Origin: Pseudomonadota bacterium
Lineage (GTDB): Bacteria; Pseudomonadota; Gammaproteobacteria; Steroidobacterales; Woeseiaceae
Assembly: GCA_027618995.1 (NCBI GenBank)
Contig: JAQCGO010000003.1
Span: 106,854 to 170,853 of the forward strand
DNA: 64,000 nt
Reading direction: 5' to 3'
The translations under genes were made by a program, and so were the position numbers. Numbering within the stretch: position 1 is the first letter of the stretch; each line of letters begins with the position of its first letter. Below are positions 1 to 64,000 of the stretch, piece after piece. The notes beneath the pieces were generated by a model that saw only the letters and a program-made list of their open reading frames with translations, had not been told where the DNA came from and did not search any database.

Positions 1-591
1 GGATTCCTCGAGGCCAGCAGCATGGTCGAGCGCGTCGACGCGACCGCGAATGTCGACCGGGCGAGTGGTGACATCCATCCGATGGGTAATCCGCATGTGC
101 AGACGAATCCGCACAACATCGCGGCGATTGCCATAGTACTGGCCGACCGCATGCGTGAGCTTGATGTGGCGAACGCTGCGATCTATGCCGCCGGGCTTGC
201 CGAATTTCAATCGCGTTGGGCGGCCGCTATTCTGCAACGGGAATCGCGGGCTTCCGGTCTGAAGGGCAAGCAGGTCATTACGCATCACAAATCGTGGGTC
301 TACCTGGAACGTTGGCTGGGTCTCGTCGAAGTCGCGAACCTCGAGGAAATTCCTGGCCTGCCGCCGACCGCGGGTCACCTGGGCAGACTCGTAGCGCGAT
401 TCGAGAATGGCGGTGCGGATGTCATTATCCGGTCGCCGTACCAGGATGATCGCGCGTCCGAGTGGCTGGCGGAGCGTACCGGGATCACGGCCATCGTATT
501 GCCGTTGACGGTGGGTGGAACAGACGAGGCGACCGACCTGTTCCAGTTGTTTGACGACATTATTGAACGATTACTGGGAGCAACGTTGTGA
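1..591 (+). CDS. Metal ABC transporter substrate-binding protein (ZnuA-like), 5' truncated by window edge
   Basis: Frame open from base 1 (GFLEASSMVERVD...); DIHPMGNPHVQTNPHN and HHKSWVYLERWLGL motifs typical of cluster A-I Zn/Mn solute-binding proteins; followed by a permease with 4 bp overlap. Confidence 0.85.
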   Translation, partial: GFLEASSMVERVDATANVDRASGDIHPMGNPHVQTNPHNIAAIAIVLADRMRELDVANAAIYAAGLAEFQSRWAAAILQRESRASGLKGKQVITHHKSWVYLERWLGLVEVANLEEIPGLPPTAGHLGRLVARFENGGADVIIRSPYQDDRASEWLAERTGITAIVLPLTVGGTDEATDLFQLFDDIIERLLGATL

Positions 592-1361
592 CCCTGGAGT
601 TGCTGGACTGGACCATCATCGGTCCTGCATTTGTGGCCGGCCTGATCGTACTCAGCACGCACGTACCATTAGGCCATGAAGTTCTGAAGCGCGGCATCAT
701 CTTCATCGATCTGGCGATCGCGCAGATCGCCGGGCTTGGTGTGATCGCGGCGCATAGCATGAACTGGGATCAGGACGGCATCGAGGTACAGATCGCGGCC
801 GTCAGCGCGGCGCTGATCGCGGCGGTTGGGCTGCACTGGACTGAAAAACGCTGGGCGAGCAACCAGGAGCCGCTGATCGGCATACTATTCATACTCGCGG
901 CCACGGGTGGAATCCTGCTGCTCGCCGGCAACCCGCATGGCAGCGAGCACCTGAAAGAGCTGCTGGTCGGGCAAATCCTCTGGTCGACCTGGACATCACT
1001 GCTGCCAATCGCAGCGCTATACGTCGGCCTGCTGGTAATCTGGTTTACGACGCGCGAACGGGGCGGTCCGCTGGCTTTCTACCTGATCTTCGCCGTCGCT
1101 GTTACGGCATCGGTACAAATTGTTGGCATCTACCTGGTTTTTGCGAGCCTGATAATTCCAGCCCTGGCCACGCAGCATCTGCAGCATGGCCGACGTCTGA
1201 CGGTTGGCTACGCCATCGGTGCGGTTTCGTACTTTGTTGGCATCGCGTTGTCAGCAATACTCGACTTCCCGACCGGTGCGATTATCGTCTGGACGATGGC
1301 GCTGGTGGCATTAGCGGCCGGTTTCCTCAAACCGGGTGCCGTGCCAAAGCGAGGCTCCTGA
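588..1361 (+). CDS. Metal ABC transporter permease (ZnuB/ABC-3 family)
   Basis: Polytopic 257 aa protein, GTG start overlapping the upstream ORF; GHEVLKRGIIFIDLAIAQIAGLG motif. Confidence 0.85.
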   Translation: MTLELLDWTIIGPAFVAGLIVLSTHVPLGHEVLKRGIIFIDLAIAQIAGLGVIAAHSMNWDQDGIEVQIAAVSAALIAAVGLHWTEKRWASNQEPLIGILFILAATGGILLLAGNPHGSEHLKELLVGQILWSTWTSLLPIAALYVGLLVIWFTTRERGGPLAFYLIFAVAVTASVQIVGIYLVFASLIIPALATQHLQHGRRLTVGYAIGAVSYFVGIALSAILDFPTGAIIVWTMALVALAAGFLKPGAVPKRGS

Positions 1362-1371
1362 CAGGGCTTGT

Positions 1372-2379
1372 TCAATCGGGTAGCTCGGTCTCAAGCTCGA
1401 ACATTTGGCCGAGGATGCGACGCCACTCGTCGTAGCGATCGGCCACCCAGCCCTTGAGTTCAAAGACGCGTGCCTCGATCGCGTTGATCGTTGGCGCCAT
1501 TTCGTTTTCAAACCCGGCGGCCCACTTTTCCTGCTCCTGTACGGCTTGCCGGTCCCACTTGTAATTTTCGTAGTGGCTGCTGATAGCTTCAAAGCTGCCA
1601 GGCGGCGCGGTGCTCTGCGCGTTGGCAATGCGCTCCGCTTCCTGCGCCTGATAGCGGGAAAATTTCTGGCGATATTCGCGCCACACTTTATAGACGACCT
1701 CGATGTCAGCGCTTAGCTCGCGAAATTTGGCATCGATGGCATCCGTAAATACGTATTCGACATCGCGAATGCGCTCGATTCGAGCCAGCATCGGGTCGCT
1801 TTTGGCCGGGAGCCGTCGAATGCGCAACGTGCCATCCGCTGTGCTTTCAAGGTAGCCGTCGAAGGCTGCGGGCGCCAGTTGCTGGCCGTAGCGCAGCAGG
1901 GAAACCTCGATGACAGTGTTAAGTGACGGCATATCGCGACTGCTGCGAGCCGCGATCAGACTGGCGCCGAACTCAGCAAACAAGTCCTGCTGTGGTCCGC
2001 TGAAAATTTCGTTGAGCCACACGGTTCCGCTGGCGTCAGTAACCTGCAGGCGCAGTTGCAGGGTTTCGCCGTCGGAATTCAGGATTGTGCCGGACACCAG
2101 CAGTTCAGCCGCCGGATCGGACTCGGGAATTACTCGCACTGCGCCCCCCACGCGCGCGCTGACCAGCATGTCGTGTAATACGAAAGGCAGATAAAGTGCT
2201 TCGATCTCGCGTACGCGAGGGAATACCTGCAGCTTGCGGTGCAAGGATCGATCCGCTGGAATGCCCGGGTCAAATATCGCGATCGAAATATTCAATCGCG
2301 TCGGATCGCGTCCGACATCGGCCAACACGTGTTGCCAGGCGGCCGATAACAGGACGATGCAGAGCGCTGCCTTCATCAA
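1372..2379 (-). CDS. Exported protein of unknown function, paralogue of the 42128..43366 product
   Basis: N-terminal signal peptide; blocks such as GAVRVIPESDPAAELLVSGTILNSDGE and YDEWRRILGQMFELET align with the 42 kb protein. Confidence 0.75.
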   Translation of the reverse strand: MMKAALCIVLLSAAWQHVLADVGRDPTRLNISIAIFDPGIPADRSLHRKLQVFPRVREIEALYLPFVLHDMLVSARVGGAVRVIPESDPAAELLVSGTILNSDGETLQLRLQVTDASGTVWLNEIFSGPQQDLFAEFGASLIAARSSRDMPSLNTVIEVSLLRYGQQLAPAAFDGYLESTADGTLRIRRLPAKSDPMLARIERIRDVEYVFTDAIDAKFRELSADIEVVYKVWREYRQKFSRYQAQEAERIANAQSTAPPGSFEAISSHYENYKWDRQAVQEQEKWAAGFENEMAPTINAIEARVFELKGWVADRYDEWRRILGQMFELETELPD

Positions 2380-3053
2380 GGGAATATCTCACCCGTGCTG
2401 CAGACCCGTTTCATGCTCAGTGTTTCGACGCAATTAAAGTCGGTCTCTGGCAGGTCAAATTTCATGTAGATACGATTCAGCGTGAATGGCGTTCTGGTGG
2501 AGCCGGACGAAACCGTTGTCGAGACGTGCAGGTTCCGGCCATCCGACGAAATCGTGAAGCGGTGACTGATCAGCAGTCCATCGGGCAGAATCAGATGCGA
2601 TTCGAGGCGATTGCCGTTCCAGTTGCACACCTCGGTACCGTACTCACTTTGCGTTCGTTTGGCGTAGCCCTCGTAAAACTCACACAGCATGGAAAAGTCA
2701 TTTTTCCTGGACACACTGATTTCGTATTCGGATTGTTCAATCGTCAGGACGTCCGGGCGTGTAATCAGCTCGGCGAGTCGCGCCAGCGCGACGATCTTGG
2801 AGAAGTCCTGCGTCGGTTGCGGCGCATTACCGGGATAGCCGGAGTCCGGAAGGGGGCGACTGATGCGTCGCAGCATGCTGTTGAGAACTGCCTGCGCATC
2901 ATCCCCGCGTGAATAGTCGCGCTCCCAGGAACCACTCAGGTCGACCGGCATGCCGCCGGTGAAATTGCGCGTGCTGGTATCGGCGACCGGCTGGGTTGCG
3001 CAGCCTGCAAGCAGCAGGCACAGCGGGGCCGCGACGGTAACCGGTAATCGCAT
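2376..3053 (-). CDS. Putative lipoprotein, unknown function
   Basis: Lipobox LLLAGC at N-terminus; overlaps the downstream gene by 4 bp. Confidence 0.65.
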   Translation of the reverse strand: MRLPVTVAAPLCLLLAGCATQPVADTSTRNFTGGMPVDLSGSWERDYSRGDDAQAVLNSMLRRISRPLPDSGYPGNAPQPTQDFSKIVALARLAELITRPDVLTIEQSEYEISVSRKNDFSMLCEFYEGYAKRTQSEYGTEVCNWNGNRLESHLILPDGLLISHRFTISSDGRNLHVSTTVSSGSTRTPFTLNRIYMKFDLPETDFNCVETLSMKRVCSTGEIFP

Positions 3054-3066
3054 CGACTTCTACCAC

Positions 3067-4374
3067 CTAACCGGTGCGTCGCTTCCGGCGGGACTTCTGT
3101 GGTGGGCCCGCACGACGACTGCGCGGCTTCTTGTTCTGATTGCCTGACGAACGGTTGCCACGACCTTTCGTCAGGGGCTCTGCCTTGATGCGCTGGTCGG
3201 GCTCATAGCCGGGCAAAATCTTCTTCTCGATTGCACAACCGAGAAGTTTTTCAATGTCGGCGAGCAAGTGCTGCTCGTCAACACAAACCAGTGATACCGC
3301 ATGCCCGGACTGACCCGCGCGTGCCGTACGCCCGATGCGATGCACGTAGTCTTCCGCGACGAACGGCAGTTCATAGTTCACAACATGCGGCAGTTTGTCG
3401 ATATCGAGTCCGCGTGCGGCGATATCGGTCGCGACTAGAACCCGGACCTTGTTTGCCTTGAAGTCTGCCAGCGCGCGAGTTCGCGCACCTTGCGACTTGT
3501 TGCCGTGAATAGCGGCCGACGTAATGCCGTCGCCGGTCAATTGTTCCGCGAGACGGTTGGCGCCGTGCTTGGTGCGCGTAAACACGAGTACCTGGCGCCA
3601 GTTCTCGTTGCCGATGCGTTCCGAAAGCAGTTGCCGCTTGCGGAGCTTGTCGACCGGATGCACGACCTGCTTGACAAGATCGGCGGGCTTGTTGCGCTGC
3701 GCAGCTTCAATTTCCGTCGGCGAATTCAGCAGATCACTGGCAAGCCGCCGGATGTCATCGGAAAAAGTCGCGGAGAACAACAGGTTCTGGCGCTTGGCTG
3801 GCAGGGCCTTCAGGACCTTGCGGATATCGCGAATAAAACCCATATCGAGCATGCGATCGGCTTCATCCAGCACGAGGAACTCGACCTTGGACAGATCGAT
3901 CGTTCTTTGCTGCATATGGTCCAGCAGCCGACCAGGGGTGGCGACGACGATGTCGACACCTTTGCGCAACTTGTCGATTTGCGTGTTGATGCTCACGCCA
4001 CCGAAGATGACCGCAGTCCGGAATGGCAGGTGCGCACCATAGTCACGCACGCTTTCCGCGACCTGCGCCGCCAGTTCACGCGTCGGCGTCAGGATCAGGG
4101 CGCGAATGCTGCGCCGGTTGTCCGGCGAAAGCTGCAATCGCTGCAGCATGGGCAGAGTGAAGCCCGCTGTCTTGCCGGTACCCGTCTGGGCTCCGGCCAG
4201 CACATCGCGGCCTGCTAGAATAAGAGGAATGGCTTGCTGCTGGATCGGGGTAACTGTCTTGTATCCCTTTTCTTCGACCGCACGCAGCAATTCGGCCGTC
4301 AGGCCGAGCTGATTGAATAACATTGTTGTTTTGCTCCAGGCGCCTGACTCGAGGGCGGCTATAAAGCCACGCAA
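3067..4374 (-). CDS. rhlE: DEAD-box ATP-dependent RNA helicase, RhlE-like (start probably 4323)
   Basis: [40 protein letters not shown] motifs; basic C-terminal tail; [21 protein letters not shown] internal start likely. Confidence 0.92.
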
Positions 4375-4589
4375 GATTCGGTCCAGGCTGGTGTTTCAAG
4401 TGGCTCCGGGGCCCGCAAAAGCGCGGTTCGGAGTAGCTGGCGCAGACCGAAGTGCGCCAAGACGCCGCGGACTATAACAGCTTGCGCGGCAAATGAAAGG
4501 ACCCACTGCCGGAATCGCAACGCAATCCAGTGCAGGTATACTGCGGCGACGGCCAAAATATCATCAATAGCATTACGCCTGGGGATTTA

Positions 4590-4931
4590 GTGAGACCAGA
4601 AACCATCGCCATCGCTGCAATATTCCTTGGCTTCGCACTGGCCGAGTTTGTCCGCACAAACCTGTTTCACAAGGTGCGGCAGCGGCGCAAGGATGGGGTA
4701 GTCGAGGTCATCAGTACAGCGACTCTGGTTATGCTCACCCAGCCATTGGTGCTGCTCGCCGGCGGCCTGCTCGCAGCAGCGATCGCACCGGACGCGCGCG
4801 ACAGCCTTGGTGGAATACCGCTCGTTGCCCAGGTGGCGCTGTTCCTCGTTCCGGACCGCGTCGGCGTCGAGAATCTTCCACCGGTCAGTGCTCAGCACCA
4901 GTTGCTGTGGCCGCTGGTTCGGGATCGCTAA
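4590..4931 (+). pseudogene. N-terminal fragment of sterol desaturase/fatty acid hydroxylase family protein
   Basis: Hydrophobic N-terminal region RPETIAIAAIFLGFALAEFV...LVAQVALFLV followed by a degraded QHQLLWPL remnant; His-box catalytic region missing. Confidence 0.5.
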
Positions 4932-4937
4932 CCCGGC

Positions 4938-6266
4938 ATGTTCGAATTTCTAGCAGGCTACTACGCCAAGAGCGCCTTGGTTGATCCACGCGACCCGACA
5001 GACCCGGCCGTGCAGCGCGAGTTGCGGCGACGCAGATGGTCGGCTTTTCTTGCCATAACCTTTGGCTACGGCTTCTATTATGTTTGCCGCCTCAGTTTCA
5101 GTGTTGCCAAGAAGTCCATGGCGGACGCGGGTGTGTTTAACGCCGAGGAGCTGGGACTCATCGGGTCCGCTGTCTTTTTCGCCTATGGCATAGGCAAACT
5201 GGTAAACGGTCTGCTCGCAGATCGCGTTAACACGCGCAAATTCATGGCGACCGGCCTGTTGGTCTCCGCCGCCATCAATCTGACCCTTGGGTTTTCAACG
5301 GCATTCACCGTTTTCCTGGTGCTGTGGGCAGCCAATGGCTGGTTCCAGTCCTTCGGTGCCGGCTCCAGTGTTGTCACCATCACACATTGGTACGACGGCA
5401 AACAACGTGGCACGTTTTACGGTATCTGGGCCAGCAGCCATAACATCGGCGAAGCGATCACATTCATCGGTACGGCGGTGATCGTAAGCATGTTCGGCTG
5501 GATGTGGGGATTTCGAGTTGCCGGCATAGTTTGTATCGTCACCAGCCTGTTCATATGGCGATTCCTGTACGAGCGGCCGGAAGCTTATGGGCTGCCGAGC
5601 GCTATTCGGGAGTCGGATTCGACCAGTCACCACAGCGTGAGCCAGAAGCAGTTGGCGGTTTTCAAGAACCCTGCAGTCTGGATTCTCGGCCTCGCCAGTG
5701 CGAGTTTTTATGTGACACGCTACGCCATCAACAGCTGGGGCGTGTTCTTTCTTGAAGCCGAAAAAGGTTACAGCACAATTACGGCCGGACAAATCCTCGC
5801 AGCGAATGCGGTCGCCGGAATTTTCGCAACATTTTTTTCCGGAATATTGTCGGACAAGTATTTCAACGGCCAGCGTAATTGGCCCGCCCTGATGTTCGGG
5901 ATTATTTTTGCAGTTGGCACGGCATGGTTTGTGCTCGGTCCCGCCAATCTTTACGCCGACTACGCGGCGATGGTCCTGTTCGGACTTGGCGTTGGTGCGC
6001 TGATGGTTTACCTCGGTGGCCTGATGGCGGTGGATATCTGCTCCAAAGATGCTTCCGGCGCAGCGTTGGGCGCAATCGGCGTCGCGAGCTATATCGGGGC
6101 AGGTGTGCAGGACATCATCAGTGGCAGATTGATCAACGACGCCGCGATTGTTGTGGATGGAAAGACGGTGTATGACTTTGATGCAGCCGGCATGTTGTGG
6201 ATCGGCGCCACTGTTGTGTCGCTGATTCTCGCAACCTTTGTCTGGAACGCGAAGTCGCCGGATTAG
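4938..6266 (+). CDS. MFS transporter, organophosphate:phosphate antiporter (GlpT/UhpC-like) family
   Basis: 12-TM MFS; GYGFYYVCRLSFSVAKKSM and GTFYGIWASSHNIGEA motifs typical of the OPA family. Confidence 0.88.
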   Translation: MFEFLAGYYAKSALVDPRDPTDPAVQRELRRRRWSAFLAITFGYGFYYVCRLSFSVAKKSMADAGVFNAEELGLIGSAVFFAYGIGKLVNGLLADRVNTRKFMATGLLVSAAINLTLGFSTAFTVFLVLWAANGWFQSFGAGSSVVTITHWYDGKQRGTFYGIWASSHNIGEAITFIGTAVIVSMFGWMWGFRVAGIVCIVTSLFIWRFLYERPEAYGLPSAIRESDSTSHHSVSQKQLAVFKNPAVWILGLASASFYVTRYAINSWGVFFLEAEKGYSTITAGQILAANAVAGIFATFFSGILSDKYFNGQRNWPALMFGIIFAVGTAWFVLGPANLYADYAAMVLFGLGVGALMVYLGGLMAVDICSKDASGAALGAIGVASYIGAGVQDIISGRLINDAAIVVDGKTVYDFDAAGMLWIGATVVSLILATFVWNAKSPD

Positions 6267-6269
6267 CCG

Positions 6270-6857
6270 ATGCCAAAAACGATTCTCCTGCTCGATCTTG
6301 GTGGTGTGCTGGTCGATCTCGGCGACCCGGCCGGTGACATGAATCTTCCAATGAGCAACGAGCAGTTCTGGAAACTCTGGTTGTCCTCGCCGCTCGTGCA
6401 TCAGTTCGAAACGGGGCAGCTTGATAGCGATGATTTTTTCGCGAGCTTTGGTGCCGATGTCGGCATTCCGGATGCTACGGATTTCGGGCTCCGTCTGGAC
6501 CGATGGAGTTTGCCCCTGTTTGCGGGTGTTGAGCCGTTGCTTCGGTCGCTCGCCGGGACCAACGACATCGCATTGTTGTCGAACACCAATGAGATTCACT
6601 GGCAGCACGTGTTGTCGCAGACGGACGTTTTTTCGAGCTTTGCGCATTTGTTCCTGTCGTTCGAGACGGGTAACGCCAAACCTGCGGCCGCGGCTTTCCT
6701 CGATGTCGTACAGCACTTTGCCTGCACACCGGTAGACATCGTTTTTTTCGACGACAATGTGAGTAACGTAGCGGTGGCGAAAGCGAGTGGATTGCGCGCA
6801 AAGCAGGTCCACGGTTTCGCGGAGCTCAGGCAGGCTGTGGCTGAATACAGCGGCTAA
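6270..6857 (+). CDS. HAD-superfamily hydrolase
   Basis: LLLDLGGVLVDL motif I, LLSNTNEIH motif II, FFDDNVSNV motif IV. Confidence 0.85.
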   Translation: MPKTILLLDLGGVLVDLGDPAGDMNLPMSNEQFWKLWLSSPLVHQFETGQLDSDDFFASFGADVGIPDATDFGLRLDRWSLPLFAGVEPLLRSLAGTNDIALLSNTNEIHWQHVLSQTDVFSSFAHLFLSFETGNAKPAAAAFLDVVQHFACTPVDIVFFDDNVSNVAVAKASGLRAKQVHGFAELRQAVAEYSG

Positions 6858-8080
6858 TTCTTCAGGAGTTTTTCCACTCGCTGCGCCAGCCATCGGGATC
6901 GATTGACGGCGACGAAACTTGCGCGGAAATGATCGGCAGCAGCTCGGTCGCCCTTGCGATTCGCGGCGATGGTCAGGTAGGCCAGCATGTCAGCATCGCT
7001 GGCGCCGCCGTCGTTCTTCCGCCAGGCATCCGCCAGCAGATCGCCACCCTCATCATATCGCCCACGCATTACCAGCGCCGCACCTTTCAGAGCGAGCAGA
7101 CCCGCGGTTTTCCCTGTATCAGCCAGCGCTTTCTGCAGTGCGAGATCCAGGACCAGCCAGGACGGATCATCGGCATCAAGTTCGATCCGGGCTTGTGCCT
7201 GCAGCCATGCGCGGCGCTCCGCGAGCGCTAAATTCGGGTTGGCCAATTGCTCACGAACATAATTGCGCGCCGCATCCGTCTGCCGATTCGCCGCCAGAGC
7301 TGCGGCGTAGCCGAGCCGCAGGGCAGGGTTGCCGGGAAAGCGCTGCAAACATTGCACTCCTGAAGCCAGCGCCGCTTCACTGTCGCCTGAGTCGAGCAGC
7401 TTCTGCATGGCGCGCAATTCGAAACCCAGCAGACGTAGCTGGATGGACTCGTCCGTCATGAACGGGCTCGAGAGAATGCCAAGGCCGTCACTTACCGCAC
7501 CTTCAGTCTGGAACGGCAACAAATTGAAACCTGCGCCAAGCAGTATGGCGATAGCCAGGCTCTGCACGGCTATCTGGCCAGTACCGAGCGCGGTGCCAAA
7601 GACGTAGTTCCAGCCAAGGGCCAGCAGCAATGCCGCGAGTAGCAGCAGCTCGGCGCCCGGTCCGGCGGCGTAGATCAGCATGCTCTTCCGTCGCATCTGC
7701 CGCGCGTCCGAAGGCGTCGGGAGTATGTATCCTTCAAGCGGCACCAGCTTGATACGTACAAGCGTCGCACCGCTTTGCCAGCAGCATAATTCGCGGCCGA
7801 AACCGATGACGATCTCGCGTACCTGCCAGCCAAGCAGCCGTGCAGCCAGGGCGTGCCCCAGTTCGTGCAAAACCAGCAAGGGCGCCCAGAACAAAATGAT
7901 GAATGCGATGCTCAGGCGTTGTGCGGAATATTCCTCGAATGCCGCGGTGAGGATCATCAATGCGAACAGGGTGCCGAGGATCGTGGCAATACGGGCTTCC
8001 GCGGCTGCCAGCGGCCGTCGCCCGGCCGCAATTTTCAGGTCCGTGAACATGGCCTGATTGTGCCCCATGCAAAAGGACAA
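6854..8080 (-). CDS. M50-family (site-2 protease-like) membrane metallopeptidase with C-terminal TPR-like region
   Basis: HELGHALAARLLG zinc motif within a TM helix; repeat-like alpha-helical C-terminus. Confidence 0.75.
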   Translation of the reverse strand: MSFCMGHNQAMFTDLKIAAGRRPLAAAEARIATILGTLFALMILTAAFEEYSAQRLSIAFIILFWAPLLVLHELGHALAARLLGWQVREIVIGFGRELCCWQSGATLVRIKLVPLEGYILPTPSDARQMRRKSMLIYAAGPGAELLLLAALLLALGWNYVFGTALGTGQIAVQSLAIAILLGAGFNLLPFQTEGAVSDGLGILSSPFMTDESIQLRLLGFELRAMQKLLDSGDSEAALASGVQCLQRFPGNPALRLGYAAALAANRQTDAARNYVREQLANPNLALAERRAWLQAQARIELDADDPSWLVLDLALQKALADTGKTAGLLALKGAALVMRGRYDEGGDLLADAWRKNDGGASDADMLAYLTIAANRKGDRAAADHFRASFVAVNRSRWLAQRVEKLLKN

Positions 8081-8134
8081 GCGCAGCCCCGGAGCCGTTT
8101 TCTGCTAGTCTTTATGCAAGCACGCAAGGAAAAA

Positions 8135-8587
8135 ATGATGGATCCAGTATGGATAAAGGTGTTCATTCTGACTTTGAGCGACTGCGTCGCTCCGGCCGGA
8201 AAAACGGTTTGTCAGGAGCACGAAGTCGAGATGCAGTTTCTCGCGCAGGCCGAGTGTGAGGTTGCGTTGCAGCAGCTCATTGCGCTGAAGAACCAGTCGG
8301 CAACTACGATCGTCAACGGCCAGGAGTCCGGTTGTGCGCCATCAGCGCGTCAGGTGCAGGCATACGCAAGTTCGGACGCGGTGAAGGCTGCCAGCAATGC
8401 CGGACAGTGGCACGAGCCGGCCGCAGCTACCGAGGACGCTGCGTCGACGGTGTCCCACGCGGAGCGCCTCGCAAGCCTGAGTATCTGCGAGGAGTCTTTG
8501 GGAATCGCACCGTGCAGGCAGGGTGACATTATCGTGGAAGCAACGAGCAGCGGAATACCGGTAGAGATCTGGCGCCGCGACAACTGA
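8135..8587 (+). CDS. Hypothetical protein
   Basis: ATG-initiated 150 aa ORF in the gap between convergent genes; no recognised domain. Confidence 0.45.
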   Translation: MMDPVWIKVFILTLSDCVAPAGKTVCQEHEVEMQFLAQAECEVALQQLIALKNQSATTIVNGQESGCAPSARQVQAYASSDAVKAASNAGQWHEPAAATEDAASTVSHAERLASLSICEESLGIAPCRQGDIIVEATSSGIPVEIWRRDN

Positions 8588-8591
8588 GTTC

Positions 8592-9350
8592 CTATAAAAG
8601 GAACGGTATCAATGCCTTACGACTCTTTGGATAGTCGGCGAATTCCGCCCGATACCAGCGGTGATTGGCAACTGCGCGCGGTAGCAGGTTAGCGACCGTA
8701 AATACGGCGAAGGCCAGGCCCGCCGTAGACCAGGTGACAACGGCCCAGCCGATCCACTCGAGCATTTCGCCGAGGTAGTTCGGGCACGAGATCCAGCGGT
8801 ACAGCCCGCCATGCGGAACCCGGTAGCCCGATTCGTCCGCACCGCGCAATCGAAACAGGATCAGGTCAGCGTGCTGATTGATTACCCAGCCCGAAAAGAA
8901 TGTCGCCACGCCGAGTATGAATGCGGGACTTGCCAGCCAGGCATGGTCATAGTCAGCAAAATGCGAAATCCAGCGCGCATTGACATAGGCGTTGATGCCG
9001 TTGAAGGCTATCGCCATGCTCACGATTGACAGGGGCATGCGGTGTGTCGTTTTTCGCAGCCGGAACGGATAGATCAACGTTCGATAGACGTAGTGAAACT
9101 GCCACAGGCACAGCAACAGCAGCGGTACCAAATTGGTCGCGTTGTCGCCGGCGGCGTAAATCCAAATGAATAACACGACCGTTGGGCTTTCCATGACGAT
9201 CCAGCCCAAACGCGCGGGGATGGTCGGGCCCCAGCCGCTGCGCAAGTGCCTGCCGTAGGGCGCGGTGACAAAAAGCAACGCGATGAAGGTCAGACCGGCT
9301 GCCACGTAGACTGTAGCGACAAGCAGGTCGTGGAGTTCCGGTTCGGTCAT
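8592..9350 (-). CDS. Steroid 5-alpha-reductase C-terminal domain / methyltransferase-like membrane protein
   Basis: GGLYRWISCPNYLGEMLEWIGWAVVTWS...HRWYRAEFADYPKSRKALIPFLL signature of the family. Confidence 0.8.
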   Translation of the reverse strand: MTEPELHDLLVATVYVAAGLTFIALLFVTAPYGRHLRSGWGPTIPARLGWIVMESPTVVLFIWIYAAGDNATNLVPLLLLCLWQFHYVYRTLIYPFRLRKTTHRMPLSIVSMAIAFNGINAYVNARWISHFADYDHAWLASPAFILGVATFFSGWVINQHADLILFRLRGADESGYRVPHGGLYRWISCPNYLGEMLEWIGWAVVTWSTAGLAFAVFTVANLLPRAVANHRWYRAEFADYPKSRKALIPFLL

Positions 9351-9408
9351 GTCCTGTTGCCCGTCGACGCAAGGTCTGAAGTCTAGTACGTTTGGCCGGA
9401 GGCTTCAG

Positions 9409-10425
9409 ATGAAACGAATCGCAATTTTTGCCGATGGCACCTGGAATTCGCCGAAAGACGGTGAGGCCACGAACGTGCTGCATATGGCACGCGCGGTAAG
9501 GCCCGATGTGGCCGGCACGAAGCAGGTCGCTTTCTATGACTGGGGTGTTGGCACCGACCGCTAAAAAATTAGCGGCGGCCTGACCGGTGCCGGTATCGAC
9601 AAGAACATCCTCGATTGCTACCGCTTCCTGGTACACAACTATGCCGTCGGCGACCATCTGTTTTTCTTCGGCTTCAGCCGTGGTGCTTATACGGTGCGTT
9701 CGCTCGCCGGGCTGATCCGGAATTGCGGGCTGCTAGGCCGCAAACACGTGCACAGAATTCCCGAGGCATTTCGCCTGTATCGCAAGCGCAGCAGCGCCAG
9801 CGGGCCGAATGAGTCAGTGGCGACGCAGTTCCGGAGCGACTTCGCTGTCGCCGATATTACGCCGATCGAATTCGTGGGCGCTTGGGACACGGTCGGTGCG
9901 CTTGGCATCCCGGTGCCGTTCTGGGGCACCCTCAACAAGCGCGAGTTTCTGTTTCACGACACCGAGCCGAGCAAGATCGTGCAGCATGCGCGACATGCGG
10001 TTGCGATTGATGAAAATCGGGAGGATTTCGCGCCGGTGCTCTGGAGCGACAAGCCAGGCGTTGATATTCAGCAGGTGTGGTTTGCTGGTGTGCACAGCGA
10101 TATTGGCGGTGGTTATCGCGAAAGCGGCCTGAGCAACTGCGCGAGTCAGTGGATGCTGAATGAGGCGAACAAGTTCGGTCTGCAGTTTGAAGCGCATTTC
10201 CTTGATGCGGTAAGACCGGATCCGGCGGCCAAACAACACAACCAGCGCAAGGGAATCTATCTCGCGCGCGACGAACTGGTGCGCACCATTCGCGGACCAG
10301 TGCATCGCAGCGTCAAACAGCGTTGGGATCTTAACGCGCAGAACTATCGCAAGAAAAGCAAAGCTCTCAGTCGCCTGCTCGACTCTGTCGATGGCGACTG
10401 GAGCAACATCGATATCGTCGACTGA
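9409..10425 (+). pseudogene. DUF2235 (T6SS phospholipase-like alpha/beta hydrolase) with in-frame TAA
   Basis: FADGTWNSPKDGEATNV...YDWGVGTDR*KISGGLTGAGIDKNILDCYRFLVHNY...FFGFSRGAYTVRSLAGLI; both sides of the stop are in one frame; TAA at 9562-9564. Confidence 0.8.
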
Positions 10426-10441
10426 GCAAAAGGCCAGATTT

Positions 10442-10885
10442 ATGAAAGCAATCGTGAGGTTCGGATTTTTCCTGCTGTTCCTGGCCGGCATAGCGCTGGT
10501 CATGTTGCAGGGGCGTGAGATGGCGCGGCAGAATCTACCGGGAGGTGGTGCCGACATGACCGGGCACGAATGGCGACCCATCGTGCTGGGTGCGGAAATT
10601 CTGCCAGCCGACAGTGGCATGCATGTGGTTTTTGCAGTGGATGGCAGCATCAATGGCAACGGCGGTTGCAATAACTTTTTCGGCGCCCTTGAAAAGACCG
10701 AGGGTGGCATAAAGGTCGGCGAGCTCGGCGCCACGCGTATGGCCTGCCCGGAGACAGTCATGGACCGGGAAGGTGCCTACTTGCAGGCCTTGCAGAGGAC
10801 GAGTCGATTCGAGCTCGGCGACCAGCGCTTACAGCTGCTTGATGCCAACAACCAGTTGCTGCTGGAGTTCGTGGCTGAGGATTAG
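10442..10885 (+). CDS. META/HslJ-domain protein
   Basis: NGNGGCNNFFGALEKTEGGIKVGELGATRMACPETVMDREGAYLQAL matches META domain pattern; N-terminal TM. Confidence 0.8.
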   Translation: MKAIVRFGFFLLFLAGIALVMLQGREMARQNLPGGGADMTGHEWRPIVLGAEILPADSGMHVVFAVDGSINGNGGCNNFFGALEKTEGGIKVGELGATRMACPETVMDREGAYLQALQRTSRFELGDQRLQLLDANNQLLLEFVAED

Positions 10886-11787
10886 GCCACGGCTGCGGCG
10901 TCGATGACGTCAGCAATCCGCTGCGAGCTTTGTGCCGGCGCCATGATATGCACGCCGGAAACGCCGGCCATCTCTCGGTAAGTATTGATGAGTTCGACAC
11001 AGATCCGGTGACCTTCTGCAGCCTGGTTATCCGCAGCCTGCAGGCGTTGCATGACCGCATCTGGGATCGATACGCCGAACAGATGCTCGTTCATCCATTG
11101 TGCTGAACGCAGCGATGCGATCGGGCCGACCCCTATGATCAGCGCGACGCGATCCAGCAGACCGTGTTGCTGCAGCCGCGATACGTAGCGTGCTGTGACA
11201 GCGGGGTCGTAGCAAAACTGGGTCTGGATGAATTGCATGCCGACCGCAGCGCGTGCGGCGAGCTTGGTCGGGCGCCAATCGGCCGGCGGGTCGAACGGGG
11301 CGTCGACGCCACCAATGGCAAAGTTGGGGCGATGGGACAATTCACGACCCGAGCCGATCGTTCCTTGCTCGCTCATGCGTTTGGCGAGCGCCATGATCTC
11401 GCTCGCTTCGAAGTCGAACACACCCTTCGCGTCGGGCTCGTCGCCGGCGCCGGGATTATCGCCAGTCACAACGAGCACATTCTCAATGCCCAGCGCTGCG
11501 GCACCCAGCAGGTCTGCCGAAATAGCGATCCGGTTGCGGTCACGACAGTTCATTTGCAGGATCGGCTCAATGCCGTTGCGTTGCAAAAGGGCTGAGGCGG
11601 CAAGGCTCGACATCGTGACGCGTGCGCCCGCACCATCCGTTACGTTGACTGCGACGACCCGGTTGCGCAGCGGCTCTGCCTGTTGCAACAGCTCGTCCGC
11701 ATCGGTCGTCAGTTTTGGCGTGATCTCCGCTGTGATGAAGAATTTGCCGTCAGCAATAGCTGATTTGAGTTTGCCGCCTGGAGTCAT
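10882..11787 (-). CDS. metF: Methylenetetrahydrofolate reductase family protein
   Basis: FFITAEITPKLTTDADELLQQAEPLR...VNVTDGAGARVTMSSLAASALL...LQMNCRDRNRIAISADLLGAAALGIENVLVVTGDNP. Confidence 0.85.
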   Translation of the reverse strand: MTPGGKLKSAIADGKFFITAEITPKLTTDADELLQQAEPLRNRVVAVNVTDGAGARVTMSSLAASALLQRNGIEPILQMNCRDRNRIAISADLLGAAALGIENVLVVTGDNPGAGDEPDAKGVFDFEASEIMALAKRMSEQGTIGSGRELSHRPNFAIGGVDAPFDPPADWRPTKLAARAAVGMQFIQTQFCYDPAVTARYVSRLQQHGLLDRVALIIGVGPIASLRSAQWMNEHLFGVSIPDAVMQRLQAADNQAAEGHRICVELINTYREMAGVSGVHIMAPAQSSQRIADVIDAAAVA

Positions 11788-12042
11788 CGCCGAGCCTGTT
11801 TCGCGAGTGAAAGTCAGCAGCGGAGCTTAGTGCATAGCCAACATGGATGTCCACGCGGCTTTTACGGAAGGAATCATGTTTTATTGGTGTACATCTTGCT
11901 CCCCCGAACAAAAAAAGAACTCGGCCCATTAAATGCCCACGGGACGCGGGCGTCAATTGCCGGGCAACCGAAACAGCCGATATTTGGGAATTCGGCCTGT
12001 GCTTGGTACCATGCACCGCTCTGGCCACTTCGTGAGACTTGC

Positions 12043-13233
12043 ATGCCCCACCTGCGCACAACGTGCAACGCCCTGTTGCTGCCGGCACTGAGCCTGTTGC
12101 TGGCAGTGGCCTGCGGCGACGCAGCCGGCACCGATCCGGACGACGACGCGGCCAATTTCGGCACGATCGACAACATCCTGTTCTGGAGCGTGCCGGAAAA
12201 AGTGGCGGGATTTCGCAACATGCCGAGTCTGACGCCGACCCGCTCGATCGCCGCCGGCGCAAACCCGTATCCGTTGCCACGCAAGGAATCGGATCTGTCC
12301 GGATTCACTTTCGTCTTCGACGACACTGAGTTGTCGATCGACGACTACATTCGGCGGTACAACGTTGCCGGCCTCCTGGTGATCAAGGATGGTTTCGTAG
12401 TCTACGAACGCTATGAACTCGGCAATACGGCAGACAGCCGCTGGATGTCGTGGTCCATTGCAAAGTCGGTGACTTCGTTGCTGGTCGGCGCCGCGATTCA
12501 GGATGGGTACATAAAGAGCGTTGACGAAAAGGTCAGCGATTATTTGCCGCGGCTGAAAGATTCTTCGTATGACGATTTGTCGATCCGGGCGCTATTACAA
12601 ATGGCATCCGGTGTTGCATGGAACGAGGACTACGCGGACCCGCAATCGGATATCAACACGATCAAGTGGGATACGTTGAGCGTCTATGAGTAGTTGCGGC
12701 ACAAGCCGAGGTTCGCTCCGGCCGGTGACGTTTTCAATTACAACACGGCGGAAACGAACCTGGTCGGTACGTTGCTGCGTTCGGCGATCGGCAACAACCT
12801 GTCGACCTACCTGAGCGAGAAAATCTGGCAACCCTTCGGCATGGAATTCTCAGCGAGCTGGAACCTGTCCGAGGCCGGTGGCGGCGAGTTCGGCGGCAGC
12901 AGTCTCAACGCCACTCTCAGGAACTACGCCCGGATCGGTCTGTTTGCGCTGAATAACGGCAAGCTTCGGGACGGAACTCAGGTCTCGCCCGAGGGATGGA
13001 TGGCCGAGTCCACCGCGCCGTCGCAGGGGCTCGCCAGTTATGGCTACCTCTGGTGGCTCATGGGCAATGGCAGCTACGCCGCGTCGGGCATTTTTGGCCA
13101 GGCAATACATATCGATCCTCTACACAACGTTGTGATCGCCCAGCACGGTGCGCGGGAGGCGGCGAGCCTGCCCGGCGACTGGGCTCTGCAAACGGCATTT
13201 TTCCACGTACTGGTGGCCGAGCTGTCGCGCTAA
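12043..13233 (+). pseudogene. Serine beta-lactamase/transpeptidase-like hydrolase (class C family) with in-frame TAG
   Basis: SIAKSVTSLLVG (SxxK), ...YE*LRHKPRFAPAGDVFNYNTAETNLVG (YxN region) in the same frame across the TAG at 12691-12693; GYLWWLMGNGSYAASGIFGQ C-terminus. Confidence 0.8.
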
Positions 13234-14009
13234 CCGAATGCGGGGCGAGTACCGCGCAGGTATCCCTGGCGCATCTCGCCCTGGTCGATGACCAGTACCA
13301 GTACGCGCCAGTTTTCGACGCGGTAGTCGGCGTCTGCCTGGCCGAGCAATTCGACCATGCGTGGGTAGAGATCACCTTGCATCAAAGCGTATTCGCGCCG
13401 TGCTTCGACGCGGTACCAGTCGGTGGCGTCTCTCGCGCTCACCTGCTCGAAGCCAGCGTCGCGAATATGCTGTGCGTATTCCTCGAGCGTCTCGAGTCCG
13501 TAGGTGATGCCTTCCAGCTCGAACCAGTACTGCATGTCGTCAGAATAGTCGCCAGCATTTTTCAACCAGTCATAGCAGCGCAGCTCACCGCCGGGGCGCA
13601 GGACCCGCAGGCTCTCGCCGAGAACGCCGATCTTGTCGGCAACTTGCGTAAAGGCTCCGGAGCTGACGACGACATCAAATGAGCCGTCGTCGAAGGGCAG
13701 CGGACCGATCTCCACGGTCTGAAAGCTGCAGCGGTTTTCCAGACCATGAACTTTCGCAGCGCGCTGTGCGCGCGCGATCAGCGGTGCTTCGAGGTCTATG
13801 CCAACCACTTCGGCACCATGCGTCCTGGCCATTTCGAATGCCGGTCCCCCGAGACCACAACCGATGTCGAGAATCCGTTTGCCATGCGTGTCGATGCTAT
13901 CCAGCAGGTTTGCGACGTTGCCGGGGCCACCGGGTGCCATGTAGCCGTCGCCCCAGATCAGTTCGAGGCACTTGATCAGGCTGTCGGGATATTCGTTCTC
14001 GTGACTCAC
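13230..14009 (-). CDS. SAM-dependent methyltransferase
   Basis: RILDIGCGLGGPAFEMARTHGAEVVGIDLE motif I; LRPGGELRCYDWL. Confidence 0.85.
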   Translation of the reverse strand: MSHENEYPDSLIKCLELIWGDGYMAPGGPGNVANLLDSIDTHGKRILDIGCGLGGPAFEMARTHGAEVVGIDLEAPLIARAQRAAKVHGLENRCSFQTVEIGPLPFDDGSFDVVVSSGAFTQVADKIGVLGESLRVLRPGGELRCYDWLKNAGDYSDDMQYWFELEGITYGLETLEEYAQHIRDAGFEQVSARDATDWYRVEARREYALMQGDLYPRMVELLGQADADYRVENWRVLVLVIDQGEMRQGYLRGTRPAFG

Positions 14010-14482
14010 GTAATGTTCTCCGCTCGAAGATGATGCAACGGCAGCGCGGTAGTGTACTTGATGCGCTCCATACTGAAACTCGAAGAGACATCATACAGAT
14101 CCACTTTCTCAATCATTTCTTTGTACATCTTGTCGTAGCTTTTCATGTCCGGAACAACCGCGCGAATCAGGTAGTCGATGTCACCGCTTAGCCGGTGTAC
14201 TTCCATGACATTTTCCATGGCCGATACCATCTTGTGAAACTTCTGAAACCATTGCGCCGTATGTTCGTGTGTGCGAATAGCTGAAAAAACGGTGAGGTTC
14301 AATCCAAGTTTCTCCTGGTTCAGCAGGGTTACGCGCGCGCCGATGATGCCTTGCTCCTCGAGCAGCTGGATGCGCCGCCAGCAAGCGGACTTTGATAGTC
14401 CGACACGCTCGGATAATTCCGCGACGGTGAGCGTCGCGTCGTCTTGCAGTGCTTCGAGAACAGCCTTGTCGATACGATCCAT
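14006..14482 (-). CDS. Lrp/AsnC family transcriptional regulator
   Basis: MDRIDKAVLEALQDDATLTVAELSERVGLSKSACWRRIQLLEEQGII plus RAM domain; true start at 14482 inside the longer ORF. Confidence 0.9.
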   Translation of the reverse strand: MDRIDKAVLEALQDDATLTVAELSERVGLSKSACWRRIQLLEEQGIIGARVTLLNQEKLGLNLTVFSAIRTHEHTAQWFQKFHKMVSAMENVMEVHRLSGDIDYLIRAVVPDMKSYDKMYKEMIEKVDLYDVSSSFSMERIKYTTALPLHHLRAENIT

Positions 14483-14659
14483 CGCGAAGTCCTTTGATCG
14501 ATAGGAATGATGAAAAAAAGGAAAATATTTCAAAAGTATAAGTAAAATCGAGAAAAAATACGAATATAGGCTAAATGCCAGGGAAATACGAAACCCTGTT
14601 CCTTGGCCCTGCCGTACACTGGTAGCCCTTGTCAGTGCCGGCGGCACGGAGTTCTCGTC

Positions 14660-15070
14660 ATGCGCCATCGCGCGATATTCTGTGGTCTCTTTGCTGCCTT
14701 TGCGGTCTACTCGAGCTATGTCTACACGGCGGGGACCGAAACCGGTCACATCGCTCCGATGAATGATGCCGAGCGCCGCGGCGCTGAAGTCTTTCAACAA
14801 TACAACTGCGTCGCCTGCCACCAGTTCTATGGTCTGGGTGGCTACATGGGTCCGGATCTTACCAACGTAATTTCCAATCGTGGTGCAGGCTATGCGCGCG
14901 CGTTTATCATGGCGGGGACTGCTGCCATGCCCAACCTGGGTTTGGCCACCGACGAAATCGATGCGGTCATCGCGTATCTGGCGTTTGTCGACAAGACGGG
15001 TCGCTACCCGGCAGAAAACTACGACGTGCAGTGGACCGGGTCGGTCGCCTATCAGGATGATCCGCAGTGA
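14660..15070 (+). CDS. Membrane-anchored monohaem cytochrome c, NorC-like
   Basis: N-terminal TM; NCVACHQFYGLGGYMGPDLTNV haem motif and GTAAMPNLGLATDEIDAVIAYL Met region; 4 bp overlap with the downstream NorB-like gene. Confidence 0.8.
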   Translation: MRHRAIFCGLFAAFAVYSSYVYTAGTETGHIAPMNDAERRGAEVFQQYNCVACHQFYGLGGYMGPDLTNVISNRGAGYARAFIMAGTAAMPNLGLATDEIDAVIAYLAFVDKTGRYPAENYDVQWTGSVAYQDDPQ

Positions 15071-16401
15071 CAAGCCAGGATCATTCCGTGGTTGGCCTGC
15101 GGTTCATGCGCCTCGGCATGCTCGCTTTGGCCGTCGGCATGTTGTTTGGCGTTATCGGCGGCTTCCAGTTCCTGTTCCCTGAATTCCTGCGCGAATTGCT
15201 GTTTACCAAAACGCGACCTTTGCACGTGTCGCTGGTTGTATCCTGGATTTTTCTCATCGCCATCGGTGGCATCTATTTCTATTTGCCGCGGCATTGTCAC
15301 TATAAATTATGGTCAGAGCGATTGGCCAATACGCATTTCTGGGTATTCGTCGTCACCGGTGCGGCGATACTCGCCTGTTACCTGTCCGGAAAGTTTGGTG
15401 GTCGCGAGTATTTTGAATTTCCGCCGATACTGAGTATCCCGATCTTCCTCACATGGATACTGTTTGGCATCAATTACTTCATGACGGTGCGCCAGGAGAA
15501 AGAACCGTGGCCCGTGTACTACTGGATGTGGGGCACCGGGATCCTGTTCTTCTTTATCACTTACACCGAAGCGCACTTGTGGCTGATCCCGTATTTTCGC
15601 GAGACTATGGTTCGCGAAATAATAGTGCAGTGGAAGTCCTATGGTGCGTTAACCGGCTCGTGGAACATGCTGGTCTACGGCACGGCTTTGTATCTCGCGA
15701 CCCGCATCAGTGGCAATGCCGAGTATGCGCGCTCGAAAATGGCGTTCGGGTTATACTTTCTCGGGCTCTTCAACCTGATGTTCGGCTGGGCGCACCATGC
15801 CTACCCGGTACCGTCGGCGACATGGATTCGAACATTTGCCTATTTCGTGAGCATGACCGAGTTGTTCATCTTCGGCAAAATCATCTGGGACTGGCGCGCC
15901 TCGCTCGAAGACTGGCAAAAAAATCGCTACTGCAATGCGTATCGCTTCCTGTTCGCGGCGGACATCTGGGTATTCGTCAATCTTGGACTGGCGCTGATCA
16001 TTTCGGTACCGGCGCTGAATTTGATTACGCACGGCACCCACATCACGGTTGCGCATGCGATGGGTAGCACGATAGGCATCAATTCCATGATCCTGTTGGC
16101 TTCGATATTTTTCGTAATTCGCGAAGAATTGCCGACGGAGCTGCATGCGAAGTATTCGTCGCAAGTTCAATCCGGTTTCTGGATTGTGAATATCTCGCTT
16201 GCCGTATTTTTTACGGCGTTGGTTCTGGCTGGTATCGGCAAGGGCCTGTCCACAGCAGCATCATTTCAGGAAATGATGTTTTCGATTCGCCCGTTTCTGA
16301 TCGTCTTCACGCTGTCGGGCGTTACCTTGATGCTCGGCATCTGGATCGTACTCTGGCACGCTTATCGTCTCATTGGCAAAGTGCAGCCCAACGCAGCCTG
16401 A
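15067..16401 (+). CDS. Divergent haem-copper oxidase superfamily subunit I, NorB-like
   Basis: 12-TM; PLHVSLVVSWIF, EAHLW, GWAHHAYP, THGTHITVAHAM align with NorB ligand regions; partnered with a NorC-like cytochrome. Confidence 0.75.
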   Translation: MTSQDHSVVGLRFMRLGMLALAVGMLFGVIGGFQFLFPEFLRELLFTKTRPLHVSLVVSWIFLIAIGGIYFYLPRHCHYKLWSERLANTHFWVFVVTGAAILACYLSGKFGGREYFEFPPILSIPIFLTWILFGINYFMTVRQEKEPWPVYYWMWGTGILFFFITYTEAHLWLIPYFRETMVREIIVQWKSYGALTGSWNMLVYGTALYLATRISGNAEYARSKMAFGLYFLGLFNLMFGWAHHAYPVPSATWIRTFAYFVSMTELFIFGKIIWDWRASLEDWQKNRYCNAYRFLFAADIWVFVNLGLALIISVPALNLITHGTHITVAHAMGSTIGINSMILLASIFFVIREELPTELHAKYSSQVQSGFWIVNISLAVFFTALVLAGIGKGLSTAASFQEMMFSIRPFLIVFTLSGVTLMLGIWIVLWHAYRLIGKVQPNAA

Positions 16402-16497
16402 GTCGGTAAACAGCGACAACAAAGAGCAGCACTGGGTCACCCTTATGTGTTATTGGATATGACACAAAGGTTGTCTGCCCGATCTTTGGAGTAGCTC

Positions 16498-17700
16498 ATG
16501 AAGCGATTTTTCGCCTGTGCCATTCTGATCATGCCAATTCTGTGCTTTGCGGACACCGTCGTGCCCGTCGACAGCGTAGAGACGCATGTCAATATTCGTC
16601 GCGCGTCGAACTCCGGTGCCGAAGTCGTCGGTCGCCTCGAGCAAGGTAAGGCATTGCCATTCGTCGCGAGTGCCGATGGCTGGAATGAAGTGCGACTTGC
16701 CGACGGTACTTCTGGTTTTATCAGCGCCGACTGGACGGTCGTCGTTGTCGACGCGCCGGTCGATGCGGAACCGGTCGCGGCGGAACCCAATGTAGTTGAG
16801 CCCGAGCTGCTGGCTGCGGAGCCTGTGACGATCGAGCCTGCGCCCGAGCCTGTCGTCGTCGAAGCCGAACCTGAGCTTGTTGCTATTGAGCCTGAGCCTG
16901 AGCCGGAGTCCCAGTCCCAGCCTGCCGGCGTGGCTATCGTTGCCGGCGTACCTGGCCCCATGGGACCGCCGGGTCCGAGCGGGCCACCAGGGCCAACCGG
17001 ACCGGCCGGGCCGCCCGGACCCGAGGGTGCGGCTGGCGGTGGCGGCACAGGATCGATCAAGGGTGATCCTGCCTACCTCGTCAAATTCAGGGACGAGACC
17101 ACGGGTTCGTCTTCGCAGATTTATGACAATGGCAATAAAGTCGGCATTGGTACGGCCGAACCAAAACAACGCCTGGAAGTTAACGGCAGCATTCAGATTC
17201 ATGATCGCAACAGCGGTGTAGCCGGCCTGATGATGACGCAGTCGTCCGGCGATACCGGCTATGTAATGCACAACCGTGCGAGTACGCTGACGATCGGGGC
17301 GGGGTCCATGGACCGGATAACCATTACGAGTGACGGCAATGTCGGTATCGGCGTATCTCGGCCCGCACATCCATTGGAGATGGCCAGCGGCGCGCACGTA
17401 ACGGCTGGTGGCGCATGGACGAACAGCTCGTCGCGAGCGTTGAAAGAAAATATCAGCGAGCTGACGGTCGACGAGGCATTGGCGGCGCTGGCGGCGCTTG
17501 AACCTGTGCATTTCAATTATTTGCAAGACAGCTCTGAAGCGCACGTTGGTTTCATTGCCGAAGATGTGCCGGACCTGGTGGCGAGCAACGATCGTCAGGG
17601 GCTCAGTACGATGGACATCGTAGCGGTGCTGGCGCGCGTTATTCAGGCTCAGCAAGAGCAAATTGAACGGCTGCAGGAGCGACTTGACGTACCCGACTGA
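16498..17700 (+). CDS. Exported SH3-like / acidic PE-rich / collagen-like / peptidase S74 chaperone-domain protein
   Basis: Signal peptide; VETHVNIRRASNSGAEVVGRLEQG (SH3b); GPMGPPGPSGPPGPTGPAGPPGPEG; C-terminal SSRALKENISELTVDEALAALAALEPVHFNY...HVGFIAEDVPDL (S74). Confidence 0.85.
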   Translation: MKRFFACAILIMPILCFADTVVPVDSVETHVNIRRASNSGAEVVGRLEQGKALPFVASADGWNEVRLADGTSGFISADWTVVVVDAPVDAEPVAAEPNVVEPELLAAEPVTIEPAPEPVVVEAEPELVAIEPEPEPESQSQPAGVAIVAGVPGPMGPPGPSGPPGPTGPAGPPGPEGAAGGGGTGSIKGDPAYLVKFRDETTGSSSQIYDNGNKVGIGTAEPKQRLEVNGSIQIHDRNSGVAGLMMTQSSGDTGYVMHNRASTLTIGAGSMDRITITSDGNVGIGVSRPAHPLEMASGAHVTAGGAWTNSSSRALKENISELTVDEALAALAALEPVHFNYLQDSSEAHVGFIAEDVPDLVASNDRQGLSTMDIVAVLARVIQAQQEQIERLQERLDVPD

Positions 17701-17772
17701 GTATCGGTTCTGTGACGCTAATCAAGGGAAACGGGGCCGCGAAAGCCCACAATTCCCCTGATTGGAGCCTGC

Positions 17773-18255
17773 ATGAAGAAACTACTTGTAATCGGTGTGT
17801 TGCTGGTTGGCCTCAGCCCGGCGGCGTGGGCTGATGTCTGGAAGTGGGTCGATGCGCTCGGTAATACTCACTTTGTTGACACCATGCGGCCGATCTATAC
17901 CTGGGTAGACGAAGAAGGCAAAGTGCATTACGCCGACCACCCGGAACACAGGAACGCGGTATCCGTACAGCTGGTCTGGGTTTCAAAGGACGCCCTGGAA
18001 GAAGTTTCAGATGGCGACCAAAAGGCCGATTCCGGCGGCTACGCCTACCCGGGAGAAACGGCCGAACAGCGCGCGGAGCGAGAGCGCGCCGAAGCTTATT
18101 ACTGTACCCGCGCCACCGAGATTTACGATTCCTATGTGAAGGCGCCGCAGCTGTACACGACCGATGCTCACGGTAAACGTGTATACCTTAGTGAGGCGGA
18201 CGCTGCGAAAACTATAGCCGAGACGCGTGTCAGGAAAGACGAGCTTTGCAAATAG
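17773..18255 (+). CDS. DUF4124-type secreted protein (two YxWVDxxGxxHyxD units)
   Basis: Signal peptide followed by DVWKWVDALGNTHFVD and IYTWVDEEGKVHYADHP. Confidence 0.7.
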   Translation: MKKLLVIGVLLVGLSPAAWADVWKWVDALGNTHFVDTMRPIYTWVDEEGKVHYADHPEHRNAVSVQLVWVSKDALEEVSDGDQKADSGGYAYPGETAEQRAERERAEAYYCTRATEIYDSYVKAPQLYTTDAHGKRVYLSEADAAKTIAETRVRKDELCK

Positions 18256-18265
18256 CGGAGCTCCG

Positions 18266-19078
18266 CTACTGGCTGCTTGCTCGCATCGTCGATTCCGCAA
18301 ATATCCCGTGCTTTAGGAAATAACTCGTGTTGTGGATCACTACATCACTTTCAGTGATGAAGTGATGCGAATTATCGACGATCAGGAAATCGGTCATGCC
18401 ATCAATGCGCGTGCTGGCAACAGACACCTTGCCATCGTTGGGTTCCGGCAACATAGCCGACATGAAAAAGTTAACTGAACCCGTGCCGGCGATGACGCCA
18501 AGCTCAAAGTCGATTGGACCCAGCTGCCGCGGGATGCTGTCCGGATCGGTGCCGAGTTGCAGGCCGGCTTCGCCGGCAAAAATCTCCGTCGTTGGCCAGT
18601 TGCGCGTGATGTCGATGACTTCGCTGCCCTGATTCGGCGGCGCCAACATCACGACCCTGCCAAGTTCCGGAATCGGTGACGCCTGATGCGCGTAGCGCAA
18701 CAAAATTCCGCCGATAGAATGGGTCACGAAATGAATACGATCGGCGCCGGCCTCACGACAGTCGGCAAGTCCCGTGTCGACCGCCATCGGTGCAAGGATC
18801 TCGATCGAGCCGGCCTGCGACGGGTAATCCACATTGACCGTCGAGAAGCCGGCCTCACGCAACGCTTCTGCCATGGGCTGCATGGCACGCCAACTTCGGT
18901 TCAAGCCATGTATCAGGACCACGCAGTCCGCGGCACCAGGTGCTTGGGCAAATGCCGTGCGCGGTGCGGTCACACAGGCTTCTAACGAAACCAGCAACAA
19001 TGCCGCGGCGGCAGTCGAACCTGTGATGTAACGAATCTGCATGCTGCGTATTCTGCCAAAAATTATTTGCGGTCGCAT
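18266..19078 (-). CDS. Alpha/beta hydrolase (lipase/PGAP1-like)
   Basis: VVLIHGLNRSWRAM and FVTHSIGGILLRY nucleophile elbow (start probably 19042). Confidence 0.8.
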   Translation of the reverse strand: MRPQIIFGRIRSMQIRYITGSTAAAALLLVSLEACVTAPRTAFAQAPGAADCVVLIHGLNRSWRAMQPMAEALREAGFSTVNVDYPSQAGSIEILAPMAVDTGLADCREAGADRIHFVTHSIGGILLRYAHQASPIPELGRVVMLAPPNQGSEVIDITRNWPTTEIFAGEAGLQLGTDPDSIPRQLGPIDFELGVIAGTGSVNFFMSAMLPEPNDGKVSVASTRIDGMTDFLIVDNSHHFITESDVVIHNTSYFLKHGIFAESTMRASSQ

Positions 19079-19124
19079 GCTTAATTGGACAATTTAGGCG
19101 CCGAAAGTGCCGTTCCGCCGCAAA

Positions 19125-19490
19125 CTAGAAACTGCGTTTTGACTCAACCAGGAACTGGACGCTGTCAATTGACGAGTCACCGTCAAGCGGAAATGCGATA
19201 TCGACATGCACGATCTTGCCGAAGCCGCTCCGTGTCGGCGCAAATCGTAAGCCAAAGCCCACATCGCGCAACCATCCCTGATTGATCTCTCCGGCCGGGT
19301 TTTCACCCCAGACGCGGCCGATATCGGCAAAAACGGCGGCACCGACGCGGAACAGGCGAAATGGATACCAGTCCGAGAAATAGCGCTGCTCTATGGTAAA
19401 CAGCAGTTTCGAATCGCCACTTTGATAGCGCAGCGGGTAGCCACGCAAGCCCGTGTCTCCGCCCAGTTCTACAGATATTCCTTCCTGCCA
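19125..19490 (-). pseudogene. C-terminal fragment of Omp85/ShlB-type outer-membrane beta-barrel protein
   Basis: LGGDTGLRGYPLRYQSGDSKLLFTIEQRYFSDWYPFRLFRVGAAVFADIGRVWG; N-terminal portion absent at approximately 19490. Confidence 0.65.
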
Positions 19491-19654
19491 GTGGCGTATT
19501 TTTTGCGACCGGCCTGGGCTACTACGCATATACGTATTTTTCGTCAGGCCGATTCACCAACATGAGCATGCTGATGTTCACTGCTGCCATGATCATATTC
19601 CTGATCGGCCTTATCTCGGAGCAGATTACCGCGTTGACCTACAGCAAGTCCTGA
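19490..19654 (+). pseudogene. C-terminal fragment of membrane glycosyltransferase (DPM-like family 2)
   Basis: SGVFFATGLGYYAYTYFSSGRFTNMSMLMFTAAMIIFLIGLISEQITALTYSKS* with no upstream catalytic domain. Confidence 0.5.
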
Positions 19655-19660
19655 GCGCTG

Positions 19661-21067
19661 TCAGCGTGCGTAATGATCCGCAATTACCTGTGCGACACAG
19701 GCAGTCAGACGCTTGCCGGTTTCTATGTGCAAAAACTCGTTCGGGCCGTGCGCGTTTGAACTGGGCCCAAGCAATCCCGTAACGAGGAATTGCGCGTCAG
19801 GAAATTTCTCGCCCAGCATGCCCATAAATGGAATCGTGCCGCCGGTACCCATGTACATGGATGGCTTGCCGAAAAATGCCTGTGACGCCTTGTGCATTGA
19901 AGCTTCGAGCCACTCGGCGACAGGCGGTGCATTCCAGCCCGCCATCGTTGATTGAACCTGAAACGCAACTTTGCTCATCGGCGGCGGGTCGCTCTCGAGC
20001 GTGTCCTTGATTGCTTTGGCCGCAACGTTTCCATCGCAGGTTGGTGGCAGTCGGAAGGACAGCTTCAACGTGTTGTAAGGCAACTGGACGTTACCGGCAT
20101 TGACCAGGGCAGGCAGGCCGTCCGCTCCGGTAACGCTCAGGGTCGGTCGCCAGGTGTTGTTCAAAAGCAATTCGTAGGGTGATTCACTGGGGGTCGGAGC
20201 ATCCACGGCCCAGGGATACTTCGTATAGACGGACTTACCCAGAGTTTCGGCCGCTTTCTTCGCCTGCTCCGTGCGTTGCTTCGGGATATCAACAAACAGG
20301 CCCACGGTTTTTATCTTGCCGGAGGATTCGTCCTCGACGCGGCTCAACAACTTTCGCAGCACCCGAAAACTCGAAGGCACAATGCCGCTCGCGCTGCCCG
20401 AATGTACGCCCTCGGTCAAAACCTCGGCGCGCAAAGTGCCGGTCAGGTTGCCGCGTAGTGACGTGGTGCACCAGAGCTGGTCGTAGTTACCGCACTCGGC
20501 ATCGAGGCAGACGACGAGATCCGGCGAGCCGATGCGATCCTGCAGCAGATCAATGTAGAAGGGGAGATCGAAGCTGCCGCTTTCTTCGCAGCCCTCAATC
20601 AGCACTACGCAATGCGCGTGGGGAACACCCTGCTCCTGTAATGCGCGTATGGCGGTCAATGAACCGAACGTCGCGTAGCCGTCGTCGGCACCACCGCGGC
20701 CATACAATTTGCCATTCTTGATGGCGGGCTGCCAGGGACCGAGGTCGTCGGCCCAGCCGGTCATTTCAGGTTGCTTGTCATAGTGGCCGTACAACAAGAC
20801 CACCTCGTCAGATGCGCCCGGAATATCGATAAACAAAACCGGTGTACGCCCCTTGATACTGACGACCTCCACCTGCATGCCCTTGATCGGTTGCTGGCGA
20901 ACCCAGGCTGCGAGCATCTGCACCGCGCGCTGCATGTGACCGTGCTGTTCCCAGTCGGGGTCGAAAGTCGGCGATTTGTTCGGTACTTTGATGTACTCGC
21001 AGAGCTGCGGAATGATCGAATCATCCCAAATCTTGCCAATAAAATCGGCGGCTTTCTTATTGTCCAT
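19661..21067 (-). CDS. M20 family metallopeptidase/dipeptidase
   Basis: VVLLYGHYDKQPEMTGW, YGRGGADDGYA, EGCEESGS motifs. Confidence 0.9.
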   Translation of the reverse strand: MDNKKAADFIGKIWDDSIIPQLCEYIKVPNKSPTFDPDWEQHGHMQRAVQMLAAWVRQQPIKGMQVEVVSIKGRTPVLFIDIPGASDEVVLLYGHYDKQPEMTGWADDLGPWQPAIKNGKLYGRGGADDGYATFGSLTAIRALQEQGVPHAHCVVLIEGCEESGSFDLPFYIDLLQDRIGSPDLVVCLDAECGNYDQLWCTTSLRGNLTGTLRAEVLTEGVHSGSASGIVPSSFRVLRKLLSRVEDESSGKIKTVGLFVDIPKQRTEQAKKAAETLGKSVYTKYPWAVDAPTPSESPYELLLNNTWRPTLSVTGADGLPALVNAGNVQLPYNTLKLSFRLPPTCDGNVAAKAIKDTLESDPPPMSKVAFQVQSTMAGWNAPPVAEWLEASMHKASQAFFGKPSMYMGTGGTIPFMGMLGEKFPDAQFLVTGLLGPSSNAHGPNEFLHIETGKRLTACVAQVIADHYAR

Positions 21068-21923
21068 CAGTCAGCGACCTGTAGAGAGTAATTGTCATTC
21101 GTTCAGTGGTGATAAAACCCCAGTTCCATTGCTCATGATAGTCGGCCAGCGGATTTGCTTCGAGCACCTGTGCCTGGCTCATTCCTTGAGCAACAAGTTT
21201 TTGCACGCGCGCTTCGCTATCCGTCAATACGTCCAGCGCTATCTGCAGGTCGGCCCTGGTGGCGAGCGGCCCGTGGCCCGGAATAATAATGGTGTCGGCA
21301 TCGGCCGTATCGATAATTCGTTGCTGGCCCGCCTTGAAACCGGCGACGGAACCACCGTTGTCAAGATCAATGAACGGGAACAGGTAGTTGAAGAACAGAT
21401 CGCCGGCGTGAATGACGTTGACGTCACGGAAATAAATAATTGCATCACCATCGGTGTGCGCAGCGGCGAGATGCACGACATTCGCTTCATGGCCGTTAAC
21501 GTGAAACGTCACAGCATCCGAAAACGTAATCGTCGGCAGGCCGCCCGGTCCGCCCGATAGTGACGTGTCGTCAAGCAGGCGTTTGCGAATATTGTCATGC
21601 GCGAAAATCAGTGTGCCGTCATCGGCGAGCGCTGCGTTGCCGCCGACATGATCGCCATGCAGATGCGTGTTGACGACATAGTCAATGGACCGTCCCACGA
21701 GTTTTTCCGCTAGCTGGATCAGCATTGAGCCGGCAGGTGGGATGCCATCGTCGATCAGGAATACATCTTCGCCGACCAGCATTGTGATATTGCCGCCGGC
21801 GAAGCCATCGGCGCCTTCGACCATGTACATGCCGTCAACGACATCCGTAGTCTTCAGTGCGGTCAATTCCTGGGCAGCGACGGGGAGCGCCAATAGCAGC
21901 GCCAGCGGGGCCAGTTTTTTCAT
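21057..21923 (-). CDS. Secreted MBL-fold metallo-hydrolase
   Basis: Signal peptide; NTHLHGDHVGGNAAL and IIPGHGPLATRADL motifs. Confidence 0.88.
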   Translation of the reverse strand: MKKLAPLALLLALPVAAQELTALKTTDVVDGMYMVEGADGFAGGNITMLVGEDVFLIDDGIPPAGSMLIQLAEKLVGRSIDYVVNTHLHGDHVGGNAALADDGTLIFAHDNIRKRLLDDTSLSGGPGGLPTITFSDAVTFHVNGHEANVVHLAAAHTDGDAIIYFRDVNVIHAGDLFFNYLFPFIDLDNGGSVAGFKAGQQRIIDTADADTIIIPGHGPLATRADLQIALDVLTDSEARVQKLVAQGMSQAQVLEANPLADYHEQWNWGFITTERMTITLYRSLTDGQ

Positions 21924-21945
21924 TGTTTCGCTCCTGTTTTTCTTC

Positions 21946-21976
21946 GGGGTCAGAGCCCGAATGGACTCTGGTCCCG
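21946..21976. repeat. Imperfect palindrome, REP-like (ggggtcagagcccgaatggactctggtcccg)
   Basis: Left arm GGGGTCAGAGCCC imperfectly complementary to GGACTCTGGTCCC; same core occurs at 52833-52864. Confidence 0.4.
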
Positions 21977-21980
21977 ACTA

Positions 21981-23510
21981 TTATTGATTACTTGGGAAGG
22001 AGAACTGTGCTTTGTCCCGGACGCCGCCTTTTGGCCAACGCTGTGTAATGGTCTTGCGGCGCGTGTAGAACCGTATGCTGTCCGGCCCATAGGCGAACAA
22101 ATCGCCAAACAGCGAGCGCTTCCAGCCGCCGAAACTGTGCATCGCAACCGGTACCGGCAACGGTACGTTGATGCCAACCATGCCTACCGCAATGTTGTCG
22201 GCGAAGTAGCGCGCTGCTTCACCGTCGCGCGTAAATATGCAGGTACCGTTGCCGTACTCGTGGTCGTTAATTAATTGCATCGCGTGTTCCTGCGAGTCGG
22301 CGCGTACCACGCACAGCACGGGTCCGAAGATCTCCTCACGATAGATTCGCATATCCGGAGTCACCTTGTCGAACAGGCAACCGCCGAGGAAGAATCCGGC
22401 TTCATAGCCCGCGACCTTGAGCGGTCGGCCGTCAACGACGAGTTCGGCACCTTCCTCGATGCCGAGATCCACATAGCTGCGCACCTTGTCGTGGTGTGCC
22501 TTCGTGATCAATGGGCCCATGTTGTTGCAGCTGTCGGTGCCGTTTCCAACTTTGAGCTTCTGCAATTCATTGCTGAGCTTGGCTACGATGGTGTCGGCAG
22601 TTTCATCGCCCACGCAGACCGCGACTGAAATTGCCATGCAGCGCTCGCCGCAAGAGCCGTAGGCAGCGCCCATTAGTGCGCTGACCGTGTTGTCGATGTC
22701 GGCATCGGGCATGACGATGGCATGATTTTTTGCGCCACCCAGTGCCTGTACTCGCTTGCCGTTCCTGGTGCCAGTCGTATAGATATACTCGGCGATCGGT
22801 GTCGAGCCAACGAAACTGATGGCTTGCACACGCTTGTCCTCGAGCAGCGTGTCGACCGCTTCCTTATCGCCATTGACGACGTTGTATACGCCGTCCGGCA
22901 AGCCGGCTTCCTTGAACAAGTGTGCGATAAGCATCGGTGCGCTCGGATCTTTCTCCGATGGCTTTAATACAAACGTGTTGCCGCAGGCAATGGCCATCGG
23001 GAACATCCACATCGGTACCATAGCCGGGAAATTGAATGGGGTAATACCGGCCACAACGCCGAGCGGCTGGAATTCCGACCAGCTGTCAATGTCCGGGCCT
23101 ACGTTTTTCGTATGTTCACCTTTGAGCAACTCGGCGATGCCACAGGCGTAGTCGACAACTTCGATGCCACGCTGAAGTTCGCCCATCGCATCGTCAAGTA
23201 CCTTGCCATGCTCGTTGGTTAGTGTCGCCACGATCTCATCGGCGTTCTCCTCGAGCAGCGCCTTGAAGCGAAACAGGATTTTCGCCCGCTTGGCGGGTGG
23301 CGTATTGCGCCAGCTCGGGAACGCATCTGCAGCGGCAGCAATCGCATCTTCAACGGTCGCGCGTGATGCCAACGCGACCTGCCGCGTGATTTCACCGGTC
23401 GCCGGATTGGTGATTGGCTGCGTGCGCGCGCTGTCAGCGACATCGCGACCATTGATAAAGTGGCCAACAATGGCTGCGGTGGCGATTTTCTCGGCGGGTC
23501 GTGCGTTCAT
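21981..23510 (-). CDS. mmsA: CoA-acylating methylmalonate-semialdehyde dehydrogenase
   Basis: PLGVVAGITPFNFPAMVPMWMFPMAIACGNTFVLKPSEKDPSAP...GAKNHAIVMPDADID; GSCGERCMAISVAV. Confidence 0.92.
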   Translation of the reverse strand: MNARPAEKIATAAIVGHFINGRDVADSARTQPITNPATGEITRQVALASRATVEDAIAAAADAFPSWRNTPPAKRAKILFRFKALLEENADEIVATLTNEHGKVLDDAMGELQRGIEVVDYACGIAELLKGEHTKNVGPDIDSWSEFQPLGVVAGITPFNFPAMVPMWMFPMAIACGNTFVLKPSEKDPSAPMLIAHLFKEAGLPDGVYNVVNGDKEAVDTLLEDKRVQAISFVGSTPIAEYIYTTGTRNGKRVQALGGAKNHAIVMPDADIDNTVSALMGAAYGSCGERCMAISVAVCVGDETADTIVAKLSNELQKLKVGNGTDSCNNMGPLITKAHHDKVRSYVDLGIEEGAELVVDGRPLKVAGYEAGFFLGGCLFDKVTPDMRIYREEIFGPVLCVVRADSQEHAMQLINDHEYGNGTCIFTRDGEAARYFADNIAVGMVGINVPLPVPVAMHSFGGWKRSLFGDLFAYGPDSIRFYTRRKTITQRWPKGGVRDKAQFSFPSNQ

Positions 23511-23531
23511 ATTGCTCCTCCAGCAGTCGCC

Positions 23532-24854
23532 TCAGGCGACCGAATCGATGACGCGACGGACAGCTTCGAACGATTGCTGCATCTCGTCAACCGTGGAATT
23601 CAGGAATGGCGAAAACTGCAGCAGATCCATGCCGTTGCGAACCACCACCTTTTCCTCCCAGAAACATTTCTTGTGGATTTCGAGGCCACGAGCACCAGGA
23701 GCGCCGGGTCGCGGCGCGAGTTCGATAACACCCATCAGGCCGAAATTGCGCACGTCGATGACTTTCTTGTGACTGTCGAACGAGTGCAGTATGTCCGCGA
23801 ACGTGTCCTCGAGTGCGGCCGCCTGTTCAAAGGTGCCTTCCTCTTTGTACACGTTCAGCGTCGCCAGTCCTGCGGCGGCGGCGACCGGATGGCCCGAATA
23901 GGTGTAACCATGAAATAGCTCGATGGCGTGTTCCGGCCCCTGCATGAACGCTTCGTACACGTGGTCCCGGACCAGCACGGCGCCCATCGGAATTACGCCG
24001 TTCGTCAGTCCCTTGGCCATCGTGATCAGATCCGGGGTCACACCGAAGCGCTCCGCCGCGGTCCCTGTGCCAAGGCGGCCAAATGCCGTAATCACTTCGT
24101 CGAAAATCAACAGAATGTCGTGCCGGTCGCAAATCTCGCGCAGCTTTTCCAGGTAGCCCACGGGCGGCGGGATCACACCCGCGGATCCGACGACCGGTTC
24201 GACGATGACGGCGGCAATATTGCTGCCATCGTGCAGGGCGGCCAGTCGCTCGAGGTCGTTGGCTAACTCGGCACCATGTGCCGGCAGGCCGCGGCTGAAC
24301 GCATTGCGCTCCAGATCCAGCGTGTGCCGCATATGATCCACGCCAGGTATCAGATTGGCGCCGAAGACCTTGCGGTTCGCCAGCATGCCGCCGACCGACA
24401 TGCCGCCGAAATTCACACCGTGGTATCCCTTCTCGCGACCGATCAGGCGCGTACGATGTCCTTCACCCTTGGCGCGGTGGTAAGCCAGTGCGATCTTGAG
24501 CGCGCTGTCGACCGACTCGGAGCCGGAGTTAGTAAAAAAGCAGTTGCTGAATCCGGCGGGCGCCATTGCGACGACGCGCTCTGCGAGCTCAAAGGCTTTG
24601 TCATTGCTCATCTGAAAACCGATGCAGTAGTCGAGGGTCGCGACCTGCCGTTGCACGGCCTCGACGATTTTCGGATGGCAGTGGCCAAGACCCGAAGTCC
24701 AAAGGCCCGAAAACATGTCGTACAGACGCGTCCCGTCGGTCGAGGTGTAGTAGTGGCCGGAGGCACCCGAAATAATCCGCGGTCGTTTCTTAAAATCGCG
24801 GTTGGCCGTAAACGGCATCCAGTAGGCATCCACTTTCTTGGCACTCGAGCTCAT
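23532..24854 (-). CDS. Class III aminotransferase (omega-amino acid:pyruvate type)
   Basis: MWSGLWTSGLGH-type N-term (MFSGLWTSGLGHCHPKIVEAV), FTNSGSESVDSALKIALAYH, LIFDEVITAFGRLG, MAKGLTNGVIPMGAV. Confidence 0.9.
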   Translation of the reverse strand: MSSSAKKVDAYWMPFTANRDFKKRPRIISGASGHYYTSTDGTRLYDMFSGLWTSGLGHCHPKIVEAVQRQVATLDYCIGFQMSNDKAFELAERVVAMAPAGFSNCFFTNSGSESVDSALKIALAYHRAKGEGHRTRLIGREKGYHGVNFGGMSVGGMLANRKVFGANLIPGVDHMRHTLDLERNAFSRGLPAHGAELANDLERLAALHDGSNIAAVIVEPVVGSAGVIPPPVGYLEKLREICDRHDILLIFDEVITAFGRLGTGTAAERFGVTPDLITMAKGLTNGVIPMGAVLVRDHVYEAFMQGPEHAIELFHGYTYSGHPVAAAAGLATLNVYKEEGTFEQAAALEDTFADILHSFDSHKKVIDVRNFGLMGVIELAPRPGAPGARGLEIHKKCFWEEKVVVRNGMDLLQFSPFLNSTVDEMQQSFEAVRRVIDSVA

Positions 24855-25006
24855 GTTTTGCGATCCGGGTATAGGAATGGGCGCACAAGTGTATGTCGCA
24901 TAGCTATGTTAAACAATTAGTTATCTGGCAGTCTATAAGCCATTGATTTAATTAGAACGCTAAGCCAAAATGTTTAGCTTAATGAACACTCTCCAGGAAC
25001 TTTGCC

Positions 25007-25555
25007 ATGGACCAGCAAATCGGCCAACGGCTGCAGGCGATTCGCACCCGGCTCGGCATGTCACAGCGTCAGCTTGCGCGCGTGTCCGGCGTTGCCAACG
25101 CGACTATCTCTCAGATCGAAGCGGGCAAGCTCAACCCGACGGTCAGCATGCTGAAAAAAGTGCTTGATGGCATTCCGATGAGCATGGGCGAGTTCTTCTC
25201 CGATCACGCCGAATCCGCCGAACGCATTTTTTTTCGCGCGACCGAACTGACCGAAATCGCCGACGGTGGCGTGTCCTTTCGCCAGGTAGGTGCCAATTTG
25301 CGCAACAAATCCATTCAGCTGTTGCAGGAGTCCTATCAGCCTGGTGCCGGCACCGGCCGGCATGCCATTACTCATGAAGGCGAGGAGTGCGGCATCGTGC
25401 TCAAAGGTCGACTTGAGGTCACCGTTGGCGATCGAGTTGCCGTCTTGACGGCGGGCGATGCGTATTATTTTCGCAGCGAGCAGCCGCACCATTTCCGGAA
25501 TTCGGGTAGTGAGATTTGCGAACTCATTACGGCCTGTACACCGCCGAGCTTTTGA
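25007..25555 (+). CDS. XRE-HTH/cupin transcriptional regulator (PuuR-like)
   Basis: IGQRLQAIRTRLGMSQRQLARVSGVANATISQIEAGKLNPTVSMLKKVLDGI plus cupin HEGEECGIVLKGRLEVTVGD. Confidence 0.9.
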   Translation: MDQQIGQRLQAIRTRLGMSQRQLARVSGVANATISQIEAGKLNPTVSMLKKVLDGIPMSMGEFFSDHAESAERIFFRATELTEIADGGVSFRQVGANLRNKSIQLLQESYQPGAGTGRHAITHEGEECGIVLKGRLEVTVGDRVAVLTAGDAYYFRSEQPHHFRNSGSEICELITACTPPSF

Positions 25556-25599
25556 TGCAAAGTGTCCGGCTCCATTTTTTAATCTAGATTAGAATTTTC

Positions 25600-26589
25600 A
25601 TGGCTAAGTTCGGCACGGTATTTTGTGATGAATTCGTCAGCGTCGAGTACCGTGACGGCGCCTGGCAGCAACCGATCATGCGACCCACCGGGCCGATTCC
25701 GATGCACCCGGCCTCGCATGTTTTTCATTATGCGAGCACCTGCTTCGAGGGATTCAAGGCCTACCGCCGGGCCGACGGCCGGGCGCACCTATTTCGTCTC
25801 AACGACCACGTTGCCCGCATGCAGAGGAGCGCCGCGTCGCTGCGACTGCCGGTTCCGGATGCAGGCAAGCTCACGCAAATGGTCATCGATCTGGTCGCGA
25901 AACATGCGAGTGAGATTCCGCCGCCGCCAAGTTCGCTGTACCTGCGACCCACGCTGATTGGCACAGACAAAAATATTGGTGCCGCGGCGGCCCCGTCGCA
26001 GGAGGCATTGCTATTCGTTCTCGCATCGCCGGTTGGCGACTACTTCGCCGCGGGCGCGAAGACACTGAAGTTACTGGTTGATGACCAACGTGCCCGCACG
26101 ACCGAGCAGCTTGGCAGTACCAAGACCGGCGGCAATTATGCGGCTGCGCTTGGACCAACGCTTGACGCCAAGGCCGCTTACGGTGTCGACCAGGTGCTGT
26201 TTTGCCCGCATGGCGACGTACAGGAAACCGGTGCGGCGAATTTCCTCTTGCTTGGCGACAAGGAAGTGATTACCAAACCGCTGGATAGTTCGTTTTTGCA
26301 TGGCATTACACGCGATTCGATTCTTCGCCTAGCGGCCGACCTGGGTTATCGGATCAGCGAGCGCAACATTACCGTCACCGAATTGCTGCAACGGGTCGCA
26401 ACGCACGAAGCCGTGTTGTCCGGAACGGCGGCGACGTTGTCGCCCGTCGGATGCCTTGTGTACAACGGCAAGGAAATCAAGGTTCGCGATGGCAATCCGG
26501 GACCGCATGCCGAAAAACTGCGTGCGGCATTGCAAGCGGTGCAAACCGGCAATGCGCCGGACACGCACGGCTGGCTGACCGCCGTTTGA
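25600..26589 (+). CDS. ilvE: Branched-chain amino acid aminotransferase
   Basis: HYASTCFEGFKAYR, GSTKTGGNYAAAL, QETGAANFLLL class IV signatures. Confidence 0.9.
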   Translation: MAKFGTVFCDEFVSVEYRDGAWQQPIMRPTGPIPMHPASHVFHYASTCFEGFKAYRRADGRAHLFRLNDHVARMQRSAASLRLPVPDAGKLTQMVIDLVAKHASEIPPPPSSLYLRPTLIGTDKNIGAAAAPSQEALLFVLASPVGDYFAAGAKTLKLLVDDQRARTTEQLGSTKTGGNYAAALGPTLDAKAAYGVDQVLFCPHGDVQETGAANFLLLGDKEVITKPLDSSFLHGITRDSILRLAADLGYRISERNITVTELLQRVATHEAVLSGTAATLSPVGCLVYNGKEIKVRDGNPGPHAEKLRAALQAVQTGNAPDTHGWLTAV

Positions 26590-26598
26590 GTGCGACAG

Positions 26599-27993
26599 CT
26601 AGATAGCTTTCGAAAAACGCTCGCTGTTGCCGACGTCCGTGAGATGACGGTCGAAAACCATCGCGATACTGCGCAGTAGCAATCGTCCACGCGGTGTTAC
26701 GGTGATTTGCGAGGCGCAACGCCGCAAGAGACCGTCACGCTCGAGCCCGGCGAGGCGGTCAAGCTCGGCTTTGAAATAGCGAGCGAATTCGATGCCGTAG
26801 CGGCGATAAAATTCAGCAAATTCAATTGCGCCGAAGCACATCAGTGCTTGCATGACATCGGCGCGGACGAGGTCGTCGTCGATCGCCAGGCCTTTCCGTA
26901 TCGGTAATTGGCCACTATCAAGCAACGACTCGTAAGCCTCGGTTGTAGTCGCGTTCTGCGCGAAGCTGTTGCCCACGTGACTGATAGCACTGACGCCGAA
27001 GCCGATCAGATCGCAACGTTTGTGAGTTGCGTAGCCCTGAAAGTTTCTCTGCAACGTACCATTCAGCTGCGCCTTTACCAGGTCGTCATCCGGCAATGCG
27101 AAGTGATCCATGCCGATGTAGTGATAGTCGGCCGCGCACAGCTGCTCAATAGTTTGCTGCAGGATCTCCAGCTTGGTTTCCGGTAGCGGGATTTGCTGCG
27201 CCGGAATCATGCGTTGTCCCTTGAATCGCGCGGGCAGGTGGGCGTAGTTGTAAACGGCGAGGCGATCGGGCCGCATCTCGATGACTGAACGCAGGGTCCG
27301 GTCAAAGCTTGCCGCGGTTTGCAGCGGCAGGCCGTAGATCAGGTCGAATGAAATCGATTTGAATCCTGCAAAACGCGCCGCGTCGAGAAGAGCCTGAACC
27401 TCGGCTTCGTCTTGCCGGCGGTTCACCGCCTGTTGTACGGCCGGGTCAAAATCCTGGATGCCGAGACTCAGGCGATTAAAGCCGAGCGCCGCCAGAAAGC
27501 GAATGGCTTTGTCGTCGACTGTTCGGGGATCGACCTCGATGGAGAATTCACGTTCATCCGGCAATGCAAACGCGAAGGCCCGCTCGAGTTGTCCCATCAA
27601 TTCCGCCAACTGCGGCGCGGCAAGGTAGGTTGGAGAGCCTCCGCCGAAATGCAGTTGTTCGACGCGCCGCGTGGGTGAGAACAATTCGGCCTGCAGGCTG
27701 ATTTCGCGGTACAGGCGATCGAGGTAACGGCTGACACGATCCTGGTTGCGCGTGATGATCTTGTTGCAGCCACAGTAGTAGCAGAGTGACCGGCAAAACG
27801 GGATGTGTACATACAGGGACAGCGGACGATGCGTGGTATTGCTTTGCGTCGCGAACTGAAGAAAATCGTCGGCCGAGAATTGGTCCGTGAACTGTAGCGC
27901 GGTGGGGTAGGACGTGTAGCGCGGGCCACGGGCGTCGTAACGCGCAATCAGGCTTGCGTCAAATCGGACCTCGGCAGAATCGGCAGCATACAT
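26599..27993 (-). CDS. hemN: Oxygen-independent coproporphyrinogen III oxidase
   Basis: PRYTSYPTALQF, HIPFCRSLCYYCGCNKIITRN radical SAM motif, HFGGGSPTYL. Confidence 0.95.
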   Translation of the reverse strand: MYAADSAEVRFDASLIARYDARGPRYTSYPTALQFTDQFSADDFLQFATQSNTTHRPLSLYVHIPFCRSLCYYCGCNKIITRNQDRVSRYLDRLYREISLQAELFSPTRRVEQLHFGGGSPTYLAAPQLAELMGQLERAFAFALPDEREFSIEVDPRTVDDKAIRFLAALGFNRLSLGIQDFDPAVQQAVNRRQDEAEVQALLDAARFAGFKSISFDLIYGLPLQTAASFDRTLRSVIEMRPDRLAVYNYAHLPARFKGQRMIPAQQIPLPETKLEILQQTIEQLCAADYHYIGMDHFALPDDDLVKAQLNGTLQRNFQGYATHKRCDLIGFGVSAISHVGNSFAQNATTTEAYESLLDSGQLPIRKGLAIDDDLVRADVMQALMCFGAIEFAEFYRRYGIEFARYFKAELDRLAGLERDGLLRRCASQITVTPRGRLLLRSIAMVFDRHLTDVGNSERFSKAI

Positions 27994-28024
27994 AAGCGGT
28001 ATCGTGACCGACTCCTGAAGCGCT

Positions 28025-29077
28025 TTACATGGGTACTTTCCGCAGGTCGTGCAACAAAATCAGTGCGACTGTAAACAGAAGCATGGCCACTGCCTGGTGT
28101 GTAACAGCAAGCATGGCAGGGACCTTCAGGACCAGGGTTGCGATACCGAGCGCGACCTGCAGGATAGCGGTGTGCAGCAGAGCGTTGCTCGCTCTTGCCG
28201 CGCGCGGGGGCAAATACGAGCTGCGCGCGCGCCACCAGTACAGCAAGACCACGATGAATGTCGAGATTGCGAGCAGTCGATGGTCAAACTGCACGGTTGT
28301 CACATTGTCGAAGAGGTTTCGCCAGGCAGGATCAAGTGCTGTGAGGCCAGGTGGAATCCAATAAGCGCCCATCATCGGGAACGTGTTGTAAATCAGGCCG
28401 GCCTTGAGGCCGGCGACGAAACCGCCGGACAGGATGGTGACGCCGACCAGCGTGGTCAATGCCAGCGTTCGCGAATACCAGGGATGACGCGACCCGGCCG
28501 AAACTGGCCTTAACAGCGATAGCGAGCGCCAGAACATCATGGCGTAGACGATGAATGCGGCCGCGAGGTGCAGAACCAGTCGATACTGGCTGACATGCGG
28601 CGCATCGACCTGGCCGCTGGCGACCATGACCTTACCGATCAGTCCTTGTGCGCCGCCGAGCGCAAGCATGAGCAGGTACCAGGGGATTTCGCGTGCGCTG
28701 ATAAATCGACGCGCCGCGAAGTACAGCATGGGAAGCAGAAATACCAAGCCCAGCAGTCGGCCCAGCAGGCGATGCAGGTATTCGAGCCAGAATATATTCT
28801 TGAAGCCATGCACATCCATGTCGAAATTTACTTTCATAAATTCCGGCGTCCTTTGATACAACTCGAAAACACGTTGCCACTCAATGTCGTTCAGCGGTGG
28901 CAGGATTCCCATCAACAGACGCCATTCGGTCATCGATAAACCGGAGCCCGTCAGACGGGTAACGCCGCCAAGTACGACCATGGCAAATACCAGGGCGCAA
29001 CAAATCAACAACCAATGAGCGATTGCGCGCTGCGCGGCTGTTGGGGCGACCGGAGAATTATCGAAGGCGTGGCTCAT
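28025..29077 (-). CDS. COX15/CtaA haem A synthase family protein
   Basis: VVLGGVTRLTGSGLSMTEWRLLMGILPPLNDIEWQ...FKNIFWLEYLHRLLGR. Confidence 0.92.
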   Translation of the reverse strand: MSHAFDNSPVAPTAAQRAIAHWLLICCALVFAMVVLGGVTRLTGSGLSMTEWRLLMGILPPLNDIEWQRVFELYQRTPEFMKVNFDMDVHGFKNIFWLEYLHRLLGRLLGLVFLLPMLYFAARRFISAREIPWYLLMLALGGAQGLIGKVMVASGQVDAPHVSQYRLVLHLAAAFIVYAMMFWRSLSLLRPVSAGSRHPWYSRTLALTTLVGVTILSGGFVAGLKAGLIYNTFPMMGAYWIPPGLTALDPAWRNLFDNVTTVQFDHRLLAISTFIVVLLYWWRARSSYLPPRAARASNALLHTAILQVALGIATLVLKVPAMLAVTHQAVAMLLFTVALILLHDLRKVPM

Positions 29078-29133
29078 TGGGCGGCAATCATATCAGCCCA
29101 GGGAGGAAAAGCAGTACGTAATATCCTCAGCCG

Positions 29134-30291
29134 ATGCGTGTCAGCAAGTGCAATAACCTCATGGATTTTCGGTGTCTCGCGCGCCGACGGTTGCCAGCGC
29201 CGGTATTCCACTATATGGATGGCGGCGCCGACGACGAAATTACCTTGCGGCGCAATGTTGCAGCATTCAATGACTATGAACTGTTGCCATCGCAATTGAC
29301 CGACGTCAGTCGAATCGACCTGCGCACGACTTTGTTTGGCAGGGACGTCGACTGGCCGGTCATGATCTCGCCGACCGGCGCATCAAAATTATTTCATGCA
29401 GAGGGTGAGCCGGCGGTAGCGCGGGCCGCGGCAAAATTTGGCATGGTTTACAGCCTCTCTACGCTCGGCACGTCCAGCATTGAGGATATTGCGAGTGCCA
29501 GCAACGGCCCGAAGCTGTATCAGCTCTATATTTTCAAAGACCGCGGTCTTACCGAGGAATGGATCACTCGCTGCAAGGCCAGTGGTTATGCAGCACTGGC
29601 CTTAACCGTAGATCTGCCGGTACCAGGCAACCGCGAACGTGATCTGGTACAGGGTTTTGCCATGCCGCCGCGCTCGCGAGTTCGACAGGTCTTCAGTTTC
29701 GCGCGCCACCCGGGCTGGCTGTATCGGGCTGTTATCAAAAAAGATCTCGACATGGTCAACATTACGTCGAGCGAGCAGGCAGCCCGCGCGGTTGCCGCTG
29801 GTGTGCGCAACTTCATCGACGACGAACTCGAACGCTCGTTGACCTGGCGTGACGTTGAGTGGCTTGCCGAGCGCTGGGGTGGCCCGCTCGTTATCAAAGG
29901 CGTGCAGACTGTTGCCGATTGTCGCAAGGCCGTCGATGCCGGTGCGACCGCGGTTATGATTTCCAATCACGGCGGCAGGCAGCTCGATTCGGCGCCAGCG
30001 CCGATCGACTGTATCGCTGCCATTGCAGATGCACTGCGCGACCGACTGGAAATAATTTGTGACGGCGGAATCCGGCGTGGCAATCACGTGGTGAAAGCGC
30101 TGGCCCTCGGTGCGAACGCTTGCAGCATTGGTCGCGGCTATTTGTACGCGCTTGCTGCAGACGGTCAAAACGGCGTTGAGCGAGCGCTCGGCCTGCTGCG
30201 CGCCGAACTTGAGCGAACGATGGCTTTGGTTGGCTGTAATGCGACACAGGAACTCAGCACGCAGTTCGTGCGGCATCACGCCCCGCGTTAA
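29134..30291 (+). CDS. FMN-dependent alpha-hydroxy acid oxidase/dehydrogenase (LldD-like)
   Basis: FHYMDGGADDEITLRRN, ISPTGASKLFHAEGE, ISNHGGRQLDSAPAPIDC signature. Confidence 0.9.
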   Translation: MRVSKCNNLMDFRCLARRRLPAPVFHYMDGGADDEITLRRNVAAFNDYELLPSQLTDVSRIDLRTTLFGRDVDWPVMISPTGASKLFHAEGEPAVARAAAKFGMVYSLSTLGTSSIEDIASASNGPKLYQLYIFKDRGLTEEWITRCKASGYAALALTVDLPVPGNRERDLVQGFAMPPRSRVRQVFSFARHPGWLYRAVIKKDLDMVNITSSEQAARAVAAGVRNFIDDELERSLTWRDVEWLAERWGGPLVIKGVQTVADCRKAVDAGATAVMISNHGGRQLDSAPAPIDCIAAIADALRDRLEIICDGGIRRGNHVVKALALGANACSIGRGYLYALAADGQNGVERALGLLRAELERTMALVGCNATQELSTQFVRHHAPR

Positions 30292-30404
30292 TTCAAGTCT
30301 AAGCTATCGCCCTGCGACTGATTTCCGAGTAGTATGTGCACAGCTTTGCCCTGTCGGGCGAGCGGCCAAGCGCCTTAGGGCGATGTAATTGTTACGAGGT
30401 AATT

Positions 30405-30617
30405 ATGGCAGGTGAAAGAGTTTCGGGGACCGTAAAATGGTTCAACGACGACAAGGGATTTGGTTTTATCGCACGTGAAGGTGGTCAGGACGTATTTGTG
30501 CACCACAGTGCAATCCAGATGGAAGGTTTCAAGACTCTTAAAGAGGGTCAGGCCGTCACGATGGAAGTGACCCAGGGTCAGAAGGGCCCACAAGCCGAAA
30601 ATGTAACGACCGCTTAG
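30405..30617 (+). CDS. Cold shock protein, CspA family
   Basis: [33 protein letters not shown] at 30405 preceded by a purine-rich RBS. Confidence 0.97.
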
Positions 30618-30642
30618 GTTTTGCAGCTTCGGTCGCGGATCC

Positions 30643-32973
30643 TTGGGTGGCCGATTCGGTTTGTTCTTTTGTTCACCGCCTGCGCTGCAGGCGGTCATAA
30701 TACGCCTTAGTTTCCGGTGCCTGGTTGTGAGCGGTGCGCTCGCACTGCTGGCTTGTGCGGAAAAACCGGCACCACCACCATCAACACTCCCGACCGCCGC
30801 GCAATTCGCAGGCAACTCGACCTGCGTTGACTGTCACTCGTCGCAGTATTCCGCCTGGACTGGTTCGCACCACGATCTCGCGATGCAGCCTGCCGACGAC
30901 GCAACGGTGCTTGGAGATTTCGAGCAGGCGACATTCAATTATTTTGGCAGCGAGACTTTTTTCTACCGGGATAGCGGCCGTTTCCTCGTTCGTACCGCCA
31001 ACGCCAGCGGACAAACTGAAGATTTCCACGTAACCCATACGTTCGGCGTAAGTCCGTTGCAACAGTATCTGGTTGAATTCCCGAACGGTCGCCTGCAGGC
31101 GCTCCCATTTGCCTGGGATACGCGGCCCGAAGCGGCGGGCGGCCAGCGCTGGTTCCACCTGTATCCGGACGAAAACATCGCGCCGGGCGATGAATTGCAC
31201 TGGACCGGTCGGCAACATAACTGGAATTACATGTGTGCGGAGTGTCATTCGACCAATCTGCAAACCAATTATGATGTCGACACCGACACGTTTGACACGA
31301 CCTGGTCCGAGATAGACGTCAGTTGTGAGGCGTGTCACGGGCCCGCTTCCGTGCACGTGGCCGAGGCTCGCAACGACAAATTCTCGGCAAACAAAGGTCT
31401 GCAGCTGAACCTCGATGATCACGGCCGCGCCATCTGGCAGATGAACATGCAGACCGGCATCGCCGAGCGCAGTGAGCTCGCGTTGCAACAGACGCGGCAG
31501 CCTGAAGCCTGTGGTCGCTGCCATTCTCGGCGTGGCGTTATCAGCGGCCACTATGAGTACGGCAAGCCGCTGGCCGATACGCACCGCGTGGCGTTACTCG
31601 AGCCCTCGCTCTACTTTGATGATGGCCAGATTCATGACGAGGTGTATGAATATGGCTCATTCGTACAGAGTCGGATGTATCGCGCTGGCATAAGCTGCAG
31701 CGACTGCCACGATCCGCACTCGTTGCAATTGCTATCGGGGCCTGAATCAGAGCCGAGCGATGTTTGCGCGCGCTGCCATCTGCCGGAAAAATTTGCGGTC
31801 ACCGAACATCACCATCACGAACCGGCCGCAGTTGCGTGCGTGGATTGTCACATGCCGGCTCGCGACTATATGGTTGTCGATCCACGGCGTGATCACAGTT
31901 TTCGCGTGCCGCGGCCGGACTTAAGTCTTGTGAGCAATGCGCCGAATGCGTGTAACAGCTGCCACACGAGTCGCGACGCGACATGGGCTGCCACGGCGGC
32001 GACTGAATGGTGGGATGCGGGCGGTGCGCATTTTGCAACGGTTTTCGCGGCGGCTCGTCAGGGCGCAGCAAATCCGCCTTTGCATGCAGTGGCCGGTGAT
32101 ACCGGCCTGCCCGGCATAGTGCGGGCGGCGGCCCTGACGCGCCTGTCCGAACCTTTCGCGCAGGCCGACGCGGCGGCAATCCAGAATGGCCTGAACGACC
32201 CGGATCCAATATTGCGCGTGGCCGCTTTGCGTGCCGCTCGCCACCTGCCGCCGGATGCGCAATTGCAACTCGCATCGCCGCTGCTGCGCGATGTGGTACG
32301 CAGCGTGCGCATTGAAGCCGCGTTGTTGTTGGCCGCGGTGCGTGAATACCTGTCCGGCAATTCCGGATTCGCCGCCGCAGCGAACGAGTATCGCGCAGCG
32401 CAACAGGCCGTGGCGAGCCGACCCGAGGCACATATCGCGCTGGGCGATTTTGAAGCGGCAATGGGCAACCCGGATCAGGCGGTGCAACATTTCGCAAGGG
32501 CGCTCGCGATGGATCCTGGGTTCGTCGCCTCACGGCTGAATTACGCGGACGCGTTGCGGCGATTTGGTGACGAGTCGGGCGCTGAGAAACTGCTGCAGGA
32601 TGGGCTTGCGCTGGATCCGACGAGTGCGGAAATGCACCATTTACTGGGCCTTTTGCTGGTGCGCACCGAGCGACTGGCGGATGGTCTGGTGGCGTTGCAG
32701 AAAGCAGCCGAACTTGCGCCCGATGATCCCCGTTTCGCGTTTGTCGTCGGGGTCGCGTTGCATTCTCTGGGTCAGGCCGACGCGGCACTGCGCGCGTTGC
32801 ACGAGGCGCGGCAACGCTTTCCGCAGGACTTCGACATCGCATGGGCGCTGGCGACGATGTCCCGCGACAGCGGTGATCTCGCAGCGGCCCGGGAAATCGC
32901 TGACGAACTGGCGCGGCAATGGCCCACTGACCCGAACGTCCAGGCATTGCGTGATTCTCTCGTTACTCGTTAG
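30643..32973 (+). CDS. Octaheme cytochrome c with HEAT/TPR-like C-terminus
   Basis: Eight CxxCH motifs (CVDCH, CAECH, CEACH, CGRCH, CSDCH, CARCH, CVDCH, CNSCH); TPR repeats after about residue 550. Confidence 0.88.
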   Translation: MGGRFGLFFCSPPALQAVIIRLSFRCLVVSGALALLACAEKPAPPPSTLPTAAQFAGNSTCVDCHSSQYSAWTGSHHDLAMQPADDATVLGDFEQATFNYFGSETFFYRDSGRFLVRTANASGQTEDFHVTHTFGVSPLQQYLVEFPNGRLQALPFAWDTRPEAAGGQRWFHLYPDENIAPGDELHWTGRQHNWNYMCAECHSTNLQTNYDVDTDTFDTTWSEIDVSCEACHGPASVHVAEARNDKFSANKGLQLNLDDHGRAIWQMNMQTGIAERSELALQQTRQPEACGRCHSRRGVISGHYEYGKPLADTHRVALLEPSLYFDDGQIHDEVYEYGSFVQSRMYRAGISCSDCHDPHSLQLLSGPESEPSDVCARCHLPEKFAVTEHHHHEPAAVACVDCHMPARDYMVVDPRRDHSFRVPRPDLSLVSNAPNACNSCHTSRDATWAATAATEWWDAGGAHFATVFAAARQGAANPPLHAVAGDTGLPGIVRAAALTRLSEPFAQADAAAIQNGLNDPDPILRVAALRAARHLPPDAQLQLASPLLRDVVRSVRIEAALLLAAVREYLSGNSGFAAAANEYRAAQQAVASRPEAHIALGDFEAAMGNPDQAVQHFARALAMDPGFVASRLNYADALRRFGDESGAEKLLQDGLALDPTSAEMHHLLGLLLVRTERLADGLVALQKAAELAPDDPRFAFVVGVALHSLGQADAALRALHEARQRFPQDFDIAWALATMSRDSGDLAAAREIADELARQWPTDPNVQALRDSLVTR

Positions 32974-33565
32974 GTATAGCTCAGGATGCCGTCGACGATC
33001 AGTTTCGTGCCGACGAGCAGCAACAGCGCGTAAATCAGGGCAAAGAAAATACGGTCGCTTACGCGCTTATGCAGCCAGGCACCCGACAGGACTCCAATCG
33101 GCGCAAGTACGACCAGAGCCGCGGAGGTCGCGAGGTTATCGGCACCGACCCGGCCATCCAGCCTAGGGACTGTGGGCAATCTTGCGGCGCTGCATCGCGG
33201 GTACGTCGCGTGCTGGTCCAGTGGTGGAGGGTAAAGGCGACGGCAACTGTGCCGACGATCAGTTTGACGATCGCCGCGCTCATGTAACCGAATAACAGGG
33301 TGCCGACGACGATTCCAAGCAATGACGCCGGCACCAGTATCCGCAGTTCCGGCCATTCCCACTTGCCGCGAAACTTCCACACGGCGACGATGTCCATGAC
33401 GCACAAAATCGGCAGCAGAATTGCCGCGACCTGTACTGGCGAGATGACCAGCGGCATCAGAGGCACGGCCGCGACTCCAAGACCGCCGCCGAAGCCGCCC
33501 TTGGCGATGCCAAACAGCAGAACTGCCGGAATAGCGGCCGCGTAAAACCAGGGGTCTGTTATCAA
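32970..33565 (-). pseudogene. TSUP/TauE-SafE family permease, internally deleted and frameshifted
   Basis: N-terminal half KGGFGGGLGVAAVPLMPLVISPVQVAAILLPILC in one frame, C-terminal half DNLATSAALVVLAPIGVLSGAWLHKRVSDRIFFALIYALLLLVGTKLIVDG in another. Confidence 0.75.
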
Positions 33566-33671
33566 GAATCGTCCTCAATTTGCCGTCAGTGTACTGAAGC
33601 TTGTTGTGCAAATCTTACTGCGCTCTGGCTTTCGTGATTTAATGTGCGCAATCTGAACAATCCAAAATTCC

Positions 33672-34061
33672 GTGAAACTAAGAATACGTGATAACTCAGT
33701 ACGCCTGCGTTTGGAGCGCGGTGAAGTCGATATCCTGCGCGACAACGGGATCGTGTCGTCACGCACCGGTTTTCCGGGTGGCCGCGAATTTCGTTACGCG
33801 GTCGAAAGCAGCCCGGCGATCGTCAACCCGGCAGCCTTTTTTTCGGACGTTACCCTGACCGTGCGCCTGCCCGAAACGATGGCCCTCGGCTGGGCCAATT
33901 CGGCGCAGGTGTCTATTGTTGGTGAACAACGACTCGATGACGGTACCGTGCTCGGAATTCTCGTGGAAAAAGACTTCGCCTGCCTCGCTCCGCGCGAAGG
34001 TGAGGATGACACTGACATGTTCCCGCATCCGGACGCAGCATCGGGTGAGGTCAGCTGTTGA
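33672..34061 (+). CDS. Conserved hypothetical protein
   Basis: 129 aa GTG-started ORF overlapping the downstream DUF2461 gene by 4 bp. Confidence 0.6.
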   Translation: MKLRIRDNSVRLRLERGEVDILRDNGIVSSRTGFPGGREFRYAVESSPAIVNPAAFFSDVTLTVRLPETMALGWANSAQVSIVGEQRLDDGTVLGILVEKDFACLAPREGEDDTDMFPHPDAASGEVSC

Positions 34062-34756
34062 TGACCACAGCCCGCTTCCCGGGGTTCCAGTCGACGACAC
34101 TGGCCTTTCTCAATGAACTTGCCAGGAACAATAACCGGGCATGGTTTCAGGCCAACAAAAGCCGCTACGAGGAATCCGTGCTGGATGTCGCTTTGCGTTT
34201 TATTCAGGCGATGCAGGAGCCAATGGCCAACATTGCGCCGCATTTTGTCGCGCAGGCGACGCGCGTTGGCGGCTCGCTCATGCGTGTCTACCGCGATACG
34301 CGATTTTCAAATACCAAGACGCCGTACAAGACCAACATCGGCATTCAGTTTCGCCATGAGCAGGCCAAAGACGTGCATTCACCCGGCTATTACGTGCACA
34401 TTGATCCGGAGCAAGTGTTTCTGGGTGTCGGCATGTGGCGCCCGGATGCAGAGCCGTTGCGCGCCATTCGCGATCGTATCGCCGCGCGCCCGGCAGAGTG
34501 GAAACGGACCATCGACGATCCGAAATTCAAACGTCAGTTCGCTCTTGGCGGTGAAGTTTTGGCCCGGCCGCCACGTGGTTTCGACAAAGAGCATCCGTAC
34601 ATTGCAGATATCAAACGCAAGAGCTTCATTGCGGTTAAGGATATTGATGTGGACGACTGCCTTGGCCCGCAGTTTCAACGCAAGGTTGAAACGGCGTTCC
34701 GTGCCGGTTCGCCCTATATGCAGTTTCTTTGCAAGGCAGTTGGCGTGCCGTTTTAG
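34058..34756 (+). CDS. DUF2461 (TIGR02453-type) family protein
   Basis: TLAFLNELARNNNRAWFQANKSRYEESVLD...RVYRDTRFSNTKTPYKTNIGIQFRHE. Confidence 0.88.
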   Translation: MMTTARFPGFQSTTLAFLNELARNNNRAWFQANKSRYEESVLDVALRFIQAMQEPMANIAPHFVAQATRVGGSLMRVYRDTRFSNTKTPYKTNIGIQFRHEQAKDVHSPGYYVHIDPEQVFLGVGMWRPDAEPLRAIRDRIAARPAEWKRTIDDPKFKRQFALGGEVLARPPRGFDKEHPYIADIKRKSFIAVKDIDVDDCLGPQFQRKVETAFRAGSPYMQFLCKAVGVPF

Positions 34757-34764
34757 GGTCGACG

Positions 34765-36699
34765 ATGAGTGAGAACCCGATTATCTGGCGGCCCGGTAAC
34801 GATCGTGTGCGGGCCTCTGCCATGTATCGCTTCATGCGACAACAGGGCTTCGATGACTATACGGATTTGTACCAGTGGTCCATCACCGACCTGGCTGGCT
34901 TCTGGCGTGCGGTCTGCCGGTTCTTCGAACTGCGACTTTCCGCGGGCAGTGATCAGGTCTTGGCCCGGCCCGACAACATCATGGATGCCGGCTGGTATGC
35001 CGGCAGCCAACTGAATTTTGCGCAACACCTGTTGCGCTGCCAGGGTGATCAGGCCGCGATTGTGTTTTGCGGCGAAGAAGGGGCGCGGCGTGAACTGAGC
35101 CGAGATGAGTTGCGCCGCGCGGTCGCTGCATGCGCGACCGGGCTTCGGCGCGCCGGCGTGGTGCAGGGTGACCGGGTCGCAGCCTTCTTGCCGAACTGTC
35201 CCGAGGCGATGGTTGCGATGCTCGCGGCGACGAGCATTGGCGCAGTATGGTCTTCGTGCTCACCCGATTTTGGTGTTAGTGGCGTCGTCGATCGATTCGG
35301 CCAGATCGAACCAAAGGTCTTTATTGCGACCAACGGATACCACTACAACGGCAAGCGCATTGATTGTCTGCCCGTCGTGCAGAATATCGTTGCAAGGATC
35401 GCCAGCATCAGGACAACGGTCATCGTTGAATTTCTTGACGACCATGCGGCACCCGAAGGCGACGACCTCGTAAGCTGGAACGAATTCCTCGTGCATGGAG
35501 ATGAGCTCACATTTACGCCAGTCGACTTCGCTCACCCGCTGTACATCATGTTTTCGTCAGGCACGACCGGCGTCCCCAAATGCATAGTGCATGGCCATGG
35601 CGGTACGCTGCTCAAACACGCGAGCGAATTGTTGCTACACACGGACATCAGAGCCGATGACCGCGTTTTCTATTTCACGACCTGTGGCTGGATGATGTGG
35701 AACTGGCTGGCCAGCGGGTTGCTTGGCGGTGCCACGCTCGTGCTGTTCGATGGCGCACCGTTCGCAGGCGCCGGGCGTGATTTGTGGTCAATGGTAGAGC
35801 GCGAAAAAATTACGATTTTCGGCACCAGTGCGAAGTACCTGTCTGCGCTCGAGAAATCCGGGCTACGGCCGCGCGAAGAATTTGATATTGCAAGCGTGCG
35901 CACGATTCTGTCGACCGGGTCGCCGCTGGCGCCGGAGAGTTTTGATTTCGTCTACGCAGCCATCAAAGAGGATGTGTTGCTTGGTTCGATCGCCGGTGGT
36001 ACCGATCTGCTGGGATGTTTCGCGGCCGCCAATCCGTTGTTGCCAGTGCGGCGTGGCGAGTTGCAGTGCCGTGGCCTGGGCATGGCGGTGGAGATTTTCG
36101 ACGAGAATGGCAACGCGCTCGTCGAAGAAAAAGGTGAATTGGTTTGCAGCAAGCCGTTCCCGTCTACGCCGGTATGCTTCTGGAATGATCCGGACGGTGC
36201 GCGTTATCGCGCTGCATACTTCGAGCGCTTCCCGGGAATCTGGGCCCATGGTGATTTTGCCGAACTGAAAAAATCCGGCGGCATGGTCATCCACGGCCGG
36301 TCGGATGCGGTCCTGAATCCGGGTGGAGTACGTATCGGTACTGCCGAAATATACCGCCAGGTCGAGAAGCTCGACGAGATCGTCGAAAGTATTGCTATTG
36401 GTCAGCAATGGCAGGACGACATCAGAGTCGTATTGTTCGTTGTGTTGCGATCGGGTATTGCACTGGATGATGAACTGCGTAACCGCATTCGCAAAGTTAT
36501 ACGCGAAGGAGCAACGCCGCGTCATGTACCGGGAAAAATCATTGCCGTCAGCGATATTCCGCGCACCAAGAGCGGCAAACTCGTCGAGCTTGCTGTGCGC
36601 TCGGTAGTGCATGGCGAGACCATTCGTAACACTGAAGCGTTGGCGAATCCGGAAGCCTTGGCGCATTTTCGGAATATTGCAGAACTGAGCGAGAACTAG
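34765..36699 (+). CDS. Acetoacetate-CoA ligase
   Basis: YIMFSSGTTGVPKCIVHGHGG AMP-binding motif; IMDAGWYAGSQLNFAQHLL; LGSIAGGTDLLGCFA typical of acetoacetyl-CoA synthetases; internal ATG at 34765. Confidence 0.9.
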   Translation: MSENPIIWRPGNDRVRASAMYRFMRQQGFDDYTDLYQWSITDLAGFWRAVCRFFELRLSAGSDQVLARPDNIMDAGWYAGSQLNFAQHLLRCQGDQAAIVFCGEEGARRELSRDELRRAVAACATGLRRAGVVQGDRVAAFLPNCPEAMVAMLAATSIGAVWSSCSPDFGVSGVVDRFGQIEPKVFIATNGYHYNGKRIDCLPVVQNIVARIASIRTTVIVEFLDDHAAPEGDDLVSWNEFLVHGDELTFTPVDFAHPLYIMFSSGTTGVPKCIVHGHGGTLLKHASELLLHTDIRADDRVFYFTTCGWMMWNWLASGLLGGATLVLFDGAPFAGAGRDLWSMVEREKITIFGTSAKYLSALEKSGLRPREEFDIASVRTILSTGSPLAPESFDFVYAAIKEDVLLGSIAGGTDLLGCFAAANPLLPVRRGELQCRGLGMAVEIFDENGNALVEEKGELVCSKPFPSTPVCFWNDPDGARYRAAYFERFPGIWAHGDFAELKKSGGMVIHGRSDAVLNPGGVRIGTAEIYRQVEKLDEIVESIAIGQQWQDDIRVVLFVVLRSGIALDDELRNRIRKVIREGATPRHVPGKIIAVSDIPRTKSGKLVELAVRSVVHGETIRNTEALANPEALAHFRNIAELSEN

Positions 36700-36702
36700 C
36701 GC

Positions 36703-37218
36703 ATGCTGGCCGATGCGGAAATGTTGGGAGTCGAAATCAGTCGCGGCAAAGTGCTGCCGGCGTGGATCGATATTAATGGCCATATGAATGTTGCCTACTA
36801 TGTCCTCGCATTTGATCTCGCCGTTGACACCTTGTGGTTCGATTTCGGCCTCAGCAACGAACACATCCGGGCGAACAACAGTTCGACCTTTGCGGTCGAG
36901 TCGCATGTCATTTATCGGCGGGAGTTGTTGCTGGACGATTCGTTTGTCGTGACATCGCAGATCCTCGCGTTTGATCAGAAACGCATTCACCAGTTTCAAC
37001 GCATGTATCACGCCACCGAGGGTTACCTGGCGGCGTCGGCGGAATGGTTGAATCTGCACGTGGACATGACAACACGCCATGTGTCGCCGTGGCCTGGCGA
37101 AATTCTGCAGGCCATCGAACGCGTCTCAGTTGCGCAAGGTTCGTGGCCATACCCTGAAGACGCCGGCCGCACGATGCGTATAGTGAAGCCGTTGTTCAGC
37201 GCGGCGGGCTCAGACTGA
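36703..37218 (+). CDS. Hotdog-fold thioesterase family protein
   Basis: WIDINGHMNVAYYVLAFDLAVDTLW 4HBT-like motif. Confidence 0.85.
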   Translation: MLADAEMLGVEISRGKVLPAWIDINGHMNVAYYVLAFDLAVDTLWFDFGLSNEHIRANNSSTFAVESHVIYRRELLLDDSFVVTSQILAFDQKRIHQFQRMYHATEGYLAASAEWLNLHVDMTTRHVSPWPGEILQAIERVSVAQGSWPYPEDAGRTMRIVKPLFSAAGSD

Positions 37219-38705
37219 TGCGAGGCCGGTTCCTGCTTGCAATCGATGCGGGTACCAGCAGTACGCGCACGGTTATTTACGACCACCAGGCTCGCGTCGT
37301 ATCGAGCGCGCAACAGGAGTTCGCGCAGCACTATCCGCAGCCGGGCTGGGTCGAGCATGATCCCGAAGAAATCTGGACGGCCGTACAGGCAGTAACGGCG
37401 GAGGCGATGCAGTCGGCGGCGGCCGCCGCGAGCGACATTACGGGCATCGGCATCACTAACCAGCGCGAGACAACGGTGCTTTGGGAACGGGCCTCGGGGC
37501 GCTGCATTTACAATGCAATTGTCTGGCAGGACCGCAGGACTGCCAGTGCCTGCGACGCCATGAAGGCGGACGGCGCGGAGGCAATGATTACAGCCAGGAC
37601 CGGGCTGCGTTTGGACCCGTATTTTTCAGCCAGCAAGATTTCCTGGTTGCTGGACAACGTACCCGGTGCACGCGAGCGCGCGGCCGCGGGCGAGCTTGCG
37701 TTTGGCACGATCGACAGCTTCATACTCTGGCGCCTGAGCAAGGGTCGCGTGCATGCGACGGATGCGAGCAACGCGTCACGCACGATGTTATTCAATATCC
37801 ATACGCAGGAGTGGGACGAAGAACTGCTCGCGTTGTTTGCTGTGCCGAGAAATCTGCTGCCCGAGGTGCACGATTGCGCACACAGATTCGGTGATGCTGA
37901 CTGTGCTGCGCTCGGCGGTACCGTCCCGGTGCTCGGCATTGCCGGTGATCAGCAGGCCGCGCTGATCGGGCAGGCCGGATTTTGGCGGGGCATGACCAAG
38001 AGCACCTACGGCACGGGATGTTTCGTCCTGGCGAATTCGGCCGGCGAAGCCCTGCAATCGAATAATCAGTTGCTGACGACCGTTGCATCACGACTGGACG
38101 GCAAGGTTTGTTACGGTCTGGAGGGCAGTGTTTTCGTCGCCGGTTCAGCCCTGCAGTGGCTGCGCGACGAACTTGGCCTGATCAGGTCGGCGGCCGAGTC
38201 GGAAGCAATTGCGCGCAAAACCGGCGTTGTCAGCGATGTCTGCGTGGTGCCCGCATTCACCGGGCTCGGCGCTCCGTACTGGGATCCGTATGCGCGCGGT
38301 GCGATATTGGGTCTGACACGAGGTTCGGGCCGCGAGCAGATTGTTACGGCGACCTTGCAGGCAATTGCATTGCAGACTTCAGATCTAATCGAAGCGATGA
38401 CGGATGACGGTTTTGCCCCTGAAGTGATTCGGGTCGATGGCGGCATGGTGCAAAATAACTGGTTCCTGCAATTTCTAGCCGATATTCTCAAGCTGCCCGT
38501 CGAGCGCCCGGCGAATGTCGAGTCGACGGCGCTGGGCGCAGCCTGCCTGGCTGGATTGTGTGCAGGGGTATATGGATCAACGGACGTGATTGCGTCAATG
38601 TGGCAAAGTGAGAGGGTGTTCACGCCGGCAATGGGTGATGATCAGCGTGGCGCGTTGCTGGCCGCCTGGAAGACAGCGGTGCAGCGGGTGAGAAGCAGTG
38701 CTTAA
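37218..38705 (+). CDS. glpK: Glycerol kinase
   Basis: AIDAGTSSTRTVIYDHQARVVSSAQQEFAQHYPQPGWVEHDPEEIW; GDQQAALIGQAGF; AYGTGCF-like TYGTGCFVLANSG. Confidence 0.93.
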   Translation: MRGRFLLAIDAGTSSTRTVIYDHQARVVSSAQQEFAQHYPQPGWVEHDPEEIWTAVQAVTAEAMQSAAAAASDITGIGITNQRETTVLWERASGRCIYNAIVWQDRRTASACDAMKADGAEAMITARTGLRLDPYFSASKISWLLDNVPGARERAAAGELAFGTIDSFILWRLSKGRVHATDASNASRTMLFNIHTQEWDEELLALFAVPRNLLPEVHDCAHRFGDADCAALGGTVPVLGIAGDQQAALIGQAGFWRGMTKSTYGTGCFVLANSAGEALQSNNQLLTTVASRLDGKVCYGLEGSVFVAGSALQWLRDELGLIRSAAESEAIARKTGVVSDVCVVPAFTGLGAPYWDPYARGAILGLTRGSGREQIVTATLQAIALQTSDLIEAMTDDGFAPEVIRVDGGMVQNNWFLQFLADILKLPVERPANVESTALGAACLAGLCAGVYGSTDVIASMWQSERVFTPAMGDDQRGALLAAWKTAVQRVRSSA

Positions 38706-39984
38706 AGCGCGGCAGAAAATTGGCAAGTACAGGATACTCGGGCGTATCGCATCCAGTTCGCTGGCGGATGTCTATCGCGCCTTCGACACTATCCAGAACA
38801 CGCGCGTAGCACTGAAGATTCCCAAGCGCGCACATAACATCGGCGAGAACGAGTTTCTGCACGAGGTGCAGGTCGCGACCCGGTTGCAGCACCCGAATAT
38901 CCTGTCCGTGATGAATGCGAGCTATGTCGAGGACCGCTTTGTCATCGCCATGGAGCTGGGAACCGAATCGCTGGCAGGTCGGATCGAACGCAGGCTGTCG
39001 ACGGCGCTGGCCATGGACCTGGCAGGTCAGGCGATCGCTGCACTGGCGTATGCACACGCGCACAAATTCATTCATTGCGACATCAAGCCCGAGAACTACA
39101 TCGTATTCCCGGGCAATCAACTCAAGCTGACGGATTTTGGATTTGCGAAACTCAGCTTGCGTACTTTGAAGGCGTCCGGATCCGGAACGGTTGAATACAT
39201 TGCGCCCGAACAGGCGATGGGTCGACCGAAATTTCAGTCCGATGTATTTTCTCTCGGTCTCGTCCTGTACCGCATGTTTTCGGGTCGCCTGCCGGAATGG
39301 CCATTCACCTGGCCGCTCGCAGGCCATGATCGACTTAGCGCGCGCGTACCGCCCGGCATGGTTGCGATGTTGCAAAAGGCGATTCAGCTCGACCCGAACA
39401 AGCGATATTCCAGTGCGGTTCAAATGCAGACGGATTTCAAGCGCTTGCAAAAACCGGCGCGCAAGGCAAAACGAGCCAAGGTGAAAAAAGCGGTGGGTAG
39501 CAGCGATTCCTGGCGAGGTCTGAAATGGCGCGAGTTCCAGCGACAGTTTCGCAGCAAGTTTGATACCCGGCATCAGTGTCGCAAGTGTTCGGGGCCGGTT
39601 GCCGAGTCGATGCTCGCCTGTCCGTGGTGCCACACCGACAATCCGACCCGCGGGTCGGACTCGCCGATGTCATCGAGTTGCCCGCGTTGCGAGCGTGGCG
39701 TGAAAAACGATTGGGACTATTGTGCGTGGTGCTATGAGCCCGGCTTTGAAGAAGAGACGACGCGCGTTTATTCGGACAAGCGCTATACGTCGCGTTGCAG
39801 TAATGCCCGATGCAAGGGACTGCTTATGCCGTTCATGCGTTACTGTCCATGGTGCCATAGCAAGGTGCGCAAGCCGTGGAAGATAGCCGGGCACAAAGAC
39901 AACTGCACATCGTGTCACTGGAGCATCGCGAAAGAATTCTGGAACTATTGTGCCTGGTGCAAGAAGGCGATCCGGCGTGCCTGA
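38698..39984 (+). CDS. Ser/Thr protein kinase with C-terminal tandem zinc ribbons
   Basis: VALKIPK, FIHCDIKPENYIVF, LTDFGFAKLS; C-terminus with CRKC..CPWC, CPRC..CAWC, CSNARC..CPWC, CTSC..CAWC. Confidence 0.9.
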   Translation: MLKARQKIGKYRILGRIASSSLADVYRAFDTIQNTRVALKIPKRAHNIGENEFLHEVQVATRLQHPNILSVMNASYVEDRFVIAMELGTESLAGRIERRLSTALAMDLAGQAIAALAYAHAHKFIHCDIKPENYIVFPGNQLKLTDFGFAKLSLRTLKASGSGTVEYIAPEQAMGRPKFQSDVFSLGLVLYRMFSGRLPEWPFTWPLAGHDRLSARVPPGMVAMLQKAIQLDPNKRYSSAVQMQTDFKRLQKPARKAKRAKVKKAVGSSDSWRGLKWREFQRQFRSKFDTRHQCRKCSGPVAESMLACPWCHTDNPTRGSDSPMSSSCPRCERGVKNDWDYCAWCYEPGFEEETTRVYSDKRYTSRCSNARCKGLLMPFMRYCPWCHSKVRKPWKIAGHKDNCTSCHWSIAKEFWNYCAWCKKAIRRA

Positions 39985-40804
39985 AGCGCAAATCATCGAT
40001 CCGTTGCTGCTGGACGGGGCGACTGCGCCGGATCGGCATCACGTGCTCGTTGGCGGCGGTGAATTGCTCGCCTATTGCGCGCCAACGCCCGATGCAGATA
40101 CGGAAAACCAGGACGCGGCTGCAGTGATTCCGTACGGCCCGCAGGCCGCGGTCTTCGTTGTTGCAGATGGTGCGGGTGGACTACCGGCAGGGCGACTCGC
40201 CTCGCAAACGGCGGTCAGGGCGCTGATCGCCGAGCTCGAATCGGCCAGCGAAAAGACCATCATATTGCGCACGTCTATTCTTGATGGCATAGAGGCCGCC
40301 AATGCGGCGGTTCTGGGTCTCGGCAACGGTTCGGCGACGACGTTTACCGTGATCACGATTGAAGGATTGACGGCCCGTGCCTACCAAGTCGGCGATTCCG
40401 AGGCGATCATCGTTGGCCAGCGCGGCATTATTCGTCTGCAAACTCTCTCGCATTCGCCAACCGGGCACGCCGTAGAGGCCGGGTTCCTGGATCAGCGTGA
40501 AGCTCTTCACCACCACGATCGCCACCTGGTATCGAATTTCCTGGGCAGTGCGAACATGCGCATTGATATGGGAGCCGAAATCGGACTGCGACCGCGCGAC
40601 ACGGTGATCCTCGCCAGCGACGGCTTACTGGACAACGTGCATACCGCCGAGATCATTGAGCGTGCCCGCAAAGGCCCGCTACTCAAGGCCGCGGACGCCA
40701 TTATCGCTCTTGCACGCCGGCGCATGAACGGCACTGCCGTGGAGCAGCCGAGCAAACCTGACGACCTGTCGTTGATCCTGTTTCGCAAGCCCGGCCGACC
40801 CTGA
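39977..40804 (+). CDS. PP2C-family protein phosphatase (GTG start at 39977 overlapping the kinase)
   Basis: ENQDAAAVI, FVVADGAGGLPAG, LASDGLLDN, KPDDLSLILFR. Confidence 0.88.
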   Translation: MPEAQIIDPLLLDGATAPDRHHVLVGGGELLAYCAPTPDADTENQDAAAVIPYGPQAAVFVVADGAGGLPAGRLASQTAVRALIAELESASEKTIILRTSILDGIEAANAAVLGLGNGSATTFTVITIEGLTARAYQVGDSEAIIVGQRGIIRLQTLSHSPTGHAVEAGFLDQREALHHHDRHLVSNFLGSANMRIDMGAEIGLRPRDTVILASDGLLDNVHTAEIIERARKGPLLKAADAIIALARRRMNGTAVEQPSKPDDLSLILFRKPGRP

Positions 40805-40993
40805 ATTCAAGATTGCAAAATTATGTCAACGTGGCGCGTAGAATCCGTTTTCTGCAGCATTCGGGGGGTGTTGATCGCATGCCGTGCGCGTATTATTGTC
40901 CCCGATGGAACTCAGACACGCATTTTTAGCTCAAACCCATATATTGCGGCGGTTCCGTGACGCCACTACATATCGGTTCAAGAGGGCAGGACG

Positions 40994-42118
40994 ATGAAGC
41001 ACAGCCAAAACATTACGTCGGTACTCCGCTGGATCAAGCCGCTCTTGCTGGCTGCAGTGGCCACGCTGCTAATCGGTGCCTGCAAGTCTGAGACCAGCTC
41101 GAGCGGTGGCGCACCACCTCCGCCGGGTGGTATGCCAGGTGGCGGCATGCCGCCCCCGCCGCCTGGCGGCGGTTCTTCCGGTGGTGGCACGCCCCCGCCG
41201 TCTGGCGGCGGTTCTTCCGGTGGTGGCACGCCCCCGCCATCTGGCGGCGGTATGCCCGGGGGCGGTATGCCCATGCCCGATGGTGGCTCGTCCGGGGGCG
41301 ATGGCACTACAGGTAGTTCGGATGGCGGTGATCAAGGTTCGGGCGGCGTCGGCGCATTCCCCCCGGATGAGGGCGTTCCGCCTCCGCCCAGTGAGAGTGG
41401 CGCTGGCGGCGCTGGCGGCGAAACGAGCGACGGCGAAAGCGCCGATGGTGCCGAGGGCGACAGCTCCGGTGAGGCCGGTGGTGAGGCCGGTGCCGAATGC
41501 AGTGACACCGGGGCATTGCCCGGCGGCATCGGCGGTATGGGTGAGGCCGGGGAGTGCATAGGCGGCGGATCATCCTCAGCGGATAATGAAAACGCTGCCA
41601 GCGAGGGCAATGCCGGTTCAGCCGGTGGCGGCGCTTCAGGCGAAGCCGGTGCAGCAAACGGCGGCATGGCAGGCACCGGTGGTGCCGGCAGCGCTGGAGA
41701 GTTTCCGGAAGAAAGTGCCGAGGAACGTGCTGAGCGTCTCGGCAAGGAGCTCGAGGAATCCATCGGCGGATTCGACGAGGTCCTGATGGAAGAGCAACAG
41801 GAAATGGCTGCAGTGGGTCGCAACACAGAGGGCTTTGGCGAAGGTGCGGGCGACGGTAGCGGCGGAGGCATCAGTCTTGGTGAGCAGGCAGCCGGGTCCG
41901 GCGGCGGTATTACGATCGCCAATACCGGCCGAGCGCGAACCTCACCCACCGCGGGCATGAGTGACGAAGAAATCAGCAGTCGAACCCCGGACGATGTCGC
42001 CACCATGGTCGACGACGACATCATTGCGAGACAGTTGCGTGAATCCGCGCTGGCAGAAGAAGATCCTGCGCTTCGTGAACGTCTATGGGAGGAGTATCGC
42101 AAGTACAAGGGGATGTAG
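40994..42118 (+). CDS. Gly/Pro-rich low-complexity lipoprotein
   Basis: Signal peptide with lipobox LLIGAC; GGGSSGGGTPPPSGGG repeats; acidic helical C-terminal region SAEERAERLGKELEESIGGFDEVL. Confidence 0.75.
   Translation: MKHSQNITSVLRWIKPLLLAAVATLLIGACKSETSSSGGAPPPPGGMPGGGMPPPPPGGGSSGGGTPPPSGGGSSGGGTPPPSGGGMPGGGMPMPDGGSSGGDGTTGSSDGGDQGSGGVGAFPPDEGVPPPPSESGAGGAGGETSDGESADGAEGDSSGEAGGEAGAECSDTGALPGGIGGMGEAGECIGGGSSSADNENAASEGNAGSAGGGASGEAGAANGGMAGTGGAGSAGEFPEESAEERAERLGKELEESIGGFDEVLMEEQQEMAAVGRNTEGFGEGAGDGSGGGISLGEQAAGSGGGITIANTGRARTSPTAGMSDEEISSRTPDDVATMVDDDIIARQLRESALAEEDPALRERLWEEYRKYKGM
41163..41250 (+). repeat. 39-bp in-frame tandem repeat (about 2.2 copies) encoding SGGGSSGGGTPPP
   Basis: ctggcggcggttcttccggtggtggcacgcccccgcc begins at 41163 and 41202, partial third copy from 41241. 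Confidence 0.85.
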
Positions 42119-42127
42119 GGAGTTACT

Positions 42128-43366
42128 TTGCAAAGTATCAATCGAACGGCGCTTACGTTTGCGGCATGTTTCCTGTTGCCTGGTTGCGCCGTCAATGAAG
42201 TTATAACAGCAGAAGAAACAGAGCTGGTCGTCGCGGAAGCTGCGCCGGCCGAGGAGCTGTTGCTGGATATTGGCATTATTCCGTTTGCCGAGGGTATCGC
42301 GAAAGACAACGACCCGGCGGACAGCGGCGTGTATGAAGAAATTCGCTCGGCCGAGTCGCGCTATCTCGCGTATCACCTGAAGACCACCCTGCAGGGGTCA
42401 GGTCATTGGGGTGCCGTACGGGTCGTTCCTTCGAGCAGTGCGTTTACCGATGTGATCATCAACGGCCGGATCGAAGAGTCGGACGGAGAGTTTATTACGC
42501 TTGATGTCAGCGTCAGCGATGCGCGTGGGCAGGCCTGGTACCGCAAATCCTACGCGACTCAAACCGGTGTTTCGTCCTATTCGATCAATCGGGATCGACG
42601 CATGGATCCGTATCAAAAAGTGTTTAACGATATTGCGAACGACCTGCGTGCTTACGTCGCGCAATTGCCGCCGCAATCGGTTACGGCCATACAGCAGGTG
42701 TCGGAGTTACAGTTTTTTGCCGACATGTCGCCACAGGCTTACGGCGAGCACCTGGCAACAGACGAGACCGGCATCGTCAAGGCCGTACGTCTGCCAGCGG
42801 AGAATGATCCTGCCGTGGATCGCCTGCGGCAAATTCGCGAACGTGACCGACTTGTCGTTGACACACTCAACGAACACTACGCGAATTTCTACTATGGAAT
42901 TGCGATCCCGTACAGCGCCTGGCGCAAGACCTCACGTGAGGAGTCGATCAACTATCGGCAAGTCAAGCGTTCAGCTGCATTGCAAACGCTGATGGGGGCC
43001 GTCATTCTCGCCGGGTCATTGGCAGTGGATACTGATTCCGGTGGCCGGAGCTCGCAGCAGGTCAACAGAGACTTGCAGGCAATCGGCATTCAACAGGGAT
43101 TCGAAGCGATGATGGGTGGGTTCACACGCCGCTCGGAAGCGAGCATGCATCTCGAGTCTATTGCCGAGCTGTCGGAATCATTCGGTGCCGAGGCGGCGCC
43201 AATGGCCGTGACCGTGGAAGGCCAGTCGCGGCGGCTTACCGGCACCGCGGCCGCACAGTACGAAAGCTGGCGCCGGATTCTGAAAGAAATCTACGAATCA
43301 GAGACCGGGTTTGTTGAGGTCGCCGAAGATAGTGCTCCGGAGCGTATCCCCGAACCCACGGGATAA
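42128..43366 (+). CDS. Lipoprotein of unknown function (paralogue of 1372..2379), TTG start
   Basis: Lipobox FLLPGC; WGAVRVVPSSSAFTDVIINGRIEESDGE; YESWRRILKEIYESET. Confidence 0.75.
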   Translation: MQSINRTALTFAACFLLPGCAVNEVITAEETELVVAEAAPAEELLLDIGIIPFAEGIAKDNDPADSGVYEEIRSAESRYLAYHLKTTLQGSGHWGAVRVVPSSSAFTDVIINGRIEESDGEFITLDVSVSDARGQAWYRKSYATQTGVSSYSINRDRRMDPYQKVFNDIANDLRAYVAQLPPQSVTAIQQVSELQFFADMSPQAYGEHLATDETGIVKAVRLPAENDPAVDRLRQIRERDRLVVDTLNEHYANFYYGIAIPYSAWRKTSREESINYRQVKRSAALQTLMGAVILAGSLAVDTDSGGRSSQQVNRDLQAIGIQQGFEAMMGGFTRRSEASMHLESIAELSESFGAEAAPMAVTVEGQSRRLTGTAAAQYESWRRILKEIYESETGFVEVAEDSAPERIPEPTG

Positions 43367-43375
43367 GCGATCGGA

Positions 43376-45718
43376 GTGATACCAGACCTGCAAAAAGGCA
43401 CCGAGCTCGCCGGCCGGTATACGCTGCTGCGAACGCTTGGGACAGGTGCGGACACGCAAACCTGGCTGGCTACCGATCGCATGACGCGCGCATCAGTTGC
43501 TCTAAAGATTCGCCGCGGCGAGCGTATTTCACCCGAAGTATTGCGTAAGGAATGGCAAACCAGCCTGCGTCTTATGCATTCGCATATTGTGCGCGTGTTT
43601 GAATTCCACGATGAGCCGGGCTGCACGTTTTACAGCTTGCAGTTCATCGATGGCGCTGATATCAGCGCACTCAGCGGCGCGCCGTTGGCCGACGTTTTGC
43701 CGTCATTGGCCCTGCTGGCTGACGCGCTGCGATATGTGCATCGCAAAGGCCTCGTACATCGCGATATCAAAGCCAGCAATGTCCTGCTGGATCGAAACGG
43801 TGCGCCGTATCTGAGTGATTTTGGCGCAGCGATTTTTGCGGAGACGTCGGCGGCGGGTGGCTCGCTGATTGCGGCCAGCCCGCAGAGCATCGATGGCGCT
43901 GCGGCCAGCCCGGCGGACGACATTTTTGCGCTGGGCGGGCTGATCTACGAACTGGTCGCGGGCCGTTCGCCGTATTCGTCAGCAAATACGGCCGACGATA
44001 TTCGGCACGTGACTCCGCCAACCTTGATCGCGGCCTCGGGCGAGCCGATAAGCCCGGATCTGCAGGCATTGCTGCAGAGCATGCTGGCCATGGACGCTGC
44101 AGTCCGTCCGGATGCCGCCACTGTGGTGCAACAACTATCACTGGCCGGGTACCCGGGCGCCCCGGCGCCCGCGAAATACGTCGGCGGTGCGCCGACCGCG
44201 GGCCCGGAAATTATCGCGGCGCAAACACAGGCACGTTCAAAACCGACGCTCACTGTGAAGAGCGGCGCTGCGGCAACGACGCAGCGCTCATCCGGTATCA
44301 GTGCGCGTACTCTCGGCATCAGCCTGGCCGTCCTTTTGGTGATTCTGCTGGGCGTTGTTTTCATATTGCCGAACACGGTGCCGGACGATTCGGTTCCCGG
44401 GCAAGGCGAAGATGCCGTCGCAGGCACGACGGAAGTCGAACCGCAGGCAATAGAGGCTGCGCCGCCTGCCACGCCCGGGCGCGACGAGCGCGTGGTTTCC
44501 CGCGGTTCGACCGAAGCTATCCTGGGCCAGCTGCTGTCAATGATGGCAACACTTGAGAGCCGCGCCGTGCAGCGCTGGGGCGGGCTGCGTTACAAGCAGG
44601 CACAGGAAATCTATGCGGCGGGCGATGCCGCTTATCTGCTGCGCGACTACGCAACCGCCAGCGACCACTATCGCGAAGCGATCGCTGTGGTCGAGCCTCT
44701 GCTCGACGAGGTGGATGCGATATTCGCAAGTACTTATGCGGCAGCCGGACAGGCGCTCGAAAATGCAAATACGGCTGATGCGTTGCGCCTGTTTGAGTTG
44801 GCCGCCGCAATCAGTTCGGGCCATGCGGGTGCGCAGGCAGGTCTCGTGCGCGCCAGGAACCTCGACACTGTGCTGTCTTTGACTGAGCAGGGCCTCGCTT
44901 TCGAGAGAAATCTGGAGTTATCCGCGGCGCGGCAAAACTTCGAACGCGCGGTGACCATCGATCCTGAGTGGCAGCCTGCGCAGGATGCCCTTGCGCGCGT
45001 CACCGAGACCCTGCGGCAAATGGAATTCGACCTGCGCATGACCGAGGGATTGAATGCCATTGCGGATGCTCAGTTCGAGGTGGCGCGCGCCGCATTCCGC
45101 ATGGCGCAGGCACTCGATCCGGCGTCGCCTGAACCGGCTGACGGATTGATGCAGGTGGACCAGGAGATCCACCTCGATCGAATCCGGGTGCTGGAGCAGC
45201 AGGCACAAACGGAAGAGCAGAACGAACAATGGGAGACCGCTGTCGAAACCTACGAGAGCATTCTCGAGATTGATACCAACCTGGTTTTCGCACAGCAGGG
45301 GCTGGTTCGGGCGCAGCAAATGCTGGCGCTGCATAATCAACTCGAAACATACATCGCGGACCCGGACGGCCTGAGTGCGCCGGCAACCATGCGCAGGGCG
45401 ACCACGCTGGTCGTCGACATCACGCGCATGCCGGTCGTCGGTGCGCGCCTGGCCGACCAGCGCGATGAATTGTCGCGATTGCTGAAACGCGCCGCGACGC
45501 CCTTGCGCGTGGAGCTTGTGTCCGACAACGCCACCGATGTCTCGGTCTACAAAGTTGCTAAACTCGGCCACTTTGCTGCGCATGCGCTGGAGCTGCGGCC
45601 CGGCAAGTACGTCGTGGTTGGCAGCCGGCCAGGATTTCGCGATGTGCGCATCGAATTCAGTGTCGGGCCGGAAATTGAGGCAAAGCCAATAGTCGTTCGC
45701 TGTGAGGAAGCGATTTGA
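43376..45718 (+). CDS. Transmembrane Ser/Thr protein kinase with C-terminal TPR region
   Basis: VALKIRRGE, GLVHRDIKASNVLLD, YLSDFGAAIF; TM ISLAVLLVILLGVVFIL; TPR-like repeats after it. Confidence 0.92.
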   Translation: MIPDLQKGTELAGRYTLLRTLGTGADTQTWLATDRMTRASVALKIRRGERISPEVLRKEWQTSLRLMHSHIVRVFEFHDEPGCTFYSLQFIDGADISALSGAPLADVLPSLALLADALRYVHRKGLVHRDIKASNVLLDRNGAPYLSDFGAAIFAETSAAGGSLIAASPQSIDGAAASPADDIFALGGLIYELVAGRSPYSSANTADDIRHVTPPTLIAASGEPISPDLQALLQSMLAMDAAVRPDAATVVQQLSLAGYPGAPAPAKYVGGAPTAGPEIIAAQTQARSKPTLTVKSGAAATTQRSSGISARTLGISLAVLLVILLGVVFILPNTVPDDSVPGQGEDAVAGTTEVEPQAIEAAPPATPGRDERVVSRGSTEAILGQLLSMMATLESRAVQRWGGLRYKQAQEIYAAGDAAYLLRDYATASDHYREAIAVVEPLLDEVDAIFASTYAAAGQALENANTADALRLFELAAAISSGHAGAQAGLVRARNLDTVLSLTEQGLAFERNLELSAARQNFERAVTIDPEWQPAQDALARVTETLRQMEFDLRMTEGLNAIADAQFEVARAAFRMAQALDPASPEPADGLMQVDQEIHLDRIRVLEQQAQTEEQNEQWETAVETYESILEIDTNLVFAQQGLVRAQQMLALHNQLETYIADPDGLSAPATMRRATTLVVDITRMPVVGARLADQRDELSRLLKRAATPLRVELVSDNATDVSVYKVAKLGHFAAHALELRPGKYVVVGSRPGFRDVRIEFSVGPEIEAKPIVVRCEEAI

Positions 45719-48141
45719 GATTCGATCACCTGATTATCAAGGACGTCAGCGGCGAACGACGCGTAGCTGCCGCCAGCCTGCCGTTGCGAGTCGGCACGGG
45801 CAGTGACTGTGAATTGCGCTTGCCAGGGCCTGGCGGTGGACCGATCGTACTGCTCGACTTGCTGGATGGTGCGCCATTTGTGCAGCCTGTTGGTCGAGAC
45901 TCCAGCCTGCAGCTTAATGGCGAGCCGTTGTTGTCGAGCCGCCGGCTCGAAAATGCCGATCAGCTTGAGTTTTTCGGCAGTCGAATTCGTGTGCTTGCAA
46001 CGGACGGGCGGCTGGTACTCGAGGTGCGCCTTGAGGACAGTGCCTACGTTACGCGTCCGCCAGAACTGGCCGATGCGGAGACAACGACCACCGAGGAGAC
46101 GATCGCGCCGACCGCTTTTCAGCGCGCCAGCAAAACGCAGGCAAGCATTGTCGTTGCACGCCACAGCCCCCTGAAAACCATCGTCGGTGGAGGTTTCGCC
46201 GTGTTATTGATCGCGTCCTATCTGCTCTTTAGTGCGCGGTCGATTCAGTTCGATGTTGACCCCGAGAGCCCCGACGATATTGATATCGCGGGCGGCTGGT
46301 TCCGTTTGCCGCTGGGTGATCGGGTGTTGTTGCGCCGTGGTGAGTACACGGCCAATGTCCGGAAGCAGGGCTACTATGACGTCAGTCAGGCATTCACGGT
46401 CGGCGACGAGCCGAGTATGCGCATTGTGCTAAGCATGCGTCGTTTGCCAGGCCGCCTCGCCGTTACCACGGAACCCTTCGTCGATGCTGCCGTGTCGATA
46501 GACAATGGACCCATCGGCAAGGTGCCCTATGGACCGACCGAACTGCAGCCCGGCCAGCACAGCATCAGCGTGCAGGCCGATCGCTTTTTGCCGTTTAATG
46601 ATGTCATCGAGATTGCCGGGCTGGACCGGGAAGAGCTGCTGACCGTGCAACTGGTACCGCGCTGGTCGGAGGTATCTCTGACCTCCGATCCCGCCGGCGC
46701 CTCGATATATGTTGGCGATGCCGAGCTGGGCGTAACCCCGGCTACGATCCAGTTGCTCGAAGGTACGCATCAAATCAGTGTCCTGCTGGCTGGTTTCGCC
46801 GCCTGGGATGGCGTCGTCACGGCAATCCCGAACGTCGCACAGACGTTGCCACCCATTGCCCTGCAGCCGGCCAATGCCAGGTTGCAGGTCACGACAATTC
46901 CGCGCGCTGCCAACGTGACCGTCGACGGTCGATACCGCGGTCAGTCGCCAATTACCCTGGCTTTGTCGCCCGGCGTCGACTACGTGATCGGTCTGTCCAA
47001 GGCGGGCTACGGTTCGGCGAGTCGCAAGGTACGCCTCGCGGCGGCGGCAAGCGACTCGATCACCGTGGATTTGTCGGCGCGTACGGGCAGGGTTACCGTC
47101 AACGTGTCGCCCGCCGATGCGGTGATCTACGTTGATGGCGCGGCGCGCAGCCAGGGTTCGGTCACGCTCGACCTGAGTTCGGCGCCGCACACGATTGTTG
47201 TGAAGAAAGACGGTCATGAAAGCTGGTCGCGCTCGGTGACGCCGCGACCCGGTTACCCGCAGACGCTGACCGCACATTTGCGCTCGCTGCAGGAAATCGA
47301 GCGCGCGAAAATTCAACTGACACAAAAGACGGCGTCGGAGCAGATTCTGCGACGCATCGAACCGGGCACTTTCACCATGGGCTCATCGCGTGCCGACCCG
47401 GGGCGTCGCGCCAACGAGGTACTGGTGCCGGTCACTATTTCACGGCCTTACCTGATCAGCGTGCGCGAGGTCAGTAACAAGGAGTTTTCGCAGTTCCGTG
47501 CCAATCACGATTCGGGCAGCGACATTCACGCGGCCATGTCCGGCGATGCGAACCCGGTTGCACAAGTGACCTGGGCCGATGCCGCTGAATATTGTAACTG
47601 GCTGAGCGCAATCGAAGGTCTGCAGCCCTCGTACGAGCAAAAGTTCGGTCAGTGGGCGGCGATTCGACCGCTGACCAATGGCTACCGGCTGCCGACTGAA
47701 GCCGAATGGGTCTGGGCCATTCGTTACTCCGGTACCGTAACAGCCCCCAGGTTTGCCTGGGGTCCGTCCATGCCGCCTAAAAACAGCTCCGGCAATTTTG
47801 CCGATCGTTCGGCCTCCGATCTCGTGCCAACCATCATCCCGCGATTCGATGACGGATTCGCCGCAACGGCGCCGACCGGCCTGTTCACGGCCAGCCCCAT
47901 CGGCATTTATGACGGTAGCGGCAACGTTGCTGAATGGGTCAATGACTTCTACAGTGTGCCGACACCGGGCCTGAAGACGCCGCTGCGGGATCCACTGGGT
48001 CCGGAACAGGGCCAAACCTACGTTATCCGTGGTTCATCGTGGCGGCACGCCGGCGAAACCGAGTTGCGGCTCAGTTACCGCGACTACGGTAACGAGGCAC
48101 GCAGCGACGTGGGTTTTCGCATAGCCCGGAACCTGGATTGA
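45715..48141 (+). CDS. FHA-like + TM + PEGA repeats + C-terminal FGE/sulfatase-modifying-factor fold protein
   Basis: RVGTGSDCELRLPGPGG...; TM TIVGGGFAVLLIASYLLF; PEGA units (SLTSDPAGASIYVGDAELGVTPATIQLLEGTHQISV); RIEPGTFTMGSSRADPG...GNVAEWVNDFY...VIRGSSWRHAGE. Confidence 0.88.
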   Translation: MRFDHLIIKDVSGERRVAAASLPLRVGTGSDCELRLPGPGGGPIVLLDLLDGAPFVQPVGRDSSLQLNGEPLLSSRRLENADQLEFFGSRIRVLATDGRLVLEVRLEDSAYVTRPPELADAETTTTEETIAPTAFQRASKTQASIVVARHSPLKTIVGGGFAVLLIASYLLFSARSIQFDVDPESPDDIDIAGGWFRLPLGDRVLLRRGEYTANVRKQGYYDVSQAFTVGDEPSMRIVLSMRRLPGRLAVTTEPFVDAAVSIDNGPIGKVPYGPTELQPGQHSISVQADRFLPFNDVIEIAGLDREELLTVQLVPRWSEVSLTSDPAGASIYVGDAELGVTPATIQLLEGTHQISVLLAGFAAWDGVVTAIPNVAQTLPPIALQPANARLQVTTIPRAANVTVDGRYRGQSPITLALSPGVDYVIGLSKAGYGSASRKVRLAAAASDSITVDLSARTGRVTVNVSPADAVIYVDGAARSQGSVTLDLSSAPHTIVVKKDGHESWSRSVTPRPGYPQTLTAHLRSLQEIERAKIQLTQKTASEQILRRIEPGTFTMGSSRADPGRRANEVLVPVTISRPYLISVREVSNKEFSQFRANHDSGSDIHAAMSGDANPVAQVTWADAAEYCNWLSAIEGLQPSYEQKFGQWAAIRPLTNGYRLPTEAEWVWAIRYSGTVTAPRFAWGPSMPPKNSSGNFADRSASDLVPTIIPRFDDGFAATAPTGLFTASPIGIYDGSGNVAEWVNDFYSVPTPGLKTPLRDPLGPEQGQTYVIRGSSWRHAGETELRLSYRDYGNEARSDVGFRIARNLD

Positions 48142-48210
48142 AATTTCGTGCGACAATCGGCGTCGCTGACGGTCTATGGGTTATAGCGTGAATTACGAGG
48201 AGGGATCCGC

Positions 48211-48459
48211 ATGCGTTCGATGTTGCTGCTGATGTCTGTTGCATTGCTCGGTCTGCCGGCCTGGGCTCAGGAAGACGGTGTATCGGAGACGACGGCAACT
48301 GAGGATGCGACCGTCGAAACGGAGCCCGCTGTCGAGCCGGAGACAACGGAAGAGCCAGTCGTTGACGATGTGTTCTACCAGGATGTCGACGACAAGGACT
48401 TTCGTCCCAGCGAAGACATCCCGGCCGACCAATCCATTACCTTTCCCAGCGATATCTAG
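48211..48459 (+). CDS. Small acidic exported protein
   Basis: Signal peptide MLLLMSVALLGLPAWA followed by E/T-rich spacer and FRPSEDIPADQSITFPSDI tail. Confidence 0.65.
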   Translation: MRSMLLLMSVALLGLPAWAQEDGVSETTATEDATVETEPAVEPETTEEPVVDDVFYQDVDDKDFRPSEDIPADQSITFPSDI

Positions 48460-48474
48460 CGCAAACTGACACCT

Positions 48475-49275
48475 ATGAAAAAGAAGACAATACCGTTCGA
48501 ATTCGTTTACCAGCTTTTTGCGCTGATCATCGCGATTATTGTGGTGCATGCATATTATGTGTCGGTTGTGCTTCCGAATGCCAAACAAGCCATCGAAGAG
48601 CAGAACCTTGCAGCCAAGGCGGACCCGGACTACGTCCGTGAACGAGTGGTCTCGGTGCTCATCAAAGACCCTGAGCAGGAGTCGTGTTTCATTCTCGGCA
48701 TCTGGGCGTTCGCGATCATGGGATACAAGGGACTCCTGACGGTTCGCGAACGCCGCCTGCTGGATGTCGACCTCGTACCGGTGGCCGACGGTATGCGCAT
48801 ACTGCCGGAGGACACACGCGAATTCGCACGCCAGGTCGAGCAATTACCCGAAGATCGCCAGGATCTGCTGTTGCCACGCGCGCTGCTTGGCGCGCTGCGG
48901 CGCTTCAGTTCGACACGGAACATTCAGGACGTATCGAGTACCACGCACACAATTTGTGAAAATGAAGCGGAGCGACTTGAGTCCGAGTTATCCATGATTC
49001 GCTACATTTCGTGGGCAATTCCTTCCATCGGTTTTATCGGTACCGTGCGTGGTATCGGCGAGGCGCTCGCGCAAGCCGACAAAGCCATGCTGGGGGATAT
49101 CGCCGGTGTAACGCAGAGCCTGGGTGTGGCGTTCAACTCAACGTTCATCGCGTTGTTAATCAGTATTGTTCTGATGTTCCTTGTCCACCAGCTGCAGTTG
49201 TTGCAGGAGCGGCTGGTGTTTGACAGCGAAAATTACGTGAATGACAAGTTGATCCGCCACATGAAGGCGGACTAG
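48475..49275 (+). CDS. MotA/TolQ/ExbB-family proton channel protein
   Basis: Four TM helices; ISWAIPSIGFIGTVRGIGEAL...VTQSLGVAFNSTFIALLISIVLMF signature. Confidence 0.9.
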   Translation: MKKKTIPFEFVYQLFALIIAIIVVHAYYVSVVLPNAKQAIEEQNLAAKADPDYVRERVVSVLIKDPEQESCFILGIWAFAIMGYKGLLTVRERRLLDVDLVPVADGMRILPEDTREFARQVEQLPEDRQDLLLPRALLGALRRFSSTRNIQDVSSTTHTICENEAERLESELSMIRYISWAIPSIGFIGTVRGIGEALAQADKAMLGDIAGVTQSLGVAFNSTFIALLISIVLMFLVHQLQLLQERLVFDSENYVNDKLIRHMKAD

Positions 49276-49287
49276 CGGCAACTCACA

Positions 49288-50655
49288 TTGAGCCTGCTAG
49301 CCGCACATTTTAACGATGCCGGGATTTCAGTTCTCGACAGTGAACGAATTCTGTATCGGGAACCCGGCTTCGCGTTGTTGGACGACGATGGGCTGAAGAC
49401 GGGACATGCGGCTTTCGCGAATGCCAGAATCAAGCCGCGGTGCATTCAAAACAGATTCTGGTCTGACCTGCAAACCACGCCCCTCGGCGATCGACGCTTC
49501 CACCACCTGAGTTCCGCTGATCTCGTGAGTCGGCAGCTTGAGCAGGTCTGGGCAGCAGTGGCACATCGTGGTGACCGACTGGTCGTGGCGGTACCCGCCT
49601 ATATGGGCAGCAATCAGCTCGCGCTCCTTCTTGGCATCGCTGCCGAGCTTGGAGTGCCGGTTGTTGCCATGGTCGATGCGGCGGTGGCGGCAACCCGGCG
49701 CGAATATCGAGACGCGGTGCCGGTGCACGTTGACCTCAGCCTGCATGCAACCATGCTCACCAGGATTGCGCAGCCAGGGCAGGCACAGGCAGAGCGCACC
49801 GAGATCGTGGAGGAAAGCGGGCTGCTGGCCTTGAACGACAGCTGGCTGCGGGCTATTGCGGAGGCTTTCGTGCAGCAGTCACGCTTCGATCCGCTGCACA
49901 CGGCAGAAACAGAACAGGTACTGCAGAACCAGTTGGCGTCCTGGATTTTCGCCGCGTCGGCCAACGATAGCGTCGAGATGGAAATCAACTATCACGGAAT
50001 TGTGCATACGGCGGTTATTGAGTCGCTGGCGTTGCTGGCCGCGGCGGCACCCGTCTATCAAAGCATCATCAGCAGGTTGCGTGCTCTGTATCGCGCCGAC
50101 GAGACGCCAGCGATACAGCTGAGCGATCGGGCGGCGCGAATGCCCGGCCTCGCCGACATGCTCGTGGCGCGCGTCGGTGGCCAGGTTTTTCTGCTCGAGG
50201 CCGGTGCGACGGCTCGTGGTCTGATCACCCGGTGTCGCGACATGACGTCAGCCGCGGGCGGCGTCAGCTTGTTGCGCACATTGCCCTGGGATCAGTCCGC
50301 GATCAGTGTGCAAAAAGTGCGGCGCGCCGAACAGGGCGGACGGCCGACGCACGTGTTATTCGAGCACGTTGCCTACGAGATCGACGACCAGCCGATCAAC
50401 ATGGGGTCGCAGCCGGAAAACGATGCACGCTGGATTGATTTCAGGACCAGCATGCCGGGCGTATCGCGCCGGCACTGCACATTGCAGCGCGAGAATGGCC
50501 AATGCGTCGTGCGGGATTTCAGCCGTTATGGCACGTTCCTTAATGGTCACGCCATCGATGGGTCTGCCGTATTGCAGGTCGGTGATCTCATCCGGCTTGG
50601 CGCACCGGGATTCGAATTGCGCCTGATCACGACGGAAGAGGCGCATGGCTCGTAA
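49288..50655 (+). CDS. Degenerate Hsp70/actin-like (ASKHA) protein with C-terminal FHA domain
   Basis: LVVAVPAYMGSNQLALLLGIAAELGVPVVAMVDAAVAA resembles Hsp70; FHA: GVSRRHCTLQRENGQCVVRDFSRYGTFLNG. Confidence 0.75.
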   Translation: MSLLAAHFNDAGISVLDSERILYREPGFALLDDDGLKTGHAAFANARIKPRCIQNRFWSDLQTTPLGDRRFHHLSSADLVSRQLEQVWAAVAHRGDRLVVAVPAYMGSNQLALLLGIAAELGVPVVAMVDAAVAATRREYRDAVPVHVDLSLHATMLTRIAQPGQAQAERTEIVEESGLLALNDSWLRAIAEAFVQQSRFDPLHTAETEQVLQNQLASWIFAASANDSVEMEINYHGIVHTAVIESLALLAAAAPVYQSIISRLRALYRADETPAIQLSDRAARMPGLADMLVARVGGQVFLLEAGATARGLITRCRDMTSAAGGVSLLRTLPWDQSAISVQKVRRAEQGGRPTHVLFEHVAYEIDDQPINMGSQPENDARWIDFRTSMPGVSRRHCTLQRENGQCVVRDFSRYGTFLNGHAIDGSAVLQVGDLIRLGAPGFELRLITTEEAHGS

Positions 50656-51742
50656 GCGGCGCCCATTCGAAGTATTCAGCATGTCGTTTCTCGACTGCAT
50701 GAGCTGCGGCTTTGGTGCGGTGATTCTGCTTTTCATGATCATCAATGCGCAAGTCAAGCAGACCACGGAAGACGACCCGAGCAATTTGATGGCCGAGACC
50801 AGGAAACTGGAGATCGAGATTCTCGACGGACGCAAGGATCTCGTGCTCGCAAAAAATACCGTGGAGCAGCTCGACACCGAGCGCGACACCGCGGAAGGAA
50901 AAATCGCGCAGATCATTGCGTTGATCCAAAAACTGCAGGCCGAACTTGCGCAGTACGACGACGATACTCTGGCCAAGGTCGAGCGCGTCGAACAGCTGGA
51001 AAGCGATATTGAATCGTTGCAGGAAGAGGTCAAGCGTCTGCTTGCCATGGCGGCCGAGCAACAGGCGGACGGCAACAAACTGCGCGAATTCCAGGGCGAC
51101 GGTGACCGCCAGTACCTGACGGGCCTCAGGCTGCGTGGACGGCATACCCTCATTCTTGTCGACCGATCTGCCAGCATGCTCGACGATACGATTGTCAACA
51201 TCATTCGACGGCGCAACATGAGCCTCAAGGACAAGCTGGCGGCCGTCAAATGGCGTCAGGTGGTCGCCAGCGTCGATTGGCTGACGACGCAGTTCGAGCC
51301 AGGTAGCGCCTTCCAGATATACATGTTTAATAACGAGGCTGTGCCGGTTATCAAAGGCACAGAAGGCGTATGGCTGAAGGCCGATGATGCAACGCAAATC
51401 AACGAGGCCATCCGTGTTTTGCGCCTCACGCCGCCCGAGAAAGGTACCAACATGAAGGCGGCCTACGAGATTGCGGCGCAGCTGTCACCGCGTCCCGATA
51501 ACATCATTCTGTTTGTTGACGGCCTGCCGACCATGGACGGGCCGACGGCTGATCGGAGTACGGTCAGCGGGCAGGAACGTTTTAATCTGCATTTTCGGGC
51601 GATACGTGAGCTGCCATCCGGTATCCCGGTCAATGTTTTCCTGTATCCGATGGAAGGGGACTACGATGCGCCGATTCTTTACTGGCAGCTGGCGTTTCAA
51701 ACCAGCGGCGCGATGATAAGTGTCAGTCGTGACTGGCCGTAG
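50645..51742 (+). CDS. Membrane-anchored coiled-coil vWA domain protein
   Basis: N-terminal SFLDCMSCGFGAVILLFMII anchor; coiled coil; MIDAS VDRSASM...KGTNMKAA...FVDGLP. Confidence 0.9.
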   Translation: MARKRRPFEVFSMSFLDCMSCGFGAVILLFMIINAQVKQTTEDDPSNLMAETRKLEIEILDGRKDLVLAKNTVEQLDTERDTAEGKIAQIIALIQKLQAELAQYDDDTLAKVERVEQLESDIESLQEEVKRLLAMAAEQQADGNKLREFQGDGDRQYLTGLRLRGRHTLILVDRSASMLDDTIVNIIRRRNMSLKDKLAAVKWRQVVASVDWLTTQFEPGSAFQIYMFNNEAVPVIKGTEGVWLKADDATQINEAIRVLRLTPPEKGTNMKAAYEIAAQLSPRPDNIILFVDGLPTMDGPTADRSTVSGQERFNLHFRAIRELPSGIPVNVFLYPMEGDYDAPILYWQLAFQTSGAMISVSRDWP

Positions 51743-51760
51743 GATGATGGAGCGCCATAA

Positions 51761-52756
51761 GTGAGACGTCGCCGCAATATTGAAGCATTCAGCCTGTCGT
51801 TCCTCGACTGCATCTGTTGCGGCTTTGGCGCAATCATTCTGTTGCTTGTGCTGAGCAAAATCTACGAGCCAGTTATCATCGAAAAAACCCAGGATGATCT
51901 GGAATCACTGATTGCCTTGTTGCAGCAGCAGCTGTTCGACATTCGCGGCCAGACCACGGTACTGAATCGCGATCTCGAGGATGTACGCATGCAGACCTCC
52001 GACAGCAAGCTGCAACTCGCACGGCTACAGGGCGAGCTCAGTACGGTGCGCGGTCAATATAAGGCAACCATCCGTGAATCCGAAGCAGAGATCGACGAGG
52101 GCGCGCTGCGAGTAACGAAGCAGCGGCTGACCGAAGAGATGCGCAGGCTCGCGCCTTATTATCGGCGAGCCTCGGATGATGCGGTAGCCGGTATCCCGGT
52201 AGACAGTGAGTACGTCATATTCATCGTCGATACGTCAGGCAGCATGCAGCAGTACAACTGGGAACGGGCGATACAAAAGCTCAACGAGACACTGGATGTC
52301 TATCCGCAGGTCAAGGGCATTCAGATCATGAATGACAACGGCAGCTTCATGTTTCAGCAGTACGCCGGCAAGTGGATCCCGGACACGCCGGGACGTCGCG
52401 AGGCCATTATCAACACCATGCGTAACTGGCGGCCGTTCAGCGACAGTAACCCGGTCGACGGCATCATTTATGCGATCAGTACATTCTGGTCGGCCGATAA
52501 GAAGATCAGTGTTTACGTATTCGGCGATGAATTCAGCGGCGGATCGGTAGAAAATGTCGTGCGCCAGATTGATTCGGTGAACCGAGCCGATGCCGCAGGA
52601 AATCGGATGGTGCGCATTCATGCTGTGGGCTTCCCGTACTTTTTCGAGGGTGGTCGCGAAATTCCCGAAACGGCGCGCCGCTTCGCGCAACTGATGCGCA
52701 TTCTTTGCGATCGTAATGGCGGCACTTTCGTCGCGTTGTCTGATCCCCGCAGCTAA
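51761..52756 (+). CDS. Membrane-anchored coiled-coil vWA domain protein (second copy)
   Basis: SFLDCICCGFGAIILLLVLSKIY anchor; MIDAS VDTSGSM; VYVFGDEF. Confidence 0.9.
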   Translation: MRRRRNIEAFSLSFLDCICCGFGAIILLLVLSKIYEPVIIEKTQDDLESLIALLQQQLFDIRGQTTVLNRDLEDVRMQTSDSKLQLARLQGELSTVRGQYKATIRESEAEIDEGALRVTKQRLTEEMRRLAPYYRRASDDAVAGIPVDSEYVIFIVDTSGSMQQYNWERAIQKLNETLDVYPQVKGIQIMNDNGSFMFQQYAGKWIPDTPGRREAIINTMRNWRPFSDSNPVDGIIYAISTFWSADKKISVYVFGDEFSGGSVENVVRQIDSVNRADAAGNRMVRIHAVGFPYFFEGGREIPETARRFAQLMRILCDRNGGTFVALSDPRS

Positions 52757-52832
52757 ACGGCCACAATTCATCACGATTGATCGCTGACCTGGCACGATGC
52801 TGGCGCATCGCGTGAGGAGAACATTGGCGTCG

Positions 52833-52864
52833 GCTCTGACTCCCTCATAAAATGCTCTGACCCC
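52833..52864. repeat. Two head-to-tail copies of gctctgac(t/c)cc, REP-like core
   Basis: gctctgactcc at 52833 and gctctgacccc at 52854; reverse complement matches ggggtcagagc at 21946. Confidence 0.4.
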
Positions 52865-52874
52865 TTTCGCTGCA

Positions 52875-52938
52875 GGAGGCCGCCATGCGGGGGAAATTGA
52901 TGTCTTTGCCAGTGGGAGGCCGCCATGCGGGCGAAATT
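52875..52938 (+). repeat. Direct repeat of about 24 bp, 40-bp period (ggaggccgccatgcggg(g/c)gaaatt)
   Basis: Copies at 52875 and 52915 with one mismatch. Confidence 0.8.
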
Positions 52939-52956
52939 CAGGTTATATTCCTGCTC

Positions 52957-53304
52957 ATGAAATGCGATCTCGCAGACAAGCATTGCAATCCGTGCGAGGG
53001 CGGTGTGGACCCTTTGTCGTCGAGCGATGCGCAGGCCTTACTCGACACATTGCATGCCGACTGGCGCCTGGTGGAGGAAGGCCGCACCATCAGTCGCGAA
53101 TTTACCTTTCCCGCCTACAGCCGCTCGCTGGGTTTTGCCAATGCGGTGGCGTGGATAGCGATCACGGAAGGGCATCACCCCGACATGCTGGTCAGCTACA
53201 GTCGCTGTGTGGTCAATTACACGACGCATGCGATCGGCGGACTTTCGGGCAACGACTTCATTTGCGCCGCGAAAGTCGATCGATTGCTCGCAGACGACCG
53301 GTAG
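52957..53304 (+). CDS. phhB: Pterin-4-alpha-carbinolamine dehydratase
   Basis: REFTFPAYSRSLGFANAVAWIAITEGHHPDMLVSYSRCVVNYTTHAIGGLSGNDFICAAKVD. Confidence 0.93.
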   Translation: MKCDLADKHCNPCEGGVDPLSSSDAQALLDTLHADWRLVEEGRTISREFTFPAYSRSLGFANAVAWIAITEGHHPDMLVSYSRCVVNYTTHAIGGLSGNDFICAAKVDRLLADDR

Positions 53305-53306
53305 TC

Positions 53307-54281
53307 ATGACGACGATTGCCGATATCGAAGCCGCCGCGACGCGGCTGGCAGGCGTCGCGGTGCTGACGCCGCTGCTACAAAGTGCGGCGCTCGACGATC
53401 TTTTGGGTGGCAGGGTGCTGTTGAAAGCCGAATGCCTGCAGCGCACCGGTTCGTTCAAGATTCGCGGCGCGTACAATCTGCTGCAGCAACTATCGCCAGA
53501 GCAGGCAAGGCGTGGCGCGGTTGCCTGGTCGTCAGGAAATCATGCACAGGGTGTTGCTGCTGCGGGCACGATGCTCGGCATTCACACCGCCATCGTCATG
53601 CCTGCGGATGCGCCACGCTCCAAGCTGGAAAACACACGGCGGCTTGGTGGTGAGGTCATAACTTACGACCATTACAGCGGCGATCGTGAGGCGATTGCCC
53701 GCGACCTCGCAGCCGAACGGGGTGCTGAGCTCGTACCGTCCTACGAACATGCGGGGATCATTTCCGGGCAGGGAACAGTCGGGCTGGAGATCGCCGCACA
53801 GTCGGCTGCGCTGGGTTGTCCGGCCGACCAGGTCGTGATTCCTTGTGGCGGTGGCGGTCTGACCGCTGGCAGTGCTGTTGCGCTCAAAGCTCGCCTGCCC
53901 GAAGTGCAGGTCTATACGGCGGAACCGGAACATTATGACGACACGCTGCAATCGCTCCGGAGCGGCAAGCGCGTCAGCGTACCGACCAACGTGCCGTCAC
54001 TTTGTGACGCACTGCTGACCGGCTCGCCGGGACAGCTTACGTTCGACATCATGCGAACCCTGGTGAGCGGTGGTCTTGTGGTGACCGAGGATGATGTCCG
54101 GTCCGCGATGCGATTTGCGTTTCGGGAGTTAAAGATTGTGGTGGAACCCGGTGGCGCAGTGGCACTCGCGGCTTTGCTCGCGGGCAAGATCGACGCGCGC
54201 GATCGCACCACGGTGGTTGTATTGTCAGGGGGTAATGTCGATGCGGAACTGTTCGCGTCGATTCAGCTCGTACCGGTTTGA
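53307..54281 (+). CDS. PLP-dependent threonine/serine dehydratase family
   Basis: ECLQRTGSFKIRGAYN PLP-Lys motif; SSGNHAQGVA; PCGGGGLTAG. Confidence 0.9.
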   Translation: MTTIADIEAAATRLAGVAVLTPLLQSAALDDLLGGRVLLKAECLQRTGSFKIRGAYNLLQQLSPEQARRGAVAWSSGNHAQGVAAAGTMLGIHTAIVMPADAPRSKLENTRRLGGEVITYDHYSGDREAIARDLAAERGAELVPSYEHAGIISGQGTVGLEIAAQSAALGCPADQVVIPCGGGGLTAGSAVALKARLPEVQVYTAEPEHYDDTLQSLRSGKRVSVPTNVPSLCDALLTGSPGQLTFDIMRTLVSGGLVVTEDDVRSAMRFAFRELKIVVEPGGAVALAALLAGKIDARDRTTVVVLSGGNVDAELFASIQLVPV

Positions 54282-55045
54282 GGCTTGTGCAGGAATGAGA
54301 TTTTTGAAAACGGTCCACGCCGTGCCCCGGTCTCGTCGCTGGCATTGCGCCGTCGCTCCGGCCAGCTGTCAAGCCACTGCATCACCTTGTTGACCTGCTC
54401 TACATCCGGCAGCGCGCGCGAACGTTGCATTTCAAGGATTCCAAGACCTTTTTCGGCGGCATAGACGAAATTCTGGCTGTCGCGCAAGACCGCGATAATC
54501 GGAATCCCAAGCGAATCAAGGAAGCGCATGAGCTTGGTGAAGCTCTTGGTATTTTTGCGGGTTCGATTGGCAATAACTGCCAGCTTGCGATCGCGTCGGT
54601 CGACCTTGGCGACCAGCAACAGGTCGGCGATACAACGCGCGGCCGCGTGAATGTCCATCGGCGACGGCAATACCGGCACCAGGATGCTGGTCGCATCACG
54701 CGTGATTTCGCGCAAATCGTCATGGTGCAGACCGGTCGGCGAGTCAATAACCAGGTTCACCGTCTCGCTAGGCACGCGCAGCTACCAGCTGCGTGTCGCC
54801 TGCATCGATTTCTTGAACGCGGCGATACCGTGAATGGGTGGCAGGTTGCTCGGGCGTCGCTCCAGCCAGGCGAGCGTCGATCCTTGCGGGTCAAAGTCCA
54901 TGATGGCGGGCACGCTGCTCTGGCCGGCGTAGCAGGCCGCAATATTGGTGGCGATCGTGGACTTGCCACAACCCCCTTTCGGATTGAGGACCACGATTCG
55001 GTTCAAGTTGTCGCGTGACGGCGTTATTAACATGGTACTGATCAA
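54263..55045 (-). pseudogene. ParA-like ATPase with in-frame TAG (orphan, no ParB)
   Basis: VVLNPKGGCGKSTIATNIAACYA deviant Walker A, DFDPQGSTLAWL, then ATRSW*LRVPSETVNLVIDSPTG in one continuous frame. Confidence 0.8.
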
Positions 55046-55117
55046 TGTCCCGTATTACGGCCGGACAGTCCTTGCACCAGTTCACATAATACCAGCTTGA
55101 AGAACGTTGCGTGCGGG

Positions 55118-56968
55118 CTAGAACATCTCGCTGGGGCCGGGCATGACGTCGGTAGGTTTCTCGCGACTCTTGATGTAGTCGCCCGTGATCATTTTCGAAT
55201 AGCTCAGGCCCGGCCCGACCATTGGATAGACACCCGCATCGGGATCGATGATGACCTCGAGGAAAGCAGGTCCTGCAAACTCCATGAATGCGCGAATGGT
55301 CGATTGCAGTTCTTCTATGCGATCCAATCGCTGTGCGAATTTGAAGCCATCGGCTTCCGCCGCCTTGACGAAATCCTTGCTATGCAGCGATTTGTCGCTG
55401 CCCGACATGCGGCTGTTATAATACAGTTTTTGCCACTGCCGCACCATACCGTCGCCAAAATTGTTCAGCACGACGACCTTGATCGGCAACTTGTAGGTCG
55501 TCGCCGTTTCCAGTTCGCCGATATTCATGCGTATGCTCGCGTCGCCGTCGATATCGATGACGATACGCCCGGGTGCCGCGAATTGTGCGCCGATTGCGGC
55601 GGGCAGTCCGAAACCCATCGTGCCCATGCTGCCCGAGGTGAGCCAAAGACGGGGTTCGCGATAATCGAAGAACTGTGCTGCCCACATCTGATGCTGTCCA
55701 ACGCCGGTCGATATGATCGCTTCGCCCTTGCTATAGCGATTGATCTCCTCGATAACGGCATACGGTTGGATCAGCTTGCTGTTGCGATCGTAATTCAGGC
55801 CGTGCTCTTTCTTCAGCGTTGCGATTTCCCCATGCCAGGTGGCGAAGCTCCTGGTGAATTCAATGCGTCTGCCGTAGGCGAGCAGATCGGTGAGGTCACG
55901 AGCGAGCACACCGACCTGATGCCAGTTGACCTGCTTTACCTTGCCCACTTCGGCAATATCAACATCGAACTGGGCTATGTTCTTCGCTTTCGGCGCAAAG
56001 TTCGCCGGGTCACCGGCAACACGATCATCGAAACGTGCGCCGACGGTGATCAGGAAGTCGCAATCCTCGACCGCGTAGTTGGCGGACGCGAGACCGTGCA
56101 TGCCGAGCATATGCAGGGCCAGTGGGTGCGTTGTGTCACTGGCGCCAAGTGCAAGCAGCGTCGTGGTCACCGGAATGCCATACTCGGCCGCCCATCGGCG
56201 CATTGGCTTGGTTGCATTACCGTTGATGACGCCGCCACCGGCATAGATCAGCGGCCGTTCCGATTGTGCCAGCATCGTGTAAAAGCGCTGGCAATGCGCG
56301 TCGCTCAATTTGTTGCCGAGTACGGACGCCAGGCGTCTGCGATAACCCGGCAACGGCAGCCCGCCGTGGCCTTTGAATTCGCCTTCCCAGTTCTGCACGT
56401 TCTTCGGTATGTCGACGACGACCGGGCCTGGTCTGCCCGTGCGCGCCAGCTCGAAGGCGCTGCGAATCGTGTCTTCCAGTTTTGCCGGATCGGTCGCCAG
56501 GAATATGTGCTTGGCGACGGAACCCATGATCGCCGACACCGGCGCTTCCTGAAAAGCGTCGGTACCAATTGCGGCGCTCGGCACCTGGCCGCAAATCACG
56601 ACGATCGGCACGGAGTCGGCCATGCAATCGCGCACAGGTGTGACCGTATTGGTCGCTCCCGGACCGGACGTGACCATGACAACGCCGACTCTGCCACTCG
56701 CACGCGCGTAGCCGGCGGCCATGAAGCCGGCACCCTGTTCATTGGCAGGAACGATCAGCGGCATTGCAGCCGTGCCGTCAGCGCGCTTGTGTGTGGCGTT
56801 GTAACGAAACACGGCGTCGTAGGTCGGCAGGATTGCCCCGCCGCTATAACCGAAAATTGTATCGACACCTTCGTCGGCGAGCACTTGCACAACGATATCG
56901 GCACCACTCATCCGTGCGCCCGCGAGCGGGTGCTGTGTGTTGCCTGCGGGTTTGGCCTGATCGCTCAC
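55118..56968 (-). CDS. ilvB: Acetolactate synthase large subunit
   Basis: ANEQGAGFMAAGYARASGRVGVVMVTSGPGATNTVTPV; GDASIRMNIGELETATTYKLPIKVVVLNN. Confidence 0.93.
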   Translation of the reverse strand: MSDQAKPAGNTQHPLAGARMSGADIVVQVLADEGVDTIFGYSGGAILPTYDAVFRYNATHKRADGTAAMPLIVPANEQGAGFMAAGYARASGRVGVVMVTSGPGATNTVTPVRDCMADSVPIVVICGQVPSAAIGTDAFQEAPVSAIMGSVAKHIFLATDPAKLEDTIRSAFELARTGRPGPVVVDIPKNVQNWEGEFKGHGGLPLPGYRRRLASVLGNKLSDAHCQRFYTMLAQSERPLIYAGGGVINGNATKPMRRWAAEYGIPVTTTLLALGASDTTHPLALHMLGMHGLASANYAVEDCDFLITVGARFDDRVAGDPANFAPKAKNIAQFDVDIAEVGKVKQVNWHQVGVLARDLTDLLAYGRRIEFTRSFATWHGEIATLKKEHGLNYDRNSKLIQPYAVIEEINRYSKGEAIISTGVGQHQMWAAQFFDYREPRLWLTSGSMGTMGFGLPAAIGAQFAAPGRIVIDIDGDASIRMNIGELETATTYKLPIKVVVLNNFGDGMVRQWQKLYYNSRMSGSDKSLHSKDFVKAAEADGFKFAQRLDRIEELQSTIRAFMEFAGPAFLEVIIDPDAGVYPMVGPGLSYSKMITGDYIKSREKPTDVMPGPSEMF

Positions 56969-57122
56969 TCTGCTGCCGTAATGTTGCGTAAGTACCGGAT
57001 TTTCAGCGAGTGTTTACTAATCTACCGGGCATTGCAATACTCGCTCCGCGGCGTCAACGAACGTCGCGCGAACGATTATTTAGTTTCAATTGCATGTATC
57101 AGGCAGCTCAGGAAGCACTTTC

Positions 57123-57644
57123 ATGCGGCACGTAATATCAGTTCTACTGCAGAATGAGGTCGGCGCGCTGACCCGGATGACGGGCATGTTCTCGTCCCGC
57201 GGCTACAATATCGACACGCTGAATGTCGCGCCGACGGACGACCCTACCGTGTCTCGAGTAACCGTTGTAACCACGGTTTCAGATGCCGCTATAGCGCAAC
57301 TGAATGCACAACTCGCGAAGTTGATAGATGTCGTCAACATTCATGACATGACGCTTGGCGAGCACTTCGAGCAGGAACTCGTCATTGTCAAACTCAAATT
57401 GGGCATTGGTGGCTTTGCCAAGGCGTTGCTGCTGGCGAAGAAATACGGCGCGACAATTCTCGATGAGGAGGCGGTCAGTTGCACGATACAACTGACCGGG
57501 TGGGTGGCAGAGATCGATGAGTTTGTCGCTGCTGCCGGCGCTATCGGCAAGCTGTCTGCCGTCGCTCGCAGTGGCAGTGTCGCTGTATCTAAGGGAGAGG
57601 TGATCCTGTCGTCTTTCGACGCCCACCATCAGCTCTCTGCCTGA
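57123..57644 (+). CDS. ilvH: Acetolactate synthase small (regulatory) subunit
   Basis: MRHVISVLLQNEVGALTRMTGMFSSRGYNIDTLNVAPTDDPTVSRVT ACT domain. Confidence 0.94.
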   Translation: MRHVISVLLQNEVGALTRMTGMFSSRGYNIDTLNVAPTDDPTVSRVTVVTTVSDAAIAQLNAQLAKLIDVVNIHDMTLGEHFEQELVIVKLKLGIGGFAKALLLAKKYGATILDEEAVSCTIQLTGWVAEIDEFVAAAGAIGKLSAVARSGSVAVSKGEVILSSFDAHHQLSA

Positions 57645-57647
57645 TCC

Positions 57648-58775
57648 ATGTCCGATTTCAGTTTTGAGAAATATCGCCGCCTGGTTATCAAGGTTGGGTC
57701 TTCGCTGCTGATCGGTGACGATGGCCATGTGCATCGTCGCTGGCTCGAAGGACTCGCCGATGATGTCGCGACGCTGCACGGCCAGGGGCATGAGTTGTTG
57801 ATCGTGACGTCGGGTGCAATAGCCATTGGCAGCACGATACTGGGGATCAACAAGCGGCGCGTGAGGCTCGAGGATCTGCAGGCGGCCGCGGCCGCAGGGC
57901 AGGTGCAACTGGTGCACGCCTATCAGGAAGTGCTCGGCGAGCACAATATTATTGCGGCGCAGGTGTTGCTGACGCCCGGTGATACCGAAAATCGTCGGCG
58001 TTTCCTGAACGCGCGCAGCACTTTGTCTCGCCTGCTGGAACGATTTGTTGTGCCCGTCATCAATGAGAACGACACGGTCGCGACGGAAGAAATTCGATAT
58101 GGCGACAACGATCGGCTGGCGGCCAGGGTCGCACAGCTGGTCATGGCGGACCTGTTGATCCTGTTGTCCGATGTGGATGGCTTGTACAGCGCGGATCCGA
58201 GGCAGAACAAGGATGCGGTGCACATTGCCGAGGTACGCCAGATCAGCGATGAAATCCTGGCGATTGCCGGCGAGACGCGATCGGATGTTGGCAGTGGGGG
58301 TATGGCGACCAAAGTACAGGCGGCGCGTATTGCCACACATGCCGGTTGCTCGACCATTGTTACGAGCGGTGCGATCGACAGACCGTTGTCCGCGCTCGCC
58401 GCTGGTGCCCGGTGCACGATATTCCGGGCCGAGGGAACGCCCGCGTCGGCACGCAAGCAGTGGCTGGCCGGCGCACTGGAGGTGCGCGGTGAGCTGCACC
58501 TGGATGCCGGCGCGACGCGCGCATTGCGTGCCGGCGGCAGCTTGTTGCCGGTTGGGGTCGTGGCGGTGAGCGGAAACTTTCGGCGCGGCGATGTGGTCTC
58601 CGTGCTCGACACCAACGGTACGGAATTTGGCCGCGGCCTGGCAGAATATTCGAGCGATGAAGCGACTTTGATCGCAGGCTGCCAGTCCGATCAAATCGAA
58701 GTCCGGCTTGGCTACCGCGGTCGGTCGGTCATGCTGCATCACGATGAACTGGTATTGTTCGGCAATGAGCGCTGA
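57648..58775 (+). CDS. proB: Glutamate 5-kinase
   Basis: [44 protein letters not shown]-terminal PUA. Confidence 0.95.
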
Positions 58776-60048
58776 TTCAAATACCGCAGCGACCGTGGCA
58801 GATCTCATGGATGGCCTTGGCCGGGCAGCGCGCCACGCGGCTGCGGCATTGGCGCTGAGTTCGGGCGAAGATCGCAACCGCGGCCTCAGGTCAATTGCGG
58901 CGAAAATCCGCGTTGCTGCGGAACGGATCCTTGCCGCGAATCAGGCAGACCTGGATGCCGGGCGGCAGCAGGATCTTGGCGCTGCAATGCTTGATCGGCT
59001 GACACTGGATGCGAAGGGAATCGAAGCAATGGCGGCAGGCGTTGAGGCGATTGCCGCGATGCCCGATCCGATCGGTCGGGTCAGCAGTGAGTGGCAGCGG
59101 CCCAACGGCCTGTCGATTCAGCGCGTATCGGTACCGCTCGGTGTGATCGGCATAATTTACGAGAGTCGACCGAATGTTACTGTCGACGCCGCGGCGTTGT
59201 GTCTGAAATCGGGCAATGCCGTGATCCTGCGCGGTGGTTCCGAGAGTTTTCGATCCAATACGGCGTTGTACGAGTGTGTGCGGGAAGGTCTCAGCGAGGT
59301 CGGCGTCGCTGCGGATGCCGTGCAGTTCGTCCCGACCACCGATCGCGCCGCCGTTGGCTATCTGTTGTCGTCGATGAGTCGCTGGCTTGACGTCGTCGTG
59401 CCGCGTGGCGGCAAGGGGCTGATCCGGCGCGTGCAGGAGGATGCGCGGGTGCCGGTCATTGGCCATCTCGAGGGCATTTGTCATGTCTATTTGCATGCGG
59501 CGGCCGCTCTCGACATGGCGCGTGCGATCACGCTCAACGCCAAGATGCGGCGCACCGGAATCTGCGGTGCCGCGGAGACACTGCTGGTTGATCGGGCCAA
59601 TGCGTCAAACGTACTGCCACCAGTTGCCAACGCACTGATCGAAGCCGGTTGCGAGCTGCGCGGGGACGCGGCTGTCTGCGCGATGATTGCCGAGGCGACC
59701 CCCGCGACTGAGGCCGACTGGTCGACCGAATATCTTGATGCGATCATTTCGATTCGCATCGTCGACGGCATTGAGCACGCGATGCAGCACATCAGGCAAT
59801 ATGGTTCGGCACATACCGAATGCATCGTCACGGATGACGCGGCGGCGGCGGCCCGTTTCTGCCGCGAGGTGGACAGCGCCATCGTATTGCACAATGCGTC
59901 GACGCAATTTGCCGATGGCGGCGAATTTGGCATGGGTGCCGAAATAGGCATTGCGACGGGGCGTGTACATGCACGCGGCCCGGTTGGTGCCGAGCAGTTG
60001 ACGAGCTACAAATACGTGGTGCGTGGCAGCGGACAGGTGCGGGCCTGA
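58765..60048 (+). CDS. proA: Gamma-glutamyl phosphate reductase
   Basis: [68 protein letters not shown]. Confidence 0.96.
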
Positions 60049-61640
60049 TGCAGAACGAGCCTTTCGATGTCGCCATCATCGGTGCCGGCATCAACGGTGC
60101 CGGCATTGCCCGCGATGCCGCATTGCGTGGACTGCGCGTCGTCGTCATCGAGCAGGACGATCTGTGCAGCGGTACCTCAGCGGTGTCGAGTCGCCTGATT
60201 CACGGCGGATTACGCTATCTTGAATTCGGTGAATTTCCGCTGGTATTCGAGTCGTTGCGCGAACGCATCGTGCTGCGGAGGATCGCGCCACACTTGGTCA
60301 AACCGCTGCGCATTACCATTCCGATCTATGCCTCGGGGCGGCGCAGCAAGTGCCTGATTCGTCTCGGCATGATCGCTTACGATTTGCTGTCCATCGGAAA
60401 ATCCGTCGCGGGCCATGACATGCTGGACCGGGCGGAAATTCTGGCCGCAGAGCCCGGACTGGCGCACGACGGGCTGCTGGGCGCTGCACGCTACTTTGAT
60501 GCGCAAGTCGCATTTGCCGAGCGACTGGTGCTCGAGAATCTGCTCGCCGCGCGTGCGGCTGGCGCCGAGATTCTGACCTACCATCGCGTCACGCGTATCA
60601 ATATTGACGCGGGCCAGGTCAGCTCGCTCGATTGCATCGATTTCATGTCGCAGCAATCGCGGCGAGTTGCGGCGCGAAGCATCGTTAATGCCGCGGGCCC
60701 CTGGGTTGACTCAGTTCTGGCCGTTGCTCGTGACGATGTGCGGCGCCAGATCGGGGGCACCAAGGGCAGCCATGTCGTGGTAGGGAAATTTGCCGGTGCG
60801 CCGAGTGATGCTTTCTACGTTGAAGCGGCGGCAGATGGCCGGCCATTCTTCATTATCCCCTGGAACGAGCAATACCTTATCGGTACTACCGATATTCGTT
60901 TTGATGGCGATCTCGCCGCCATACGTGCCTCGCGGGACGAGGTCGACTATTTGCTGGCGGAAACGAATCGCGTGTTTCCCGCCGCGCACTTGAGCGTCGC
61001 CGACGTTCATTACAGTTACGCGGGTGTGCGGCCATTGCCGCGACAGGATCGTGGGCCTGAGTCGTCCATTACGCGACGGCATATCATTCGCAAGCACCGA
61101 AAATTCGCACGCGGTCTGCTGTCGATTATCGGTGGCAAGTTAACGACCTATCGAAATCTGGCTGAGCAAACGGTAAACCGGCTCGCGAAGGAGCTGGGTC
61201 GAAAATTGCCCAAAGCCCGGACGCGCGAAACACTATTGCCCGGTGCCTATCGAATCGACGCGGCGCGTGCCAGGCTGGAGTCGCTGACTATCACGCCATC
61301 GCTGTCAACGGCCGGCGTTGAGCGGCTACTCAATATCTACGGCGGGCGGGCGCTGGAACTCATGGAGTTCGCCGCTGGCGAGCCGGATCTGTTGCGCTGC
61401 ATCGATGCTGACAACACGGTGCTGGCCGTCGAAGCCGTGTTCGCGCTGCGCGTGGAAATGGCGTGCACGCTGGTCGACATTGTCTATCGCCGGCTGATGC
61501 TGGGGCTGCGCGCAGATCAGGGTCGGCCAACGTATGCGGCGATCGCCGCCCTTGCCGCGGCCGAAGGTCTGTGGGATGCCGCTCGGCAGGCGCGGGAACT
61601 CGCGGCACTCGGTGCCTATGGCAATTCTTTGCGCCTGTAG
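60048..61640 (+). CDS. glpD: Glycerol-3-phosphate dehydrogenase (FAD)
   Basis: FDVAIIGAGINGAGIARDAALRGLRVVVIEQDDLCSGTSAVSSRLIHGGLRYLEFGEF. Confidence 0.95.
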   Translation: MQNEPFDVAIIGAGINGAGIARDAALRGLRVVVIEQDDLCSGTSAVSSRLIHGGLRYLEFGEFPLVFESLRERIVLRRIAPHLVKPLRITIPIYASGRRSKCLIRLGMIAYDLLSIGKSVAGHDMLDRAEILAAEPGLAHDGLLGAARYFDAQVAFAERLVLENLLAARAAGAEILTYHRVTRINIDAGQVSSLDCIDFMSQQSRRVAARSIVNAAGPWVDSVLAVARDDVRRQIGGTKGSHVVVGKFAGAPSDAFYVEAAADGRPFFIIPWNEQYLIGTTDIRFDGDLAAIRASRDEVDYLLAETNRVFPAAHLSVADVHYSYAGVRPLPRQDRGPESSITRRHIIRKHRKFARGLLSIIGGKLTTYRNLAEQTVNRLAKELGRKLPKARTRETLLPGAYRIDAARARLESLTITPSLSTAGVERLLNIYGGRALELMEFAAGEPDLLRCIDADNTVLAVEAVFALRVEMACTLVDIVYRRLMLGLRADQGRPTYAAIAALAAAEGLWDAARQARELAALGAYGNSLRL

Positions 61641-61694
61641 CAGCGGCGGGTCATTATAATTCGACCCATCTGAGCACCAACCAACAAAGAGTCG

Positions 61695-63935
61695 ATGATG
61701 TCGAATTGTCTGAATGTACGCGGGCTGTCAGTACTGCTCGCGCTGGCGATTGTCGTTGCGAGCACAACCACACAAGCCGAAGTCGCAAATCAATCCAAAA
61801 ACAGCGATCGCCCGCGTGTCGGCCTTGTACTCGGTGGTGGTGGCGCGCGCGGGGCCGCACATATCGGTGTATTGCAGGAGCTGGAACGCCTGCGTGTACC
61901 AATCGACGCAATCGCGGGAACCAGCATGGGTGCCATTGTCGGCGGCCTGTATGCCTCGGGAATGAGCGCCGACGAACTGGAGCAGCTCGTCAATTCACTC
62001 GATTGGGCCAGGGTGCTGTCGGACACGCCGGAGCGAAGCAACCTCAATTTCAGGCGCAAGCAGGATGACGTGCAATACCCGGTCGAACTGGAGCTCGGAT
62101 TACGAGACGGCACCCTGGTTCTGCCTATGGGTTTAGTGCAAGGTCAAAACCTGGGGTTGCTGCTGCACGACCTGACGGCTGGCGTCGCGCACATCGAAAA
62201 CTACGACAACTTGCCCATCCCGTTTCGGGCGGTGGCTTCGAATATTGAAACCGGTGATGTGCATGTCATGGCCAGCGGTGATCTTGCGGAATCGATTCGC
62301 GCCAGTATGTCGGTTCCTGGAATGATCGCTCCCATCAGACTCGATGGAAAATTGCTGGTAGACGGCGGGATCGTGGCCAACCTGCCCATCGATGTCATGC
62401 GCAGCATGGATGTCGACATCATTATCGCCGTGGACGTCGAGTTTCCGTTGTACTCGCCGCAAGAGTTGCAGTCGGCAACCGCAATCACTGAACAGATGCT
62501 CACGATTCTGACGCGCAAGGAGACGCTTAGGCAGATTGCGACCCTGCAACCCAGTGATGTTCTTATAAGGCCGCAGCTGGGCACACTCTCGTCCAGTGAT
62601 TTTTCCGCTTCGGCCGACGCAATCTCGAAAGGCATTGCCGCCGCAATTCAAGCCGAAGGTCGTTTACAGGAACTGGCTGTCGATGAACAGGCCTTTGTTG
62701 TGTACAGCGCCGGCCGCAAGCCGGCTGCTAGGGCTTTGGAGTCGCTCGCATTCGTACGCATTGAGCACGACGACCCGATAGCGACTTCGCTGTTACGGTC
62801 GCGACTGGGTGTGTTCGTGGGTGACGCTATCGATGAACAGGCGTTGGCCGCCGGCGCAGGTCGCGTGTACGCCCTCGATTTGTATCAGCGAGTCGGCTAT
62901 CAGTTGGTCGAGGAAGACGGTGAAGTCGGGGTCATATATACCGCTGTCGCGAAGAGCTGGGGACCCGACTTCGTCAACATAGGTGTCTCAGTAGAGGACG
63001 ATTCCGACGGCTCCACAGGCTTCAATGTACTGGGCCGCCTGACTCGCACAGGCCTGAACAGCAGGGGAGCCGAGTGGCGCACTGACTTTCAACTTGGTAC
63101 GGATTTGTCGCTATTCTCGGAGTATTACCAGCTGTTTGGTGCGCGCCTCAATTACTTTGTCGCGCCGTATGTTGATCTGCAACAGCGTAACCAGAACATA
63201 TTCGTCGACGACCAGGCGACCGCGCAGTTGCGTGTAATCAGCGACGAATTCGGTCTCGATTTTGGCATGGAACTCGGAGCTACTGGTGAGCTTCGTTCGG
63301 GTGTCTACAGTGGCAGCGGCGAGTCGCGCATAAAGATCGGTGATCCGAGGATGCCGAAAAATGAATACGATACAGGCGGCGTATTTGCCGAGCTGCAGTT
63401 GGATACGTTTGACGACTCACGCTTTCCGCGTAGCGGTAGCAGGGCAACGCTTCACTGGGACATGTCGCGGCAATCGCTGGGTGCTGATCGAAATTTCGAA
63501 ACACTTGAGGCCGACTACTTGTCGGCATGGAGCCGGGGCAAGAGCACGTTGCAACTGGGTCTGAGTTATGCCACGACGTTCGACGCGGACGATCTGCCGC
63601 AGGAGTACTTCCCGATGGGCGGTTTTCTGCGCTTGTCCGGCCTCGAGCGCGGGCGAATCAGCGGCCCGCACGCGGCGCTCGGACGCCTGATTTATTATCG
63701 GCTGGTCAGCGATTACACCGGAGGCCTGTTCGATGTTCCCGTCTATCTCGGTGGCTCCCTCGAAGCGGGTGGCGTCTGGCAGTCGCGTTCCGATATGAGT
63801 TTTGATTCGTCGGTGACGAGCGGCAGCCTGTTTGCCGCATTCGATGCCTATTTTGGTGCGATTTATTTTGCGGCCGGATTTGCCGAGGGTGGCGAACGGA
63901 CGTACTACCTGCTGATTGGATCGCCGGCGCGCTAG
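61695..63935 (+). CDS. Patatin-like phospholipase fused to POTRA/Omp85 barrel (type Vd autotransporter-like, PlpD type)
   Basis: VLGGGGARGAAHIGVL, AGTSMGAIVGGLYASG (GxSxG), VDGGIVANLP (DG); C-terminal bacterial surface antigen barrel. Confidence 0.9.
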   Translation: MMSNCLNVRGLSVLLALAIVVASTTTQAEVANQSKNSDRPRVGLVLGGGGARGAAHIGVLQELERLRVPIDAIAGTSMGAIVGGLYASGMSADELEQLVNSLDWARVLSDTPERSNLNFRRKQDDVQYPVELELGLRDGTLVLPMGLVQGQNLGLLLHDLTAGVAHIENYDNLPIPFRAVASNIETGDVHVMASGDLAESIRASMSVPGMIAPIRLDGKLLVDGGIVANLPIDVMRSMDVDIIIAVDVEFPLYSPQELQSATAITEQMLTILTRKETLRQIATLQPSDVLIRPQLGTLSSSDFSASADAISKGIAAAIQAEGRLQELAVDEQAFVVYSAGRKPAARALESLAFVRIEHDDPIATSLLRSRLGVFVGDAIDEQALAAGAGRVYALDLYQRVGYQLVEEDGEVGVIYTAVAKSWGPDFVNIGVSVEDDSDGSTGFNVLGRLTRTGLNSRGAEWRTDFQLGTDLSLFSEYYQLFGARLNYFVAPYVDLQQRNQNIFVDDQATAQLRVISDEFGLDFGMELGATGELRSGVYSGSGESRIKIGDPRMPKNEYDTGGVFAELQLDTFDDSRFPRSGSRATLHWDMSRQSLGADRNFETLEADYLSAWSRGKSTLQLGLSYATTFDADDLPQEYFPMGGFLRLSGLERGRISGPHAALGRLIYYRLVSDYTGGLFDVPVYLGGSLEAGGVWQSRSDMSFDSSVTSGSLFAAFDAYFGAIYFAAGFAEGGERTYYLLIGSPAR

Positions 63936-64000
63936 TGTCCCGTTTGATTAGTTCGTTTACTTTCACGCGTCGGCATGCTGTTTAGCGCGGTTGGTCGCAG

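Follow-up and report, generated by a model that had tools for sequence, protein, structure and literature searches.

A conserved Woeseiaceae operon pairing a TolQ-like channel with two Asp-anchored vWA proteins: a candidate ion-driven motor of the cell envelope

The window, meaning the whole stretch of 64,000 nucleotides analysed here from a member of the Woeseiaceae, contains a cluster of genes in which a channel protein and a pair of vWA proteins are accompanied by signalling proteins, putative lipoproteins and a small gene (Table 1). The small gene lies between the PEGA and channel genes and was missed in the original prediction for this DNA; an open reading frame ending in [FLY]PX[DN]I sits at its place in 105 of 122 loci. 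The lp1 protein has a conserved C-terminal segment, and its gene is kept in the clusters of most relatives. No convincing family match was found for lp2 in Pfam, so the idea that it is a CsgG-like lipoprotein is unsupported and was dropped. The N-terminal part of the FHA protein looks Hsp70/actin-like when judged by eye. Linkage of the MotA-like gene with vWA1 and vWA2 is kept across classes and extends to MAGs filed as Acidobacteria, and Pseudomaricurvus alcaniphilus is a carrier available in culture; a search for carriage of vWA2 on plasmids gave no match.

Table 1. Coordinates of the cluster and its parts within the window
Feature	Position	Strand	Evidence or remark
Ser/Thr protein kinase kin1	38698..39984	+	Front of cluster in Woeseiaceae; in relatives at another place inside or outside the cluster
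PP2C-type Ser/Thr phosphatase	39950..40804	+	PF13672 3.6e-13
lp1, Gly-rich putative outer-membrane lipoprotein	40994..42118	+	LIGAC lipobox, motif only
lp2, putative outer-membrane lipoprotein	42128..43366	+	LLPGC, motif only; kept in relatives
kin2, single-TM Ser/Thr kinase with TPR in its C-terminal part	43376..45718	+	PF00069 9.6e-30, TPR_2
One-TM protein, PEGA repeats and SUMF1/FGE-like domain	45715..48141	+	PF08308 6.2e-40, PF03781 1.2e-35
Small gene, predicted secreted 82-aa acidic protein, end PSEDIPADQSITFPSDI-stop	48211..48459	+	Position-conserved ORF
MotA/TolQ/ExbB-like channel protein, conserved Thr190 and Thr223	48475..49275	+	PF01618 8e-14
FHA-domain protein	49288..50655	+	PF00498 4.6e-13; accessory, missing from some relatives
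vWA1, anchor helix with Asp17 followed by a coiled coil and a vWA domain (MIDAS intact)	50645..51742	+	
vWA1 anchor helix FSMSFLDCMSCGFGAVILLFMII	50675..50743	+	Residues 11-33; Asp17 codon 50693-50695
vWA2, anchor helix with Asp16 followed by a coiled coil and a vWA domain (MIDAS intact)	51761..52756	+	
vWA2 anchor helix FSLSFLDCICCGFGAIILLLVLS	51788..51856	+	Residues 10-32; Asp16 codon 51806-51808

The channel product is a genuine MotA/TolQ/ExbB protein. It carries both the TM3 and TM4 motifs earlier ascribed to it and scores 51.9 bits against a PF01618 cut-off of 22.9. The best Foldseek matches of its AlphaFold2 model (pLDDT 89.2) are ExbB, TolQ, MotA and ZorA, all stator A subunits, with a TM-score of 0.60/0.70 against Acinetobacter baumannii TolQ and an E-value of 7.5e-4 against ExbB. 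The threonines aligned with Thr145 and Thr178 of TolQ are kept in 128 of 128 copies. The presence of ZorA (8vvn) among the matches reflects structural relatedness, and identification of the channel as ZorA of a Zorya system was rejected: the NCBIfam score was 14.2 bits against a cut-off of 500 and the PADLOC match was weak (1.1e-3). A scan of ten proteins of the cluster gave no match to any other Zorya protein, and comparison with Zorya and other defence systems gave only kinase and ZorA matches, far under the cut-offs. A further difference from Zorya is that the cluster of the window is conserved across the order.

Five PF01618 genes and four ExbD genes were counted in this genome; four of these channel genes adjoin an ExbD, and that of the window is the only orphan. 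The original prediction held that the cluster has no other gene of the TolR/ExbD/MotB type, and indeed no such family matched any cluster protein. PF02472 (ExbD/TolR) had no match in the vWA proteins or anywhere on the contig of the window, and a search of the genome for MotB_plug likewise found no gene. The channel might instead pair with an ExbD encoded elsewhere, the vWA proteins being ordinary anchored binders and their Asp a helix cap or assembly residue. Four ExbD genes are available for such pairing, but every one adjoins a channel gene of its own, and the linkage of the channel gene with the vWA pair across classes also argues against this arrangement, which is judged quite improbable in the light of the anchor helices described below.

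Both vWA proteins have the layout first described for them, namely a basic segment, the residues F-L-D, one hydrophobic helix, then a coiled coil and finally the vWA domain, and the two anchor segments quoted at that time were found letter for letter. A basic stretch precedes each helix, ARKRR in vWA1 and RRRR in vWA2, which favours a periplasmic location for the vWA heads as far as can be predicted from the N-termini. The coiled coils comprise about 95 residues, or about 14 nm. vWA1 exceeds the cut-off of Pfam VWA_2 (32.6 versus 27 bits). vWA2 falls under the Pfam vWA cut-off (20.3 versus 27 bits); in structure comparison, however, its AlphaFold2 model finds many vWA domains of solved structure, with a best E-value of about 1e-7.

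The Asp of the anchor is invariant. No other residue was found in the 119 vWA1 and 105 vWA2 relatives examined; the motif search that collected them required D, and only two sequences failed it, one N-masked and one frameshifted. This invariance spans the order, the class and another class, while the Cys and Gly residues next to the Asp vary among relatives (FLDIISSAFAAV). As internal controls, the lone TM helices of kin2 and the PEGA protein contain no acidic residue (20 and 23 sequences, respectively). An Asp kept in two paralogues and in a sister system, in a cluster whose other TM helices lack an acid, speaks against a helix cap in an ordinary binder.

Likeness of the anchors to ExbD and MotB is harder to establish. 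The original prediction called them TolR/ExbD-like, and in HMM-HMM comparisons the Asp does align on the Asp, but the scores lie within those of column-shuffled controls. The real score was reached by 29 of 300 shuffles for vWA1 with MotB, by 47 of 300 for vWA2 with MotB and by about 25% of shuffles for the anchors with ExbD, as against 6 of 300 for ExbD with MotB as a positive control. A combined anchor set did not improve significance against either family. The anchor helix has Cys, Gly or Ala at the positions of bulky residues in ExbD and lacks the Pro of PxxD. Pairing of the channel with a distant ExbD draws some support from this non-significant likeness. When the PDB was searched with sequence profiles only, coiled-coil matches prevailed or the signal was too weak. 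Mutual information between channel and anchor (Neff 36) gave top pairs near the helix ends; this signal was judged to be uninformative phylogenetic noise and set aside. The proposal that the vWA proteins are stator partners of the channel is upheld in part, with strong indirect support from the invariance of the Asp and Thr residues, the orphan channel gene, the retained pair and the lack of acids in the other TM helices of the cluster.

The two vWA genes occur together in 106 loci, most of the remaining loci being cut by contig ends, and the pair was retained in all three tested genomes in which the cluster is split. Just after the helix the two anchors differ consistently, with N in one and K in the other. 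A sister system retains the anchor Asp in loci with one anchor gene only; the head is a vWA domain in two of them and a different domain in two. This other head has no convincing match in Pfam and appears YfaP-like by eye. With heads that can be exchanged, the anchor itself would be the conserved unit. The single anchor gene also means that a homodimer is possible in principle, and vWA1 and vWA2 could form homodimeric axles of two alternative motors sharing one ring protein, a variant compatible with an axle of vWA anchors in general. Near-universal pairing, split clusters included, and the consistent N versus K difference fit a heterodimer better, and the homodimeric variant seems unlikely.

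Pairs of this kind have been described (PMC12204202, Mol Biol Evol 2025, Fig. 4c,d), the only directly relevant paper found for this operon. It reports TPH-vWA proteins paired with TolQ-like motors, with homologues in Idiomarina, and includes TolQ-linked vWA pairs without TolR, whose Asp-bearing helix was modelled inside the pentamer; the AlphaFold3 models place the Asp residues of the pair inside the Thr ring. Like these, the proteins of the window are TM-tethered, heterologous vWA pairs beside a tolQ-like gene without tolR or exbD, with a conserved helix Asp, a Thr ring and no SHLS motif. Compared by described features rather than by sequences, the family of the window appears to be this TPH-vWA/TolQ family, and given that modelling by others the stator-partner proposal is a published prediction and not new. 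In the first vWA family of the same paper the helix has an SHLS/His motif and tolR-like genes co-occur. That such a vWA-headed family exists lends some plausibility to vWA proteins that bind the outside of the ring and are pulled like TolA or TonB, but the helices of the window lack the His/SHLS motif and have no tolR neighbour, making this highly improbable here. Three features are new here, and the kinases, the PEGA-SUMF1 protein, the FPxDI gene and the other-head sister system go unmentioned in PMC12204202: the kinase/phosphatase/lipoprotein operon around the channel and vWA pair, the small secreted protein ending in FPx[DN]I, and the sister system whose head is sometimes not a vWA domain. 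No published experiment on the proposed motor was found in the literature searched.

Among the known systems, ExbB-ExbD and TolQ-TolR share with the window the ring fold, the Thr residues and a single TM helix with an Asp near its cytoplasmic end, but the window has a vWA head in place of the ExbD domain (PF02472) and no PxxD motif. With MotA-MotB the anchors share the register of the Asp and an aromatic residue at -6 (vFslSFLD and aWxxxyAD) in a free HMM-HMM alignment of non-significant score; they differ in having neither plug nor OmpA-like peptidoglycan domain. The Agl-Glt gliding machinery of Myxococcus also links a TolQR-type motor to a vWA protein, CglB. CglB is, however, an outer-membrane lipoprotein adhesin rather than a stator partner, and the Agl-Glt motor has TolR-like subunits.

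The channel ring and a vWA1/vWA2 axle probably form an ion-driven motor of the MotAB/ExbBD/TolQR type with a load encoded in the operon; its 5:2 stoichiometry, the position of the helices in the pore, the ion used, the movement and the load are what we infer. The product of the gene at 48475 would form the ring and the anchor helices of vWA1 and vWA2 a two-helix axle, driven by protons (or sodium). Asp17 and Asp16 would carry the ions, facing the belt of Thr190 and Thr223 in the ring, and the vWA pair would be rotated or otherwise moved by the passing ions. Held out on the coiled coils, the vWA heads would come near the peptidoglycan and outer membrane, and their metal-ion sites may there grip a product of the operon, be it lp1, lp2, the PEGA/SUMF1 protein or the small protein with the FPxDI tail. 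Whether the motor is on or off would be set by the kinases, the PP2C phosphatase and the FHA protein. The fullest form of this scheme, a phosphorylation-controlled trans-envelope motor in which the axle is a vWA1-vWA2 heterodimer, the MIDAS grips the FPx[DN]I tail and the anchor is an exchangeable module, is offered tentatively and is open to considerable doubt.

To the 2025 prediction the present analysis adds independent evidence from the orphan channel gene, from invariance and from pairing in split clusters, together with the full operon and its kinase/phosphatase control, the small gene and the sister system with exchangeable heads. If the reading is true, vWA domains would be a further kind of load, besides the peptidoglycan-binding and TonB/Tol domains, that ion-motive force drives directly, and an order-wide operon of Woeseiaceae/Pseudomonadales would gain a testable function.

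The window comes from a contig of a 2.5-Mb genome lying near Woeseiaceae MAGs, and its cluster is quite probably best explained by a ring of the MotA/TolQ/ExbB-like channel protein around an axle formed by the N-terminal helices of two vWA proteins. A prediction of this kind is already in print: TM-tethered vWA genes occur as heterologous pairs closely linked to tolQ homologues, without tolR/exbD, and AF3 models place the conserved Asp of the trans-pore helix within a Thr ring (PMC12204202). The features of that family that were tested, taken from its description rather than from the sequences of the Idiomarina example, match in the window's genes. The original prediction, in which the vWA proteins may be stator partners of the channel, is therefore the published one, arrived at independently.

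Features of the gene cluster in the window
Feature	Position	Description
Cluster	38698-52756	All genes on one strand
Front half		Ser/Thr kinase; PP2C phosphatase; two putative lipoproteins (lp1, lp2); kinase with one TM and TPRs (kin2)
Back half		One-TM PEGA/SUMF1 protein; small secreted protein; MotA/TolQ/ExbB-like channel; FHA; two vWA proteins
Kinase-TM-TPR and TM-PEGA-SUMF1 proteins	43376-48141	kin2 and the one-TM PEGA/SUMF1 protein listed above
Small secreted protein	48211-48459	Acidic, unannotated; C-terminus ITFPSDI-stop; missed by the original prediction
Channel	48475-49275	MotA/TolQ/ExbB-like
vWA1	50645-51742	Anchor Asp17
vWA1 tail	51731-51739	Nearly invariant (D/S)WP-stop in 24/24 aligned members
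vWA2	51761-52756	Anchor Asp16

A Foldseek search of the PDB with the AlphaFold2 model of the channel (pLDDT 89.2) returns ExbB, TolQ, MotA and ZorA, the TM-score against A. baumannii TolQ being 0.60/0.70. Thr190 and Thr223 align by HMMER, in a weak match (E 0.02), with Thr145 and Thr178 of E. coli TolQ, its pore threonines, and both Thr motifs are found in 128/128 relatives. The genome has five PF01618 genes and four ExbD genes, together on contigs C34 (1+1), C63 (1+1) and C4 (2+2); the window's channel is the only PF01618 gene without a nearby ExbD, and no MotB_plug was found in the genome.

The helix segments originally quoted for both vWA proteins are correct. A motif search finds the Asp in 119/119 vWA1 and 105/105 vWA2 anchors; the pattern itself included D, but the only two sequences failing it are N-masked and frameshifted, respectively, so no substitution of the Asp has been seen. 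In kin2 and the PEGA protein, which served as internal controls, the TM helix lacks acidic residues. Free local HMM-HMM alignments of each anchor with ExbD and MotB place Asp on Asp. The similarity to these proteins was not significant, 10-28% of column shuffles equalling the score in a low-power comparison of ~25 columns, against 2% for the ExbD-MotB positive control.

The vWA2 head falls below Pfam cut-offs; its AF2 model, with a mean pLDDT of 76 and mostly 85-92 over the vWA part, finds solved vWA domains at E down to ~1e-7, and DxSxS is retained in all intact copies. Both vWA genes are present in 106 loci; where the pair is missing, 17 loci end ahead of the gene and five have a split cluster. 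In three genomes of this type vWA2, with its Asp anchor, lies elsewhere in the genome.

Weaker anchor matches led to a sister system (L269-L273, in G525, G528, G753, G580 and G699) with genes for FHA, a MotA-like channel, PP2C, a trypsin-like protease, a kinase and a single anchor protein, a set that differs among loci, some being cut by contig ends. HHalign shows the sister anchor, with the motif REINIF[SN][MV]SALDLFAS, to be homologous to those of the vWA proteins (97%; 0/200 shuffles); when it is aligned alone with ExbD or MotB by HMM-HMM, its Asp does not fall on theirs. Four heads are readable, two being vWA and two a different domain with no convincing Pfam match; thus the head changes while the Asp helix is kept, as expected for a motor part rather than a plain anchor.

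The channel was matched in 93/100 relatives, a few matches being weak and to other ExbB/TolQ genes, and genomes of the same order mostly keep the block lp1-lp2-kin2-PEGA-channel-(FHA)-vWA1-vWA2. The anchor profile alone matches in 40/369 genomes of the class, mostly in two adjacent genes. Two loci (L061, L062) are a divergent second copy (29-37% identity) without the FHA gene, in genomes that have the main cluster as well. A family in another class of the phylum (f55, L144-L155) has the whole cluster minus FHA, its channel and vWA genes ~28-43% identical to the window's; there, Cys and Gly near the Asp are replaceable, the Asp is not, and vWA1 takes in the anchor only if it starts at a non-ATG codon. 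A scan of named genomes gave at least 575 relatives, of which the best 80 include Woeseiaceae, Pseudomonadales (with one cultured carrier, Pseudomaricurvus alcaniphilus) and MAGs filed under Acidobacteria/Thermoanaerobaculia and Deltaproteobacteria. Several MAGs labelled Acidobacteria, Deltaproteobacteria or Rhodospirillaceae (L190, L191, L209, L210, L226, L221) have channels 62-67% identical to the window's, suggesting horizontal transfer or misbinned contigs.

An ORF ending [FLY]PX[DN]I directly precedes the channel gene in 105 of the 122 loci with enough upstream sequence; of the 26,680 ORF segments of these loci, only 119 have such an ending. Most copies of this small protein share the conserved tail FxPSExI..D..V.FPxDI, whereas the linker varies; that the protein serves the vWA metal site as a ligand is speculative. 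The kinase-TM-TPR and TM-PEGA-SUMF1 proteins probably connect cytoplasmic phosphorylation with periplasmic domains. The window contributes further members and context to the published prediction (PMC12204202).
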